Shown: in pieces, positions 1-64,000 of the stretch
Position numbering within the stretch: the first letter of the stretch is position 1
Layout: the number at the start of each line of letters is the position of its first letter
Source: Verrucomicrobiia bacterium
GTDB lineage: Bacteria; Verrucomicrobiota; Verrucomicrobiia; Verrucomicrobiales; Akkermansiaceae
Direction of reading: 5' to 3'
Assembly: GCA_030432565.1 (NCBI GenBank)
Contig: JAUIGV010000018.1
Coordinates: 1-64,000 of the forward strand
Length of the DNA: 64,000 nt
Translations under genes and position numbers: made by a program
Notes under the pieces: model-generated
Database searches by the model: none
The model's input: the letters and a program-made list of their open reading frames with translations, nothing else
Told to the model about the DNA's origin: nothing

Positions 1-42
1 GCCAAGACGGTCAGACTTCAGAAGCGAACAATTCTCGTTAAT

Positions 43-79
43 ACGATCAGTCATATCCGGTGATCCTATGACTGATCGT
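43..79. terminator. Perfect 13-bp inverted repeat, candidate terminator or site
   Basis: Two 13-base arms (ACGATCAGTCATA and its exact complement) flank an 11-base loop. It lies 79 bases beyond the stop codon of the minus-strand ASPIC/UnbV-thioredoxin gene, so a transcription end is the simplest reading. There is no clear T-run on either side, so a protein-binding or recombination site is possible. The rest of bases 1-157 shows no gene. Confidence 0.45.
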
Positions 80-157
80 CCCTACAGCTCAATCATCGTC
101 GATAGGTGCTACGCGTGACGCTTACCAAAAACCTCACCAATTTCACCAATCTCCTAT

Positions 158-1372
158 CTACTGTCCCGCCGGAAAGAGCCGATCGATGTCCCGTTGAGGT
201 AACGGATTTGTGAACCAAGTTCCCCTTAATGGTGGTGCCAAATGATAAAGCTGCACTGCAGTGCTGCCCAGTGTGGTCTGTAGATCCGATAAAATGGTTG
301 GGATGTCATTTTCACCACGGTAAATCGCCAGCGCCCTGAGATTCTGATCAAGCAGGATCGCCAGGGGCACAGAGGGAGCTGGAGTTCGATCAAAGAGCTT
401 CTCCTGAAAATGGTGGAGTTTTTGCGCAGCGGCTTGATCGATGAATCCCCAGGAAAAGGGAAACTTAGTTTTTTCGATCAGATCGTAAGCGGCACTGAGG
501 TCGGCCGTCGGGCCCTCGACCCCATCTGTTGACAGGGCGACAATGTTTAGATTGTTGAGACGAAACGCTTCAGTATTCTTTGCGAAATTCTTGATGCCTT
601 CCTTGCATCTGACGCAGTTTCCTGACCACAGCACAACGAGGGTGGCTCTCGCACCGGGAGTGATTGTTTTTCGTTTCGCCGACTGGTCGCGATATCCAAA
701 AATTGGGAAAGGAACGCGGCCTGGCAGGATCACTCGTGCGCTGGAATTGGAGGACGGAAGAGTCAGTTCCTGGTCTTTAAGGGTTATTTTTTGGCGCTCG
801 CCAATTGGCCTGGCTTTCCCGGTTCCTTGCTTGATGTGGTAACGGCCCGGTCTGATCCCGGTGAAAACCTCTTCATGGCCTCCGGGCCACAACACCTTTG
901 CGGTGAGTTCCGATTTGTTGGTTCCAAGGCCGAAGTGCAACCACTTGCTGGATTGAGAGAGAAAGAGGTCACCGGCTCTCACTGATTGAACCCAATGTTC
1001 ATCCGCGGAAGATGATTTCATCTCGACGACGGCTCCGATGGCGTCCCGATTGCACTTGGTCCCCTCAAGTCGAAGAGCAACGGATGGATGGCTTCTTCTT
1101 TGATTGTGCATTAGACGAAGCCTTGGCGCGGTTCGATTTCGATACCACAGGTCCAAGAGCCCGTCCTGATCCCAGTCGACAATGGCAAGTCCGCGTCCGT
1201 CTTCGATTTGATCAAGTCCTGACAAGTGGGACATTTCGTGGAATCGTCCCTCTCCACCGTTCAAGAAAAAACGATTTCTTTCGCCGCCGCTCCAGGAATA
1301 ACCGTTTCGAACCAATGTCATGAGTTCCGACCACCCCTTGGAATAGTTCTTGATGCTCTCGGAAGGTGACAC
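158..1372 (-). CDS. C-terminal part of ASPIC/UnbV (CRTAC1-like) protein with thioredoxin-like domain, cut off by in-frame TGA
   Basis: This 404-codon frame is the direct continuation, in the same reading frame, of the gene ending at 1394. The codons between that TGA and the GTG at 1372 encode SFFWREV, which I recognise as part of the conserved stretch of CRTAC1-like proteins. It therefore is probably not an independent gene. Residues ~55-90 hold one more FG-GAP blade (DWDQDG). Residues ~97-182 match the ASPIC/UnbV domain (polar strand-rich, ending WPGG.E.F). Residues ~215-400 look like a thioredoxin/peroxiredoxin fold with CVRC at 253-256 in the active-site position. ASPIC/UnbV-redoxin fusions are known in PVC bacteria; the biochemical role is unknown. 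No further stop or frameshift occurs over 404 codons, so the break is recent, is an error, or is read through. A GGGAGG lies just before the GTG, but at a spacing too short to be convincing. Confidence 0.75.
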   Translation of the reverse strand: MSPSESIKNYSKGWSELMTLVRNGYSWSGGERNRFFLNGGEGRFHEMSHLSGLDQIEDGRGLAIVDWDQDGLLDLWYRNRTAPRLRLMHNQRRSHPSVALRLEGTKCNRDAIGAVVEMKSSSADEHWVQSVRAGDLFLSQSSKWLHFGLGTNKSELTAKVLWPGGHEEVFTGIRPGRYHIKQGTGKARPIGERQKITLKDQELTLPSSNSSARVILPGRVPFPIFGYRDQSAKRKTITPGARATLVVLWSGNCVRCKEGIKNFAKNTEAFRLNNLNIVALSTDGVEGPTADLSAAYDLIEKTKFPFSWGFIDQAAAQKLHHFQEKLFDRTPAPSVPLAILLDQNLRALAIYRGENDIPTILSDLQTTLGSTAVQLYHLAPPLRGTWFTNPLPQRDIDRLFPAGQ

Positions 1373-1396
1373 GACCTCCCGCCAGAAGAAACTTCA
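1360..1396 (-). other. In-frame TGA codon followed by an 8-bp hairpin
   Basis: On the minus strand TGA (1396-1394) sits between ...DDDL and SFFWREV. Twelve bases further on, an 8-bp stem (CGGGAGGT / ACCTTCCG, one G-U pair) encloses a 6-base loop CGTGTC at 1381-1360. The loop G is 21 bases after the TGA. This geometry falls inside the range described for bacterial SECIS elements, but hairpins of this size also occur by chance, and the position is not a known redox site in the family. Confidence 0.4.
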
Positions 1397-3112
1397 CAAA
1401 TCATCGTCGCGCGAGTTGCTCAGGTAACCGTTGGCAACAACCAGGTCCTGCCAGCCATCATTATTGAGGTCGGCAAAGCCGGAGCTCCACGCCCATCCTC
1501 CATTGGTGATTCCACTCTCGATGCTGGTGTCACGGAAGCCGCCTCCGGTCGCAGTGAACAGGCTGTTGCCTCGAGCCATTCTTTTTTTGCCGGCCTGGTA
1601 ATTCCGCTGAAAGGCGATTCTTTGCCCGGCTGAGGAATACATGTTCCCGACGAGTAAATCTGGTGCGCCGTCGCGATTGGTGTCGCCCCATGCCACTGAC
1701 ATCCCCGCTGCCATGTCTTCAACCCCGGCCTTTACTGCAAAATTGGAGAATTGCCCCTTATCATTCAGATACAGACAATTCCGACCGAAGTCATTGGCAA
1801 CATAGAGATCGGGATCCCCATCCCGGTCATAATCTTCCCACGCTGCCGCAAAACTCCAACGCGTGTTGTTTTGATCGAGGCCAACTTGACGGGTGACATC
1901 CGCAAACTGAAAATTCCCAAGATTGGAGAGGAGGATATTCCGACCTCCATTCTCGGCGTCATTAAAAGGGATTGGCGAACTTGCCTCAAAGCCGCGCCTG
2001 GTGGGTTGATCTCCTGCGCTGTAAACACAGGTATAAATATCGAGGTCACCATCGCTGTCGTAGTCAGCCGCACTTAAGGAAAAAGGATAAGGGGCGCCTC
2101 CGAAGCCGCCTCGTAACTCAAAACCCTGGTTCCCAATATTCTCGGCAAACGCGATCATGGCGATCGTTGCCACGACCAGGTCCTGATCCCCGTCGTTATC
2201 CAAATCAACCAAGAGCGCGCTTCGTGAGTCCTCCAGCCATGCGACTCCCCAATCGGCCGCAAGTTCCCTGGCCGTGCCATCAGCTTGCTGAAGATAAAGT
2301 TGATTAGGAAGGCTTCCCCCGTCACACACATAAAGATCCTCAAGTCCGTCGCCATTCACATCTCCCACTGCGAGACCGTGATGTCCGGTCATGGCGAGAT
2401 CGCCAATCCGTGTAATACGTTGGGCCCAGTAGTCGATCCCGTGGAGAACTTGTGCTTCGAATCGTTCATTGTCTCCAATGACGGGCTTGGTGATATCGTT
2501 GAACCAACGCCCTGCCGACAAGACGGTCTCAAAATTTTCCACCTTCAGGCTCTCTAATTGGGGGGGCGAATCCTTGGTCCATTGGCAATTCCAGGTCGCG
2601 GAATACTCGGCTCCATCCCGATTCGCTTCTGCGTGGACACGCGTCGTCTGTCCATCGTTCCCGATGATTTTCAACTTGAGTTTGCCGAGCTCTCTGATGC
2701 GTTTCAAGAGTTCAGCCGGACCCACTGGTGCCAATTTACCTTCCTTTCCGGTGCGGAGTTTGACTTCTTTGGCGATGATTTTTAAGGGAGACGCGTTTTC
2801 AAATTCGCTTGCGCGAAAGCCTCCGGCAATGATGGCAGAAACCTCCTCAATCGTTTCCGCCGTCATCAGTTGATTCAGCCGATCGAGGGCTTCCTCCGAA
2901 AATAATTCGCCGGGCCAAGACTCGTTTGCCCCGGAGGTTGGGAGGCTCAATTGAGTGGGGATGGCGGTGAAATTCTTCTTTGAATTTGCTTCATTCGACC
3001 ATCGGTTCGGCCTTTCCATGGCCTTTAAGCGTAGCGGAATAAGCTCATTCCTTTTTTGAGAAAAGGAGAGGGTTGGTGTGGCAATGATCAGAGTCAGGAG
3101 CAGGCGAAACAT
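1394..3112 (-). CDS. N-terminal part of FG-GAP/VCBS repeat (CRTAC1-like) exported protein, ends at in-frame TGA
   Basis: The 572 residues start with a Sec signal peptide (MFRLLLTLIIATPTLSFSQ). After a helical region of ~200 residues come six FG-GAP/VCBS blades with calcium-binding D-x-D/N-x-DG motifs (DVNGDG, DLDNDG, DYDSDG, DYDRDG, DTNRDG, DLNNDG), the start of a seven-bladed propeller. The seventh blade, the ASPIC/UnbV domain and the thioredoxin domain lie beyond the TGA at 1394, in frame (158-1372). The ATG directly abuts the TAG of the DUF1501 gene upstream (3113), so the two are almost certainly cotranscribed. Such proteins are extracellular or periplasmic and often sit beside DUF1501 and cytochrome/DUF1553 genes in PVC bacteria. 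If translation stops at 1394, the product would be an open propeller and probably unstable. Confidence 0.85.
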   Translation of the reverse strand: MFRLLLTLIIATPTLSFSQKRNELIPLRLKAMERPNRWSNEANSKKNFTAIPTQLSLPTSGANESWPGELFSEEALDRLNQLMTAETIEEVSAIIAGGFRASEFENASPLKIIAKEVKLRTGKEGKLAPVGPAELLKRIRELGKLKLKIIGNDGQTTRVHAEANRDGAEYSATWNCQWTKDSPPQLESLKVENFETVLSAGRWFNDITKPVIGDNERFEAQVLHGIDYWAQRITRIGDLAMTGHHGLAVGDVNGDGLEDLYVCDGGSLPNQLYLQQADGTARELAADWGVAWLEDSRSALLVDLDNDGDQDLVVATIAMIAFAENIGNQGFELRGGFGGAPYPFSLSAADYDSDGDLDIYTCVYSAGDQPTRRGFEASSPIPFNDAENGGRNILLSNLGNFQFADVTRQVGLDQNNTRWSFAAAWEDYDRDGDPDLYVANDFGRNCLYLNDKGQFSNFAVKAGVEDMAAGMSVAWGDTNRDGAPDLLVGNMYSSAGQRIAFQRNYQAGKKRMARGNSLFTATGGGFRDTSIESGITNGGWAWSSGFADLNNDGWQDLVVANGYLSNSRDDDL

Positions 3113-4582
3113 CTAGCTGAAGAGCTTGAGAACGGGCTTTTCTTTCACCAGCTCTCTCGGTTGGTTGAGATGATTCATCACCATGGTTTCGGGGTCGATT
3201 CCAAAGGCGTGGTAAATGGTTGCCAGGAGTTCACCGGGATGGACGGGGTCCTCGACAGGGGCGGAGCCGGTTTTGTCGGACTTCCCGTGGACGTAGCCTT
3301 GCTTGATGCCAGCTCCGGCGATGACACTGGTGTAGCAGTAGGGCCAGTGGTCGCGTCCGTCGGCGCTGTTGCTGTTACCGGAAGTACTGACGCCTTTTTG
3401 CGGGCTGCGGCCGAATTCGCCGACCGCGACGACAAGGGTTTCGTCGAGAAGGCCGCGGTCTTCGAGGTCGGAGATGAGCGTCGACAGGCCATTGTCGAGC
3501 ATGGGCCCGCCCTGGTTTTTGATCCGCTTGGTGAGGTCCTTGTGGGTGTCCCAAGAGTGGTTGTCGGAGTTGGCGACCTTGGGCCAGATGACTTCGACAA
3601 CTCGGGTGCCTGCTTCAACGAGGCGACGTGCCAGGAGGCAACTATCGCCAAAGGTGTTTTTTCCGTAGGCTTCGCGGGTCTTTTCACTTTCCTGTTCGAG
3701 GGCGAAGGCTTCGCGGGCGCGTCCACTCACGATGAGGTTCAAGGCACGGTCGTAGTTTTCATCGAGTGAGTATTCTTCGACCGCTTTGTCGATGGTGGGC
3801 ATCTGTGCATTGATGGCATTTCGGAGGCTGGCGCGACGTTTCAAGCGAAGCGAGAAAACGTCTGGCCGCAGCTGCAGGTCATCGATTTTAATTCGGGCCA
3901 TTTTGGCCATGTCCATGTCGTCCCCTCCTGGATAGAGGGTGTAAGGGTCGTAGGATTTCCCAAGGAATCCGGCGCTACCACCCTTGCCAACGACGTTGCT
4001 CTCTTGAAGCGGGCGGGGGAGCATAACGAAAGGAAGCATGGGGTCTTCCATGGGTTTCATCTTGGCGATATTGGAGCCGAAGTTGGGAAAGTCCTTGGGG
4101 CTGGGTGGCTCGAGTTGGCCTGAAGGGCTCACCTTGTCGGTGGTGTAGCCGGTCATCATTTGGTAGATGGCAGCGGTATGGTTGAAGAGTCCGTTGGGCG
4201 TGTAGCTCATTGAACGGATCATGGTAAACTTGTCGTTGATCTTGGCGAGCTTCGGCAGGATTTCGGTGAAGTTGACGCCGGGGATCTTGGTGGGAATGGA
4301 CTTAAAGCCGCTACGAACATTGTCGGGGACATTTTCCTTGGGGTCCCAAAGGTCGAGGTGGCTGGGTCCGCCCTGAAGGTAGACCATGATGATGCTCTTG
4401 GCCTTTCCCCAGCCGGGTTCGCCGTTCTTTTTCTTTTCTTCGGCAAGAGCTTTGGCCTGAAACATCGTGCCGAGCGACATCCCAAGCATGCCGGCGCCTC
4501 CCACTCGTAATACGTCGCGTCGTGTCACTCCGGCGTGCGGGTCACACATGTCTTTGGCGGCTTGTCCTGGAATTCTAAACAT
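3113..4582 (-). CDS. DUF1501 family protein (Tat-exported)
   Basis: 489 residues with a twin-arginine signal ([19 protein letters not shown]) at ~20-45, so it is folded before export. The body shows DUF1501 landmarks: [16 protein letters not shown] near the start, ..RSMSY, a central [30 protein letters not shown] and GRDHW near the end. DUF1501 proteins are relatives of the alkaline phosphatase/sulfatase superfamily, but no substrate is established. The gene lies 20 bases after the 1695-aa cytochrome/DUF1553 gene and abuts the ASPIC/UnbV gene, forming a three-gene minus-strand operon. Pairing of DUF1501 with a DUF1549/DUF1553 partner is a recurrent PVC arrangement. The start was chosen at ATG because it places the Tat motif at the usual distance from the N-terminus. 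Confidence 0.93.
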
Positions 4583-4602
4583 GGTTTCGGTTGGTTTGGG
4601 CT

Positions 4603-7600
4603 TTAGTGATTGAAAAGAAAGGCTGAAGTGTTGATGAGAGCCCAGGCGAGGTCCTGGGCGCCGGTGAGGCGGCGTTGTGCGAGTTGTTTCGTACTAAGAG
4701 CGAGATCGCTTCGTAGTTGGTCGTGGCGGGGGTCGATGCTCGGCTTCTTTTCCAGGTTGGTCAGACGTTCCCGGAGTTGTTTAAGTCCGGGGTCGATAGG
4801 AAGTGGTTTGCGGGCTTGGGCGAGCTTTTGATCGAAGCCCTTAAGCTTGGCATCGTTATCCCGGTAATATTTGGTGATCAAGTCCGCTTGTTGCTTGCTT
4901 CGTTTATCTTTTGGGACGGCAAGGGCTTCCTTGATATTTGCCGGAAGGGCAAAGGGAAGAGGCCCTGTTTGGGAGGTGACGGAAAGCCGGAATTTCCCAA
5001 GGGTATGAACCTCATCAAAGGGCTGCTTCAAAGTGAACCGGAGGATGCTGCCCTTCTGGTTGGAAGCAGATTTCCCTATTAGGAAAATGGCTGTTTGGTT
5101 TTTACCAACCTCCGGGGCGATCGCCCAGCCGGCATTGGGGCCGCCCGGGTTCCCATCGACCGCTTTCGCGACCTCGTAGTTCTTCTGACTAAAGGTCGCC
5201 TGGGCCGTGGCAAACTTGACAGGCTTGAAATTGTCCGGGTCTGCAGCCGGTGCGATTTCCAGCTCGAACTCACCGAGGACAAAGTTTCCGCCCTGACGGC
5301 CCGGTCCTTTCCCTGGAAGGCGGTCATCGGTGAGCATCTCCAGTCTCACTGCGGTGAGGTCACTCAAATCCGTTTCCGCGTTCACGGTGTAGGTGGTTTT
5401 GCCATTGTTGCCGCTCGCAAAGATTGCCTGATCGGACTCGACCGAAAGGGTAGCTCCATTTGTCGATTGAAGATCCCTTGGTTCGAGGGTAACCCAGGGA
5501 GTCATGCCACCGAGGCCCTTTTCCCACTTGGCGATGGTTTGAGGAAGAGTGGCCTCGTATGATTGTTTCTCCTGTTCGAGTTTGGCGATCCGATTCTTTC
5601 TCTCCTGTTCGGCTGCATCGACCTTGGGCTTGATGTCCTTTTCGTGGGCAATGATCGCAGTGCGCATTGCTTCGATATCCGAAGCGAGCTTCTTCTCGGC
5701 GGCAGCGAGAGCGGGGTCACGATTTTCGAGATGATTGGCAAGGATACCTGAGAGCTTGGAATGATCAGCAGTGATCTCAGAATTGAAGAATCTGAGCGTC
5801 GTGTCCATTTCAATGGCAGTCGGAGGTCGGTTGAGGATTCGATAAAAGATTCCCTCGATCAGGCTGTGATCGTCTTTGGTCTCGTTGACGAGTTTGGCGA
5901 TGGCATTGTTGGGGTCGGCAATGGCATCTCCCACGGTGGGGCCACTGAGAAGGGCCATAACGGGACCAAGTTGCATGTCGCTGTTGCGTTCGCATTCGCA
6001 GGAGCTTTCGCGAACGGGGCGCCCGAAGTTGGAGAGGAAGCCGTCGGGGAGTTTGACACCGACATCGGGAAGGGAAGCGGCCCGGGTACCTTTTGGCACG
6101 CCGGGGAAACGGCTGCTGGCTCCAGTGACGGCGTGAATGGTGTCGTAAAGAACTTCGGCAGGCAGGCGGCGGGCCTTGGCGTGGGAGAAGTTGATGGTGT
6201 CGTCCTCGTTCCACTGATTGGTCTTGATGGAGAGTTGGTAGGTGCGTGACTTGACGATGACGCGCATCAGTTCACGGACGTCGAAGTCATGTTCGATAAA
6301 GTATCCCGTCAACCACTCGAGCAGTTCGGGGTTGGAGGGGGGATTGCCGGCGCGGATGTCGTCGAGGGGTTCGATGATCCCGGTGCCCATCATGTATCCC
6401 CAGACGCGGTTGGCGTAGCTGGAGGCAAAGTAGCGATTGTCCGGCGAGGTCATCCACTCGGCCAGTTGGTCGCGGCGGCTGGCTTCTTTTGGTTCTTCGT
6501 GGGCGGCTTCGTATGGGAAGGAAGGAGGGGTGACTTCGCCGGTGCGCTCGTGCTTTTGCTCGGCCTCGTTCTTTTGAAAGACGACTTCGTAGAGTGGCTT
6601 GGCTCCCTCCACGGCGGTGCCGCCAATCTTGCTTTTACCGCTGGCGGGATCGGCTTTTAGGCCCACTTGGGCGAAGAAGGCAGACATTTCGTAGTAGTTG
6701 TCCTGGGTCCATCGCTCGAAGGGATGATCGTGGCATTTGTTGCAGTTGAAACGGGTCGCGAGAAAGAGGTGGGTGGTGTTTTCCATGGTGTCCTCCGGAG
6801 TACGAAGGATCTTAAAGTAAGAGGCAGGCGGGTTGACTTTGTTGGAACCGGTGGCGGTGATGATCTTTCGGGCGAACTCATCGTAAGGCGTGTTTTGGGC
6901 CACTTCGTTTCGAATCCAATCGCGAAAAAGCTTGGCTCCCTGGGGGGCGAGGAACTTGCGGTTCACTTGCAGCAAGTCCGACCATTTGTTGGTCCAGAAC
7001 TCAACGAACTCGGGGTTTCCAATGAGAGAATCGATGAGCTCATTCCGCTTCACCTGCGAGTGGCGGGTGTCGGCGAGGAAAGATTTCACTTTCTCGACGG
7101 TGGGAGGCAGGCCGGTGAGGTCGAGGTGAATACGACGCACAAAGTCGATATCGGTGGAGATCTCCGATGGCAGGATTTTCATGCGCTTCCACTTCTCTGC
7201 GACGAGGGAATCGATGGGATTGAAGGTCGGCGGGGTCACCCACTCGAAGCCGCTGCGATCACCCATCGCGGTCACGGTGGTGGCGGCATAGGCTCCCTCG
7301 TAGCGTACGAGAATGGGAGCTTCTCCCCGGCGGATCACCTTGACGAGAGCGGGGTAGCCTTTGACTGTTTCGGCGACTTCGCTGTTACCGCTGCTGATGA
7401 CGGCTTCCGAAGTCACGTCGCGGGTTTCGCCCCCGGGATAGGTCGCAATGACGCGCATCTGTTGCATCGCGCCGATGTTTTGGACGACGGGGTTGAGCGG
7501 GAAGACTTCGATCTTTTCAACCTTGGTTTTCTTGTCTTCGAGCTTGGCTCCCTGGGCGATCCAGGCGCGGATGATTTCATAGTAGTCATCCCCGGGTTTG

Positions 7601-9690
7601 GTGAGTTGCCCTCCTTCGTGCGGCACGGCGGAGGTGGCCTTGAGCAGCATGAGGCTGTCATCGGGCGAGGCCAGGTTGACGCGGCGCGAGGAAATGTCAT
7701 CGGTGAAGGCGCGGACGTCGTAAAGTGGATCATAGCCGCGGAGCGAGAGCTTGAAGCCGTTCTTTCCGTCCTTGGCCCCATGGCAGGTTCCGGCGTTGCA
7801 ACCCATGCGGGCAACGACGGGATTGACGTCCTTGGTCCACGCGGGAAGGTATTTTTGGTTCAGGCCGGTGACCTCGACGGGAACGGATGTCTTGCGACCG
7901 GCGAGGCTGAAATCGATCGCGCTGGTGCCATTCGATGCGCCACGAACGATGCCGGTTTCGGAAATGGTGGCTTTGTCGTTCCGGGGAGCTTTTTTTGCAA
8001 TCCGGGTCACGTCAATCACGTCGCCTGAATCGAGTTGCGCTGAGACGATGACCTGGGCGTAACGGTAGGGATTGTCGATCCTGATCGCGTCAGCCGGAAC
8101 GACACTGAGTTTGACGACCGAACGGCCTTCCGGAATTTTTTCGGAATCGAGGGGCTTCCGTTTATCGAGGGTCCGCGTATTGCCGAAAGTCTTTTCGACG
8201 ATTTTAGCTTCCGGGGTGATGGTGACGGGGAGGAAACTTTTGGAAATCGTGCCTGCTGAAACATCGACAATACGAATCATGCCATCGGGGCCAGAGGCGG
8301 CGAGTTGGGATCCGTCGGGATTAAAGGAGACGGCGAAGATGCCGCATTCTGGCACTGGGATGGTGGCGAGTGTTTTGATGCTGGTCTCGAAATGCTTCTT
8401 GAGCTTTGCCTTCATCTCGGCATTCCGCTGGTGGGTTGGCTGCTTGATAATGGCCGCGATGTCATTCGGAATCTGAGCCTCGGGATCGACTTCATAAATG
8501 TGGATCGCCCCTTTGCCATTCAGGCTGCTTCCGGCGGCGATGCGTTTGGCGTCTTTGGAAATATCGACGGCGAAGACCCGGCCTTTGAGAGGCGGAAATT
8601 CGAGGAGGAGATTGGCGTCATCTCCAATCTTGCGGGCCGTGTTGCGGAAGATGCGGTAGAGCTTGGGAACGCCATCCGAACCGCCGACCACGATTTCGTC
8701 GCGCGTGGGATGCATCACCACTGCGGCCATGCCTCCTTTCAGGGCATTCGGGGTGATGGAGGTGATATTGTCGATGAGCCGTTGGGTCGCCAGTTCGGTG
8801 AGCTTGGCGGTCATGTCACGGCTCACTGAAACGACGTGATCGCCTTTTGGGTTGAAGGCGGTGTCGAAGACCCAGTCGTTGTGGCCTCCTTGAAAGAGAA
8901 CTTGTTTTCCGGTTTTGGCATCGATTGCGCGCACGCTGTTGTCGGAGCAGCCGAAGGAGATTTTGGTGCCATCGGGCGACCAGGCAGCCCCATAAACAGT
9001 GTCAAAGGTGACGGGAGCGGAAAGAGTGAGCTTCTTTTTGGCAACGTCCCAGACTTGCACCTCGCCCATGCGTCCGGGCAGACCTCCGGTGACGGCGAGC
9101 TTTTTTCCATCGGGGGAAAAACGAACCGACTCAATGCGCTCGGAGAGTCCGACCAAGCGAGCCACTTCCCCGGAGCCGTCTGCTTTTTGAAGGAGGACCT
9201 CGTGGAAGCCAGAGATGGCGAGGAGGGAGCCGTCGGGTGAGTAGTCGAGCGAGGTGATGACCGGTGGCTTGGTGTAAACCGGCGGGTGGTCCTGATCGTA
9301 TCGCTGGCGGGCATTCTCGGGGGTGTCGTCCTTGGCCCCTTCTTCAATCCAGCGTCGGATGAGGGCGATCTCGATTTCGTGAAGCGGATCGTCCTTTTTC
9401 GGCATTTCGGCATCGCCGTCCTTGTCCGGGGTGATTTCCTCGACGAGGTAGCTTTCATCCGGCTTGCCCGGGACGATGGCGACGCCCTCTTCACCTCCGG
9501 CAAGGAGGCGTTTGAAATCGGTCATGACGTAGTTGCCATTGTCCTTGGAGGGTTGGTGACAACCGACACAGTTTGCCTGAAAAATGGGACGAATGTCCTG
9601 ATAGAAGCTGACGGGTTTCGTTGATTCTTCAGCAGCATTGCCAGGAAGGCCAAGGAGAGAGATGATCGAGAGAGTTGGGAAGAGACGCAT
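4603..9690 (-). CDS. Giant exported planctomycete-type cytochrome: PSCyt1-WD40-Ig-like-DUF1549-DUF1553
   Basis: 1695 residues from the ATG at 9690, which opens a clean signal peptide ([21 protein letters not shown]). The frame is open further upstream to 10065, but that part crosses the divergent SLBB gene and has no signal peptide. Order: PSCyt1 cytochrome with CVGCH, ~500 residues of WD40-like blades (repeated SPDG..), a bacterial Ig-like domain, a C-N-A-G-T-C-H-G motif, DUF1549 (..[13 protein letters not shown]) with CNKCH, DUF1553 ([13 protein letters not shown], ..CECERN), then a long coiled coil and a discoidin-like beta domain ahead of a terminal [13 protein letters not shown] motif that normally closes DUF1553. 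First gene of an operon with DUF1501 and ASPIC/UnbV. Heme attachment at CxxCH is expected from the motifs; the electron partner and substrate are unknown. Confidence 0.93.
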
Positions 9691-9698
9691 GATCGGGA

Positions 9699-9720
9699 GA
9701 TTCGGGTAGACTACCGAATC
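9699..9720. promoter_or_regulatory. Palindrome in front of the cytochrome/DUF1553 start codon
   Basis: GATTCGG-G-TAG / CTA-CCGAATC forms a 10-bp inverted repeat with one bulged base and a one-base centre. It ends 8 bases upstream of the ATG at 9690, where a ribosome would bind, and lies in the 124-base gap between this gene and the divergent SLBB gene. It could be an operator or a translation-blocking hairpin. No regulator gene for it is evident nearby. Confidence 0.35.
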
Positions 9721-9814
9721 GAGGAATTGGCGGCAAGGAGATAGGAACGAAGCTGTTACCCGAGTCTGGGTAATTAACATTGACTCTAAAATTGAAGTCG
9801 TTAATCGTGCTCTA

Positions 9815-10189
9815 ATGAGGTCAATTACAGTATTATCGGGCTTGTTTCTTATCGTGACTGGAGCAGGTGGGCGGGAAACTGTTTTTGCTGCGCGGTGCCT
9901 TGTGCTCCCGGTCCCTGAAGTCGGGAAGTTTACCGCGAAGGACAAGGAAGTTGTGAAAGTGCTTGGGCAGGTGAATAAGCCGGCAGCTATTCCCTGGGAA
10001 AAGGGCCTAACCTTATCCAAGGTGATTGCCAAGGCAGGTGGTCTAACCAAGCTGGCAAACACCAAAAAGGTTTCGGTGACCCGAAATGGGAAGACGGTGC
10101 GCCATGATCTTGGATCCCTAAAAAAGAAGGGGGTTGATCCTCCGATCCTCCCGGGCGATATCGTCGCAGTCGCTGAGAGATACTTTTGA
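9815..10189 (+). CDS. Small exported protein with a single SLBB domain
   Basis: 124 residues. Residues 1-25 form a probable signal peptide. Residues ~45-122 match an SLBB (soluble ligand-binding beta-grasp) domain: VKVLGQVNKPAAI, then LSKVIAKAGGLTKLA, then a basic strand and LPGDIVAVAERYF. In Wza/KpsD-type polysaccharide export proteins SLBB follows a Poly_export domain; here that domain is absent and the protein stands alone. A role as a soluble glycan-binding or export accessory protein is inference. It is transcribed away from the cytochrome operon and no capsule export genes are in the window. Confidence 0.8.
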   Translation: MRSITVLSGLFLIVTGAGGRETVFAARCLVLPVPEVGKFTAKDKEVVKVLGQVNKPAAIPWEKGLTLSKVIAKAGGLTKLANTKKVSVTRNGKTVRHDLGSLKKKGVDPPILPGDIVAVAERYF

Positions 10190-10553
10190 TTGGTGGTCGG
10201 ACGCGTGAGGTGCTTGCAGGTTGTCGTAGTCTTGTGAGTTCGTTGGCAACACTACCCCCTCCGTCTGGTTCAAGGAACTTTGCGAAACTTATCCCGATTT
10301 CAGGCACCTGAAGTTCGGAAAGGGTGGTGCCGGACAACGATACGGTTCTTTTTGGGGATGAGCTGTCCCTCGAGGTGGAAGACCCAAGGATGGGATCCCG
10401 CGTGTTGCCTGGCCCTTTTTCCGGGCCACTGGCAGGCGCTGCGGAAAGTCATTGAGAATGAGATGACGATGACAGCGGAGGTGTTCGTGATTTCCATTTT
10501 GGCACACAAATCGTGCGCCAAGATCGCTTTTCGAGAGTAAGACTCTTTTAAGA
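10190..10553. other. Intergenic region, no gene seen
   Basis: The 364 bases between the SLBB gene and the HtrA-like gene hold no convincing ORF; the minus-strand open frame running through it continues into the protease gene and is a shadow. A short hairpin, TGGCCC-TTTTTCC-GGGCCA, lies at 10410-10428 and could be an RNA structure. TTGGCA at 10499 resembles a -35 element, but no good -10 follows at the usual spacing. Confidence 0.4.
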
Positions 10554-12899
10554 ATGAAGAAATCGATCAAATTAATAGGCACTCTCCTCACCTCTCTGTC
10601 GCTGGCTACCATGCCAATTTGGGCGCAAGAGACGGAGATGAAAGCGGCTCCGAATGTGAAGAATTTCAAGGAGCTCCAAAAGCTCGATCGCCAGATCGTC
10701 GCACTTTCCGGGCAGGCACAACCTGCGACCGTTTGCCTCGTTGCCAAAAACGGAAGGGGCTCCGGAAGTGGAGTCATCGTGAGTGAAGAGGGTCTCATTT
10801 TGACCGCAGCTCATGTCACTTCCAGCATGCCGGGTGGCGTGATCGTCATCTTTCCTGACGGTAGCAGGAAGGCGGGGGAAATTCTTGGAGCTGACTATGA
10901 TCGCGACGCCGCGATGGTTCGAATCACTGATGAAGGCAAGTATCCCTTCGTTCCGATCGGGGAGAGCAAGGGCTTGAAACGAAACCAGTGGACGGTGGCG
11001 CTCGGGCACTCGGGTGGATTTGATCCGATGCGCAAGCCTCCCGTTCGTTTGGGGCGCGTGCTGGCAAACGATGGTTTTGTGGTCACGGACACTGCCGTGG
11101 TTGGCGGTGATTCGGGAGGACCACTTTTTGACGTGCAAGGGCGTGTCATTGGCATTCATTCCAATATTGGCATGACCCTGAGTGAGAATCGCCACGTGCC
11201 TATCGATGTGTTTCGCAATCAATGGGAGAAATTGAAGAGTGGAAAAATGAGCGGAAAACGCTTTAACAACGCACCTCAGCCGGTTCAATCGCCGGATCGT
11301 CCGATGCTCGGGGTTCAGTTGGGTGACGGTGAGGGGGGTGTCACGGTGACGGAGGTTGTTCCGAATTCTCCGGCCGAAAAAGCCGGCCTGAAAGGCGGTG
11401 ATCTCATTGTCGAGGTGAATGGGAAAAAAGTCTCGGAGCCAGCCGATCTGATTCAGCTGGTTGGGATGCGCAAGGCCGGGGAAGAAGTGAGCTTCGTTTA
11501 CAAACGAGGTGGCGAGGAGAAATCCGCCAAGGCCAAATTAATCAAATTGAAGGACTTGATGGAGCCCCAGGGGGCGCCGGAGAAGCCAAAGAAGGAGAAG
11601 CCGCAATCTAAAAAAGAAGAGCCAAAGACGAAGGACCCCAAAGAGACAAAGCCTGCCAAACCGACTCCCAAGGAAGATAAGCCTGAGACCAAACAAGAGC
11701 CTGAGAAGAAAGAAGATAAACTGCCTTCGCTGGAAAAGTTGCTCAAGGATGCGGCCAAGAATGGCGGTCGTCTGGAGCTCACTCCCGACTTAATCGAGAA
11801 GATGGGTGGAATGGAGAAGCTGATGGAAGAACTTCAGAAGCGCGGTGGCCAAATCGCACCGGGATCGATGGGAGGCGGTGTTGATGAATTTTTCGCGTCA
11901 TCCCTCAAGGCCCTGGAGCCGGTGATGAAAAGAAACCCCGGCGTCACCGCGCTGGTCACGGTTGATGGAAAGCCTGCGGTTCTTGGCACGGTGGTTTCGG
12001 CCAATGGAAAAATTCTTACCAAGAATGCTGAAACCGATGAAGGTCAGTTGGCGGTCAAACTCGGAGGAAAAGACTACGAAGCGAAAGTTTTGAAACGCTT
12101 TCCCCAGCGGGACCTGGCTTTGTTGAAGATTGAGGCCACGAACCTCCGTCCGGTTCGTTTTCAGGTCGAAGAGCCCGCCCTTGGTTCTATCCTCACCGCA
12201 AGTGGAGCAGCGAACGAGCCTCTCGGAATTGGTCTTCTCAGCGTTCCCGGTCGCGCCATGGCTAAGGTGGGGTTCATCGGAATTCAAGCCGGTGAAGGCG
12301 ATGGGGGAGTGCTGATTGCCCGTCTTGTCCCGGATGGGGCGGCGAGCGAGGCAGGCTTGAAGGAGGGTGATATCATCACCAGCCTCAATGGTGAAAAGGT
12401 GGAAGATCCTATTTCGTTTGGAGGCTTGATCCGTGGACGCAAGGCTGGCGAGGAGGTCAAAGTTGGTTATCTCCGTGAGGGTAAGCCGGCCGAATCAAAG
12501 GTGACTTTGAAAGAGCGCAAGATGCGTGACAATGTCCAGAATGACCCCCGCATGAAGCGCTCGCTTGGACGTCTCTCGGAAAAAACCGGAGGGTATCCCG
12601 ACGTGATCCAGCACGACATTCCACTTCCTCCGGAGCTCTGCGGAGGTCCGCTCTTTAACCTCAAAGGAAAGTGCATCGGAGTGAATGTTTCCCGGGCCGG
12701 ACGCACCAAGACTTACGCCATTCCGGCTGACGAGATCGTCGAGTTACTCAAAATAAAAGCGGCTCCAAAACCACAACCCAAGGTTGTCGCGAAGCCAGCT
12801 CCTTCAAAGAAGGAAACGCTGGAAGCGATCAAGGCGATTCGAGAGAGCATGAAGCAAATCGAAAGCCGCCTCGAGCAGTTGGAAGAGTCGGTTCGCTAA
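10554..12899 (+). CDS. HtrA/DegP-like exported protein: active protease-PDZ plus degenerate protease with inserted PDZ
   Basis: 781 residues with signal peptide (cut after ..MPIWAQ, ~24). Module 1 is a trypsin-like domain with a complete triad by motif: H87 (LTAAHV), D118 (DRDAAM), S187 (GGDSGGP), then PDZ1 (~250-332). A Lys/Pro/Glu-rich linker (~340-390) leads to module 2. There the histidine motif reads ILTKNAE (His replaced by Ala492), the Asp is kept (RDLALL, D520), and the serine motif reads ELCGGP (Cys696 in place of Ser). PDZ2 (~575-652) sits inside module 2, between the HtrA 'SGIVS' and 'IQTD' positions. The C-terminus (~755-781) is a short coiled coil. Likely role: periplasmic quality control, with module 2 as a binding or regulatory pseudoprotease (inference). 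Followed by a good terminator. Confidence 0.92.
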   Translation: MKKSIKLIGTLLTSLSLATMPIWAQETEMKAAPNVKNFKELQKLDRQIVALSGQAQPATVCLVAKNGRGSGSGVIVSEEGLILTAAHVTSSMPGGVIVIFPDGSRKAGEILGADYDRDAAMVRITDEGKYPFVPIGESKGLKRNQWTVALGHSGGFDPMRKPPVRLGRVLANDGFVVTDTAVVGGDSGGPLFDVQGRVIGIHSNIGMTLSENRHVPIDVFRNQWEKLKSGKMSGKRFNNAPQPVQSPDRPMLGVQLGDGEGGVTVTEVVPNSPAEKAGLKGGDLIVEVNGKKVSEPADLIQLVGMRKAGEEVSFVYKRGGEEKSAKAKLIKLKDLMEPQGAPEKPKKEKPQSKKEEPKTKDPKETKPAKPTPKEDKPETKQEPEKKEDKLPSLEKLLKDAAKNGGRLELTPDLIEKMGGMEKLMEELQKRGGQIAPGSMGGGVDEFFASSLKALEPVMKRNPGVTALVTVDGKPAVLGTVVSANGKILTKNAETDEGQLAVKLGGKDYEAKVLKRFPQRDLALLKIEATNLRPVRFQVEEPALGSILTASGAANEPLGIGLLSVPGRAMAKVGFIGIQAGEGDGGVLIARLVPDGAASEAGLKEGDIITSLNGEKVEDPISFGGLIRGRKAGEEVKVGYLREGKPAESKVTLKERKMRDNVQNDPRMKRSLGRLSEKTGGYPDVIQHDIPLPPELCGGPLFNLKGKCIGVNVSRAGRTKTYAIPADEIVELLKIKAAPKPQPKVVAKPAPSKKETLEAIKAIRESMKQIESRLEQLEESVR

Positions 12900-12919
12900 T
12901 CCGATCTCTCATTAAGATC

Positions 12920-12958
12920 ATCCCTCGCCGGTGGAAGCCGACGGGGGATTGTGTTTTA
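12920..12958 (+). terminator. Rho-independent terminator after the HtrA-like gene
   Basis: ATCCCTCGCCGG and CCGACGGGGGAT form a 12-bp stem with one mismatch and one wobble around a 6-base loop, followed by the T-rich TTGTGTTTTATC. It begins 21 bases after the protease stop codon and precedes the stop of the convergent gene at 12972. Confidence 0.6.
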
Positions 12959-12971
12959 TCAACCGGGCGAA

Positions 12972-15900
12972 CTATTCCTTCTCGGGCATGGGTGCTCTTT
13001 CGGCACCTTCCAGAGTTTGGAGGTAGTGGCGAATGGCTTCGAACTGTTTGTCGGCATCGCCCTGATAGAAGGTTGGGTTTAGGGCCTTCTTTTTGTCGAC
13101 GGTGTACTTGGGCATGATGGTCAGCGGGGCGTGGCGTTGTGGCCAGAACATCCAGGTGCGGTAGTAATCCGGGCGGAGGCGGTCGCTGGCGATTTGCAGG
13201 TTGGGGCCTTGTCCTTCGAAGGCTTGCAGGGCGGGAGCTTCACCGGCAGCGTGACAGGCGATGCAGGCGTAGCCACCGGATCCGGTAAGTGCCATGCCGG
13301 TCTTCACAAGGTCTGGTTCCACTCTAAAGTCGGAGGATGAGAGGTCCATGCCGGCTCGGAAGGCGAGGCCTTTGCTCAAGGCCTCGGCATGGGCGGGGAA
13401 GCCTGGCATGCGGGCATGGAGCCATGGCCGGACTTTGAGCCCTTCTCCTTTGAGGAGAGTATTGAGCCAAGCGCTGTGGAATTTTTCTCCGGCGAGCGAG
13501 ATTTCGGGCAGCTTGTTTTCGCCGGAGTGGCAGCTGGCGCATTGGAATCGTTCGACGGCTCGTGTGGCATATTCGTGAGGAACGAAGCGGCGAAGCGAAG
13601 TGTAGTTTCTATTGCCATCGATGTTCTTGAAGGCGAAGAGGGCTTGCTTTTGGTCGATGCCAAGGCCGAGTTCGGGAGCGTTGCCTTCTTCTTCGGAGAG
13701 GCAGCCGTGCTCAAACCATTCGGTGTTCCACATGTCTTTCAGACTTTTGGCGGCGAACTCGTATTTCACGCCTTTGCCGGGTTCGTGACAAGTGGCGCAG
13801 CGTTGGGAGAAGACTTGTTTTCCTTTTACGGAATCTCCGCCGGAGAGAACGGGAGTCTTGGTGGCCCGTGAAACGATGGCGCTGGCGATGTTGGCGGCTT
13901 CCCGTGTTGTGAGACGAAGGTCGGGGAAGGTGGTGTGCCGATGGTGTTGAGCTGGATTGAGCAGCAAGATGCGCAGTCCGGTTGCGGTGAACTTGCCGGA
14001 CTTGGCAAGTTCATCGGCCCAAGGTCCGAGGTGAAGTTCTTCGATGAGTCGGGCTCCGCTTTCGGCGTCTCCTTCATCCCCGGCGGATGTTTTCATTTTT
14101 CTGGTGGCAAGGTATGCGGCGATGTCGGCGGCGTGGTCGGGCGCGACGGTCGGGCAGTGATCATCGGGTTTGCGGATCCACTGCTCCACCCACCCGGCAT
14201 GGTAACGGTGCCCGGCATTTTTGAGGTCCGGCAGCGTTTCAAAAAGCTCGGGCATTCTTTCGGACTTAAAGTGATTCTTGTCTGCGGTGTGGCATTTGAT
14301 GCAGTTGGCGGCGGCGAAGAGATTGCGTCCGGCGCGGGCCTTGTCTTTTTTGCCGAGCATGGAGTTGGCGGTGTAGCGATAGGCGGAGGGTTTGACCGGT
14401 TCCCAAACGAATGCAGAACCGCTCCAAAGAAGGCGAATACGGCTCGTTCCTTTTTCGGCTCCCTTGAAGTGGCAGAAGAGGGCTTGCGGGCCGGATTCGA
14501 GAGCGAGGGGAGGGCACTCGAGAGGAAGGTCTCCTTCCATCACTTGCTTGCCATTAATCTTGAGGCTGGCCCAGCCCTTGCCTTCGAGCCGGAAGGCGCG
14601 TTGGTCGCGGGCCTCGACGATGAGGTTACCTTCGAAGACGGCCTGGTTGGTTCCGATGAAAACGGAGACTGCCTTGCGCTCCTCGATAGTCAGAGCGAGG
14701 CGGTCCACGACGGTGGCGTCATCGGCGCTTCCCTTCGAGGTGGTGAGGAGGAGGCCGGGTTCGCCGCGTGCTTCCTTTTTGATGACGGGAAGATTGGCAA
14801 GATCGAGGCCGTGATCGCCGAAGGCCGGGCGTAGATTGTGGATGGTGTTCCAAATTGTTTCCTTGAACTCCTTCTTGTCGGCATCGGCGAGATCCATGCG
14901 GATTTCCATCTGCATGGCAGGAGTCATTTTAGGAATGTAGAGGAAGACGGATTTGCCGTCTTCGAGAAGTTGGGCGGCGCGAACATCAACGGAGTCGACC
15001 TGATTGACGGACCCTTTCGAAGGCTCGACGAGAGCTTGGGCGCGGGCGGCGGGATCTTGTTCATCGATGGAGAAGCGGCCGGAACCATACTGCGGTCCCC
15101 AGACGTAATCCCACTTGCTGATGTTGTAACGGCGCGGGTCTTTCGCGACTTCGGGATCGAGGCTGGAGCTGAACTCGACACGGATTCCGTTTTCAAAGGC
15201 CTCCAGTTTGAGCGGGACGGGCTTCTCCTCCGAGACAAAGCGGATGCGCTGGAAGCCGGTTCCTCCATTGGTCTGCCAACCGCGGAATCCGATGATGTAA
15301 AGGTGGCCTGATCCCGGGTGGAAGCGGCCCCGCATGTTGGCAGTGGTGAGTTCGATGGGGAGGCGGTAAACGCCCCCCTGAACCTGGCCGTCGACCTCGT
15401 CAATCAAGGTGCGATAGATCGAGCTCTTGCCATAGGAAAGGTGGAGCATGTTTCCGGCGTGGTTTTTCCAGGAGCTGTTGTCGGGAACCCAAAACTGGCT
15501 CCCGCTGGAATTGTCGACGTAGTAGGGGAGCCAGCAAAGCGGGCGTTCGTAGTCGGTGGGCATGCCGGGGAGATTGCGGACGAATTTTTTGTTATCCCAC
15601 TCGCTCGGGACAACACCGTGGAAGCTGCTGCCGTCTGGCTTGCTCCAGGTGATTTTACAACGGGGAACGTAGCTGCCCTCGTTCTCACCGGTGGTCATTT
15701 CGCCATTGGGTCCTATGCCCACGCCACCGGGAGCGCGAAGTCCCCAAGCCATGCGGGTGAGGGTTTTTCCATCGGCGCTGACTTTCAGGATGGTGCCATT
15801 GTGCTCGGTGAGATCGGAAAATCCGCGCCCGCCGGAAAGGACGGGAGCGCCTTTGCTGAAGTAGAAATTACCCTCTTTGTCGGTTTGGAGGTCGAAGGCG

Positions 15901-17129
15901 AACTCGTGGAATCCGGGCGTGATGAGGACGTCGTTGTTAAAACACTCATAGAAGTCAGCTTCGCCATCGTCGTTGAGATCGTGAAGACGGGTGATTTGAT
16001 CGCGTCCGTGAGTGTAAATGACGTCATCGACAATTTTCAGGCCGAGAGTTTGGTAGAGTCCGCTGGCGAATCGTCGCCAGGTGATCTCGGAGAGGTCGCC
16101 GTCGATGCCCTCCGCAATCCAGACGTCGCCGTTCCAGGTCGAGCAAGCCGCGCGCTTGCCGTCGGAGAAAAAGTCGAAGGCACCAAAGCGGATGTTGGAC
16201 TCCCATGGGTTGTCCTTGGGGAGAGGGATATCGTCGACAACGTAACCCTTCTCATCCTTGCTGGTGCGGCCTTTGACTTTGATGACCTCCGGGAAAAGGG
16301 AGGAGCCTCCTTTGGTCAGAGTTTCGAGATCGATGAATTCGATTTTTGGAGTGCTGGCTCCTTCCGGTGCCAGTCTGACATCGAAGTTTCCTTTACTGCC
16401 CTTCTCAAGAAGAACTGTCATCCTCCCCGAGTCGTAGTTCTTGAGTGAGACTCCATCTGGTGCCCCAATGAGGGTGGGCGTTATCTTGGGAGATCCTTCG
16501 AGAGGGTCCAGAACGAGGATTTCGATCTCCTGCTTTACGGGGTCAATTTGGAAGGCGCGATTGATTCCCCCGCGGAGCAGAGAGGGCGTTTCGAGAATTT
16601 TTGAGCCACCGACCGAATAACTCAGAATGACGCCATTTCCATACCGGTAGAGGCCATGATACTCACCTTGGGCATCGGGGAGCGGGCCGTTTTTGGTTTC
16701 GCGGGGATCTTTCCAGTTGCCATTGACGGCAATGCCGGGGCCTTTGTTGGTGGCGAAAAAGTAGTCCTTCCGGTCTTCGGGCAAATAGGAATTGTCACTG
16801 TGCTTGCCACTCCAGGGGGTGCCTTCATGCATGACCCTTCCTTTGAAGCCTGCGACCATGCGGAGGGTTTCGGTGTCGAAGACAACGGTGTGATCTTCCT
16901 TGTCGCCGATCTTGATGGCGATGCCCTTGAGCACGGCCACGTCGCCTTTGGGCCCGAAGCCGAGGAAAGTGTCACTGATAAAGGGACCGGTGTCCATGGC
17001 GTCCCACCAGCTGAGTTTCGGATTTTCAGCGATTCTTTGTTGGGTGAGTTCGGCTCTTGTTGCGGCAAGAGTCAGAGAGGTCGTATGGGCCAGAAGTCCG
17101 CCGAGGATGAGTGCGCGTAAGCAAGTCAT
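12972..17129 (-). CDS. Large exported DUF6797-type protein with beta-propeller and four c-type heme motifs
   Basis: 1385 residues from the ATG at 17129, which begins a signal peptide (MTCLRALILGGLLAHTTSLTLAA); the frame is open to an ATG at 17180 that would add 17 residues. The N-terminal ~200 residues (SWWDAMDTGPFISDTF.., GLYRYGNGVILSYSVGG) match the DUF6797 region of PVC heme proteins. A propeller-like middle (GADFYECFNND-type segment, GLRAPGGVGIGPNG, YVPRCKI) resembles glucose/sorbosone dehydrogenase-type folds. The C-terminal third holds four CxxCH motifs: CIKCH, CATCH, CASCH and CIACH. It probably oxidises an extracellular substrate and passes electrons through its own hemes (inference). 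Monocistronic as far as can be seen, convergent with the protease gene. Confidence 0.9.
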   Translation of the reverse strand: MTCLRALILGGLLAHTTSLTLAATRAELTQQRIAENPKLSWWDAMDTGPFISDTFLGFGPKGDVAVLKGIAIKIGDKEDHTVVFDTETLRMVAGFKGRVMHEGTPWSGKHSDNSYLPEDRKDYFFATNKGPGIAVNGNWKDPRETKNGPLPDAQGEYHGLYRYGNGVILSYSVGGSKILETPSLLRGGINRAFQIDPVKQEIEILVLDPLEGSPKITPTLIGAPDGVSLKNYDSGRMTVLLEKGSKGNFDVRLAPEGASTPKIEFIDLETLTKGGSSLFPEVIKVKGRTSKDEKGYVVDDIPLPKDNPWESNIRFGAFDFFSDGKRAACSTWNGDVWIAEGIDGDLSEITWRRFASGLYQTLGLKIVDDVIYTHGRDQITRLHDLNDDGEADFYECFNNDVLITPGFHEFAFDLQTDKEGNFYFSKGAPVLSGGRGFSDLTEHNGTILKVSADGKTLTRMAWGLRAPGGVGIGPNGEMTTGENEGSYVPRCKITWSKPDGSSFHGVVPSEWDNKKFVRNLPGMPTDYERPLCWLPYYVDNSSGSQFWVPDNSSWKNHAGNMLHLSYGKSSIYRTLIDEVDGQVQGGVYRLPIELTTANMRGRFHPGSGHLYIIGFRGWQTNGGTGFQRIRFVSEEKPVPLKLEAFENGIRVEFSSSLDPEVAKDPRRYNISKWDYVWGPQYGSGRFSIDEQDPAARAQALVEPSKGSVNQVDSVDVRAAQLLEDGKSVFLYIPKMTPAMQMEIRMDLADADKKEFKETIWNTIHNLRPAFGDHGLDLANLPVIKKEARGEPGLLLTTSKGSADDATVVDRLALTIEERKAVSVFIGTNQAVFEGNLIVEARDQRAFRLEGKGWASLKINGKQVMEGDLPLECPPLALESGPQALFCHFKGAEKGTSRIRLLWSGSAFVWEPVKPSAYRYTANSMLGKKDKARAGRNLFAAANCIKCHTADKNHFKSERMPELFETLPDLKNAGHRYHAGWVEQWIRKPDDHCPTVAPDHAADIAAYLATRKMKTSAGDEGDAESGARLIEELHLGPWADELAKSGKFTATGLRILLLNPAQHHRHTTFPDLRLTTREAANIASAIVSRATKTPVLSGGDSVKGKQVFSQRCATCHEPGKGVKYEFAAKSLKDMWNTEWFEHGCLSEEEGNAPELGLGIDQKQALFAFKNIDGNRNYTSLRRFVPHEYATRAVERFQCASCHSGENKLPEISLAGEKFHSAWLNTLLKGEGLKVRPWLHARMPGFPAHAEALSKGLAFRAGMDLSSSDFRVEPDLVKTGMALTGSGGYACIACHAAGEAPALQAFEGQGPNLQIASDRLRPDYYRTWMFWPQRHAPLTIMPKYTVDKKKALNPTFYQGDADKQFEAIRHYLQTLEGAERAPMPEKE

Positions 17130-17283
17130 GGTGATTTGAGTTCCCAAGACTAGGAAGATCAGAAAGGGCTTCAATCCCAAAGGGGTGGCTCTTACGATCG
17201 GAATGGTTGCTTTTGAGTGAAGTGGGATCTTTTAACTCGAAAGGATGAACAAAAGAGGCGAGATTCGGTCTTACTCTTGTGAA

Positions 17284-18660
17284 ATGAAAGCGGCTCCATC
17301 CCGGCAAACAATTGCCATGATTCTGATTCTTGTCGGAATGATCGTCGCGGTGAAATTCGCCGTGCGTGATCCGGGAGAAGGGGGTGGCAAAGGATCGGGT
17401 GAGGGCTCCCGGAGTGTCGAAGTTCAACCGTCTTCGCGGAAACGGTCAGCGGCCGGCACAAGTGGAGGCAATGAATCCCGTTTGTTCGATGAATTGCGAG
17501 CGTCTTGGGAGGCCTTGATTCCGGCGCATGGCGAAAGCCTTTTTGATGATCAGGAAATGAAGAGGTTTCTTGCATCTTTGAGCATTCAGGAAACCGAATC
17601 ACTGGCCCGCCAGCTTCTGGAAAGTCAGTCCTATCCGAAGGCGGCGACGGCTCGTCTGATGGGGCGGTGGGGAGAGTTCGATGCACTTTCCGCCCTTGCT
17701 TTTCTCGAAGAAATGGAGGTTAAGAACGACCATTTCACTCATTTCATCTACGTGGGATGGGTAAAAAGTGATATGGTGGCGGCGTTTGAGCATCTTGAAG
17801 ATTCGAAGATCGTTCAGGAAGATCCTTGGGGACTTCCGGGGTTTGATCCGACCACTAGACGCGCGATTTGGAAAACGTTAGGTAGTCTCGAGCCAGATCT
17901 GGCGCTGTCCCTTATCTACCAACAATCCTTTCCAGTTGGTTTGGAAGCTGATCTCAAGAGGGTGAAGCTCACCACTTCCGACCGGGATGATGTGATTAAT
18001 GCCCTTCCTGATGATTCGGATTGGGCGAGGATAGCGGATCGCTTTTTTGATCGGGAATTTGTTGCTTCGTACCAGCCATCACAAGAATCCTTACCCCTCC
18101 CGATGTTGCCCGGTGATGACGTTGTTGATTCTGAAGACCTTCCCGCTGAAGATGAGATGGAAGCCTCCTTGCTGACCGAGACCGGATTGGGAGTTGTCTT
18201 GTTTGCAAATTGGGCCTCGATTGATCCTCAAAGCGCGTTTGAGTGGCATCTGGAGCAGGGAGTGCCGCTCACTGAAGATGGTAATTATGAAGGGCTGACT
18301 CTTGCGCGCTTGTTTGAATCTGGAAGTGGTCGTGGAAATGAGAAGCCACTGGAGTGGCTCGGTGAAGAGATGAGAGGTGGAGAGTTTCAGTTGCAAGCCC
18401 TCGAGATCGTGAGGAGTTTACGGTATCATGCCAAATCATCATGGATGGGGTTGTATTCGCAGCTCCCTTCCCGGGACGAACGGTTTCAAGTGATGAAGAG
18501 TGCGGTCGAGCCTAACTACTTTCTGCTGGGGAAACGGCCTGTCGCAACTCCGGGGGTCGACTTGGAGATTATTGATGACTACCTGCCTCGCTTTAACCTC
18601 AGTGCCATTCAGGAGGCTGACATTCGAAAGAGAATGAAGGTCTTCGAGGAACAGGAGTGA
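17284..18660 (+). CDS. Membrane-anchored helical-repeat protein of unknown function
   Basis: 458 residues from the ATG at 17284; an ATG at 17245 would add 13 residues but spoils the otherwise typical N-terminus. One hydrophobic segment (IAMILILVGMIVAVKFAV) near the start should anchor it with the rest in the periplasm, after a Gly/Ser-rich linker. The body is alpha-helical with degenerate ~35-40-residue repeats of the form W-x-x-x-D-x-x-x-A-x-x-x (RWGEFDALSALAFLEEM, GWVKSDMVAAFEHL, NWASIDPQSAFEWHL). Such tandem helical repeats are common in Verrucomicrobiota proteins of unknown function. A scaffold role is only a guess. It starts divergently from the heme protein gene. Confidence 0.8.
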   Translation: MKAAPSRQTIAMILILVGMIVAVKFAVRDPGEGGGKGSGEGSRSVEVQPSSRKRSAAGTSGGNESRLFDELRASWEALIPAHGESLFDDQEMKRFLASLSIQETESLARQLLESQSYPKAATARLMGRWGEFDALSALAFLEEMEVKNDHFTHFIYVGWVKSDMVAAFEHLEDSKIVQEDPWGLPGFDPTTRRAIWKTLGSLEPDLALSLIYQQSFPVGLEADLKRVKLTTSDRDDVINALPDDSDWARIADRFFDREFVASYQPSQESLPLPMLPGDDVVDSEDLPAEDEMEASLLTETGLGVVLFANWASIDPQSAFEWHLEQGVPLTEDGNYEGLTLARLFESGSGRGNEKPLEWLGEEMRGGEFQLQALEIVRSLRYHAKSSWMGLYSQLPSRDERFQVMKSAVEPNYFLLGKRPVATPGVDLEIIDDYLPRFNLSAIQEADIRKRMKVFEEQE

Positions 18661-18739
18661 TCCGGCTGCGAGATGGTTTCTGGCTGGATTGATCTTTTCG
18701 TTGGATTGCGAAAGCGAGGTGTGGTTTTCTTTCCTCAAC

Positions 18740-19615
18740 ATGAACCGCAGAAATTTTCTTCGCACCTCCGCTTCCGCCTCGATCTTGGCTGGATCCACCC
18801 AGAGCTTGTTGGCTTTGGCCGATGACAATGTCTACCGCAAGAAGATCGGCCTGCAGATTTACACTCTTCGGGATCAGTTAAAGGCTGACTTGAAAGGAAC
18901 TCTGAAAGCCGTGGCCGAGGCCGGTTTCCAGCAGGTTGAGCCTTATGGTTTTCCCGGTGGTCTTGAGATGATCAAGGTGGCGAAGGATTTGGGGCTTGAG
19001 GTGAATTCCATTCACTTTGAGTGGGAGACCGCAGTCAATCCGTCCGATGAAGGTTTTTCCGACTTTAAGAAGATCGTCGAGAAGGCCAAGGAGACCGGAT
19101 TTTCACATTTGGTGGTGCCCTACTTGCACGACAAGGATCGCAAGACTCTCGATGGCTACAAGAAGGTGGCCGGGAACCTCAACAAAGCGGCTGTGATCGC
19201 GAAGGAGGCTGGGATTCAACTCGCGTATCATAATCATTCCTTCGAGTTTCAACCGATGGAGCAGTCAACGGGTTACGATATTTTCGTGCAGGACTTCTGC
19301 GACGAGATGAAGTTTGAGGTGGATGTTTTCTGGGTGAAGGCCGCGAACCTTGATCCGGTCAGTTTGATCAAGGGCCTGAGTGGTCGTATCTCCCAGCTTC
19401 ACCTCAAGGACATCAAGGAAGGATTGAAATTGCCGATGTATGGCGGCCTGCCCAAGGAAGCCTTTAAGGAGCTGGGAAATGGCATCATTCCGATGGAGCC
19501 GATCATTGAGGCAGCTGAAGCCGCGGGTGTTGTCCACTGTCATGTTGAGCAGGATCAGTCACCCGATCCCATCGCAAGTATCAAGGAAAGCGTGGCTTAT
19601 CTGAAGGGCCTGTAG
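18740..19615 (+). CDS. Sugar phosphate isomerase/epimerase family TIM-barrel protein (Tat-exported)
   Basis: 291 residues beginning MNRRNFLRTSASASILAG, a textbook Tat signal, which selects this ATG over the in-frame start at 18689. The mature part is an AP-endonuclease-2/xylose-isomerase-like TIM barrel: GLQIYTLRDQL, ..GFQQVEPYG, HFEWE, then putative metal ligands in YHNHSFEF, EVDVFWV, QLHLKD and CHVEQD. Members isomerise or epimerise sugars or polyols such as inosose, and exported versions in PVC bacteria probably act on periplasmic sugars. The substrate cannot be told from sequence. It follows the repeat protein by 79 bases and may be read from it. Confidence 0.92.
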   Translation: MNRRNFLRTSASASILAGSTQSLLALADDNVYRKKIGLQIYTLRDQLKADLKGTLKAVAEAGFQQVEPYGFPGGLEMIKVAKDLGLEVNSIHFEWETAVNPSDEGFSDFKKIVEKAKETGFSHLVVPYLHDKDRKTLDGYKKVAGNLNKAAVIAKEAGIQLAYHNHSFEFQPMEQSTGYDIFVQDFCDEMKFEVDVFWVKAANLDPVSLIKGLSGRISQLHLKDIKEGLKLPMYGGLPKEAFKELGNGIIPMEPIIEAAEAAGVVHCHVEQDQSPDPIASIKESVAYLKGL

Positions 19616-19638
19616 TTCTTCCGGGTTTCGCCGGTCAT

Positions 19639-19661
19639 CCTGGATTTCGGGGGAATCCGGG
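19639..19661. terminator. Hairpin between convergent genes, possible terminator
   Basis: CCTGGATT-TCGGGGG-AATCCGGG gives an 8-bp stem with one wobble. It begins 23 bases after the isomerase stop codon, in a convergent gap. There is no T-run, so intrinsic termination is uncertain. Confidence 0.35.
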
Positions 19662-19726
19662 CCATCGTATTCGAGCGCGCGGAAGCGGCTCCATGATTGT
19701 CTGGGGTGCAAAATTTATGGGGAAAA

Positions 19727-21211
19727 TCAACCCATCGCTGCGCGGGTTCTTGCCACGAGGTCGGTGTCTTTTTTTCCGGAACCCTGAAGCCAAAAGACAC
19801 TGGCGGCGAGGAAGCGGTCCCGCATCTTTGGTGAGATGTGGTGGTAATCCTCCAGGACTGCGGAACTAAATTTGTAGTCGTGGGATCCGGTGCCCTTCAG
19901 GTAGATCAGTCTCTGTGCTTCTTTCATGAAGCGACTCGGGTCTTTGGTCGACTTAAGGTATGCGAGCGCTTTGCGTGCGGCTTTTTCCTTGTTCCCGGTA
20001 ATATCGGCAAAGATTTCGTCAATCCCGGGAGTCCCCTCGGCTGGTTCGAACTGGTCGATCGCGATGCCTTCTTTGATTCCCCCCCGGTCGCGAAACATCG
20101 TTAGGAAGGCAGCATTTTGGAGGAGTAGAAAACGTCGGGTTTCGTCGTTCGAGGTGTGTTGGTGGGCGTAGTGGAGAGCGTTGGTCGTGGTGCTGGCGTG
20201 GAGGGAGATGATGCCCGGTCGGCGCATGAGCATTTCCGAGGCATGTTGGAAAAGTCCGTCCCAGATGGACCTCGGTGATGCCCCTTTGTTGAGCAATTCC
20301 ACGACCTTACGGCTGGCGGCTTCCCACGTTCCGCTGCGAAGGATGTTGAGCATCTCGGTCGTCGATTCTGGTTTCAATTCACCCCGTTGCCAGTCACCGC
20401 GGATTTCTTTGAGAAGCTTCTCGTTGAGGCGGCCCGGGCGATCGGCCTCGTGATCACTCTTGGCGGGATTGCTGCCATTATGTTGGAGGAGGGCATAGCC
20501 GAGCGAGCGTAAGACGGGCTCGGAGTGCTTCCAGCCGATCGTTTGCAAGGTGCGCCAGCTATTGGCAACATAGATTGCCTTGTGGCCAATATCGCGAAAG
20601 TCACGCGCCCCAAAGCGTGCGAAAAGATCGAAGGTTTCCTGTGCTCCCACCGTGCGTGCCAGTCCGGCGGTGGCGGCATCCACTTTTTCTTCATCCCACA
20701 GATCAAGTCCTTCCCGAAACAATTCCCGGGCCTGCGCCGCAGTTGGGACGTCCTTTTCTTTTACCGCCGTCATCGTCCAGTCGCCCTCTTCAATATCGCG
20801 TGCTTGCGATGATTTGAAGTAATCGAGCGCCCAGAAGATGGGGAGCCAGCGATCGGAATCCGGTGATCGTAAACTCGCCAGATGGGCTGAATTGACCACG
20901 AGGACAGCGTGGAATTTGAAGCCAACCGGACGGGGTTGAATATTACGCACACCTGCCAGAAGGAGTGAACTTAGAATCTCGCGATATGTGGTGCCCTTCT
21001 TGATTCGAGTGGCTACTTCTTCGAGTAGGTTCTCACGGGGAGTATCTTCCAGGAGGCGGACCAGCGGTTCAATTTCCGGGCGAAACTGAACTTGGCCAGG
21101 ATCAACTTTAACGTCCTCTGCTCCGAGCAAGGGGATTCTGGAGAGAAAACCCAGAGCGCCGGCGGCAGCCCCGGTTTGGATGACGTCACGTCGGGAAGGA
21201 TGAAAGTTCAT
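19727..21211 (-). CDS. Tat-exported conserved protein of unknown function
   Basis: 494 residues with a Tat signal (SRRDVIQTGAAAGALGFLSRIP). The mature protein is alpha-helical and His-rich: HAVLVVNSAHLAS, DIGHKAIYVANSW, SLHASTTTNALHYAHQ, GTGSHDYKFSSAVLEDY. The repeated H..A/S pattern recalls helical proteins with a buried His cluster, such as the questin-oxidase-like family, but I cannot claim homology. I recognise similar proteins in planctomycetes and Verrucomicrobiota, none with known function. Tat export suggests a cofactor or metal bound before export. Last gene of a minus-strand run that begins near 24.6 kb, 49 bases after the cyanophycinase-like gene. Confidence 0.85.
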   Translation of the reverse strand: MNFHPSRRDVIQTGAAAGALGFLSRIPLLGAEDVKVDPGQVQFRPEIEPLVRLLEDTPRENLLEEVATRIKKGTTYREILSSLLLAGVRNIQPRPVGFKFHAVLVVNSAHLASLRSPDSDRWLPIFWALDYFKSSQARDIEEGDWTMTAVKEKDVPTAAQARELFREGLDLWDEEKVDAATAGLARTVGAQETFDLFARFGARDFRDIGHKAIYVANSWRTLQTIGWKHSEPVLRSLGYALLQHNGSNPAKSDHEADRPGRLNEKLLKEIRGDWQRGELKPESTTEMLNILRSGTWEAASRKVVELLNKGASPRSIWDGLFQHASEMLMRRPGIISLHASTTTNALHYAHQHTSNDETRRFLLLQNAAFLTMFRDRGGIKEGIAIDQFEPAEGTPGIDEIFADITGNKEKAARKALAYLKSTKDPSRFMKEAQRLIYLKGTGSHDYKFSSAVLEDYHHISPKMRDRFLAASVFWLQGSGKKDTDLVARTRAAMG

Positions 21212-21260
21212 TTTGCGATGCTACCGGAAGCACCGGATAAAGTCTCGCAAGAAAGCGGGA

Positions 21261-22166
21261 TTACTTTTTGGTTTCCGCTGCTGGAATCACCTTTCGTTGT
21301 GCGAGGTTGTAACGATCACCTTTTTTAAGTGTGACCCACTTTTTTTCATCGGGGGTGTCTTTTTTCCACGATTTTGGGTCATAAACGAGAACCATGCCAT
21401 GGTCCTTGCCAATGATGCTGAACTCGTCGCCCTTCACTACGATGGCTACGTCTTCATCGATTCCGATACCCAGCATTGCGGCTCGATTGAATTCCTTCCG
21501 CATCTTGTTTTCTGGATCTTCCAAGACTTTGAGGAGATCTTTTTCACGTCCCCGGGCGATGAGGTGCTGATCGATGGCGGTGTTTCGCATGAAGCCGAAT
21601 CCCCGTTGCACATCTCCAACCATGATGATGTTGCCACTGGTGTCTCCGCGGGCGAGGAAGGAGCCTTGAATGGTCGCGCCAGCCGATGACCCGCCAATCG
21701 CTCCGCCCCGTTCGAGGACCTTGTGAAATTCTTTTTCGGCCCGGGTTCCCCCGTAGGCCTTGGTGAACCTCCATTGACGTCCCCCGCCAAACCAAACTCC
21801 GGTAGCGGTGGTGAGCGGCTTCACGAATTCCTCGGTATCAGCGACCTTGCGATCGTGCGTGTGGAGAATAGTTGCTTCCGTCACTCCCATCGATTTGGCC
21901 AGCTCGATCGCCCATGATCGATTGTAGTCGTGGTTGGGGTCGCTGGAGGCAGCAGTGGGAATGATCACGATTTTGGCATTCTTCCCTCCGGCCAGTTCGA
22001 CGAACTTTTCGAAAACTTGTGGAAAGGTCCGGTCTTTTCCCCCGCCGCCCATAATGATCAAAGAGCCATTTTGCGGGCCAACGACAGCGGTCTTCGCTTC
22101 CTTGGCGCATGCGGAGTTGAGCAGAAGGACGAGGACAAGCGGGACGATGGAAAACAGCTTTTTCAT
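21261..22166 (-). CDS. Cyanophycinase-like peptidase S51 family protein (exported)
   Basis: 301 residues from the ATG at 22166, which opens a signal peptide ending NSAC, a non-standard lipobox; the 13-residue extension to 22205 is unlikely. GSLIIMGGGG, VIIPTAASS, GVWFGGGRQWRF and GGSSAGA (nucleophile Ser) are class I glutamine-amidotransferase-like S51 features, and DQHLIARGREKDLL is typical of cyanophycinases. Family members cleave the beta-Asp-Arg bonds of cyanophycin or remove dipeptides with acidic residues. As an exported enzyme it would act on external substrate rather than on the cell's own store. No cyanophycin synthetase is in the window. Confidence 0.9.
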   Translation of the reverse strand: MKKLFSIVPLVLVLLLNSACAKEAKTAVVGPQNGSLIIMGGGGKDRTFPQVFEKFVELAGGKNAKIVIIPTAASSDPNHDYNRSWAIELAKSMGVTEATILHTHDRKVADTEEFVKPLTTATGVWFGGGRQWRFTKAYGGTRAEKEFHKVLERGGAIGGSSAGATIQGSFLARGDTSGNIIMVGDVQRGFGFMRNTAIDQHLIARGREKDLLKVLEDPENKMRKEFNRAAMLGIGIDEDVAIVVKGDEFSIIGKDHGMVLVYDPKSWKKDTPDEKKWVTLKKGDRYNLAQRKVIPAAETKK

Positions 22167-22258
22167 GGGGAGGAGGATCGCGGTTGTGGTGAAAATCACA
22201 ACCAATCTTCGATTCTAATTTCCCTGGTGGAATCGAAAGAGTTAGTTCCTCTTCCAGT

Positions 22259-23251
22259 CTATCGGTTGACATCAACAACGACCCGGCCTTTCACTTTTCC
22301 GGCGAGGATTTGCTCTCCCAGAGCCGGTAGTTCGGTCAGAGTGGCGGGCTTGATCATTTCCTCGATTTTCTCGCTTGAAAGATCTTCAACGAGGCGATTC
22401 CAGGCGGCCTGTCTGTGGTGAAAAGGCTGCATCACACTGTCGATTCCCAGAAGGTTCATCCCGCGAAGAAGAAAGGGTATCACGTTGGTCGGAAGGGCGG
22501 CGCCTCCCGCGAGGCCGACGGCGGCAATGGATGAGCCGGTTTTCATTTGCCCAATGATGCGGGCCAACATCGTCCCGCCCACCGCGTCAACACAGCCGGC
22601 CCAGGTTGCCGCTTCGAGAGGCTTCTGCGAAACCGTGCTGAGCCTATCGCGGTCCACGATTTGGCTGGCTCCCAGCTTTTTGAGATAGTCTTCGTTTTCA
22701 GGCCTGCCGGTGACGCAGGCCACTTCGTAACCGTTCCGAGCGAGAACTGTGGTTGCGATTGATCCCACTCCGCCGGTTGCTCCGGTGACAAGAACGGGGC
22801 CGTGGTCGGGTTGCAGCCCGTGATTTTCGAGGGCCATGATGGCAAGAATTGCCGCAAGCCCCGCTGTGCCGACTGCCATGGCTTGCCGGGTGGTCAGGCC
22901 ATCTGGAAGGGGAACCAGCCAATCGGCATTGACCCGGGCCTTCTGCGCAAACCCACCCCAGTATCTTTCTCCAACCCCCCATCCGGTGAGGATGACTGCG
23001 TCGCCAGGCTGATATCGCGGGTCATCGGAGCTTTCCACAATCCCCGAAAAATCAATCCCGGGGATGTGCGGGAAGTTTCGGACAATTCCGCCGTCAGCCT
23101 TCATGCACAAGCCATCCTTATAGTTGATGGTGGTGTATTCGATTTTGACGGTGACATTTCCATCGGGGAGCCGGTGATCTTCCAGCTCCTTCACTGAAAC
23201 CTCGGTTTCGTTTGTGCTGATTTGCTCAACGATGACAGCTTTGAAAGACAT
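22259..23251 (-). CDS. acuI: YhdH/AcuI family NADPH-dependent quinone oxidoreductase (acryloyl-CoA reductase-like)
   Basis: 330 residues, a full-length medium-chain dehydrogenase without the structural zinc loop. YKDGLCMKADGGIVRNFPHIPGIDFSG is typical of YhdH/AcuI, and VTGATGGVGSIATTVLA is the nucleotide-binding loop. AcuI reduces acryloyl-CoA with NADPH, which protects marine bacteria degrading DMSP, but other members only have general quinone reductase activity. The gene lies 12 bases after the monooxygenase gene and 34 after the second dehydrogenase, so the three form a cytoplasmic operon. No DMSP lyase or acyl-CoA gene is next to it, so the DMSP role is inference. Confidence 0.9.
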   Translation of the reverse strand: MSFKAVIVEQISTNETEVSVKELEDHRLPDGNVTVKIEYTTINYKDGLCMKADGGIVRNFPHIPGIDFSGIVESSDDPRYQPGDAVILTGWGVGERYWGGFAQKARVNADWLVPLPDGLTTRQAMAVGTAGLAAILAIMALENHGLQPDHGPVLVTGATGGVGSIATTVLARNGYEVACVTGRPENEDYLKKLGASQIVDRDRLSTVSQKPLEAATWAGCVDAVGGTMLARIIGQMKTGSSIAAVGLAGGAALPTNVIPFLLRGMNLLGIDSVMQPFHHRQAAWNRLVEDLSSEKIEEMIKPATLTELPALGEQILAGKVKGRVVVDVNR

Positions 23252-23263
23252 GGTTCCAGACTG

Positions 23264-23554
23264 TTATCCAATGTGGGTCATCTCATCAAGAACGACATCC
23301 TTGATGGATCCTTCGGTGGCCGCTTTGAAATCCTTGAGATGCTGGCTCTCCATGTGAGCCTGCCAGAGCTCACGGGACTCCCAGTTTTCAAAAAAGAAAA
23401 AATGGGCCGGGTCCTCGTTATCCTGATGGAGGTCGTAGTTTAGACAGCCTTTCTCCGCCCGGGTTGGTTCAATGACTTTATGAAGTTCTGCCTTCACGAG
23501 ATCGATCTTTTCCGGGTTGGCATGAATGTGGGCAATGATGGTGAGTTTGGACAT
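23264..23554 (-). CDS. Antibiotic biosynthesis monooxygenase (ABM/YgiN-like) domain protein
   Basis: 96 residues, the usual size for a stand-alone dimeric alpha/beta-barrel ABM protein. MSKLTIIAHIHANPEKIDLVKAEL, EKGCLNYDLHQ, FFFENWES and HMESQHLK match the family. YgiN-like members act on quinols, others on hydroxy-aromatics or heme. It sits between two medium-chain oxidoreductases (22 and 12 bases away), which fits a role in quinone or reactive-carbonyl stress. Confidence 0.9.
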   Translation of the reverse strand: MSKLTIIAHIHANPEKIDLVKAELHKVIEPTRAEKGCLNYDLHQDNEDPAHFFFFENWESRELWQAHMESQHLKDFKAATEGSIKDVVLDEMTHIG

Positions 23555-23575
23555 TTCTCGAGTTTGATTTGATGA

Positions 23576-24586
23576 TTATTTCCAGCCGGAAAGGACGAGT
23601 TTGCCGATGGTTGAGCCGGATTCGAGTCGACGGTGACCTTCAAGGATGTTGCCGGCGTTGATGGGACTGAGCCGGTCGTTCGCGGTCGCGATGAGTTTTC
23701 CGTCATCGACTAATTTCGCGACTCTTGTGAGAATGTGATGTTGTTCGATCATATCATCGGTCTGATACATCGAGCGCGTGAACATAAATTCCCAACAGAT
23801 CCTCGCACTCTTTAGCTTCAAGGTGCCGCCAAGGTCGAGCTGGTTCTGGTGCCCGGTAATGAGAACAAGGCTGCCTTGTGGTGCGATCATATCCGCCATC
23901 GCTTCCCAAACGCGATCAACATCGTTGAAGTTTGCGATGTAGTCGACCGTTTCCAACCCCAGATTCTTCAGCTGGGGAGGCATGGCTTCGTGATGATTGA
24001 TAATGTGGTTCGCTCCGAGGTTGCGGCACCAATCTGCGCTTTCGTTGCGTGATGCGGTTGCCACCACAGTGAGGCCCGCGAGCTTGGCCAGTTGGATTGC
24101 GATGGAGCCGACTCCTCCTGCCCCACCGATGATCAAGAGGCTCTTGCCGCTGTTTTCTTCGGGGGTGTCCGGATTGATCCCGAGTCGGTCAAAGAGTGAC
24201 TCCCATGCTGTCAATGAGGTGAGCGGAAGCGCGGCACTTGTGGAGGAATCCAGTGACGTCGGCCGTTTAGCCACGATTCGTTCGTCGACCAATTGAAACT
24301 CGGCGTTTGTCCCGGGTCTTGTGACATCGCCGGCGTGATAAACCTGATCTCCTTTCTGAAATAAGGTTACCTTGTCGCCCACTTCAACCACCGTCCCCGC
24401 CGCATCGAAGCCGAGGGTCTTTGGTGGATCTCCCTCCGCCGGTCTGACTTTGTAGTCGACCGGGTTCATGGCAATCGCTTCGATTTTTACGAGGATGTCA
24501 TGACCGGAAGCCTTGGGCAGGGGGAGCTCGATGTCCGTGGCCGAACCATCTTCGCTGCTATTCTTATGAAACTGAATGGCTTTCAT
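23576..24586 (-). CDS. Zinc-type alcohol dehydrogenase-like (medium-chain) NADPH:quinone oxidoreductase
   Basis: 336 residues from the ATG at 24586 (MKAIQFHKN); an ATG at 24592 adds two residues. The frame continues to 24805, but that part overlaps the divergent amidohydrolase and is non-coding. AMNPVDYKVRP, GFDAAGTVVEVG, LIIGGAGGVGSIAIQLAK and LGANHIINH are landmarks of the ZADH/YhfP subgroup, which lacks the catalytic zinc ligands. First gene of the minus-strand oxidoreductase operon (this gene, ABM protein, AcuI-like). Substrate unknown; quinones or 2-alkenals are likely. Confidence 0.9.
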   Translation of the reverse strand: MKAIQFHKNSSEDGSATDIELPLPKASGHDILVKIEAIAMNPVDYKVRPAEGDPPKTLGFDAAGTVVEVGDKVTLFQKGDQVYHAGDVTRPGTNAEFQLVDERIVAKRPTSLDSSTSAALPLTSLTAWESLFDRLGINPDTPEENSGKSLLIIGGAGGVGSIAIQLAKLAGLTVVATASRNESADWCRNLGANHIINHHEAMPPQLKNLGLETVDYIANFNDVDRVWEAMADMIAPQGSLVLITGHQNQLDLGGTLKLKSARICWEFMFTRSMYQTDDMIEQHHILTRVAKLVDDGKLIATANDRLSPINAGNILEGHRRLESGSTIGKLVLSGWK

Positions 24587-24683
24587 GTTCATGAGAGTTT
24601 GAGGCCTGATGACGAATTCCGCGAGCGGGCAATCCCGGAATCTTCGCTTTCCTTGAATGGGGCTCCCCTGATACCCTCCAGCC

Positions 24684-26015
24684 ATGCGTCCCCGCAAGCT
24701 CATTGCCATTGCTCTGGCTCCACTTCTGCTCCTCCCGTTTTTCTTTTCCTCAGCCCAGGAATCGCCTCCGCTTGAGGTCAAGATCCGTGCGTATACAAAC
24801 GCCACGATTTACCCGGTTTCCTCGCCCAGGATCGAGAAAGGCACCTTGCTCATCAAAGGGGATACCATCCTCGCGGTGGGGCCTGGCAAAGAGGTCAAAA
24901 TCCCCGCTGATGCCGAGGTTATTGATGCCTCTGGTAAGACCATCATTCCGGGATTGATCTGCACCCACTCGCACATTGGTTCGGTGGCCGGCGGAGATTA
25001 TTCATCTCCCATTCAGCCGGAAGTCCGCGTTCTGGATTCCATTGATGTCCGTAATACCTCGATCGACAAGGCACGTGCCGGCGGCATCACAACGGCCAAC
25101 CTGATGTCCGGTTCGGGGCACCTCCTTTCCGGTCAAACGATTTACTTGAAACTCCGCAAAGGAAACACGGTGGAGGATCTCTTCATTGAACAGCCCGACG
25201 GCACAATTGCCTATGGCGTGAAGATGGCGAATGGCACCAATTCCATTCGCGATAACGGAGGATTTCCCGGCACCCGTGGAAAATCCGCCGCGCTCGTGCG
25301 ACAAAAATTCATCGACGCGCGGGCTTATCTGGAAAAGCGCAGGAAGCATCAGAAAGAGAAGCCGGACGAAGCATTTGAGCGCGACCTTGCCCTTGAGACT
25401 CTTGCCGACATTCTCGAAGGGAAACGGACCGTTCATCATCACACCCACCGTCACGATGACATCCTCACCGTTCTTCGTTTGAAGGAAGAGTTCGGATTCA
25501 AAGTCGTTCTCCATCACGTCTCGGAAGCCTGGAAGGTGGCCGATGAAATCGCGGCGGCGAAGGTTCCCTGTTCATTGATCTTTCTCGACTCTCCCGGCGG
25601 GAAACTGGAAGCGCGTGATTTTGAATGGAAGAACGGAGCCGAGCTTTCGAAGCGTGGAGTGGTGACTGCTTTCCACACCGATGATCCGATTAACGATTCG
25701 CGTTGGTTTCTTCGCAATGCAGCCGTGGGTGTTCGGGCAGGCATGAGCCGCCAAAAGGCTCTCGAAGGTCTCACCCTCGCCGGAGCCAAGATGCTCGATC
25801 TCGATCAATCAATCGGCTCTCTCGATCCGGGAAAGCAGGCCGATTTCGTGATACTCTCCGGCGATCCGTTTTCAATCTATACCCGTGTTCTTGAAACCCA
25901 CGTCGAAGGCGAGAAGGTCTTCGATCTTGAAAACCCCAGCGACCGACTCTTCGCCGAAGGCGGCTACGGAGCCGGTCACAATCGCGAAGCTTCCGGCTGC
26001 TGCTTCTATCGCTAA
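24684..26015 (+). CDS. Exported amidohydrolase family protein with intact metal site
   Basis: 443 residues with signal peptide (..PLLLLPFFFSSAQ, ~25). Imidazolonepropionase/prolidase-like amidohydrolase: N-terminal beta-sandwich half (GDTILAVGPGKEV), then PGLICTHSHIG with the metal-binding H95-x-H97, a His-rich HHHTHRHDD segment at 251-259, LHHVSEAW (H277/H278) and TAFHTDDP (Asp333), ending with the composite-domain motif GSLDPGKQADFVILSGDP. The C-terminus CCFYR is Cys-rich and unusual. It probably hydrolyses a cyclic amide or peptide outside the cytoplasm. It is followed after 19 bases by a paralogue that has lost the metal site. Confidence 0.92.
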   Translation: MRPRKLIAIALAPLLLLPFFFSSAQESPPLEVKIRAYTNATIYPVSSPRIEKGTLLIKGDTILAVGPGKEVKIPADAEVIDASGKTIIPGLICTHSHIGSVAGGDYSSPIQPEVRVLDSIDVRNTSIDKARAGGITTANLMSGSGHLLSGQTIYLKLRKGNTVEDLFIEQPDGTIAYGVKMANGTNSIRDNGGFPGTRGKSAALVRQKFIDARAYLEKRRKHQKEKPDEAFERDLALETLADILEGKRTVHHHTHRHDDILTVLRLKEEFGFKVVLHHVSEAWKVADEIAAAKVPCSLIFLDSPGGKLEARDFEWKNGAELSKRGVVTAFHTDDPINDSRWFLRNAAVGVRAGMSRQKALEGLTLAGAKMLDLDQSIGSLDPGKQADFVILSGDPFSIYTRVLETHVEGEKVFDLENPSDRLFAEGGYGAGHNREASGCCFYR

Positions 26016-26034
26016 AATTTCACCGCTCAATATC

Positions 26035-27252
26035 ATGTTTAAAGCAATTCTCGCTCTCGCTCTTACCGCTATTTCCCACGGACAGATCGCGGTCAAGGCG
26101 GATCTTTTGTTCACTATGACCGGTGACTTGAAGCCGATCAAAGACGGGGTCGTTCTTTGCGGCAAAAACGGTAAGATCCGCGCCGTTGGTCCGGCTTCCC
26201 AAATCAAGATTCCCAAAGGTTATCAAACTCTCACCGCAAAAGTTGTGACTCCGGGGATCATTGATGCCCATGCCACCGTTGGCTTGTCGGGGATCCTGAA
26301 TTCTCCCAAGCACGATCAGGAGCAACTTGAGAAGTCATCGCCCATTCAGCCGGAGCTCCGTGCCGTCGATGCCTACAATGGCCGCGATCCGCTTGTGAAA
26401 TGGCTTCGAGATCTTGGCGTCACTACGGTGAACACCGGCCACGCACCGGGCACGCTCATTTCAGGCCAGCTCATGGTGGTGAAGACCAATGTCCCGTCCA
26501 TCACGTCGATGAAAGACACTCTTGTCCCCACCTCGGCCGTTGCTTCCACGCTGGGAGCCAAGGCGCTGAGCAAGTCTCCCGGCACCCGTTCCAAAGCGAT
26601 TGCGATGCTTCGTGCGGAACTCATGAAGGCCCAATCCCGCCTTCTCAAGATTGAAGAAGCCAAGGACGACGAAGAAAAGGAAAAGCCCGATGCCAATCTC
26701 AGACTCGATGTCCTCGTCGACATCCTGAACAAAAAAATCCCGCTTCTCATGAATGCCCAGCGTCATCAGGACATTGCTGCCGCTCTCCGTCTGCAGGAGG
26801 AATTTGGTTTCAAGCTCATCCTTGATGGTGCGGCCGAGGCTTATCTTCTTCTCGATGAAATCAAGGCTGCCAAAGTCCCGGTCATCGTTCACCCAACCAT
26901 GGGGCGGCCGTTCGGTGATCTCGAAAACATGACCTTCACCCTCGCGGCTCAACTTCACAAAGCAGGCATTCCCTTCGCCTTCCAGTCCGGTTACGAAGCT
27001 TACGTTCCCAAGACCCGCGTGGTCCACTTTGAGGCCGCAATGGCCGCCGCCTACGGTCTCCCGCAGGAAGTGGCACTCGCTGCCTGCACCATTCAATCGG
27101 CCAAAATCCTGGGCCTGGAAAAAAAGATCGGTTCGCTCGAAAAAGGGAAACACGCCGACCTCGCCCTCTTCGATGGCGACCCTCTTGAAACCACCACCCA
27201 CACCACGGGAGTGATCATCGAAAGCCAGCTGGTTTCCGCTCTGGCGAAATGA
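26035..27252 (+). CDS. Amidohydrolase paralogue lacking metal ligands (probable pseudoenzyme)
   Basis: 405 residues from the ATG at 26035, which gives a short signal peptide (MFKAILALALTAISHGQ); the frame is open to 25885 but overlaps the upstream gene. Same fold and landmarks as its neighbour (KDGVVLCGKNGKIRAVG, GSLEKGKHADLALFDGDP). The HxH motif reads DAHATVG (second His is Thr81), the LHHV position reads LILDGAAEAY, and the FHTDDP position reads FAFQSGYEAY, so at least three metal ligands are missing. It most likely pairs with the upstream enzyme as a regulatory or structural subunit, or binds without catalysis (inference). Confidence 0.9.
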   Translation: MFKAILALALTAISHGQIAVKADLLFTMTGDLKPIKDGVVLCGKNGKIRAVGPASQIKIPKGYQTLTAKVVTPGIIDAHATVGLSGILNSPKHDQEQLEKSSPIQPELRAVDAYNGRDPLVKWLRDLGVTTVNTGHAPGTLISGQLMVVKTNVPSITSMKDTLVPTSAVASTLGAKALSKSPGTRSKAIAMLRAELMKAQSRLLKIEEAKDDEEKEKPDANLRLDVLVDILNKKIPLLMNAQRHQDIAAALRLQEEFGFKLILDGAAEAYLLLDEIKAAKVPVIVHPTMGRPFGDLENMTFTLAAQLHKAGIPFAFQSGYEAYVPKTRVVHFEAAMAAAYGLPQEVALAACTIQSAKILGLEKKIGSLEKGKHADLALFDGDPLETTTHTTGVIIESQLVSALAK

Positions 27253-27443
27253 CGATCCTTCTCATTTCTCTTGCGACTCTTCAACCTCCGCTGAAGAACT
27301 GAAACGACAATGGGGCGGACTGAGAAAGAGAGATGGATCACAAAAGAGGGGTGCCCGTCTCAAGGTGTGAATCGGAGGCGGTTTACCAACGCACCACAGG
27401 GGTGGGACGCCTACCCTGAATGGGACTTTTTAAAGAAACAGTC

Positions 27444-27459
27444 GAAAGCTGGAGCTTTC
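27444..27459. promoter_or_regulatory. Palindrome upstream of metallophosphoesterase gene
   Basis: GAAAGCT-GG-AGCTTTC is a perfect 7-bp inverted repeat 25 bases before the likely start codon at 27485. The 232-base gap around it has no ORF. It may be an operator or a leftover repeat unit. Confidence 0.35.
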
Positions 27460-27484
27460 AGCTACTTGTGATAGTGGTTTGTTA

Positions 27485-28450
27485 GTGAAAATCACTCGTC
27501 GGCATTTTTCCAAAACCCTCGCTCTTGGTGGAGCGAGTTTTCCGGTTTCCACCATGGCTTCCTCTGCGCTCAAAGCTCTCTCCAAGCCGATCCGCGTGGG
27601 CGTGATTGCAGACCTGCATATGGATCTCATTCCCGATGGCGCGGAACGACTCGATGCTTTTCTTGGCGAGATGGCGAAGAGCAAGCCGGATGCTCTCCTG
27701 CAAATGGGAGACTTTGCCTTCGCCAAAAAAGCGAATCAGATGATTGTCGATCGTTTCAACAAGGCTCATGAGACCACTCTTCACGTCATCGGGAACCACG
27801 ATACTGACGGCGGTCTGAGCAAAAAACAGTGCCTTGAGTCGTGGGGAATGAAATCGACCTATTATCATCATGAACTGAAAGGCCTTCATTTCATCGTGCT
27901 CGACGCTAACGAGAAGGGTTCGGCCAAGCACAAGGGAGGTTATCCCCAGTTCATTGGAGAGGACCAGGTGGCGTGGTTGGAAAAAACTCTCAGCGAACTC
28001 AAAGGGCCGGTTGTGATCGTGTCCCATCAACCTATTGCCGGGCCCTATCCCATTGACAATGCCGGGGAGGTTCAAAAGATCCTCTCAAAGCACTCCGACA
28101 AGGTCGTTTTGGCAATGAACGGCCACACTCATATCGATCTGCTCACGGAGGTTGGCGGGATTCCATACCTTCATATCAACTCGGCATCGTATCACTGGCT
28201 GGGTGCAAAGTATGCCCACGAAAGCTATCCTCCCGAAGTTCATGCGAAGCACTCCGCCCTGCAATACACCAGCCCCTATCGCGAGTCTCTTTTCACGACG
28301 CTGACCTTTGAACCGAAAACCCAGCAGATCACCTTCGAGAAAAGAGCAACCACATGGGTGGGAAAAAGCCCCGGGGAGTTGGGGCTCAATCGTGAGCCCA
28401 AAGGCTCGGTGGCTCCGGAAATTCGTGCGCGGGTGATTGGAAAGAAGTAG
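27485..28450 (+). CDS. Calcineurin-like metallophosphoesterase (Tat-exported)
   Basis: 321 residues from a GTG at 27485 (KITRRHFSKTLALGGASFP, a Tat signal); a TTG at 27479 is the only other upstream start, so the initiation codon is non-ATG either way. Complete dinuclear metal site: IADLHMD, MGDFA, GNHD, VSHQP and GHTH in order. Family members hydrolyse phosphomonoesters, diesters or nucleotides; the exported location suggests phosphate scavenging or processing of phosphorylated glycans. It follows the amidohydrolase pair by 232 bases. Confidence 0.9.
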   Translation: MKITRRHFSKTLALGGASFPVSTMASSALKALSKPIRVGVIADLHMDLIPDGAERLDAFLGEMAKSKPDALLQMGDFAFAKKANQMIVDRFNKAHETTLHVIGNHDTDGGLSKKQCLESWGMKSTYYHHELKGLHFIVLDANEKGSAKHKGGYPQFIGEDQVAWLEKTLSELKGPVVIVSHQPIAGPYPIDNAGEVQKILSKHSDKVVLAMNGHTHIDLLTEVGGIPYLHINSASYHWLGAKYAHESYPPEVHAKHSALQYTSPYRESLFTTLTFEPKTQQITFEKRATTWVGKSPGELGLNREPKGSVAPEIRARVIGKK

Positions 28451-28471
28451 TCGCTAATTTGACGCTCGGTG

Positions 28472-28957
28472 TTAAAGCGATTCAGTAAGGTTGAACTCGG
28501 GGTCATACCAATGGGCTGAATGACAGTTGGGGCAATTCGCGACGTAGCCTCCGTCCTTGCCCATGCCCGCAGTCCCTTCACCATCATCTTGGTAGGGCTT
28601 TTGGCACGAAGGGCACTTCATCGCGCGTTCGACAATTCGCTCCCAAACGAGGTGGCTTGCCGCTTGATAGACAACTCGAAACCCATCGGATTTTTCCTCG
28701 AACCAATCCGGAGCAATCAAGATATCGTCAGGATGAATTTCGATTTCCAAAAGGTATTCACCGCCGTGATAAGTCCCAATCTTCAGATCAAAGACCCGGT
28801 AGGGTGATTGGGCGGCTAGCCGTCCGGCAGCAGCGTAGGCGAAGCCAATACCCTCGCGCTTGTAGACGTTCCAGACATTAAAGTGGATCTCTTTCTTGTC
28901 CGCGTCGCTGAGCGCGAGCCACTGTTCGTAGTTCTTTGGTGATTCCGCCATCACCAT
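28472..28957 (-). CDS. Cytoplasmic zinc-ribbon protein of unknown function
   Basis: 161 residues, no signal peptide. Residues ~1-110 form an alpha/beta region (YEQWLALSDADKKEIHFNVWNVYKRE, GEYLLEIEIHPDDILIAPDW); residues ~114-148 hold CPSC and CPNC pairs 30 residues apart, a zinc ribbon, followed by HWYDPEF. It is convergent with the metallophosphoesterase and 46 bases upstream lies the end of the sulfatase gene. I do not recognise the family. ATG at 28951 is an alternative start. Confidence 0.75.
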   Translation of the reverse strand: MVMAESPKNYEQWLALSDADKKEIHFNVWNVYKREGIGFAYAAAGRLAAQSPYRVFDLKIGTYHGGEYLLEIEIHPDDILIAPDWFEEKSDGFRVVYQAASHLVWERIVERAMKCPSCQKPYQDDGEGTAGMGKDGGYVANCPNCHSAHWYDPEFNLTESL

Positions 28958-29003
28958 TGGTAATGGGTGTGGTGGCGAAATCTGTCTCTAAAATCCAGTT
29001 GGA

Positions 29004-30446
29004 TTAAGGCCTCCAGGGCTCTTCCTTCTGGCCCTTCTTCTTCTGCAGGAACTTGGCATCAGTCTCCTTATACCAGGCATGCAGCTTGGTGCGCATGACT
29101 TTGACCTGTTCTCCGTTGTCTTTGGCGAGATCATTCCTTTCTCCGATGTCGTCCCTGAGGTTGTAAAGATGGACGCGGCCGTCTTCGTAGCGTTCGACCA
29201 ATTTCCAGTCACCCATACGGATGGCGCCCGAGGGGAATCCACCCTGATTGCTGTAGTGCGGATAGTGCCAGTAGAGGGCGTCACGATCGAGATCGCCACC
29301 TTTGAGGAGAGGCATGAGGTCCGCGCCATCGACTGTTCCTTTGGGCTCGCCGCCTGCGGCTTTCACGAAGGTCGGGAAGAAGTCGGTGCTCATCACAGGA
29401 ACTGTGCTGGTCGTGCCGGGCCTGGTGACGCCGGGCCACTTGACGATGAAAGGTTCGCGGATTCCTCCTTCATAAATCCAGCCCTTGCCGCCTCTCAGGG
29501 GGAGGTTGGAAGTCGGAGATCCTTCCGAGGTGGAGAGACCGCCGTTGTCCGAGGTGAAGCAAATGACGACCTCGTTTTCGAGACCCAGTTCCTCGACTTT
29601 CTTCATAACCTTGCCAACGGCCTGGTCCATTGCTTCCACCATCGCGGCATAGACGGCGTGCTTTTGCAGGATGCGGACTTTGCGGGGTTTGTTGCCGAAG
29701 ACTTGCTCTTCATCACCGAACTCCTGTCCGTTGATTTTTTCGGCCTTCTTTTTGTATTTCGCAACGAGATCGGGTCGTCCGATCAGCGGAGTGTGAACCG
29801 AGTAGAACGAGAGCATTGCGAAGAAGGGCTTCTCCTTGTTGGCCTCCATGAATAGGCAGGTTTCGGTGGCGAGGCGGTCGGGAAGGTGCTCGCCGTCGGG
29901 GCCGTTCTCAAGCTTGGGATTGTCGTAGGGTGAGAAGTATCGTTTCCCGGTGTAGGGTCCACCGGCTTTATAGCCTGCCTTGTTGACATCATATCCGTGC
30001 TTCTCGGGCCAGAATTCTTCGGTCGGACCGAGGTGCCATTTTCCAGCAAAGAAGGTGGAGTATCCTTTCTCTTTGAGGGCCTCGGCGAGAGTTGTTTCGT
30101 CGTGATCGAGACGATCGTGGAGCGGAGCGCAGGCGAATTTGCCACCGCGTCGTCCGCTGAAGAAATTGGTGCAATCCTTGCGGGTGGGATAGCGGCCGGT
30201 TTGGATTCCGAAGCGGGTGGGGGAGCAGACCGGGTTGGCCGCGTAGCCGTCGGTGAATTTCAGACCTGATTGGGCAAGCTTGTCGACGTTCGGAGTTTCG
30301 TAAAAGGTATTGGGATTATAGGCACCAATATCCATGTAGCCGAGGTCATCGACTACGATGAGGACATAGGATTTTCCTTGCAGAAGAGCGGTTGCAGCGA
30401 GGGTAAGCAGGAGAGTGAATTTCACCTGGGAAGATACCTTTGGCAC
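29004..30446 (-). CDS. Exported sulfatase (arylsulfatase A-like)
   Basis: 480 residues with a GTG start supported by AAAGGAG six bases upstream, a rare clear Shine-Dalgarno sequence here. Signal peptide (FTLLLTLAATALLQG) then VLIVVDDLGYMDIGAYNP, the formylglycine motif CSPTRFGIQTGR, GKWHLG, CFTSDNGG and a C-terminal LYNLRDDIGERNDLA. The Cys of CSPTR must be converted to formylglycine by a maturase not present in this window. It probably desulfates polysaccharides in the periplasm. It is divergent from the PLD-family lipoprotein gene with 281 bases between. Confidence 0.95.
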   Translation of the reverse strand: MPKVSSQVKFTLLLTLAATALLQGKSYVLIVVDDLGYMDIGAYNPNTFYETPNVDKLAQSGLKFTDGYAANPVCSPTRFGIQTGRYPTRKDCTNFFSGRRGGKFACAPLHDRLDHDETTLAEALKEKGYSTFFAGKWHLGPTEEFWPEKHGYDVNKAGYKAGGPYTGKRYFSPYDNPKLENGPDGEHLPDRLATETCLFMEANKEKPFFAMLSFYSVHTPLIGRPDLVAKYKKKAEKINGQEFGDEEQVFGNKPRKVRILQKHAVYAAMVEAMDQAVGKVMKKVEELGLENEVVICFTSDNGGLSTSEGSPTSNLPLRGGKGWIYEGGIREPFIVKWPGVTRPGTTSTVPVMSTDFFPTFVKAAGGEPKGTVDGADLMPLLKGGDLDRDALYWHYPHYSNQGGFPSGAIRMGDWKLVERYEDGRVHLYNLRDDIGERNDLAKDNGEQVKVMRTKLHAWYKETDAKFLQKKKGQKEEPWRP

Positions 30447-30727
30447 GGGTAGCTCCTTTCATTTCCAGTCTGTGTCAGCCCAACTTCCAGTTGCGGAAAG
30501 CACCCGCATGGCTGGTCGGTCTTCTTTAATCATGAGCGTGTTGAGCACCTCTTTGAGATCGTGACCCGATCTGATTCCGTGGGCATGTGTTCCTGTGAGA
30601 GTCTTTGATAAAGCAGATCGGTTTTGGGGTAGTAAGGCCGAAATTCGAATCCGGGCGCAGTACGGTGATTGATGACTTTTCAATTTTCACCTTTTGATTC
30701 GTTCGATTTCCTCTAGGACCATGGGGA

Positions 30728-32137
30728 ATGCGCATGCGTCTCATGGCGGTGGTTCCGGCGTTGGCCATGGCTTCCTGTTCTCTCCCGGATACTCCTCTTT
30801 GGAATAACCGGGACTCGGGAGCGGCCACCGGGATGCCGAGCGAGTTGATCGTGAAGGCCTTGGTCCATGGTTCGATGAAATCGTTGATCAGCAACCCGGT
30901 TTCCGGAACCACGAAGGGCGCTTCCATGTGGTATGAGCGCTCACGCCTTCTTGGGGAAAATTTCAGTAATGACCGAGCCTTGTTAAATCCCGCGTTTGCC
31001 AAGGGCGCGGATATCGAAGAAGGATTGGATCTGGTGGGATTGCCAAAGCCCTATCCCGGCGAAGTCGATTTGTTGGTGGATGGGGTCGAGTTTTTTCCAG
31101 CACTCTACCGCTCGGTCAATGGTGCCAGGCAGCAAATTGACACTCAAGTCTTCATCTTTGATAACGATGACGTGGCCACTGGTTTCGCCGACCGTCTGAA
31201 GAAGCGGAGCAAGGAAGTGAAGTGCCGGGTTCTGATGGATCGACTCGGATCGATCGGTGCGTGGTGGGAGCCTCCTGCCGGGCCGCTGCCACCTGGATTT
31301 GTAGCTCCCTCGTCCATGCCCCACTACCTGAAAGAGAAGAGTCGGGTTCAAGCGAGAATGTCCCAGAACCCCTGGCTGGTGGCAGACCATTCCAAGCTGA
31401 TCATGATTGATCGGAATGAGGCCTATCTGGGTGGGATGAACATCGGGAGGGAGTATCGGTATGAGTGGCACGATCTCATGGTAAGAGTAACAGGTCCGGT
31501 CACCACCGAGCTGCAAAATCGCTTTAATCATTCGTGGAAACTTCAAGGTTTGTGGGGGGATTGGCGTGCCTTTTTGCATCGGGATCAGAAGCCTGACCTT
31601 ACCGCCGCAAAAGACTCGCATTTTCCGATTCGCATCCTGCGGACGACACCGGAAAGAGCGGAGATTGAGGAAGCGATGTTGGTCGCGATCAGGATGAGCC
31701 GCCGCCGGATTTATCTGCAGAACTCCTACGTCACCTCCGAACTGCTTCTCAGGGAACTCCTCGCGGCCCGCAGCCGGGGAGTGGAGGTGAATTTTATTTA
31801 TCCCGTGGAGAATGATTCAAAACTTCTTGATACCGCAAACCGTCGCTTCGCAGCGACCTTGTTGGACAAGGGTTGCCGGGTTTACGCCTACCCAAATTTT
31901 TCGCATGTGAAGGCCATCATGGTCGATGACTGGGTCTGCCTCGGTTCTGCCAACTTTGATGGATTGAGTATGCGCATCAATGGGGAATTGAATATCGCCT
32001 ACTCCGATCCACAGAGTGCCGAGGAGCTTCGACGCCGGGTCTTTGACAAGGATATGAGAGAATCGAAGAGGCTCGGAAAGTTGGAGTTGAAGGTGCCGCC
32101 ATACTCGCTTTCGACTCCGCTTCTCCAGCAACTTTAG
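30728..32137 (+). CDS. Phospholipase D/cardiolipin synthase-like lipoprotein
   Basis: 469 residues. The N-terminus (MRMRLMAVVPALAMASC) carries a lipobox ending in Cys, so this is a lipoprotein rather than a polytopic cardiolipin synthase. Two HKD motifs: ADHSKLIMIDRNEAYLGGMN around residue 220 and SHVKAIMVDDWVCLGSANFD around residue 395. Possible activities are cardiolipin synthesis or phosphodiester cleavage of external lipids or DNA. Being a surface or periplasmic lipoprotein favours a hydrolase. A hairpin overlaps the stop codon. Confidence 0.9.
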   Translation: MRMRLMAVVPALAMASCSLPDTPLWNNRDSGAATGMPSELIVKALVHGSMKSLISNPVSGTTKGASMWYERSRLLGENFSNDRALLNPAFAKGADIEEGLDLVGLPKPYPGEVDLLVDGVEFFPALYRSVNGARQQIDTQVFIFDNDDVATGFADRLKKRSKEVKCRVLMDRLGSIGAWWEPPAGPLPPGFVAPSSMPHYLKEKSRVQARMSQNPWLVADHSKLIMIDRNEAYLGGMNIGREYRYEWHDLMVRVTGPVTTELQNRFNHSWKLQGLWGDWRAFLHRDQKPDLTAAKDSHFPIRILRTTPERAEIEEAMLVAIRMSRRRIYLQNSYVTSELLLRELLAARSRGVEVNFIYPVENDSKLLDTANRRFAATLLDKGCRVYAYPNFSHVKAIMVDDWVCLGSANFDGLSMRINGELNIAYSDPQSAEELRRRVFDKDMRESKRLGKLELKVPPYSLSTPLLQQL

Positions 32138-32153
32138 CAGTCCGACAGACTGC
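32137..32153. terminator. Hairpin at the stop codon of the PLD gene
   Basis: GCAGTC-CGACA-GACTGC is a perfect 6-bp stem starting at the last base of TAG. A T-run lies only 16 bases later, inside the end of the convergent gene, so termination is uncertain. Confidence 0.35.
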
Positions 32154-32166
32154 CGGGAGCGGGATC

Positions 32167-33045
32167 TTATTTTTTTGCAGCTTCCAGTAGTCCCGTCTCT
32201 TTCATCCAACCAGCTGCCTGCGTGGTCCATTCCCCGACTCTTTCGGGAATTTCCTTCATTCCATATCCGTGACCGCCTTTGCCGTAGATGTGGAGTTCGC
32301 ATTGGCGCTTGGCGCGCTGCATCGCGAGGTAGTAAAGAGCAGCTCCTTCGACAAATCGGGAATCACCGTGGGCGATGACGACAAAAGATGGTGGCGTGTT
32401 TTTATCCACCGAGACTTCGGGAACCAGTTTGTTGGGATCTTTTTCGCTCTTGAGATACGCAGGGTAGATGAGGAGTCCGAAGTCGGGAATTGGGGAGTGT
32501 TTGTCGACGTCCTCCTTTGGGAAGCTCACGGAGCCATCAGAGGTGAGAACCGTTGCGGTGAGGTGTCCTCCGGCGGAGAAGCCAAGCAAGCCGATTCGGT
32601 TTGGATCGATGTTCCATTCAGCGGCTTTTGAACGAACGAGGCTGACGGCCCGTTGGGCATCTTGCATGGGAGCGTGGTGCTTTTCGAGATTGGCCCGACG
32701 GGGGACGCGGTATTTTAGCAGGATTGCAGTGACTCCGATTTCGTTAAGCCAATCGCAGACATCGGTGCCTTCGTGCTTGGAGGCGAGGATGCCGTAGCCG
32801 CCGCCAGGTGCCACGATGACGGCTGCGCCGTTTGCATTGTTTGCCGGAGCCGGATAGACCGTGATCGTGGGCTTGCTGACGTTGGAGGTGCGGGTGATTC
32901 CGTCGTTGTTTCTGTCTTCTACTTTTTCCTCGCCGACCTTCTGGTCCTTTTCGCCGGGGACCTCGCCGGTCCAGAGAGGCAGGGTGAGAGGGGCGGCGCT
33001 AGCGGCGAGACTGGAGATCACGAAGAGAAAGGAAGTCAATTTCAT
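32167..33045 (-). CDS. Exported alpha/beta hydrolase (esterase/acetyl-xylan-esterase-like)
   Basis: 292 residues, signal peptide (MKLTSFLFVISSLAASAA). VIVAPGGGYGILASKHEG supplies the oxyanion region, LLGFSAGGHL the nucleophile elbow, and a late GHGYGM the likely catalytic His. This is the BD-FAE/PldB-like esterase group often found in PVC and Bacteroidota polysaccharide loci, where members remove acetyl or feruloyl groups from glycans. Its place near sulfatases fits glycan de-esterification (inference). Confidence 0.92.
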   Translation of the reverse strand: MKLTSFLFVISSLAASAAPLTLPLWTGEVPGEKDQKVGEEKVEDRNNDGITRTSNVSKPTITVYPAPANNANGAAVIVAPGGGYGILASKHEGTDVCDWLNEIGVTAILLKYRVPRRANLEKHHAPMQDAQRAVSLVRSKAAEWNIDPNRIGLLGFSAGGHLTATVLTSDGSVSFPKEDVDKHSPIPDFGLLIYPAYLKSEKDPNKLVPEVSVDKNTPPSFVVIAHGDSRFVEGAALYYLAMQRAKRQCELHIYGKGGHGYGMKEIPERVGEWTTQAAGWMKETGLLEAAKK

Positions 33046-33447
33046 CAGGGATTGAGCTTAGCTGTTTTGAAAGGAAATGATGAAGGCAAAATTCTCAATT
33101 CAAGGGAAATACGAAGGCACGAGTCGAGGGTTCGCGAGTTGTCACGGAGGGTCCCGGCGGGGTGGTCCTGCCGGGTTTCGAGTCTGATTTCGTTTGCGGA
33201 GGCAGATCGCCAGTGGACCAGGTGTTTCCTGGCTTCAAATTGACGGAGACCTTCGGTGGCCTTGGTCGCGGATTCGACTTCCACGACGACATTAGGAGAG
33301 GTAATCATCCAATTGAGGGAATCTTTCCGGTTCGGAGGCGAGCTTGGTTTGTCGGGAGATGGTCGATTGGGAAGGGTTGGTCTTTGATCAAAAAATCAGG
33401 GCGAAAAGGCGGGCCAAAATGTTCCGTGTTGCTAGCCTTGAGGCGAT
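33046..33447. other. Intergenic region, no clear gene
   Basis: About 400 bases between the esterase and the PLA2-like gene. A minus-strand open frame at 33045-33308 encodes 87 residues beginning MITSPNVVVEVES, faintly recalling the middle of Uma2-type nucleases, but it has no upstream half and no supporting motif. It may be a relic or nothing. Confidence 0.4.
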
Positions 33448-33888
33448 ATGGAAAGACAGCGGTCCGGAATTTGTGCAGGAGCGTGGCTCCTTCTCGTGGT
33501 GTGTTTTCTGGTGGTTGGATGTCAGTCAGGCGGACCGGCCCGATTGCGGGCGTTTGAGTCGGACGGATGCAGTATGTTTCCCGATGGGACTCAAAAGGAG
33601 CCCGTGCTTTGGCGCGATGATTGCGTGAAACATGACTTTGCCTACTGGAAGGGAGGAACCTGCCGGGAGCGCCGGGAAGCGGACCAAAGACTACGGGATG
33701 GGATCCGTAGCAAGGGGAAGCCCATGGTTGCTCAAATCGTCTATCTCGGAGTGCGTGTCGGAGGTCATCCGTGGCTACCCACCCCCTGGCGCTGGGGATT
33801 TGGGTGGACCGAATTTCCCCGTGGATACCGCTCTGTGAGCGATGATGAGATACGAGTGATCGAGGCCCTTTTGGATCAGGAAAAATGA
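33448..33888 (+). CDS. Small lipoprotein with phospholipase A2-like motif
   Basis: 146 residues. A hydrophobic segment ends in the lipobox VVGC (Cys ~25). The mature part holds DGCSMFPDG, then DDCVKHDFAYWKGGT, then READQRLRDGI. The C-x-x-H-D-x-x-Y arrangement is the catalytic His/Asp pattern of the phospholipase A2 superfamily, and the following GG and D-x-x-L helix fit the short bacterial forms. Function in lipid attack or envelope maintenance is inference. The second Cys pairs are fewer than in animal PLA2. Stands alone, 74 bases ahead of the cytochrome operon. Confidence 0.75.
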   Translation: MERQRSGICAGAWLLLVVCFLVVGCQSGGPARLRAFESDGCSMFPDGTQKEPVLWRDDCVKHDFAYWKGGTCRERREADQRLRDGIRSKGKPMVAQIVYLGVRVGGHPWLPTPWRWGFGWTEFPRGYRSVSDDEIRVIEALLDQEK

Positions 33889-33962
33889 GAGCGGGCCGGT
33901 GACCTGGGTTTTGCCGCAATTCTCCGATAGAGCCGGGAGCCGGTTCCGCGTATTAAAAAACT

Positions 33963-36900
33963 GTGATTCGATGGATATTACTACCGCTTCTCACAGGCTT
34001 GGCGTGTGCTGATCCGGGTGAGCCCGAGAAGATCGAGTTTTTTGAGAAGCGGATTCGCCCGATTCTCGCGCAGGATTGTTACGAATGCCACCGCACGGGT
34101 GGGAAACAAAAGGGAGGGCTGGCGCTGGATCATCGGGCTGCCATGTTGGAGGGTGGCGAAAGCGAAGACCTCTTCGATTTCAAAAACCCGGAAGAAAGCT
34201 ATTTGATCAAAGTGCTTCGTCATGAGGAAAAAGGCATGGAGATGCCCAAGGATGGGGCGAAGTTGGACGAGCGCGTCGTCACCGACTTTATCAAATGGAT
34301 CGCGATGGGTGCGCCGGATCCTCGTGATGAGCCGCCATCGGACGAGGAAGTTGCAGAAGACAGCAGTTGGGAGCAGGTGATGGAGCGCCGAAAGCAGTGG
34401 TGGAGTTTTCAGCCCATTCGTGGTGTCGAGCCTCCGAAGGGTGAAGGGGACCCCGTTGACCGATTTTTGCAGGTCAAGATGGAAGAAGCTGGCTTAAAGA
34501 AGGCCGAGCGCGCTGACGATCGGGCCTTGGTTCGGCGTCTCAGCTTTGCGCTGCGGGGGCTGCCGCCCACTGTGGTGGAGGTGAATCGTTACCTCGCCGA
34601 TACGAGGGCAAATCGTTGGGAAATATTGGTGGATGAATTTTTAAGCTCACCACAATTCGGTGAGCGCTGGGCGCGGCATTGGATGGATTGGATTCGCTAT
34701 GCTGACTCGCACGGCAGCGAGGGGGATCCCGCTATTCGTGATTCCTGGCGATATCGTGATTACCTGATTCGCGCTCTTAATGACAACGTGCCCTACGATA
34801 CCTTGGTCACCGAACACATTGCCGGTGATCTTTTGAAGAAGCCCCGCGTTAAGAATGGCATCAATGAGTCGGCGCTGGGAGCAGCTCATCTCAGGATGGT
34901 GTTTCACGGCTTTGCTCCGACCGATGCACTCGATGAGAAAGTTCGCTTCACTGATGATCAGGTCAATGTCGTTACGAAAGCTTTTCAAGGGCTCACGGTG
35001 TCTTGTGCCCGATGTCACAATCATAAATTCGATGCCATTAGTCAGGAAGATTACTACGCAATTTTTGGGATCTTTGGATCGACCAAACCCGGGGTGGTTC
35101 GGGTTGATGCAGTGGATGAAAGAGGGATCCGCTCAAAGATGCAGGAACTCAAGTTGCAGTTGAAGCAAGCCCTTCTGAAGAAGTGGCTTATCGACCAGCC
35201 AAAGTGGAGCGAGCAATTTTTGCAATCCCAGGAGACTCTCTTCAAAGACGGCAACCAGAAGAATGAATTTCTTTTTTTGCGGACTTGGGATGACGCGCGC
35301 GGGGATATGGCGGCATACCTCGGCAGGGAGAGTAATGGCGCAGGCGTGAAAGCACGGTATCAGTGGAGCGGTCGCGACCTTGCCCGGTGGACGCGACACG
35401 GAGAGGGGACCGCCGGCGGGGTCGGGAGTGGGAGTTTCGCGATTGCGTCAGGAGGTGGGTCCTTGTTGTCGGCGATCTATCCTTCGGGAATCTTTTCAAA
35501 CGAACTCAGCGACAAGGATCGTGGTGTCGCGATCTCACCGCGCATCGAGCTTGAAGGCGACGAAGAAGTTTGGATGAGGGTCCGTGGCAGTGGAAACGCA
35601 GTGGTGCGCTACTCGGTGCAAAATTATCCCCGCAACGGCACGGTCTTTCCCTCGACGGATCTGAAGAGCGGAAAGTGGAGGTGGATCCGCCACAATCTGG
35701 ATTACTGGAAAGGCGACCGCATTCATCTCGAGCTAAGCACGGCGCGTGATCAGCCTATCCTGGCAAAGAATGATGAGCGATCGTGGTTTGGTATTTCAAG
35801 GGCAGTGGTCACCAGGAAAGGAAGTGTGAATCCTGCCGATCAGGAAGTCGCAAAGATGAAGAAGTTTCTGCGCGAAAGCCATCGTGATGGCGATACTCTC
35901 ACGGACTTCTTTAACCGGCTTGCGCTCGAGGCTTTGCAAGCGTGGAGCCGGGATGAGTTGCGCGACGAACAAGCGACGATGCTTGACGAGCTTTTGCAGT
36001 TTGGGGTTCTGCCAAACGAGGCCAAGATTGGCGGCGCCCTGCTCACGGAATTTCGCGAGCTGGAGCAATCACTTGCAGTGCCTGTGCGTGCGCCGGGGGT
36101 TTGGGAGGCGGACGCCCACGATCAGGAGTTTTATGAGCGGGGTAATCATATGAAGCCGGCTCATTTGGTGAAGAGGCGCTTTCTTGAAGTGATCGACAAG
36201 ACACCCTACCAGGAGCCAAACAGCGGGCGTCTTGAGCTCGCCCGGGATTTTTTGAGAGAAGACAATCCGTTCATCTCGCGGGTTTTTGTGAATCGTGTGT
36301 GGCATCACCTGTTCGGCTCCGGACTGGTGCGGACGACAGATAACTTTGGACGTCTTGGAGAGAAGCCCAGTCACCCGGCATTGCTCGACTATCTCGCGAG
36401 TGGATTCAGGGAAGGGGGATGGAATATAAAAATGCTCATCCGCGAACTTGTTCTGACCGAAGCTTGGCAGCGTTCCAGTACGCCAGATTCGCTGGCAAGG
36501 GAGAGGGATCCCGATAATCGACTGCTTTCTCACTTTTCCCTGCGGCGTCTTGAGGCCGAAGCCATTCGCGATGCTTTGATCACGGTGTCCGGATCGCTGG
36601 ATCAATCGATGTTCGGGGATACGGTGGACGGGAAGAGCCGACGACGCAGCGTCTATGTGCGGACCCAGCGGAACCGTCTCGATCCTTTTTTACAAACCTT
36701 CAATGCACCGGTGCCTCTCGGTGGCAAGGGGCGTCGTGACGAAACCAACGTTCCCGCGCAATCGCTGACGATGCTGAATTCCGATTGGGTGATTGGCCTC
36801 GCTGAGCAGTGGGCCGGACGACTTCAGGGAGAGACCATGGCGGAAAAGGTGACCCAGGCCTATGAACTGGCCTTTTCCCGAAAGCCGTCCCCGGACGAGA

Positions 36901-37883
36901 TGAAAGACATCAAAGCCTTCATGACGGCGATGGAAAAGAAACGTGCGGTGACGAATGAAAGTCATGGGAAGTTGGAGAAGGAGATTCAAAAAACGCAAGC
37001 GAGGATCAACGAATTGGAATCGGAGGCCCGCTCAAAGCTGAAGCCGCAAAAAGTATCCGCTCCCAAAAACGTGCCTACCCCGATGGCGCGATGGGCCTTT
37101 GAGAAGGATGCCACGGACAGCCTTGGTGGGCTTCACGGGAAGCTGCACGGCGGGGCCGAGATAAAAAATGGTGCCCTCAGAGTGGGACGGAAGCAGGGCT
37201 ACTTTGCCAGCGTGCCGCTTGATCGGGATCTGAGCGAGAAGACCCTGCAGGTCCTCGTGCAGCTCGACAATCTCCAGCAAAAGGGGGGCGGGGCGTTGGG
37301 GGTCCAGACTCTCGATGGAGTTACCTTCGACACCATCGTCTATGCCGAAACTGAATCGAGTCAATGGCTTCCTGGAAGCGAGTTTCATCGGAGAACGCAA
37401 AGCCCGGGCGGGCCGCTTGAAACCGAAGCCGACAAGCAACCGGTGTGGATCACCATCACTTATGCCGGTGATGGCACTCTTCAGGTGTATCGCAATGCGA
37501 CCTCCTACGGTCGCGCTTATCGAAAAGCTGGTTCGATGGGTTTCAAAAAAGGAGAGGCCCAGGTTCTCATCGGGAATCGGCACGGCGCCCCTTCGGGAGG
37601 AAGATTGCTTGCCGGTCAGATCTTTGAAGCCCGCCTTTATGATCGCGCTCTTTCGGCAAAGGAGGTGGGCGAAAGTCTCGGAATGGAGATGCCTCCCTCC
37701 CGCGACGAAATCCTAAAACTTCTCACTGCGAACCAGCGGGCGGAATTGAAGAAGACGGAGGAGATGATCGGAATTCTCCACAAAAGGCAGAGCGAATCGA
37801 AACGCGGCTCGCGACCTTCCACCCCGCTCGCCGATCTCACCCACGCTCTCTTTAACTCCAAGGAATTCATCTATGTTCGGTAA
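33963..37883 (+). CDS. Exported planctomycete-type cytochrome: PSCyt1-DUF1549-DUF1553 with inserted LamG-like domain
   Basis: 1306 residues with a GTG start and signal peptide ([16 protein letters not shown]). PSCyt1 with CYECH near residue 40; DUF1549 ([35 protein letters not shown]) with CARCH; a non-conserved beta-rich middle region; DUF1553 ([20 protein letters not shown], ..[14 protein letters not shown]). A coiled coil (~995-1025), a LamG/concanavalin-like domain (~1040-1260: [12 protein letters not shown].., [18 protein letters not shown]) and another helix precede the final [14 protein letters not shown], the motif that normally closes DUF1553. Overlaps the DUF1501 gene by 11 bases, showing translational coupling. 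Probably an extracellular redox or carbohydrate-active partner of DUF1501; activity unknown. Confidence 0.94.
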
Positions 37884-39276
37884 CATGACACGACGCGACA
37901 TGCTCGCGCAGACTTCGACAGGCTTCGGGAGCATCGCGCTGGCCAGCCTTCTTGCGGAACAGGCGGGAGCCAAAATTACCGGGAAGGACGGCAAGGCGAA
38001 GAATGTCATTTTTCTCTATATGTCGGGTGGGGTCTCCCACGTCGATTCCTTCGACCCCAAACCCAAGCTTCGCGAGATGCACGGCAAGCCGATGCCGGTG
38101 AAGGTCGAGCGAACGCAGTTCAACAACAACGGGAAAATTTTTGGCAGTCCCTTCGAGTTTAAGAAGTGTGGTCAGAGCGGGCTTGAGATCAGTTCGATGT
38201 TTCCCGAGATCCAGAAGCACTGTGCCGACGATCTCGCAGTGGTTCGTTCGATGACTTCGAAAGTGAACGAACATGCGCAGGGGAATTATGCCTTCCACAC
38301 CGGATTTCCTTTCATGGGGCATCCCAGTGCCGGGGCGTGGGTGAGTTACGGCTTGGGGACCGGGAACCGGAATTTGCCGGCGTTCGTGGTTCTGCAAAGT
38401 GGCAATGCCGTTCCCCCGCACGGAGGAGTGGGCATGTATAATAATGGTTTTTTACCCGGTCATCATCAGGCTTCCATCATCAAGGCCGACGGCAGGGAGC
38501 CAGTGCCTCACGTGCTTCCGCAAGAGGATCGAATGATCCAGCGAAAGCGGCTCGACTTCATCCGATCGCTCGATGATCGTTTTGCCGATCTCACGGATCA
38601 GGACAAGAAGGTGGAAGCGGCGGTGCGGAATTACGAAACGGCTTCGCTCATGCAATCGGCCGTGCCCGAGGTCACCGACCTCGAGGGTGAGACCGAAGCG
38701 ACCAAGGAGATGTATGGACTCAATAGCACCGATGGAAATACCGCGCACTATGCCCGTCAGGCTCTCCTTGCCCGCCGACTGGTGGAGAAGGGAGTCCGGT
38801 TTGTTGAGCTGAGTTGCCTCACCGCCAACATTGGAGCGGGAGGGGCCGCCAATCCCTGGGACCAACACGGCGCGATTGAAAAAGGTCACGGCGCGATGGC
38901 CCGGCAAATCGACCAGCCCATCGCGGCGCTCCTCCGCGATCTCAAACAACGGGGCCTGCTCGATGAGACGATTGTGATTTGGGGCGGAGAATTTGGTCGA
39001 ACTCCGTTTTCCCAAGGCAGCGATGGTCGGGATCACAACCCTTATGGTTTTTCAGTTTGGCTCGCCGGAGGAGGATTCAAGGGAGGCTCGGTCTATGGCG
39101 CGACTGATGACCTCGGCTACCACGCTATTCAGGATCCCACTTCGGTTTACGACCTCTGGGCCACTGTGCTTCATCAGCTGGGACTCGATCATGAAAAACT
39201 CACTTATCTCTACGCGGGCCGGAACGTCCGTCTCACCGATGTACATGGGAACGTTTGGAAGGATCTGGTGATATGA
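37873..39276 (+). CDS. DUF1501 family protein (Tat-exported)
   Basis: 467 residues. [21 protein letters not shown] at the N-terminus is a Tat signal. DUF1501 landmarks: [80 protein letters not shown] and [17 protein letters not shown]. It starts 11 bases before the stop of the cytochrome/DUF1553 gene and its own TGA overlaps the next ATG (ATGA), so the three genes are translationally coupled. It belongs to the longer, [11 protein letters not shown]-type subgroup, unlike the DUF1501 at 3113-4582. Confidence 0.95.
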
Positions 39277-42233
39277 TGCGCTTGGCTCTCTGGCTCACCA
39301 TCATCTTGCCTCCGATTTTGCACGGGGAGGATTCTTCATGGCCTTCGGGTGATGATCTCACCATCGATATGGTCGCTTCCCATCCGGTTGTCGCCCAACC
39401 AATCTTTCTGAACTTTGATCATCGCGGGCGCATGTGGGTGGCGCAGTATCGACAGTATCCTTTTCCAGCGGGATCGACGGTCGTGGGGAAGGATCGTTTT
39501 TGGCGGAGTGAATATGACAAGCTTCCTGCTCCTCCCGGATCTCCTGATTATGTGCCGGGCAAGGACCGGATCAGCATTCATGAGGACACCAATGGTGATG
39601 GTTCTTTTGACAAGGTGTCTTCATTTTTGGATGGATTAAATTTCTGCACGAGCTTCGCGCACGATCATGATGGTTTGTGGGTTTTGCAGCCGCCATACCT
39701 TCTTTTTTATGAGGACAAAAACCATGACGATCAACCCGATGGTCCGCCGACTGTTCACCTTCGTGGCTTTGGAATTGAAGACTCACATTCCCTTGCGAAT
39801 TCGCTGACCTGGGGGCCTGATGGTTGGCTTTATGGAGCAAATGGTTCCACCACTTCGCTGCGGGTGACCGTTGAAGGAAAAGATGCTCCTCCGGTGGTGC
39901 GAGCGGGACAGTTGATTTGGCGATATCACCCGACAAGAAGAGTGTTTGAGATCTTCGCGGAGGGAGGAGGGAACAACCTGAGTTGCGAGTTCGATTCAGT
40001 GGGACGTCTCTACTCCGGCAGCAACACCCGGCATGCCGCCTTTTACTACCATCAAGGTGCCTACTATCAAAAGACCTTCGGGAAACATGGTGAGCTCTCC
40101 AATCCGCACACCTACGGTTACCTTCCCGGAATCCTGCATCAGAAGTATGCCCGGGTTACCAATTCCATCATCATCTATGAGGGAGGAGAACTGCCGTCCC
40201 GATTTGATGGTGCGATGGTCTTTGCCAATCCGCTCACGCTCGGAGTGGGGTCGTATCGTCCCAAGCTGGAAGGTCTCAACTTTTCGGTGACTCCAAATGG
40301 CATTGTGGAGGTCAGCAAAGATGACAACTGGTTCTGCCCGGTTTATGTCGATGCCGGCCCCGACGGGGCACTCTACGTTTGCGATTGGTATGATGAGCAG
40401 TGTAATCATCTCAAGCATTCTGAAGGGCAACTTCACGCCAACGATGGTCGGCTCTTTCGGATTCGAGATCGCAAGAGCAAGCCGTTGAAGTCCTTTGACC
40501 TTTCCCGGGCCTCTGTGCCCGAACTTCTCGAGCACTTAAAGAGCCCGAACCGTTGGTGGCGGGAAGAGGCCCGACGAATTCTTAAAAATCATCGTCACCG
40601 CGAGCACGCCATTCCCACTCTTCAAAAGTGGCTTTCACAAGAGGATGGTCAACTTGCACTCGAAGCTCTCTGGTGTTGGAGCTTCATCGATGACCTCTCG
40701 CTCCCGGCGTTCCGAATGATGTTGGAGAATGAGAATCCCCACGTGCGACGCTGGGCCATTCGACTAGTGACTGATCGCGATGATCTCACTGTCTCTCATG
40801 TCAAAGCGATTGAAGAATTGGTGGTTCGCGAAGACGACGAAGAGGTTCTGGCCCAGATTGCTTCTTCCGCTGCTCGCATGAATGTGGATGACGCTCTTGC
40901 GATCCTCGACCCTTTGATGCGAAAAGATTCGCTAGGGACAAATCGCTCACTTTCTCTTTTAGTCTGGTGGGCCATCGAAGTGCATTGTGACAAGGATGCC
41001 GATCGTTGTATTTCGCTTTTCAAAATTGATCAGGTGAATCCTCCCCTCGTTGTTTGTCGGCTCATTCGCCGTTTGGCTTCAACCGGGGATGAGAAGAACT
41101 TTGATCACTGTGCGTGGTTGTTTCGACTGACCGGCGGCTTTTCGGACGGAGAGAAGAAGGAGCTTTGGGATCAATTCAATGCAGCCTTTGAAGGGAGATC
41201 CCTGGCGATGCTTTCCGATCGGTTGAAGGCGGAATTATACCATTTCCCGGACCTTCCCTTTCATCTCAAACTGCGAGTGGCTCCGTCAAACCGTAAGGCT
41301 TTGGAGCGTGCCTTTAAGATTCTAGAGGATCCCAAAGCGGATCGAGGGACTCTTCTGCGACTCATTGAATACTTTGGTGAAGTCCCTCATGAAAAGGCGA
41401 CTCCGCTCCTGATCAAGTTAATCGATTCCAAGGATCCAAAAATCCTCGATCAGATCTTCGCCAGCCTTCAAGGGATTGATTCTCCGGTGATTGGAGAGGC
41501 CGTGTTGGCGCGGCTTCCGACCCTGCCTTCCGCCCAGTTTCAGGCTGCCGGGGTTCTTCTCCTGTCGCGTGCCTCGTGGGTGGATCAGTGGCTTGATGCC
41601 GCTGTGTCTAAAGAGGATCTCAAAAGCCTTTTGACCCCGGAAGTGCAATCACAGATTAAGCTTGGAGAGGCTCCCGGGCATATGGACAAACTGAAGGCCT
41701 TTTTCCCAGAGGTGACCAAGGAGGCCCGCTCCTTTGCCGAAGAGATCGAGCGTTTAAAAATGGTGCTGGCAGAAAAGCGGGAAGCCAATGTAAGGAACGG
41801 TCGCACTATTTTTTCAGCAAGGTGTGCCGCTTGTCATGAGCTTCATGCGGAAGGGGGCAAGATCGGACCCTCATTGACATCCTACCAACGCGAGGATCTG
41901 CGAACACTAATTCCTTCGATTGTTCAGCCTGGCAGGGAGATCCGGGAGGGGTTTGAAAACTATACCTTGAAGACGCGCGACGGCAGGACTTTGGTTGGAT
42001 TTCTAAAATCAAAAACTCCCACCAAAGTGGTCTTGCAACCAGCCGGTGGTACTGCAGTTTCGGTGGGTGCAGGCCAAATCCTGACTCTTGAGCCAAGTCG
42101 GACAAGTCTTATGCCACCCGGGCTTTTGAGCGGTTTGAGTGATCAGGAATTGATCGATTTCTTCACGTATTTGAGAAGCCCCCAGCCTCTGAATCTACCT
42201 GGAGTTGGAGGTTTCAAACCAAAAATCGATTGA
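39273..42233 (+). CDS. PVC-type heme-binding protein: membrane-bound dehydrogenase domain, HEAT repeats, cytochrome
   Basis: 986 residues from the ATG at 39273 in an ATGA overlap; an upstream TTG at 39255 is not needed. Signal peptide ([15 protein letters not shown]). Residues ~20-400 form the dehydrogenase-like propeller of the PVC family ([59 protein letters not shown]). Residues ~415-800 are HEAT-like helical repeats. The C-terminal ~135 residues carry a cytochrome c domain, CAACHE.. with [12 protein letters not shown] and [17 protein letters not shown]. Members probably oxidise sugars or alcohols outside the cytoplasm. The stop codon lies where a decayed sulfatase fragment begins (42226). 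Confidence 0.94.
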
Positions 42234-45105
42234 TGGGATCTCGCTGCGAGGCGTGATTGAAAACGCGGCGACGGAGCGAAACCAACCGTTTGGCTTTTAG
42301 TATTTCGCCGGTTGCTCTTGGGGGTATGACCAATACAAATTGATCTCGAAAGACAACGGTAACACCTTTGAGCTTTACGATCTCCAAGACGATCAAGAAG
42401 AAGCTGTCATTCGAGAGGTTGCGTTGGCCCGGGACGTAGGCTCCGGCGAGGTGTGATTTTGATGCGCATAAAGCGTCATCGAGAGGAGCGGCGGGATTGG
42501 TGAAACGGAAGGTATGGTATTCCCAATCGGGATTGCCGTCGCCATCAAGATCAGCGAGGACGGGTAGGCCGGCGGAGAGGGCTGGAGTGACTTCGGCAAG
42601 TTCGACGTTCCATGAGCTCAGGTTGAGAGTTCCTTGAATTTCGTAGGTGACATCGTCGATGGTCGTGGTCGGGTTGGAGGAGCTGGGGAAGTTGGGAAGG
42701 TTGTTAAAGACGGCACCTCGACGAACGGGGAGGGTGATGGTGAAGTAGTTGCTACCTTCAATCGTGTCGATGGAGACGCGTTTCTTTCCTTCGTTTCCGC
42801 CAGCACCAAGAGGATTGGTGGCGAGAGCGAAGTGTTGCAAGTTGGTGATGCCGTCATTGTTCGGGTCGTCGGTGGGAGCGGCATTCACACCTTCAGTGAG
42901 TCCGCTGAAGAAAGCCCAGGCTTTGTAGACATGAGTGAGCGACACGGTAAAGGAGCCCGGTTCGGCGCTGTCGTAGTCCATGGATCGCAGTGCATTCAAT
43001 CCATCCGCGAAGGTCGATTGGAACGAACCGGACAGGCTGCCACCGGCGGTGGCAAAGTTATAGCTCCCCGGATCGGCGAGCGGCTTGGTCGTGAAGTTGA
43101 CGGTCAAGCCACCATTCAGGACGAGATTCCCGGTGGAGTTGAACCGATCAAACACGGCGCTGCTTGAGACATCGATGAAGGTGGTGGAGTTGGGACCGAG
43201 GACAGTATTTCCAAAAAAGTGAAAGGTCGCGGGGCCACTGGCGCTTCCCGGTTGGAACCGTCCATTGATCTCGATGTTGCTGGCAGTCAGGGTTCCCCCA
43301 CCTCTCAAGGCGCTGGTGTCGGGGCCACCGTTGCCTGAAGGAATCTGCAGGGTCGAGCCAATAGCGTTGTAATTCCACAGACCATCGATCTGCACGATGG
43401 CGTTATCGACCTGCCATGGCTTGGTGGTGGTGAGGGCGGATCCGGCGGGCACCAAGAGGGCCGTTTCGTTCGCATGATCGACGTTGCAGTTGGGCTCGAC
43501 GGTGCAGTTTCCATTCGTGATTAACAGTCCATTCACCGAGAGGCTGCCATCGGAGCCGAGGAGGTTGGCATTGGATAGGGTGAGACTGCCTGAGGAGGTG
43601 ACTGTGAAGGTGTTTCCGGCAGGAAGAGCGAGATCCGAGGAGAGGGTGAGGGCGCCGCTGATCGTGCTGTCTGCATTGGTGGTGGTGCCGCTGGCGATCA
43701 CGGTTCCGGCGATTTCTCCGCCCGCAAGAGATAGAGTGCCGTTGGCCGGGATGGTGAGTGGGGCGGTGCCACCGAGAGTTCCGGCGATATTGAATTCGAA
43801 AGGTCCTTCGCTCAGGTTCCAGCTGCCATTATTGGTGAGCACACCGCTTCCCCCGATGGTCAGGACGGCGGAGGGCCCAAAGGTGACGTTGAGTTCGATC
43901 TCGCCGCTGCCGGTCCAGGTTCCCTCGTTCAGGAATTTCCAGAAGGTTACCTTGTGCGTTCCTTGGTTGATGATGCCACCCGCTTGGTTAGTGGGTTGGC
44001 CGGAATTCAGGGGAAAGAATCGGGTCGGTCCGGTCAGATTGAAGGTTCCACGATTCGTAAAGTTGTAGAATGGCCCCTGCCCATGGAGCACACCGCTATT
44101 GGAAACAAAGGCACCGGAACTATCGATGAAGCCATTCTTGAGGGTCAAAGTTCCGGAGTTGCTGAGGGAAGGAAATGTTTCGGCCCTGCCACCCAGGTTT
44201 TTGTGGATGATCATGGTGCCGGCATTCTCAATGCTGACAGAAGCCTCCACCCGATCGACGTTGGCTCGCAGTTCTGCTGTTCCATTCGCCGAGTTGGTGA
44301 AATAGAGATCCTTCCAGATTGCGCGACTGCTCCTGACATCAGGGGCATCAATGAACGAACCATGATTGACCGAGCGGACCGACAGTTCCGAGTAGCCCGG
44401 GCCTTGTCGAGTGAACGAGCCGGTGGCTTCAACCCGCAGGTCCCCACCACGGAAAATGGAAGGGTTACTGCGGGATCCAGAGCTGTTCATGGTGAAAGTA
44501 CCAAAAACCGAGATCAGGCCACTGCTGGCGAGATGGTAATCCCCGTCAAGGGTCATCGTTCCGTTGTTTTGGATCGTGAGAGTGACGCCGCCATTGATGG
44601 TGCACCGGCCCGTCAGGACTGAATCGCCATCGAGCGTGGCATTCGCTGCGACGAGATACGTATCCAAGGGGCCCATGGTGGCCGGAGTGGCTGCTCGGCC
44701 AAAGCTTCCAGTCCAGTTGGCCGGATTCAGGAAGTCTTGGTTGATGTTGCCATTGAAGGTGAAGACCTCGGGCAAGCGGACGAGCGCGATGTTGTTGGAA
44801 CTGGTTCCATCATTGTAGGTGTAGTCGATTCCGTAACCCGCCGGGAGGGCCTGCACTTCGACGAACTGGCCGGAGAGCGAGCCATATCTCGCAATGACGT
44901 AAGCTTTCTCGGTCAGCCCGGCCCCTCTCCCAAACAGGACGGCAGTCATTTGGGAAATGTCGAGTGTGCCATTCACGATGATCTGATCGTGAGAGATCCC
45001 ATCGATATCGCAGGAGTCACGAAGAAAGGTCATCCTTTCGTCGCCCGGGTCGTGGTCCAGTGCGCCGAGGAAGATCTCCTTTGTTTCTTTGAGTCTCATG
45101 GGCAT
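42214..45105 (-). CDS. Chimeric ORF: kinase-like N-terminus fused to truncated autotransporter-like passenger
   Basis: 963 codons with no signal peptide. Residues 4-34 (RLKETKEIFLGALDHDPGDE, then RMTFLRDSCDID) resemble the N-terminus of Ser/Thr kinases that follow this class of ECF sigma gene, which lies 46 bases upstream. From ~36 (HDQIIVNGTLDIS, AYVIARYGSLSGQF, NNIALVRL) the sequence is the middle of an autotransporter-like beta-helix passenger (G/T/N/S-rich repeats such as SGTLTLKNG, GTFNLTGPTRF), ending in the conserved AWAFFSGLTEGVNAAPTDD region found near the C-terminus of such Verrucomicrobiota proteins. The last ~80 residues are antisense to the sulfatase relic. No kinase domain follows. 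As written the product would stay in the cytoplasm; I regard it as a rearrangement product, not a working gene. Confidence 0.7.
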   Translation of the reverse strand: MPMRLKETKEIFLGALDHDPGDERMTFLRDSCDIDGISHDQIIVNGTLDISQMTAVLFGRGAGLTEKAYVIARYGSLSGQFVEVQALPAGYGIDYTYNDGTSSNNIALVRLPEVFTFNGNINQDFLNPANWTGSFGRAATPATMGPLDTYLVAANATLDGDSVLTGRCTINGGVTLTIQNNGTMTLDGDYHLASSGLISVFGTFTMNSSGSRSNPSIFRGGDLRVEATGSFTRQGPGYSELSVRSVNHGSFIDAPDVRSSRAIWKDLYFTNSANGTAELRANVDRVEASVSIENAGTMIIHKNLGGRAETFPSLSNSGTLTLKNGFIDSSGAFVSNSGVLHGQGPFYNFTNRGTFNLTGPTRFFPLNSGQPTNQAGGIINQGTHKVTFWKFLNEGTWTGSGEIELNVTFGPSAVLTIGGSGVLTNNGSWNLSEGPFEFNIAGTLGGTAPLTIPANGTLSLAGGEIAGTVIASGTTTNADSTISGALTLSSDLALPAGNTFTVTSSGSLTLSNANLLGSDGSLSVNGLLITNGNCTVEPNCNVDHANETALLVPAGSALTTTKPWQVDNAIVQIDGLWNYNAIGSTLQIPSGNGGPDTSALRGGGTLTASNIEINGRFQPGSASGPATFHFFGNTVLGPNSTTFIDVSSSAVFDRFNSTGNLVLNGGLTVNFTTKPLADPGSYNFATAGGSLSGSFQSTFADGLNALRSMDYDSAEPGSFTVSLTHVYKAWAFFSGLTEGVNAAPTDDPNNDGITNLQHFALATNPLGAGGNEGKKRVSIDTIEGSNYFTITLPVRRGAVFNNLPNFPSSSNPTTTIDDVTYEIQGTLNLSSWNVELAEVTPALSAGLPVLADLDGDGNPDWEYHTFRFTNPAAPLDDALCASKSHLAGAYVPGQRNLSNDSFFLIVLEIVKLKGVTVVFRDQFVLVIPPRATGEILKAKRLVSLRRRVFNHASQRDPINRFLV
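42226..42456 (+). pseudogene. Decayed C-terminal fragment of a sulfatase
   Basis: Read on the plus strand from 42226 the frame gives [20 protein letters not shown], then PFGF, a TAG at 42298, then YFAGCSWGYDQYKLISKDN and NTFELYDLQDD before a random tail and a stop at 42454. IDG.SL, ENA..RN.PFGF and YKLIS.D.G.TFELYDL are hallmarks of the last part of one sulfatase type. The catalytic N-terminal domain is absent. It begins inside the last codons of the heme protein gene and runs into the 3' end of the antisense chimeric ORF. The other sulfatases of the window are a different type, so it is not a local duplicate of them. Confidence 0.7.
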
Positions 45106-45151
45106 CCTGATCTTTCCAAGCGATGAACCGGCCGGCGATGGGCCAGAAAAA

Positions 45152-45703
45152 TTAGAAATCTGATTCGAGCGTGGTTTTTAGCCAGGCTTTGGCGAAAGCC
45201 CACTGCCGTTTTAAGCTACGATAGGGGACCTCGGTGGCTTCGGAAATCTCCCGGAGAGTGAATCCGGAGAAGAAGTGCATTTTGACCAGATCCGCACTTT
45301 CCGGGTCTTCCTTTTCCAACTTCCTGAGCGCGTCATCGACGGCGAGCAGCTGGTCGTCGTCCGCCGGAGCCACGAGGTCGGCCTCGATGAATTCGGCTTT
45401 GGGCGCATCTCCGCCGCGCTTCTGTCGTCGTCTGGCCTTTGCGCGATCGATCAGGATCCAGCGCATCGCCTCCGAAGCGGTGGCAAAGAGATGCTTGGGG
45501 TTTTCGAAAAAGCGTTCGTCGCCCTCCAGCCGGAGGTAAGCTTCGTGAACCAGAGCGGTGGCATTCAAGGATTGTCCCTGGGGCTCCGAGCCGACCTTGA
45601 AGTTGGCGACGCGTTTGAGTTCGTCGTACACGATCTCAAACAACTCCTCGGTCGAGGGTCTGCTTGGAGGCTGGCCTCCGGAAGTCTGCGGGCTTTCCGG
45701 CAT
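45152..45703 (-). CDS. ECF-type RNA polymerase sigma factor (kinase-associated class)
   Basis: 183 residues. Region 2 (DELKRVANFKVG, NATALVHEAYLRLEGDERFFENPKHLFATASEAMRWILIDRAKARRRQKRGG) and region 4 (DLVKMHFFSGFTLREISEATEVPYRSLKRQWAFAKAWL) place it in the ECF group normally encoded next to a Ser/Thr kinase in PVC bacteria (TIGR02999-type). Here the gene follows the sulfatase by 8 bases and the expected kinase is reduced to a ~34-codon start. It may therefore lack its controlling kinase and be constitutively active or without function (inference). No clear target promoter was seen. Confidence 0.95.
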   Translation of the reverse strand: MPESPQTSGGQPPSRPSTEELFEIVYDELKRVANFKVGSEPQGQSLNATALVHEAYLRLEGDERFFENPKHLFATASEAMRWILIDRAKARRRQKRGGDAPKAEFIEADLVAPADDDQLLAVDDALRKLEKEDPESADLVKMHFFSGFTLREISEATEVPYRSLKRQWAFAKAWLKTTLESDF

Positions 45704-45711
45704 GTTTGATC

Positions 45712-47130
45712 TTACTTCTTTTTCTGATTCCTGCCGTGGGGTGCTTGTTTGCGATCCTTTTCGATGAGGTCGCGTTGGTAGATCTTTCCAGGCTTGATGG
45801 GTTGGTGGGAGGAACCGGCGAGGGCGACAAGTTGCTTGAGGATTTCCGGTTTCTCTTTGGCGAGGTCGTCGTTCTCTTCGATGTCCTGCGAGAGGTCGAA
45901 GAGCTTCCAGTCGCCCTTTTTGGCTTTGTAGGCTTTCCAGTTTTTCATGCGGACGGCGGTCTGGCCGAGGTATTCCCAGTAGAGGTGGTCGTGTTGCTCC
46001 TGTTCACCTTCACCGGTGAGGGTGGGGAGGAGAGAGAGTCCGTCGGTCTTTGGCGATTTTGCTCCGGAGATTCCGGCAAGGGTCGGCATGATGTCGGGGA
46101 AGTAGCAGAGGTGGTCGGTGACGGAACCGGCTTTGATTTTTGAGGGCCAGCGAACGAGGAAGGGGACTTTGAGACCGCCTTCGTAAAGAGAGCCTTTTCC
46201 GGCGCGGAAGCGTTTCCCGCTTTTTCGGTTGAAGTTGGGCCCGAAGAATCCGTGGGGACGATCCGGGGTCTTGAAGTAAGCCTGCCCGCCGTTGTCGCCA
46301 CAGAGAAAGATGATGGTGTTGTCATCGATCTTTAGCTCCTTGAGCAAGGACATGATTTCACCGAGTTGGCGATCGACCATGTGCATGAAGGCTGCGTAAA
46401 CGCGGGCGTCGCGATCGGTGCGTTGTCCGGCGATCCAAGGTTTGTCTTTAAAGAGTTGCCAGGAAGGATCGTCCTTGTCGATGCCCCAAAGGCCGTGGGG
46501 CGGAGTCCAGGGGAGGTAACAGAAGAAAGGTTTGTCGCGCTTCTTTTTGATGAACTTCACCGACTCGTTAAAGATCTCGGTTTGGGCGTGAGTCTTCCCT
46601 TTGTAAAAAGTTTCACCCGTGTTGCCTTTGAGCGGGACTTCCTCGCTGTTTCGAATGAGGTATTGGGGATAGAAGGTATGGGCGTGGACCTGGTCGTAGT
46701 AGCCGAAGAATTCGTCGAAGCCATGCTTCTCGGGAACCCCGCTGGTGCCGCGACCGCCGATGCCCCACTTGCCGAAGCCGCCGGTGGCGTAACCCTGTGG
46801 TTTGAGCATGCTGGCGAGCGTGGTTTCATCGGCGCGGATCGGAGCCGAGCCACTGTTGGCTCTCATCGAGGTGTGTCCCGAGTGCAGACCGGTGAGCAGG
46901 ACACAGCGGGTCGGGCCGCAGACCGGGGCTCCGGCGTAGGAGTTGGTGAAGCGCATGCCTTCACTGGCGAAGCGGTCGATATTTGGAGTGATGAGATCGG
47001 GATTGCCCATGTGCCCGGACTCGAAGTAGCCCCATTCATCGAGCATGAGGTAGATGATATTGGGCTTCTTTTCGCTGGCAAAGGCGGTTGAGAAGAGAGC
47101 GAGAACGAGGGTGAAGATGCTGTGTTTCAT
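45712..47130 (-). CDS. Exported sulfatase (second gene of pair)
   Basis: 472 residues from the ATG at 47130, which opens a signal peptide (MKHSIFTLVLALFSTAFA); the frame is open to 47259 but without signal features. NIIYLMLDEWGYFESGHMG, the formylglycine motif CGPTRCVLLTG, GKWGIGG, FLCGDNGG and a late DWKLFDLSQDIEENDDLA are sulfatase landmarks. It lies 13 bases after the upstream sulfatase and 8 bases before the ECF sigma gene, so all three are probably one transcript. Likely substrate: sulfated glycan. Confidence 0.95.
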   Translation of the reverse strand: MKHSIFTLVLALFSTAFASEKKPNIIYLMLDEWGYFESGHMGNPDLITPNIDRFASEGMRFTNSYAGAPVCGPTRCVLLTGLHSGHTSMRANSGSAPIRADETTLASMLKPQGYATGGFGKWGIGGRGTSGVPEKHGFDEFFGYYDQVHAHTFYPQYLIRNSEEVPLKGNTGETFYKGKTHAQTEIFNESVKFIKKKRDKPFFCYLPWTPPHGLWGIDKDDPSWQLFKDKPWIAGQRTDRDARVYAAFMHMVDRQLGEIMSLLKELKIDDNTIIFLCGDNGGQAYFKTPDRPHGFFGPNFNRKSGKRFRAGKGSLYEGGLKVPFLVRWPSKIKAGSVTDHLCYFPDIMPTLAGISGAKSPKTDGLSLLPTLTGEGEQEQHDHLYWEYLGQTAVRMKNWKAYKAKKGDWKLFDLSQDIEENDDLAKEKPEILKQLVALAGSSHQPIKPGKIYQRDLIEKDRKQAPHGRNQKKK

Positions 47131-47143
47131 GCGTGGAAAGAGA

Positions 47144-48547
47144 TTACTTGTTGTCGTCTTCGGCTTTTTTGCGGGCGGCTTGTTCCCGTTTCTTCTGCCA
47201 GGCGGGCGTGTGAATGAGGCCTTTGAAAACGGGGTCGATGTTGGACTTGTTCCAATCATTCCAAAGTGACTTCAAGCGGGCAACGTCTTTGGATGTCTGG
47301 TCGCGGATGTTTTTGGATTCACTGATGTCTTCGGTGAGATCGAAGAGTCCGGTGTAGCCCTTATTGTCATAAGTGACGAGTTTGCGCTCCCCACTTCGAA
47401 CAGCGGTGGATTCGGAATCGAACTTGCGAAGAAAGATGCCCTGGTGCGGCGGCCCCTTCTTTTTCCCGGTCAGGAAGGGAACTAGGTTCACCCCATCGAG
47501 CGGACATTCCTTGGCGACGGGTGCTTTGTTAAGGGCGACGATGGTAGCCATGATGTCGAGCGATACGACCGGGTGAGAGTAGGTTTTTCCTTTTGGCAAT
47601 CCGCCCGGCCATTGCATGGCGAAGGGGACGCGCCATCCCCCTTCCCAGGCATCGCCTTTGCCACCGCGAAGGGGGGCGTTGTTGGATCCGTTCTTGGTGG
47701 TAGGGCCACCGTTGTCGGAGAGGAAGACCACAATGGTATCTTTTTCGATTTCTTTTTCGCGGAGGGTTTTGAGGACGCGACCGACGCCATCATCGACCGC
47801 GCTCACCATCGCGGCGTAAATCTTGCGCTGCTTCTTTTCGATGTGCGGAAAGCGTTTGAGATATTCCCCGGGAGCCTGCAGGGGAGCGTGTGGGGCATTG
47901 TAGGAAAGAAAGAGGAAGAAGGGTTTGGCCGAGTTTCGTTCGATGAAGCTGACTGCTTCATCCGAGAATTCGGTGGTGAGATACTTGCGAGGGGCAACCG
48001 GTTCGTGATTTCTGAGAATCCAAGTACGATAACTTTGAGACTCATTTTCGGCGGCGTAGCTGTCCTTGATAGTGAGTTCTTTGGGGAAGTATTGATGTCC
48101 GCCGCCGAGGTGTCCGTAGAATTCCTGAAAGCCCCTGTTGAGGGGGTGGTGCTTCCTGGTCGCGCCAAGGTGCCATTTACCGATGACGCCGGAGTGGTAA
48201 CCGACTTTGCCGAGAACTTTGGCGATGGTCTCTTCGCTGAAGGGAAGGCCCATGTTTTCATCCTGAGTACGGTATTGGGGATTGCGTTCAAACCCAAAGC
48301 GCTGGCCGTAGCGACCGGTCATGAAGGCGGCGCGACTGGGTCCGCAGACCGGGTAGGCGACATAGCCTGAAGTGAATTTGACCCCGTTGGCGGCAATGGA
48401 ATCGATGTGGGGAGTCGGGATGTCCTTGCAGCCATTGAAGCCGACGTCGGCGTAGCCCATGTCATCGGTCATGATGACAATGAGGTTGGGTTTTTCAGCC
48501 GCCGAGAGTGAGAGTTGAAGAATGAATAGTGCGAGACAGGCTTTCAC
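47144..48547 (-). CDS. Exported sulfatase (first gene of pair)
   Basis: 467 residues from a GTG at 48547 that gives a compact signal peptide (KACLALFILQLSLSAAE); a TTG at 48583 would add 12 residues. LIVIMTDDMGYADVGFNGC, the formylglycine motif CGPSRAAFMTGR, GKWHLG, FLSDNGGPT and LFDLTEDISESKNI mark a sulfatase. First gene of a run that continues into the second sulfatase, the ECF sigma factor and the chimeric ORF. Confidence 0.95.
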   Translation of the reverse strand: MKACLALFILQLSLSAAEKPNLIVIMTDDMGYADVGFNGCKDIPTPHIDSIAANGVKFTSGYVAYPVCGPSRAAFMTGRYGQRFGFERNPQYRTQDENMGLPFSEETIAKVLGKVGYHSGVIGKWHLGATRKHHPLNRGFQEFYGHLGGGHQYFPKELTIKDSYAAENESQSYRTWILRNHEPVAPRKYLTTEFSDEAVSFIERNSAKPFFLFLSYNAPHAPLQAPGEYLKRFPHIEKKQRKIYAAMVSAVDDGVGRVLKTLREKEIEKDTIVVFLSDNGGPTTKNGSNNAPLRGGKGDAWEGGWRVPFAMQWPGGLPKGKTYSHPVVSLDIMATIVALNKAPVAKECPLDGVNLVPFLTGKKKGPPHQGIFLRKFDSESTAVRSGERKLVTYDNKGYTGLFDLTEDISESKNIRDQTSKDVARLKSLWNDWNKSNIDPVFKGLIHTPAWQKKREQAARKKAEDDNK

Positions 48548-49160
48548 TGGGGAAAGGGTCTGTTCCCGAGGGTGCTGCGCCAAGGCTGTTTTTGATCTTT
48601 GTTCTCGCAGGAGGATTTTTTCTGCGGGTCCTGTATTTGGTGATCTTATTTCACAATCCCCTGCCTTTGGGGGATTTCTTCACTGAGAGGCCGTCTGAAA
48701 ACCGCCCAACGAGTGTTTCAGATTTGAGGTGATGAAGAATGGTGGCTGCGCCGACTGATTAGAAAAGAAGCCCAGTCGGGCTGCGAGGCCCTCCAAATCA
48801 AGCTGCGTTGGTCCCGAGTCACGGGTTTCGGCCAGCCCCCCGGTCGCGCCTTGCTTGGGATAAAATTTCTACGCAGCATTCATTCGGCGTTTTTCAGTCG
48901 GCCTCTTAACAGAAAGCCACCCCTAGAAAACTGCGCTTTACCTTACAAATTTTTGCACGTCATTCCGGGCCCTGCCACCGCATTCTGAGGAGGACGATGC
49001 CGCCCTCAATCGTGCTCCCGTGGTGACCTGGGAGCCGAGACGGTGCGCCCACTGCCCGGCCCCACTTTGGCCACCGTTGTGAGTTGCCCGGTGGAAGTGG
49101 AAACCGGGTCTTTGCCGCGAACACGCAAGACACGACTCCCTGATTGCAACGATGCAACGA
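48548..49160. other. Intergenic region with MITE-like element, otherwise no gene
   Basis: About 610 bases without a convincing gene. A small hairpin AATCCCC-TGCCTTTG-GGGGATT lies at 48655-48676 with a TTTCTT tail on the plus strand. The inverted-repeat element occupies 48686-48906. Bases 48907-49160 hold GC-rich sequence with a minus-strand 65-codon frame (48960-49157) that resembles nothing I know. Confidence 0.5.
48686..48906. mobile_element. MITE-like element or IS remnant with 30-bp terminal inverted repeats
   Basis: The left end (48686-48715, AGAGGCCGTCTGAAAACCGC...) and the complement of the right end (48877-48906, AGAGGCCGACTGAAAAACGC...) match at 25 of 30 bases. The 221-bp element has no transposase; its interior holds a small AGCCC/GGGCT hairpin and no ORF. 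No target duplication is obvious. It lies upstream of the sulfatase operon and close to the scarred locus at 42-45 kb. Confidence 0.65.
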
Positions 49161-50432
49161 CTATGGGTGAGAAGGGTTCAAGACCTCTCGGAGCCAGGTT
49201 CGAAGTGACGCTGGGCTCATCACGTCCGGATTGCCGAAGTCCGAATCGCTTGCGCCTTCCAGCTCTTTTGGGATCAAGTTGATGATCCGATCGAGATCCT
49301 CGTGCCCTTTGATTTCATCATTGATCACGGAAATCATTTCCGCCGCCGGTCCCTCCGCGAAGCCGTGTCGTTTCACCGCAATACAGAGCCCGAAGAGGAG
49401 CGTCTCCCAGGTAGTCATGGGACCCTGGGTGATGGAGGCCGATTCGGCAAAGGAATCAATGAAGGCAAAAGGAACCTGCTCGATGGGTTCGCCAGCGGCC
49501 AAGGCGGCGAGGATCCAGTCGGTGTCGAAGGAAAAATCATAAACCGAAGGCGATTGAATGATCTTCGAGAGGACCTTGGCATCGTAGAGTTTGAAGGCGG
49601 CCTGGGTGTCGAGGATGCCGCGCGAGAAAATTTCCCTTCCGGCCATCCTTTGCATGTGGCGGAGGATGGCAATACCCACCCCCCAGCGTGCCGCGTCTTT
49701 CACCAGCACCGAGTCCGCATGTTTACGGTCGCCCAAAACCACCGGTGCGCCCCGGGTGAGATAGGGTTCCAGCAATAGTCCGATTTGACCCAAGTGCACC
49801 GAGTTGTCGGCGTCAGTGTAAATGACGGCGCGGGCTCCTTCTTCGATGGCGGTCATTGCTCCAAGGATGATGGCGCCTCCTTTGCGCGAGTCGTCGGCCG
49901 ACTGAAGATTGCGGAGCGGGGGCGCACCGGAGGGGAGGGTCTCCGCCAGGGAAAGCACGCGAACGCGATCGCCCAGAGGATGGGAGGCTGCGATTTCGGC
50001 AGCAATGCGGGCACTGCCATGAGGGCAGCCATCATCCACGGCGTAGAGTTTCCATCGGACCCCCGGCGCGTTTCGAGTGGCCCAGTCGAGCTGTTCCAGT
50101 TTGGTCGCCAGAGAGTTTTCCCCGTTGGGGTTTTCCGCACTGGCGGGTCGGAGACGGTTCTGTTCGCCCCACATCGCAAAGACGATTCCGATTTCGATCT
50201 CAGGGGAGTGTTTGTTCAACCACTGTCGCGATCGGGCCAGCAGAGCGGCGATGCCCGCTTCCAATGGAGCGTCGGCACTCAAGGTTTTGAGGGCGGATCG
50301 AATTTCATCTTCAGAGAAACCTTCGAGAGCTTCGGCAAGAAGAGAAACGCTCCTTTGATCATCTGCGCGGGTCAGGTCGAAGTCGCCTCTCGCACCGGCG
50401 AGGAGGGTTTCAAGGGATGGATCTTCAGGCAT
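49161..50432 (-). CDS. Family 2-like (GT-A fold) glycosyltransferase
   Basis: 423 residues, no signal peptide. An N-terminal helical part (~1-75, ..LLAEALEGFSEDEIRSALKTL) precedes the catalytic domain: KLYAVDDGCPHGSARI (donor-binding, ..DDG), RKGGAIILGAM, VIYTDADNSVHLGQIG with the metal-binding DAD, and FKLYDAKVL, FDTDWILAAL further on. Such enzymes use nucleotide sugars; the closest pattern resembles polyprenyl-phosphate or mannosylglycerate-type GT2/GT81 enzymes. It is a lone gene divergent from the PQQ-type protein; the acceptor is unknown. Confidence 0.85.
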   Translation of the reverse strand: MPEDPSLETLLAGARGDFDLTRADDQRSVSLLAEALEGFSEDEIRSALKTLSADAPLEAGIAALLARSRQWLNKHSPEIEIGIVFAMWGEQNRLRPASAENPNGENSLATKLEQLDWATRNAPGVRWKLYAVDDGCPHGSARIAAEIAASHPLGDRVRVLSLAETLPSGAPPLRNLQSADDSRKGGAIILGAMTAIEEGARAVIYTDADNSVHLGQIGLLLEPYLTRGAPVVLGDRKHADSVLVKDAARWGVGIAILRHMQRMAGREIFSRGILDTQAAFKLYDAKVLSKIIQSPSVYDFSFDTDWILAALAAGEPIEQVPFAFIDSFAESASITQGPMTTWETLLFGLCIAVKRHGFAEGPAAEMISVINDEIKGHEDLDRIINLIPKELEGASDSDFGNPDVMSPASLRTWLREVLNPSHP

Positions 50433-50595
50433 GGAGGGTGACTAAAGAAGACACGAACCGGCTTGGTCCTGTCAATGACACGAAATAATTCGCCCAAGAT
50501 TTCTCAATCATCACGATGATGAATGGAGGAACGGGTCCTTTTGGCTTCTGTGGAGGAGGAGATTGTGATAAACCGACGATTCCTCCTTTTTACCG

Positions 50596-51840
50596 ATGAA
50601 ATTTGTCTTCACCTTTTCAATTCGAATTCTTGCGCTCGTTGTCTCCTCTCACTCACCGGTTTTTGGGGAAGACTGGTTGCAATTCCGGGGGAGCGGGAGT
50701 GCCGGAGTCGGGAAGGGGACTTTGCCCCGGACGTGGAACGATGAGGAAAACATCATTTGGAAAACTGCCTTGCCCGGAGTGGGGGCGTCGTCTCCGGTCG
50801 TGGTCGGAAACAAGGTTTTTCTCACCGCCGGAGTGGGAGGTTCGGAGGATTTGGTGCGGAAGTTGATCTGCATCGATCTCACAAACGGCAAGCAACTCTG
50901 GGAGAAAACAGTCGCCTCGGAATTGCCCGAAGTGGAGACGGTTCGTGAAGATCACGGCTATACCTCGGCCACGCCGGTCGCGAGTGAGACGCACGTGTTT
51001 GTCTTCTTTGGGAAGTCGGGAGTGTCCTGTTTTGATCACGATGGAAATCTGAAATGGAACACGAAAGTGGGGTCAACGCTCAACCGTTGGGGCTCGGCGG
51101 CATCGCTGGTTCTTCACGAAGATGCGGTTTTGGTGAACGCCTGTGTTGAAAGTGAATCTTTGATCGCTCTCAATCAGTCTGATGGAAAAGAGCGCTGGAA
51201 AACGCCGGGCTTGAAGGAATGTTGGCATGCTCCAGCACTTGCAACGGTCGATGGAAAAACCCGGATTATCATGGGGCAGGCCCAGTATGTGTCAGCCTTT
51301 GACTTCGAGACCGGAAAGGAAGTCTGGCGCTGCAAGTCGGGTATCTCCTGGTATATTTGTCCCCAGCCGCTGGTCAGAGACGGAGTGGTGTATGTTATCG
51401 GCGGTCGCAGCGGTATCGGAGGGGTGGCGGTGAAACTGGGTGGGACCGGAGATGTGACGGGGACTCACCGGCAATGGACCTTAAAACAGGGAACCAACGT
51501 TCCTTCGGGAGTGATTCATGGGGATTACCTTCACTACATTCACCAGGACAAGGGTGAGGCTTACGCGGTCAATCTCAAGAGCGGCGACTTTGCCTATGAA
51601 GAAAACGTGCAGCCCGGTCCCGGACAAGTCTATGCTTCTTCCTTGTTGGTGGGCGATGAGATCCTCTATCTGGGTCGTGGTGGCAAGGCCGTGATTGTCA
51701 AAGCCGGTCCCAAATTTGAAGTGGTCGGCAGCGCCAAACTTGAGAACGGCAGGGGAGTTTTTAATGCGAGCCCTGCCATGGTCGGCGGACGGCTTCTGAT
51801 TCGTTCAAACAAGTTTCTCTACTGCATCGGGGAAAAGTGA
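50596..51840 (+). CDS. Exported PQQ-like beta-propeller repeat protein
   Basis: 414 residues with signal peptide (..RILALVVSSHSPVFG). DWLQFRGSGSAGVGKG is the start typical of PVC 'FRG' proteins. Repeated WKTALPGVGASSPVV, KQLWEKTVA, LKWNTKVGS, ERWKTPGLK and KEVWRCKSGIS blades with W at fixed positions match the PQQ_2/BamB-like propeller. It probably binds or processes an external ligand; PQQ binding itself is not shown. Followed after 78 bases by the sialidase-like gene on the same strand, with a 7-bp inverted repeat (TGCGCCG...CGGCGCA) between them. Confidence 0.92.
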   Translation: MKFVFTFSIRILALVVSSHSPVFGEDWLQFRGSGSAGVGKGTLPRTWNDEENIIWKTALPGVGASSPVVVGNKVFLTAGVGGSEDLVRKLICIDLTNGKQLWEKTVASELPEVETVREDHGYTSATPVASETHVFVFFGKSGVSCFDHDGNLKWNTKVGSTLNRWGSAASLVLHEDAVLVNACVESESLIALNQSDGKERWKTPGLKECWHAPALATVDGKTRIIMGQAQYVSAFDFETGKEVWRCKSGISWYICPQPLVRDGVVYVIGGRSGIGGVAVKLGGTGDVTGTHRQWTLKQGTNVPSGVIHGDYLHYIHQDKGEAYAVNLKSGDFAYEENVQPGPGQVYASSLLVGDEILYLGRGGKAVIVKAGPKFEVVGSAKLENGRGVFNASPAMVGGRLLIRSNKFLYCIGEK

Positions 51841-51918
51841 TCCACGGTCGGGCGATGGAGTCCTGCGCCGTTTGTTGCTTGCTGGAGGCTCACCGGCGCA
51901 TCAGTCTTGAGTCGCCTG

Positions 51919-53043
51919 ATGAAATCAATTTACACACTGGTCCTTTCGATGAGCGTTTCCGCGATGATCTCCGGCTTGTCCGCTGAAGTGGAGTTTCCAC
52001 CGGTGCTTCGGGAAGGTGAGGGAAGCGTGATCAAATCGCAGCAGATCTTCGATCTTGCGAAGAAGCCGACGAGATCCTGTCATGCCTCCACCATTGAGGA
52101 AACTCCGGGAGGGTTGGTGGCAGCTTGGTTTGGAGGGAGTCACGAGAAACACAAGGACGTTGGTATCCGGGTGTCCCGCCATTTGGATGGCAAATGGAGT
52201 GCTCCGGTCGAAGTGGTCAATGGAGTGCAATCCAGTAGCAAACGTTATCCCTGCTGGAACCCGGTGTTGTTTCAGCCGAAGGATGGCCCGCTTCTCCTTT
52301 TCTACAAAGTTGGCCCCAGTCCCAGCACCTGGTGGGGGATGCTGACGACTTCCAATGACCATGGCAAAACCTGGTCGTGGCCCACCAAGCTGGGCGAGCA
52401 CGAAGCGATTGGCCATCTTCTTGGACCGGTCAAAAACAAGCCCATTCAACTCCCCGACGGTGCCATCGTTTGTCCTTCGAGCTCCGAACTGGACGTTAAG
52501 TTGGGGAACGACAAATGGCGTGTTCATTTTGAAATCACCCGCGATCTGGGCAAGACTTGGGAGGTGATCGGCCCCATCAATGACGGGATTGAATTTGACG
52601 CCATTCAGCCGAGCATCCTAACCCACAAGAACGGCGATTTTCAGATCCTCTGCCGCAGTCGTCAGAATGTCGTCACGCAGGCCTGGTCGAAAGACCAGGG
52701 AAAGACCTGGAGCGAGATGACCGCATCGAATCTTCCCAACCCCAGCGCCGGAACTGATGCGGTGACCCTGGCCGATGGTCGTCATCTCATGGTCTACAAT
52801 CACACCACTCGAAATACGAGAATCCCCGGACGTCGTATGTTGAATGTCTCCATTTCTAAAAATGGAAAGGACTGGAAGCCGGTCGTGACACTCGAACGAA
52901 CTCCAAAATCTGAAAATCCGGATCGCTCCGTCGAGTATTCCTATCCCGCCGTCATTCAAACCAAGGACGGCATGATCCACATCACTTACACCTACCACCG
53001 GGAAGGGATCAAGCATGTCATCCTTGATCCCGCTAAACTTTAA
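51919..53043 (+). CDS. Exported sialidase/neuraminidase-like (BNR repeat) enzyme
   Basis: 374 residues from the ATG at 51919 (MKSIYTLVLSMSVSAMISGLSA, signal peptide); a TTG at 51907 is an alternative. Several Asp-box motifs S/T-x-D-x-G-x-T-W: SNDHGKTWSWP, TRDLGKTWEV, SKDQGKTWSE, and a degenerate SKNGKDWKP. ATIEETPGGLVAAWFGGSHE and PSILTHKNGDFQILCRSRQ are typical of exo-alpha-sialidase-like six-bladed propellers in PVC bacteria. The substrate may be sialic acid or a related glycoside. It is directly followed by the Gfo/Idh/MocA gene (16 bases). Confidence 0.93.
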   Translation: MKSIYTLVLSMSVSAMISGLSAEVEFPPVLREGEGSVIKSQQIFDLAKKPTRSCHASTIEETPGGLVAAWFGGSHEKHKDVGIRVSRHLDGKWSAPVEVVNGVQSSSKRYPCWNPVLFQPKDGPLLLFYKVGPSPSTWWGMLTTSNDHGKTWSWPTKLGEHEAIGHLLGPVKNKPIQLPDGAIVCPSSSELDVKLGNDKWRVHFEITRDLGKTWEVIGPINDGIEFDAIQPSILTHKNGDFQILCRSRQNVVTQAWSKDQGKTWSEMTASNLPNPSAGTDAVTLADGRHLMVYNHTTRNTRIPGRRMLNVSISKNGKDWKPVVTLERTPKSENPDRSVEYSYPAVIQTKDGMIHITYTYHREGIKHVILDPAKL

Positions 53044-53059
53044 AAACAAAAACACGACC

Positions 53060-54472
53060 ATGAGCGACAACAGTTCCAGTTCCAAGCCCACCCGCCGTAA
53101 GTTCCTGACCGGGGCCACTTCCTCGGCCTTTGGATTCACATTTATCCCCGCGTATCTCACGAGCGCGCGCGCGCAGAACAATCCTCACAAGCCACCCAGC
53201 CAGCGCATCAATCTGTGCTGCATTGGAGCAGGGGGCAGGGGAGCTTCCGTTGTTTCGGGGATTTGCCGGAAGGGCAACGCCAAGCCGGTGGCCATTTGTG
53301 ATGTCGATCACCAACGCGCTGCCAAAACGATCAAAGGGAATCCCGATGCCAAGCTCTTCCACGATTTCCGCGAGATGTTTGACACGATGGAGGGCGATAT
53401 CGATGCCGTGTCAGTGGGGACTCCGGATCACACTCACTTCACTGCGGCCATCCAGGCCATGTCGCTGGGCAAACACGTTTACGTGGAAAAACCACTGACC
53501 CATACCTTTGAGGAAGCAGCCATCCTGATGCGGGGTGAAAAGAAGTTCAAGGTCGTCACCCAAATGGGCAATCAGGGTCATACCTCGGGGGGGGCCGAAC
53601 AATTCAAGCGCATGCTCGCCGGTGGCGTCGTCAATGACATCGTGAAGGTCGATGCCTGGAAGAGCCCCTCGCTCTGGTTCATGGACAAGAACAAGCGGAT
53701 TAAGGGATATCCCAAGGCCCAGCCCATTCCGGAGTCGCTTAAGACGTGGGACCTTTGGTGCGGCCCCCAGGAGATGAAGGACTTTAGCTCCATGTTTCAT
53801 CCCTTCGACTGGCGGGGCTTTCATCTTTATGGCGGAGGGATGTTCGGAGATTGGGGATGTCACATCATCGACTTCATCCACCACTATCTTGACCTCGGCC
53901 TACCCACCAAAATCTCGCCCAAGGCTCTCGGTGACTACAACAAGATCAGCTTTCCGCTCAGCTCGCATATCGAGTTGGACTTCCCGTCACGCGGTGAGAA
54001 CAAGCCCGCGGTGCACCTTGTTTGGAAAGCGGGAGGGGACTACGCGCCGCCGGTCGACAAGAAATACCTCGGTGACAAGAAAGCCCCCAACCTGGGTGGG
54101 GCCGGAACTCTCCTGCACCGCAAGCAGGGCGACTACCTTGTTCATCGCAATTCCCACGGCGGGTCGTCCAAGCTGATCTCGGCCAACCCACACGAGGATC
54201 TCAAGGAGGCACTTAACTCCAAGGGGCCGCAAAACGATCATATGGAATCCTTCACCCAGGCCTGCATGGGCAATGGGAAAACCGAATCTCCCTTCAGTGT
54301 CGCGGGAGCCCTCACCCAGGTTTTGAATCTCGGCATGATTGCGGAGTATCTCAATGTTGATCTCGAGTTCGATCGCAAGACGCAAAAGTTCGTCGGCAAC
54401 GAAGCGGCCAATGCGCTTCTTGCCGGACCTGCTCCGAGAAAGGAATGGGCCGGGCATTACAAGCTGGCTTGA
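53060..54472 (+). CDS. Gfo/Idh/MocA family oxidoreductase (Tat-exported)
   Basis: 470 residues from the ATG at 53060; the frame is open to 53015 but overlaps the sialidase gene. Tat signal TRRKFLTGATSSAFGFTF. Rossmann domain GAGGRG at ~50, then AICDVD, VSVGTPDHTHF and EKPLTHT, the NAD(P)-binding and catalytic Lys region; DWGCHIIDFIHHYLDLG follows. These enzymes oxidise or reduce sugars or their acids with a bound nicotinamide cofactor, which explains Tat export. Neighbouring sialidase-like and PQQ-like genes suggest a shared glycan substrate. Confidence 0.94.
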   Translation: MSDNSSSSKPTRRKFLTGATSSAFGFTFIPAYLTSARAQNNPHKPPSQRINLCCIGAGGRGASVVSGICRKGNAKPVAICDVDHQRAAKTIKGNPDAKLFHDFREMFDTMEGDIDAVSVGTPDHTHFTAAIQAMSLGKHVYVEKPLTHTFEEAAILMRGEKKFKVVTQMGNQGHTSGGAEQFKRMLAGGVVNDIVKVDAWKSPSLWFMDKNKRIKGYPKAQPIPESLKTWDLWCGPQEMKDFSSMFHPFDWRGFHLYGGGMFGDWGCHIIDFIHHYLDLGLPTKISPKALGDYNKISFPLSSHIELDFPSRGENKPAVHLVWKAGGDYAPPVDKKYLGDKKAPNLGGAGTLLHRKQGDYLVHRNSHGGSSKLISANPHEDLKEALNSKGPQNDHMESFTQACMGNGKTESPFSVAGALTQVLNLGMIAEYLNVDLEFDRKTQKFVGNEAANALLAGPAPRKEWAGHYKLA

Positions 54473-54476
54473 TGTC

Positions 54477-54929
54477 ATGCCATTCGGACTTGAGGTGATG
54501 GAATTGCTGGGGTGCTCACAGTGCACCTTCAATCGCTACATGCCATCGTGGTCGTTTTTCATCTTCCTTCGACTTGCAGCGGTATTCTGGATTTCCCGGG
54601 GCAGACTTGACTGGGTTCGGACGGTCGGGCTTGCCGCCAGTCTGGAGTTTGCCTACTTCCACCTTTGGACCCGCGACGTGATTGCCGGGTATCGTGAGAT
54701 TTTTGGAATTCCAAGAGGGCCGTCCGAGGTGTTCGGACAGTGGTTCGTCGGTCTCTTTGCTTTGGGGGTCATTCACCTTGCCCTCCTGTTGGTGCTTTCA
54801 AGGTTCGCATTTTTCAAAGTGAAGCCCGAGCAGAAGACTGATCTTCGAAAGGTCGCTTTGATTATTCCGGTGTTCGTGATGGTGGCCATTCTCCAAGCGG
54901 CCGTTGCATCAGGAACCTCACCATATTAA
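54477..54929 (+). CDS. Small membrane protein of unknown function
   Basis: 150 residues; the ATG lies 4 bases after the stop of the oxidoreductase gene (an ATG at 54498 is also possible). About four membrane segments: SFFIFLRLAAVFWI, VGLAASLEFAYF, FVGLFALGVIHLALLLVL and VALIIPVFVMVAILQAA. The second loop has WTRDVIAGYREIF. I do not recognise a family. Its place suggests cotranscription with the oxidoreductase but no shared role is evident. Confidence 0.7.
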   Translation: MPFGLEVMELLGCSQCTFNRYMPSWSFFIFLRLAAVFWISRGRLDWVRTVGLAASLEFAYFHLWTRDVIAGYREIFGIPRGPSEVFGQWFVGLFALGVIHLALLLVLSRFAFFKVKPEQKTDLRKVALIIPVFVMVAILQAAVASGTSPY

Positions 54930-54939
54930 CGCCCTGCCC

Positions 54940-56418
54940 TTACTTCGAGGGCGCGTCCTTTTTCGGCTTGTCCACCTCAACGACTGATTTTGCGTTCTGG
55001 TTTGAAACCGGAGTACGGTAGCCCTTGATCGCGTTGCCCGAAAGCACGGCTTCGCTCCCCTCCCTGGCAAGAATCCCGTTCGCGCCATTTTGCCCTTCAA
55101 TGGAGTTTCCGAAAGCATCGAGGCGCCCACTCAGCATGATTCCGGCGATCCCTCCACCCTTGATGGTGTTGCCGGTGAGGATGGTCTTGGAATCTCCGAA
55201 GATGGCAACGATGGGTGGCATTCCTCCGGTTCGCACGAGGGTGTTTCCGTGAAGAAGAGCCTCGCCGCCGTTTGGAATTCCGACCGCAACGAGCCGGTTT
55301 TCCAGACACGTGTTCTCGATGACGCTTGCATTGGATTTTCCACTGATTCCAATTCCGGCGGTTTTATTATTCTCGATTTGATTTCGAACGATCACGGCCC
55401 CGGCGGTGCTGATTCCAATGCCAGCGGCTCCGTTTTCATGGCAGTGGTTCTCAAGAATGTATGCCGCCGAATTTGAGCGAACTCCAATGCCTGCCAGCTT
55501 GTTCCGTTCGCATCGATTCCCACGAATGACCGGGGATGCTTCTTCGTCGCAACCAATGCCTGCCATCTCGTTTTCGTAACAGTTGTTATCCTCAACGATG
55601 GGCCTCGTTTCTTTCCCGGTGCGGATGCCAATCCCGGCTCTCCGATTTCCATAGCAACGGTTTTTTCTGACCAACGGACTTGCGCCTTCGCTGATGCCAA
55701 TTCCTGCCCGGACGTTGCCATGGCAGACATTTCCGCGGACCACCGGACTGGCGTTGTTGTGTCCGATGCCCGCATAGAAATTTTCAAAGCAATGATTTTG
55801 CTCAATCACGGCGGTGGATCCCATCATCGAGCCAATGCCACCTCCCATGTTTCGGTAGCAAATATTTTCGATGACCAGTGGGGAACTCTGTTTTCCTTTC
55901 GCCCCACGAATGGCAATCCCGGTGTCTCCGATGTGATGGATGATGTTGTGACGGACCAGGCAATTCACGGCAGTGATGGCAATTCCCGGAACGCCAAATC
56001 CTCCAATGTGTTCATGAGACTGATTCTCTCCCTTTTCATCCCAAGCCTTCTGCCATTTTACCTGGTCGTAAGTTCCCACGCCCGTCACGGTGAAACCATC
56101 GAGGCCTGCGCCTTCGGCCATGGTTACGCCGGGGTGATCGGCCTGTCCTCCGCTTCCGTCGATGATGGTCGCTTCGGCCCGTTTGAGTCCGAGCTTTCCT
56201 CTCTCATCCCCTCCCAGGCTGCGCAGGGTGAGGTTGGGTTTCAACTCGATACGTTCCCGGTAGGTTCCCGGAGCCACCAGAATAACGTCGCCGCTTTGTC
56301 CCTTCTCAATCGCTGCCGAGATGGTCGGGTGATCCTTTGGGACATGAAGTTCAGCGGCATTAAGGAGTTGAAGCGCACTCAAAGAGAGCACCGGGAAAAT
56401 GTTCTGCAGTCTTTTCAT
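54940..56418 (-). CDS. Exported right-handed parallel beta-helix (NosD-like) protein with Cys ladder
   Basis: 492 residues, signal peptide (..PVLSLSALQLLNA). KDHPTISAAIEKGQSGDVILVAPGTY and ..GVTMAEGAGLDGFTVTG are NosD/pectate-lyase-like. Residues ~175-420 hold about ten coils of 21-24 residues with the core V/I-x-x-N-x-C-x-x-N-x-x-AGIGI. Cys occupies the same rung position in eight of them (NICYRN, NHCFEN, NVCHGN, NRCYGN, NNCYEN, NRCERN, NHCHEN, NTCLEN). No catalytic acid cluster of pectate lyases is obvious. It could bind polysaccharide or metal along the ladder (inference). Convergent with the small membrane protein gene. Confidence 0.92.
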   Translation of the reverse strand: MKRLQNIFPVLSLSALQLLNAAELHVPKDHPTISAAIEKGQSGDVILVAPGTYRERIELKPNLTLRSLGGDERGKLGLKRAEATIIDGSGGQADHPGVTMAEGAGLDGFTVTGVGTYDQVKWQKAWDEKGENQSHEHIGGFGVPGIAITAVNCLVRHNIIHHIGDTGIAIRGAKGKQSSPLVIENICYRNMGGGIGSMMGSTAVIEQNHCFENFYAGIGHNNASPVVRGNVCHGNVRAGIGISEGASPLVRKNRCYGNRRAGIGIRTGKETRPIVEDNNCYENEMAGIGCDEEASPVIRGNRCERNKLAGIGVRSNSAAYILENHCHENGAAGIGISTAGAVIVRNQIENNKTAGIGISGKSNASVIENTCLENRLVAVGIPNGGEALLHGNTLVRTGGMPPIVAIFGDSKTILTGNTIKGGGIAGIMLSGRLDAFGNSIEGQNGANGILAREGSEAVLSGNAIKGYRTPVSNQNAKSVVEVDKPKKDAPSK

Positions 56419-56575
56419 AAGCTTGGGATTCCAGGGAGTATTTCACCAAAACGTTGTCGTTCCCAGCTCTGAATATTGACGGCCTTGAATATTCTACCGA
56501 CGATGGCGAAAACCAGTTCGGATTTATTTTGAGGTCGAGAGGGATCGAAAAATTTGCGAAGCTGGGGTGCACGCA

Positions 56576-59500
56576 ATGAATTTTGTTTTTCTGACCCTTG
56601 TTACTTTGGTGGGCATCACTGTGGGAACGCCTCTTTTAGCAGCACCAATCTCCTGGGCGTCTGCTTCGGATACTGCCGATCCTTCTGTCATTCTGACTGA
56701 CGGGTCCCTTGTCGAAGCCTTGAATGGAACCGCCGCAACGGGTCTGGTGACGGTCAATGGGGTCGACTTTTCTCCAACGAATGCGCTCCTGCCTAATTCA
56801 GCGGCAAGCGTCGCGTTGGCCGGCCGAAGCACGCTGGATCCCGGTCTCGATCGTTTGCTCAACAACGTGGAGTTTGGCGGAGGAACTTCGACTGCGATCA
56901 CCGTAGGTGGAGGAGAGCTGGTCGTCGGGCAGGCGTACTCGATCCAGCTGTTCTTCACCGACCTTCGAAGCTGTTGCAGCAGTCGTGTCATGACTTTCGG
57001 TGATGGTGAAGGGAATACTGTGAACGTCCGTGCTTCCGGGGCTCCGGGATCTTTTGGTCAAAATGTGACGGGGACTTTTGTTGCCGATGGAACCAGCCAG
57101 ACGATCAACCTCGTCGCCAATGGATTTGGAAATGTGCACCTCAATGGTTACCAGGTTCGGAGTGCCTTCCCGGTTCCCGTCATCGAATCATTTTCCGCGA
57201 CACCCTCTCTCATCGCCAGCGGAGAATCCACCACACTGGATTGGCAAATCACCGGTGCTGATACCGCCGAGATAAACAACGGTGTTGGTGTCATCGATGC
57301 CACCTCGGGTAGCCTTTTGGTCAGTCCGAACACTACAACCACATACATCCTCACTGCCACAAACGATGGTGGTCCGGTGACTTCCGAGATTACCGTGGGT
57401 GTCGATGTTCCTTTGCTTCCGCCGGTTCTCAATGAATTCCTCGCCAGCAACGACAGTGACTTTGCGGACGAAGATGGAAAATTTTCCGATTGGATTGAAA
57501 TCTACAACCCAAATGCCTTTGCCATTGATCTCGATGGTTATCATCTCACCAGCGATCCAGCAAGGCCCACCGAGTGGACCTTCCCCGAAGGGGTCTCCCT
57601 CGGTGGTGATTCCTACCTTATCGTTTTTGCGAGCGGAACCAGCAGGGGGCTTTCCGAGCTTCATACCAACTTTAAAATTTCTGCCAGAGGCGGCTACCTT
57701 GCTCTGATCACTCCCGACGGAAGCACCGTGATCAACGAGTTCAACTACCCTTCCCAACGGACCGATATCTCCTACTCGCAGGCGGGTTACCTCTCTTTGC
57801 CGACTCCGGGCGAAGAGAACGGGACGGCCACCAGTGGCTTCGTGGCCGATACCAATTTTGATATCGACCGTGGATTCTATGATACCCCTTTCACCGTGAA
57901 CATCACCACGGAGACGCCCGGAGCGACGATCGTTTACACCACCGACGGAACAGATCCCACCGCCACCAATGGCACGACCTCGGTGGCCCCAGCCAGCGTT
58001 TCCATCACTGGTACGACCGTGCTTCGGGCCGCTGCTTTCAAAGCGGGCCTCACTGCGACCAACATTGATACCCAGACCTACCTCTTTACTTCCGACATCA
58101 TCAAGCAACCCAACATGGATCCCGACGTCGTGAATGATCCGGCCTACCGGGGGGAAATCGACTCTGCTCTGAAATCCATTCGCACCCTTTCTTTGGTCAC
58201 TGATCCGGCCAATCTTTTCGATAACTCCATCGGCATTCTTGCCAATACCGGCGGCAGGGGCATCGCCTGGGAACGACCTGTTTCCATCGAGTTCATCGAC
58301 CCTGATAATTTCAACGCATCCATGCAAACCAATGCAGGTCTTCGTATGCATGGCAATGGTTCGAGGGGAAATCCCAAGAACTCTCTCCGCCTCCTCTTCC
58401 GTGCCGCTTACGGGCCGAAGAAGCTCAATTACCCGCTCTTCGGGGAAGATTTTGTAGCGCAAAAATTCAATACCGTTGTCCTCCGTGCGCAGAATGCCAA
58501 CAGCTGGACCAGCTCGCGTTCGCTTGACCGCCAATCAACAACCTTCCTGCAGGACTCCTTTGCGAAAGACACTCAGGGAGCCATGGGGCAGCCTCACTCC
58601 GGATCAACCTTTGTCCACCTCTTCCTGAATGGAACCTACTGGGGGCTCTACAATCCCACCGAACGACCCGATGGCTCGTTTGGCGAGGACCACTTTGGCG
58701 GAGACGATGCCGACTACGATGCGGTGAGTCGACGCTTCAGCGTGGAAGTTCAGTCGGGCAGTAAGGTTCACTGGGACGAAATGATCGCCTATTCCGACAA
58801 CCTTCTCGATACCAGGGAAGAGTATGAAACGCTCAAGCAGGAATACATTGATGTCGATAATCTTATCGACTACATGCTCATCCATCAGTTCATGCAGACG
58901 CGCGATGGTCCGGACGATTTTGGCCACAATAACATGCGCCTTGTTCGGCGTAACAACCCACCGGGTCTCTGGCAGGCCTACGCCTGGGACATGGAGTATT
59001 CCATGATCGATCCCATGGGTACGCGCAATTTCTCATACCCATTTCCGATCTATTCCAGTTCCCGGAACAGCAATAACGACATCACTGACAGCATCGCTTC
59101 AATCTATATCCGTCTGAAGGATAATAACCCGGAGTTCCAACTCCGATATGCCGACCGGGCCTATAAGCATCTCTTTAACGGTGGAGCGCTCACTCCGCAA
59201 AATGCCAGCTTTCGCTTTGAAACCCGGGCGCAGGAAATTGAAAGTGCGGTCATTGGCGAGTCGGCTCGTTGGGGTGATCAACGGCGGGCCTCTCCCTACA
59301 CTCGCGATGGCGAATGGACCGCCGAGCGCGATCGCATCAATAGCGAGTTTTTTCCTGTTCGTCCCGGTCATGTTATTTCCCAACTCCGGATTCACGGACT
59401 CTATCCTGATGTTGATCCGCCGCATCTTTCCCAACACGGGGGACAAGTCGCTCCGGGATTTGATCTTGCTCTGACCGCTGACAGGGGAACGATTTATTAC

Positions 59501-60472
59501 ACCATGGATGGTTCCGATCCCCGCCAAACATGGACTGGTAACCCCCTTGGCACGAGCTACTCGGGGCCGGTAGATCTCACCCGGTCCCTCACAATCAAAG
59601 CTCGTGTTCTCGATGCCGGTGAATGGTCCGCCCTCACCGAAGCCTCCTTCGTCGTGGGGACGCCTGCCAGCTCGGAGAATCTAATTGTTTCGGAACTTAA
59701 CTACCACCCACCCGCCGGGGAAGAAGGACGGGAATTCATCGAACTCCTCAATATCTCAAACAACGCCATCGAATTAGGTGGGGCATCCTTCACCGAAGGA
59801 ATAGATTTCACTTTTGCTCAGAGTATGACTCTGGCCGCAGGAGATCGCCTCGTGATCGTTCGGGATCCCGCCGCCTTTACACCGGTCGAACACGCCGACA
59901 TCATCGGGTTTTTTGAAAACGATACCGCGTTGAACAATGGCGGTGAACGCATTGCTCTTGTCGATTACCTCGGTGCCACGATTTTCGATTTCCACTACCG
60001 CGATGATCATTCCTGGAGCAGCTTCCCCGATGGTGGCGGGCCGAGCCTCACCCTCATCGCTCCAGGGGGAGCTCCCGATCTTTCCGATCCGGCCAGTTGG
60101 CGATCGAGCTCATTCCCCGGCGGCACTCCGGGCGCGACAGACTCCACGACTTTCTCAGGCGACCCTGCTGCCGACGATAACGGCAACGGGATTTTCAACT
60201 TGGTCGAATACGCGGTCGGGGGCCGCATTGAGACTGACTTCACCGCCGTGGGCGAAGAGACTTTCCTTACTCTTGAGTATGATCAAAATCTCGGATCAGA
60301 TGACGTTGTGGTCATCATCGAATCTTCATCGGATCTGATCTCGTGGACTCCGCTGACAACTCGTCGCCTGAAAAGCTATAACTCGAATGGGACCGTCACG
60401 GTCTCAATGAGATCGGACGAAAGTCTGTCGACGGTCCGGCAATTCCTTCGGGTCCGGGTCGTGAGCCGATAG
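56576..60472 (+). CDS. Large exported CotH-kinase family protein with lamin-tail and chitobiase-type domains
   Basis: 1298 residues from the ATG at 56576, preceded by GGGGTG; a GTG at 56567 is an alternative. Signal peptide (MNFVFLTLVTLVGITVGTPLLA). Order: exported beta domain (~20-200), Ig-like strand region (~205-285), lamin-tail domain (NEFLASNDSDFADEDGK.., DWIEIYNP), chitobiase/hexosaminidase C-terminal-like strand (FTVNITTETPGATIVYTTDG), CotH region (SIRTLSLVTDP.., AGLRMHGNGSRGNPKNSLRLLF, FLNGTYWGLYNPTERPD), another chitobiase-type segment (DRGTIYYTMDGSDPR), and a second lamin-tail (IVSELNYHP). CotH proteins are atypical kinases with proposed protein-phosphorylation activity. A cell-surface adhesion or assembly role is plausible but not shown. 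Confidence 0.93.
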   Translation: MNFVFLTLVTLVGITVGTPLLAAPISWASASDTADPSVILTDGSLVEALNGTAATGLVTVNGVDFSPTNALLPNSAASVALAGRSTLDPGLDRLLNNVEFGGGTSTAITVGGGELVVGQAYSIQLFFTDLRSCCSSRVMTFGDGEGNTVNVRASGAPGSFGQNVTGTFVADGTSQTINLVANGFGNVHLNGYQVRSAFPVPVIESFSATPSLIASGESTTLDWQITGADTAEINNGVGVIDATSGSLLVSPNTTTTYILTATNDGGPVTSEITVGVDVPLLPPVLNEFLASNDSDFADEDGKFSDWIEIYNPNAFAIDLDGYHLTSDPARPTEWTFPEGVSLGGDSYLIVFASGTSRGLSELHTNFKISARGGYLALITPDGSTVINEFNYPSQRTDISYSQAGYLSLPTPGEENGTATSGFVADTNFDIDRGFYDTPFTVNITTETPGATIVYTTDGTDPTATNGTTSVAPASVSITGTTVLRAAAFKAGLTATNIDTQTYLFTSDIIKQPNMDPDVVNDPAYRGEIDSALKSIRTLSLVTDPANLFDNSIGILANTGGRGIAWERPVSIEFIDPDNFNASMQTNAGLRMHGNGSRGNPKNSLRLLFRAAYGPKKLNYPLFGEDFVAQKFNTVVLRAQNANSWTSSRSLDRQSTTFLQDSFAKDTQGAMGQPHSGSTFVHLFLNGTYWGLYNPTERPDGSFGEDHFGGDDADYDAVSRRFSVEVQSGSKVHWDEMIAYSDNLLDTREEYETLKQEYIDVDNLIDYMLIHQFMQTRDGPDDFGHNNMRLVRRNNPPGLWQAYAWDMEYSMIDPMGTRNFSYPFPIYSSSRNSNNDITDSIASIYIRLKDNNPEFQLRYADRAYKHLFNGGALTPQNASFRFETRAQEIESAVIGESARWGDQRRASPYTRDGEWTAERDRINSEFFPVRPGHVISQLRIHGLYPDVDPPHLSQHGGQVAPGFDLALTADRGTIYYTMDGSDPRQTWTGNPLGTSYSGPVDLTRSLTIKARVLDAGEWSALTEASFVVGTPASSENLIVSELNYHPPAGEEGREFIELLNISNNAIELGGASFTEGIDFTFAQSMTLAAGDRLVIVRDPAAFTPVEHADIIGFFENDTALNNGGERIALVDYLGATIFDFHYRDDHSWSSFPDGGGPSLTLIAPGGAPDLSDPASWRSSSFPGGTPGATDSTTFSGDPAADDNGNGIFNLVEYAVGGRIETDFTAVGEETFLTLEYDQNLGSDDVVVIIESSSDLISWTPLTTRRLKSYNSNGTVTVSMRSDESLSTVRQFLRVRVVSR

Positions 60473-60508
60473 CCTGGGCTTCCGGGGCTCGATGCAATCA
60501 AGTTGATC

Positions 60509-61906
60509 TCAAACCCTGTTCAAGGTGCCGTTGATTCCTGCGAAGGAGTTCGTCTCGACACCGAGTCGTTGCAAAATGGTGACGAAGAGTTGGGAAAGCG
60601 GGAGTTCTTCTACCTCGACTTTGCCTCGCCACCCACGGTCACTCACGATTCCGGCTCCGGCCTGGTTGTCTTCATTACCCTTGCCAAATTTGAGATAGCG
60701 GCCGTTTTCGAAACCGAGGTTTTTGCCTCCGGCCGAGATGATGGGATAGTTGCGGGAAAGGTGGAAGCTACTGGAGGCAGAACCATGCATCGCAAAGGTA
60801 TTGTCCAGAATGCTTCCCTGGCCATTTGGTTCCTTGGTATCCTTGAGCTTCTGGATGAAGCGTCCAAATTCCTCCGCTTGATACCGGTTGTAGGTACCGA
60901 GATTCTCCCATCCCTTTGGCTTCTTGACGGCGTGCGTTAAGCCGTGGGCATTCCCCAGCCCGACCGCCTTTGAGAGAAGGTCGTGAGGGCCGCCCCCATT
61001 TTCACGGCCCAGTTGGAAGGTCGCCACGCGGGTCGAATCACTGACGAAGGATAGATAAATCAGCTCGTACATCGTTTCGAAATAGAGTTTCGCTTCCTTG
61101 GGGCCAGCCTCCAAAGCGAGGTTTCGGGTATCCACTTTTGGAACCGGCGTATCGATCCACTTGCGGGCTTTTTCCAGCTTCACTTCGGTGTCGCGGACCG
61201 CATCAAGATATTGCTCCAGCGTTTCCTGATCGTGTTTGGATAGCTTCCGCCCGAAGGAGCGTGTATTGGCGATCAGAAGGTCCAGCGCGCTTTTGCTCCG
61301 TGCCAACTTTGCCGCAGCTTCCCTGCCGCTGGTGACAAAGAGCATGTCGAAGATCTGTTTAGGATGGTTCAAGGCCGGGATGGGCCGTCCGCTCCGGTTG
61401 TAGGATTGGGTCTGCGCTCCCCGTGGTCCGCCGACACCACCATTGGTCGACATCACGAGAGAAGAGTGGCGTGTGAAATGACCCACTTGCTCGGCATAGA
61501 CCTGATCGATGGAGATCGAGTTTTTGTAAGCCCCGTGCCCGCCGATGGCCGCGCCGGTCAGATACTGGTCGGCGTTGGAATGACCGTGAACGGTTCGTGC
61601 CGCCGGATGGGAAAGGCCTGAGTAAATGGTGATCTCTTCTCGCAAGGGCTCGAGCACATCGAGCACTTTGGTGAGTTTGAAATCTCTCTCGCCTCCCCGA
61701 GGGAACCAGCTCCAATCCTTCCAGGCCGGATCTTCCTTGACTGGCAGGCCGACGCCGTCGGGATGGTAAATGCTCACAAATCGTTTTGGAGCAGGGTCCG
61801 GATTGGAGTCATCTGCGGCAAAAGTTTCCAGCCAGGGCAGGCCGAGAGCGACGCCGGTTCCCCGAAGGAAATTGCGACGGTTCATGGAGGAGGTCTTGTG
61901 GCTCAT
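60509..61906 (-). CDS. DUF1552 family protein (Tat-exported)
   Basis: 465 residues. MNRRNFLRGTGVALGLPWLETFA is a Tat signal; an ATG at 61885 would shorten the N-terminus by seven residues and keep it. DUF1552 landmarks: FVSIYHPDGVG, YSGLSHPAA, HSNADQYLTGA, SIDQVYAEQVG, LDLLIANTRSFGRKLSKHD, and LPLSQLFVTILQRLG. Seventeen bases separate it from the partner gene 61924-64000 upstream in transcription. DUF1552 and the DUF1592/DUF1588 protein are nearly always paired in PVC and myxobacterial genomes. Activity unknown; similar to DUF1501 in size and export. Confidence 0.94.
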   Translation of the reverse strand: MSHKTSSMNRRNFLRGTGVALGLPWLETFAADDSNPDPAPKRFVSIYHPDGVGLPVKEDPAWKDWSWFPRGGERDFKLTKVLDVLEPLREEITIYSGLSHPAARTVHGHSNADQYLTGAAIGGHGAYKNSISIDQVYAEQVGHFTRHSSLVMSTNGGVGGPRGAQTQSYNRSGRPIPALNHPKQIFDMLFVTSGREAAAKLARSKSALDLLIANTRSFGRKLSKHDQETLEQYLDAVRDTEVKLEKARKWIDTPVPKVDTRNLALEAGPKEAKLYFETMYELIYLSFVSDSTRVATFQLGRENGGGPHDLLSKAVGLGNAHGLTHAVKKPKGWENLGTYNRYQAEEFGRFIQKLKDTKEPNGQGSILDNTFAMHGSASSSFHLSRNYPIISAGGKNLGFENGRYLKFGKGNEDNQAGAGIVSDRGWRGKVEVEELPLSQLFVTILQRLGVETNSFAGINGTLNRV

Positions 61907-61923
61907 TATCCGGTTTTCTGTTG

Positions 61924-64000
61924 CTATTTTGAGTTGAAGAGACTGCTGTGGATGATGAGATGAATCAAGTCACTCAGGCGATCATCCTTTTTTCTAAAGT
62001 TCAATGTCAGCGCGTCGATCCCGGCATGATCGCTAAAAGTCAGCGGGCGTCCGAGGGCGTAGGCGGTCATTTTATGAACCATTGCGCGGGAAAATTGATC
62101 CTGGCGATCTGTGAGGAGATAGCGCTTCAGGCCATCCATGCCAGCCAGTTCCTGTTTATTGAAAAGTATCGATGTGGCATCGATCGGTTTGCTTTTTATG
62201 TTGGTTCGGAAGGCACCCAGCGCGTCGTAGTTTTCGAAAGCAATTCCCCAGGGGTCAATCTTGGCGTGGCAGGAAATGCATGCCGGTTTATTGCGGTGGT
62301 CTTCGATACGCTCCTTAAGCGTCATTTCCAGAATCCTCGGGTCTGTCAAATCGACCTCCGGGACATTCGGAGGAGCGGGCGGGGGAGGATCATGGAGGAT
62401 TCGTTCAAGCATCCAGATTCCGCGTTTGAGCGGGTGGGAATCCTTGCCATCGGAATTCATGGTGAGTATCGCGGCGTTGGTCAGGATCCCGCCGCGATTC
62501 GCTTCGGGCGTGACAGGCACTCTGCGGAAGTGCGGGCCGTAAACATCTCCGATCCGATAATGTGCCGCCAGCCGTTCGTTCACCACCGCGTAGTCGGAGT
62601 GTAGGAAATCCATCACGCTGTCGTTGTTCTTTAAGACGTCTTTGAAGAAGGCGATGGGTTCTTCCTGCATCGCTTCCATGAGCGCGATGTCCTTCACATG
62701 GACCACGCTATTGAGCCCGTCCAAACCAAGCCATTGCTGCACGAAGTGTTTCGAGAAACGACCAGATCGTGGATCGGCCAACATGCGTTCGATCTGGGCA
62801 TCCAGAATCTCCGGCTTGGTGAGCGTTCCCTTCCAGGCGAGCGTCAGTAGTTCCTCGTCAGGAATACTGGACCATAGAAAAAACGAAAGGCGACTGGCCA
62901 ACTCCAAGTCACTGATGGTCTCGGAATCTGGCTGTGTCAGGTAAAGAAACTCCGGCGTCGCCAGAACCGTGGCCAAGACTTCCAGCATCGCCTCTTCCAT
63001 CGTGGCAAACTCTGGACGGTATTTCGCAAACAAGTTCACGAAGGGGTCCACTTCCTTTGCGTTAAGCGGCCGGCGCCAGGCAAGCACCATGAATCGCGTC
63101 AGGACTTCACGGGCATAGACCTCTTCATTTGCTTTGTTCTTACTCTCGAAGAAAATCTCCTGATGATTTTGCGGCGGCCATTGTTCGAAAAACGGGGCGC
63201 TGATTTCGATGAAATCGACGAGAACGGTGAGCGGCTCCTTCCCCCGCGTGCTCGTTTGACATTCGATCGTTAGAAATTCATCTCTCCTGGGAAACTTCTC
63301 CTTATTGTTTCGAAACGGGTTGCGTTGGATCTCGCTGAGCGGGATGTCCAGGTGGATCAACTGGGGCTTGTCGGTCGTTCCTGTGATCGGAATGTCGCGC
63401 TTGGAGATGACCTCGGAAAAGTTGGCGTTATTGCTGGTGTGAGCACTGAAGTGAAAACGCAGGCTCGCAAATTCATCGGGCTTCAGCGTCGAACGCGCGG
63501 CCCGGATGGTGATTCTCATCGTGCCTTCATCGGGGAGGTGATTGCTGAGATTAAACTTCACCGAGCGTTTTCTCTTATCAAAGGTGACGGTCTGCGGAGG
63601 TGTCTGGCCTTTCTTTACTTTTTCAGTGAGGCGATGGATCGCGCTGATGTTCTTGGGGACAATTTTTGATGAAGTTTGGTCCGAATTGGGGAGCCGGTAG
63701 ACTACCATCCCGGGTTGTTCGCCGAGGACGGTCACATGCTTGAGCGCCTTGAGTGCGGTTTCTCGATAGATCTCGAACTGCATTGCCGACATTTGCAGCA
63801 TGTCCGAGCTGTTCTTAAATCCGTTTTCCGAGGCCGCTTCAGGAGGCAGCTTTCCGGAAAGAGAGTAGGAAAGTCCCAAAAGGTCTCGCAGCGCGTAATC
63901 GTATTCATATCGCGTCATGCGACGGAAGGAAGAATGCCCCCCTTCATTTCGCCGCTGAGTCGAGGCCTTCTGAATTTCAGAGTTCAGCCACTCCGTGACC
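61924..64000 (-). CDS. DUF1587/DUF1592/DUF1588/DUF1585 planctomycete-type cytochrome protein, 5' end outside window
   Basis: Partial: the frame stays open from 63918 to the end of the window, reading ..VTEWLNSEIQKAS before MTRYEYDYALRDLLGLS, the DUF1587 motif; the true start with its cytochrome domain must lie beyond 64000. Downstream: a DUF1595/DUF1592-type segment (ARFMVLAWRRPLNAKEVDPF, ELASRLSFFLWSSIPDEELL), DUF1588 (RGGILTNAAILTMNSDGKDSHPLKRGIWMLERIL, CISCHAKIDPWGIAFENYDALG, with a CxxCH-like motif) and DUF1585 at the C-terminus (LGRPLTFSD). Partner of the DUF1552 gene. It is the third kind of heme-protein/partner module in the window. Confidence 0.93.
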   Translation of the reverse strand, partial: VTEWLNSEIQKASTQRRNEGGHSSFRRMTRYEYDYALRDLLGLSYSLSGKLPPEAASENGFKNSSDMLQMSAMQFEIYRETALKALKHVTVLGEQPGMVVYRLPNSDQTSSKIVPKNISAIHRLTEKVKKGQTPPQTVTFDKRKRSVKFNLSNHLPDEGTMRITIRAARSTLKPDEFASLRFHFSAHTSNNANFSEVISKRDIPITGTTDKPQLIHLDIPLSEIQRNPFRNNKEKFPRRDEFLTIECQTSTRGKEPLTVLVDFIEISAPFFEQWPPQNHQEIFFESKNKANEEVYAREVLTRFMVLAWRRPLNAKEVDPFVNLFAKYRPEFATMEEAMLEVLATVLATPEFLYLTQPDSETISDLELASRLSFFLWSSIPDEELLTLAWKGTLTKPEILDAQIERMLADPRSGRFSKHFVQQWLGLDGLNSVVHVKDIALMEAMQEEPIAFFKDVLKNNDSVMDFLHSDYAVVNERLAAHYRIGDVYGPHFRRVPVTPEANRGGILTNAAILTMNSDGKDSHPLKRGIWMLERILHDPPPPAPPNVPEVDLTDPRILEMTLKERIEDHRNKPACISCHAKIDPWGIAFENYDALGAFRTNIKSKPIDATSILFNKQELAGMDGLKRYLLTDRQDQFSRAMVHKMTAYALGRPLTFSDHAGIDALTLNFRKKDDRLSDLIHLIIHSSLFNSK

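Follow-up and report, generated by a model that had tools for sequence, protein, structure and literature searches.

Why would an HtrA protease carry a second protease module that is unable to cut, and what would a PDZ domain be doing inside the fold of that module? The question is raised by a gene of a Verrucomicrobiia bacterium (Akkermansiaceae; assembly GCA_030432565.1, contig JAUIGV010000018.1, positions 1 to 64,000 of the forward strand), this stretch of 64,000 nucleotides being referred to here as the window. The open reading frame at 10554-12899 (+) starts with ATG, encodes 781 amino acids and was judged to be real (product P0001). A Pfam analysis of the protein identified Trypsin_2 and two PDZ domains, all well above cut-off. 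In the following, m1 denotes an active HtrA-PDZ module and m2 a second, catalytically dead module with an inserted PDZ. At roughly even odds, the window protein may represent a two-component HtrA system of Verrucomicrobiota in fused form, in which m2 would serve as a dedicated pseudoprotease subunit, sensing peptides via its PDZ and controlling m1 in trans.

The amino terminal half of the protein can be considered in terms of the following features.

10554-10625 (+): signal peptide-like N terminus, residues 1-24, from sequence reading
10749-11219 (+): module 1, an active-type HtrA protease fold, residues 66-222, matched by Trypsin_2
10812-10814, 10905-10907 and 11112-11114 (+): H87, D118 and S187, the module 1 triad, residue positions confirmed
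11301-11540 (+): PDZ1, residues 250-329, C-terminal to the module 1 protease, matched by PDZ_2 over 80/80 profile positions
11544-11882 (+): charged Lys/Glu/Pro-rich linker and a helix-rich stretch, residues 331-443, from sequence reading

Module 1 has the chymotrypsin fold with His-Asp-Ser that defines HtrA/Deg proteins, and PDZ1 is placed after the protease; some m1 of related loci end without a PDZ. The NCBIfam Do-family model TIGR02037 scored 247.4 bits against a cut-off of 416.2, so the window protein is a divergent HtrA and not a DegP/Do equivalog. A signal-like start was found ahead of 74/77 m1 and 77/79 m2 domains by a crude rule applied to named relatives. Judging from its sequence, module 1 is probably a serine protease of the HtrA type that is located in the periplasm and carries a PDZ of its own.

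Fold of the second module

The features of the carboxy terminal half are listed below. Conservation is given over an alignment of 116 m2 rows, which includes one protein split in two and some fragments.

11919-12254 (+): first part of the module 2 pseudoprotease fold, residues 456-567, from AlphaFold2, the VIA match and a profile match to the N part of HtrA
12021-12032 (+): pseudo-active site K490, N491, A492, E493 (K-x-S-E in the family) replacing Ala-Ala-His-Val; K in 112, S at 492 in 111 and E in 98 of 116 rows
12111-12113 (+): D520, the kept triad Asp; D in 114/116 rows
12252-12254 (+): R567, the final residue ahead of the insertion and the start of putative loop L3; R in 113/116 rows
12267-12518 (+): PDZ2, residues 572-655, within putative loop L3 of module 2, second stretch matched by Pfam PDZ
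Residues 574-577 (+): carboxylate-loop-like F-I-G-I of PDZ2; G576 in 115/116 rows
12519-12593 (+): return linker from PDZ2 to the barrel, residues 656-680, from AlphaFold2 and among the least certain parts of the model
12594-12761 (+): second part of the module 2 fold, residues 681-736, from a profile match to the Ser-loop part of HtrA chains; Cys696 (12639-12641) is at the nucleophile position
12762-12896 (+): C-terminal tail, residues 737-781, helical or coiled-coil-like by eye

The PDZ of module 2 lies between R567 and residue 679, and not behind the protease as is usual in HtrA proteins. A profile was built from 56 m2 sequences and compared with solved HtrA/DegQ-type chains. Against 6z05, columns 24-123 of the profile match chain residues 64-164 and columns 237-295 match 171-234, while the PDZ columns 139-215 match 258-334. 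From the changed order of these segments, a PDZ that trails the protease in HtrA here fills a gap of about six residues inside the fold. In our reading of this alignment, the site of PDZ2 probably corresponds to the place of loop L3 of DegP, a sensory loop which includes Ser188, Gly189 and Glu193 (as described in the available text of PMC4434178).

AlphaFold2 analysis of residues 444-745 produced a model (pLDDT = 89.5, pTM = 0.80) in which PDZ2 was not placed after the fold. A Foldseek search with this model identified DegQ and its relatives as the best matches. When compared by VIA-align to the PDZ-free catalytic domain of HtrA1 (3tjn_B), 178 residues were aligned across model residues 1-291 (Z = 24.6, RMSD 2.9). 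Since the match to a catalytic domain spans the insertion, PDZ2 is an insert in a single barrel fold. A second AlphaFold2 model, made for the m2 of a Luteolibacter pohnpeiensis relative (pLDDT = 92.8, pTM = 0.83), superimposed on AlgW (7co5_B) over 187 residues with an RMSD of 2.3 and a Z of 24.4. Neither model drew on loci from the genome searches. Module 2 is predicted from these models to be an HtrA catalytic-domain fold interrupted by PDZ2.

The initial annotation had proposed that PDZ2 interrupts the second protease fold instead of following it, and this is borne out by the segment order in the 6z05 profile, the 444-745 model, the 3tjn_B match and an insert in all 116 m2 rows. The insert is 80-133 amino acids in length (median 115), with none below 60. 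The same arrangement in 116 m2 rows at a mean pairwise identity of about 31% excludes chance. A full-length alignment of the m1 and m2 rows with the whole protein misplaced the m2 rows onto module 1.

One alternative to a regulatory subunit is a substrate adaptor or chaperone, whereby the PDZ and the dead pocket of m2 would pass unfolded envelope proteins to m1 with no allostery. The signal-like starts on m1 and m2, an inserted PDZ with an intact carboxylate-loop glycine and the chaperone activity of HtrA proteins (reported in the available text of PMC4877387) are all consistent with this role; however, it leaves unexplained why the PDZ is positioned exactly in L3 in all 116 m2 rows, and an adaptor is considered unlikely.

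Catalytic residues of the two modules

The residues on which the initial annotation had based its case for one active and one inactive module (H87, D118, S187, ILTKNAE at 487-493, D520 and C696) are all present where it had placed them. Across 111 m1 domains, the triad columns are invariant with H, D and S each in 111/111. In the 116 m2 rows, the His column contains S 111, A 2, E 2 and one gap; the Asp column, D 114 and N 2; and the Ser column, C 34, M 23, V 19, A 14, I 12, T 7, S 2, Q 2, L 1 and two gaps. A complete triad is absent from all 116 m2 rows and His is found in none, in agreement with the earlier designation of the second module as a pseudoprotease. Conservation of Cys696 had been put forward as a check alongside that of the PDZ insertion; the insertion is kept in 116/116 rows, but the cysteine is not a family rule. 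With Cys at the nucleophile column in only 34/116 rows, Cys696 is unlikely to be a retained nucleophile, and a cysteine protease acting through Cys696 is an unlikely candidate with His in no row.

The positions of K490, S492, E493 and D520 rank among the best-conserved columns of m2, the window protein being an exception in that it has Ala at 492 where the family has Ser. A Lys-x-Ser-Glu at the former His site and an Asp have been retained by a family that is unable to use the usual triad. The dead site of m2 appears from these columns to be under constraint. Such columns (K in 112, S in 111 and D in 114 of the 116 rows) might also be expected if m2 had retained a non-standard catalytic site, such as one made of Lys-x-Ser with Asp or, in the window protein, of Cys696. 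This is very improbable given that the window m2 is without that Ser, that most rows have C, M, V, A or I at the nucleophile position, and that no row has the His.

A decaying duplicate was also considered. The m2 fold, K490, D520, R567 and G576 are kept across the family at about 31% mean pairwise identity. A comparison of the window gene to its G307 orthologue gave a dN/dS of 0.32 for m2, 0.17 overall and 0.65 for PDZ1 alone, values that are rough owing to low dS. Decay was rejected on the basis of the conserved fold and residues together with these values.

Conservation of other segments was also compared. The LD region of m1 has a conservation of 0.722 versus 0.547 overall, the highest of the five m1 segments measured. 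Special conservation was sought in the return linker of m2 and was absent (0.434 versus an m2 average of 0.450), which speaks against a fixed contact surface, and the linker was not supported as a specially conserved one. A shortened L3 in m1 was left unused since it was a slight tendency only, with lengths of mostly 10-11 residues versus 10-19 in 22 DegP-type controls by a rule that failed on 16/111 m1 rows.

Linkage, shared descent and fusion of m1 and m2

The source genome contains four sets of these modules: the window gene, two pairs of adjacent genes (L049 and L050), and the locus L051, where two products are encoded in tandem. A search with m2 over 384 genomes of the class gave hits at E <= 1e-10 in 84; a few of these hits cover only the PDZ. 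From the genome searches, 113 Verrucomicrobiota loci were taken; some listed places were left out, many of them from near-identical genomes. In these 113 loci, 112 of 115 m2 reading frames are linked to an m1, either as adjacent genes on the same strand (99, with a median gap of -4 bp) or as fusions (13). The remaining three are the solitary m2 of L131 and the first reading frames of L051 and L119. The initial annotation had described an active protease joined to a pseudoprotease, which is true of the window protein; however, fusion is the minority arrangement among the linked pairs.

A contig search of named genomes with a pattern that fits one subgroup only found 131 relatives. The 80 listed all carry Verrucomicrobiota titles, including Luteolibacter, Haloferula, Roseibacillus and Rubritalea. 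A 100% match of L177 (L. pohnpeiensis) to G185 assigns Luteolibacter to family code f1, to which the window also belongs. An m1 is directly ahead of m2 in 78 of these 80 listed loci of the 131, and the remaining two end at a contig edge. Forty-one genomes were then compared that had been picked by m2 status, 21 with m2 and 20 without. Matches of the m1 type at >=187 bits were present in 21/21 genomes with m2 versus 0/20 without; the weaker m1 matches, which occur with and without m2, are for the most part ordinary DegP-type proteins. At 40/41 places, the m1-type gene is linked to m2. The exception is G171, with m1 on contig C38 and m2 on C46. In G210, two places with weaker m1-type scores (171 and 160 bits) encode fusions to an m2 half that has no PDZ. 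In a plasmid search, 27 records matched, none of them with 80% query coverage at a single place.

In a tree of protease cores (56 m2, 40 m1 and 22 DegP-type controls), each group falls on one side of a branch with support of 99, 99 and 98. The tree shows m2 as one clade of single origin. Distances among m1 and among m2 are correlated (r = 0.81 over all 112 linked pairs, 0.886 over the 99 that are unfused), and when partners were swapped within genomes, the mean r fell to 0.239 (sd 0.042) with 0/1000 trials reaching 0.886. Since neighbouring genes may be inherited or duplicated together without contact, this mirror-tree result is weakened, and joint duplication of neighbours accounts for part of the signal. 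Within the sampling, which is of one phylum, m2 is shown to have obligate co-occurrence and co-inheritance with m1.

The fused state occurs in 16/115 rows. Mapped on the m2 tree, it must have changed seven times or more, and well supported branches force five of these changes. A 623-residue protein at L272:1569-3440 (-) is fused in the reverse order m2-m1. That fusions have arisen repeatedly and in both orders points to m1 and m2 being physical partners, and is better evidence for contact than the mirror-tree or linkage results, which cannot separate contact from joint inheritance.

A contact of this kind could also be expected if m2 were mainly an assembly part, the dead fold holding the oligomer and the inserted PDZ merely adding contact. 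An inactive protease domain is reported to be involved in trimerization in Deg7 (available text of PMC3473262), and both the retention of the m2 fold at a Z of 24 and the fusions in both orders are in keeping with this explanation. It leaves the glycine of the PDZ carboxylate loop (115/116) and the conserved K, S, E and D of the pseudo-site unexplained, and the chance of it being correct is judged to be low.

Some loci depart from the common arrangement. Both PDZ domains are gone from the m1-m2 fusions at L268:1623-4421 (+), which has a long extra C-terminal part that is esterase-like by eye, and L269:2332-3945 (-). As these paralogues are fused and have no inserted PDZ, PDZ sensing cannot be the sole function. 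At L051:3169-4842 (+) and L119:886-2559 (+), a 557-residue protein has a first half that resembles a degenerate protease without a PDZ (by eye) and a second half that is m2. It is encoded directly 5' of a fused m1-m2 gene, so that one live module and what look like three dead ones share the locus.

Fourteen small genomes (2.2-2.7 Mb) of the genus coded g2 (G002, G060, G077, G091, G105, G115, G129, G134, G215, G219, G317, G327, G356 and G368) have no m2 and show nothing of the m1 or any other HtrA type at E <= 1e-30, and m1-m2 pairs are present in g2 genomes from about 2.7 Mb upwards. The absence of m1 and m2 from the small genomes looks like joint loss.

Proposed role, known systems and genomic context

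In HtrA trimers, binding of a ligand rearranges the sensor loop L3, which then contacts loop LD of an adjacent subunit, ordering the active site there (according to the available text of PMC6172425). In the two-component reading, m2 would pack beside m1 in a mixed oligomer and take the place of a subunit. A peptide bound by the built-in PDZ of m2 would move the L3 of m2, and the moved loop would switch the LD loop and active site of m1. The anatomy and partnership of m1 and m2 are well supported; from them we infer physical contact, peptide binding and an activating direction of control. Several observations run counter to this scheme: most m1 carry their own PDZ and may not need a second sensor, G171 keeps m1 and m2 apart, the fusions at L268 and L269 have lost the inserted PDZ, and the return linker of m2, through which the signal would be expected to pass, is conserved no better than m2 on average. 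The broader proposal, that Verrucomicrobiota possess a class of hetero-oligomeric HtrA proteases that divide sensing and cutting between subunits, with a dead subunit, its PDZ wired directly into the sensor loop, acting in trans as the obligate allosteric switch for the active one, is put forward tentatively, as a possibility slightly short of even.

The nearest studied pair is MamE/MamO, in which cleavage depends on the MamE active site and the presence of MamO but not on the MamO triad, and the TauE-like domain of MamO is needed for MamE activation (available text of PMC4794232). As in that pair of separate proteins that work together, an active and an inactive HtrA fold are encoded in one locus, here for the 112 of 115 linked m2 reading frames and for the 78 of 80 named loci listed from the 131. 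MamO differs in carrying the TauE-like domain, in having no PDZ inside its protease fold in the description given in the available text of PMC4794232, and in being limited to magnetosome islands. Conceivably, m2 could instead act as a brake, holding m1 inactive as long as no peptide is bound to m2. The anatomy would be identical to that of an activating subunit and the data fit control of either sign, and the PDZ of C-terminal processing proteases can either stimulate (Prc) or inhibit (CtpA/B) (available text of PMC6686036). Nothing specific to the sign speaks for inhibition, and in MamE/MamO the inactive partner promotes cleavage; a brake is accordingly rated as improbable.

Plant Deg7 (Arabidopsis) has active and degenerated protease domains in one chain in the order PD-PDZ-PDZ-PDia-PDZ-PDZ (available text of PMC3473262). 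Live and degenerate HtrA domains thus share one polypeptide as in the window protein and the 13 fusions among 112 linked pairs; however, the PDZ domains of Deg7 trail its dead domain in that description, and the window protein has one PDZ after module 1 and one inside module 2. Module 1 and both halves of module 2 match DegP, DegQ and DegS in sequence and fold. In those proteins the PDZ trails the protease and the triad is complete, whereas module 2 has neither property. Nma111/Ynm3 of yeast, which is eukaryotic, also has tandem HtrA modules of which the second is degenerate, and is not known to have an inserted PDZ. C-terminal processing proteases of the Prc type belong to MEROPS family S41. 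Like module 2, Prc has a regulatory PDZ inserted in a serine protease domain (available text of PMC6686036). Its catalytic fold is unrelated to that of module 2 and it is an active enzyme.

From the MamE/MamO and Deg7 precedents, the pairing of active and inactive HtrA proteins is itself of a known kind; what is new is a dead subunit with a PDZ in L3, spread over many families of one phylum. The available text of a 2019 survey of microbial PDZ domains, which tabulates Chlamydiae/Verrucomicrobia, makes no mention of a PDZ-in-HtrA-fold arrangement (PMC6411480). A search of the open literature, mostly without subscription papers, found nothing on a Verrucomicrobiota HtrA pseudoprotease or on a PDZ inside an HtrA fold. 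The "distinct regulatory design" suggested at the outset for an active protease joined to a pseudoprotease seems plausible.

Peptide switching of HtrA via L3 has been studied mainly in homotrimers, where the sensor and the cutter are one chain. If the two-component reading is true, a separate dead sensor with a PDZ in L3 would allow sensing and cutting to be mutated, titrated or removed singly, and there would be a route by which HtrA duplicates become regulators besides those of magnetotactic bacteria and plants. This concerns whole families of Verrucomicrobiota in which envelope quality control has been little studied.

No conserved operon was found beyond the m1-m2 pair, the commonest neighbour family being present in 32 of the 80 loci of close relatives listed from the 131. 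When the fused loci were compared, the flanking genes of the window gene were common to G307 only and absent at G210 and G180. A short reading frame with an SLBB domain, 5' of the HtrA gene at 9815-10189 (+), was likewise common to G307 only among the three fused loci compared. The HtrA gene is flanked by two large minus-strand genes with cytochrome domains, 4603-10065 (-) and 12972-17180 (-), one of which contains PSCyt1, PSCyt2, PSD1 and WD40 domains and the other DUF6797 with cytochrome c.
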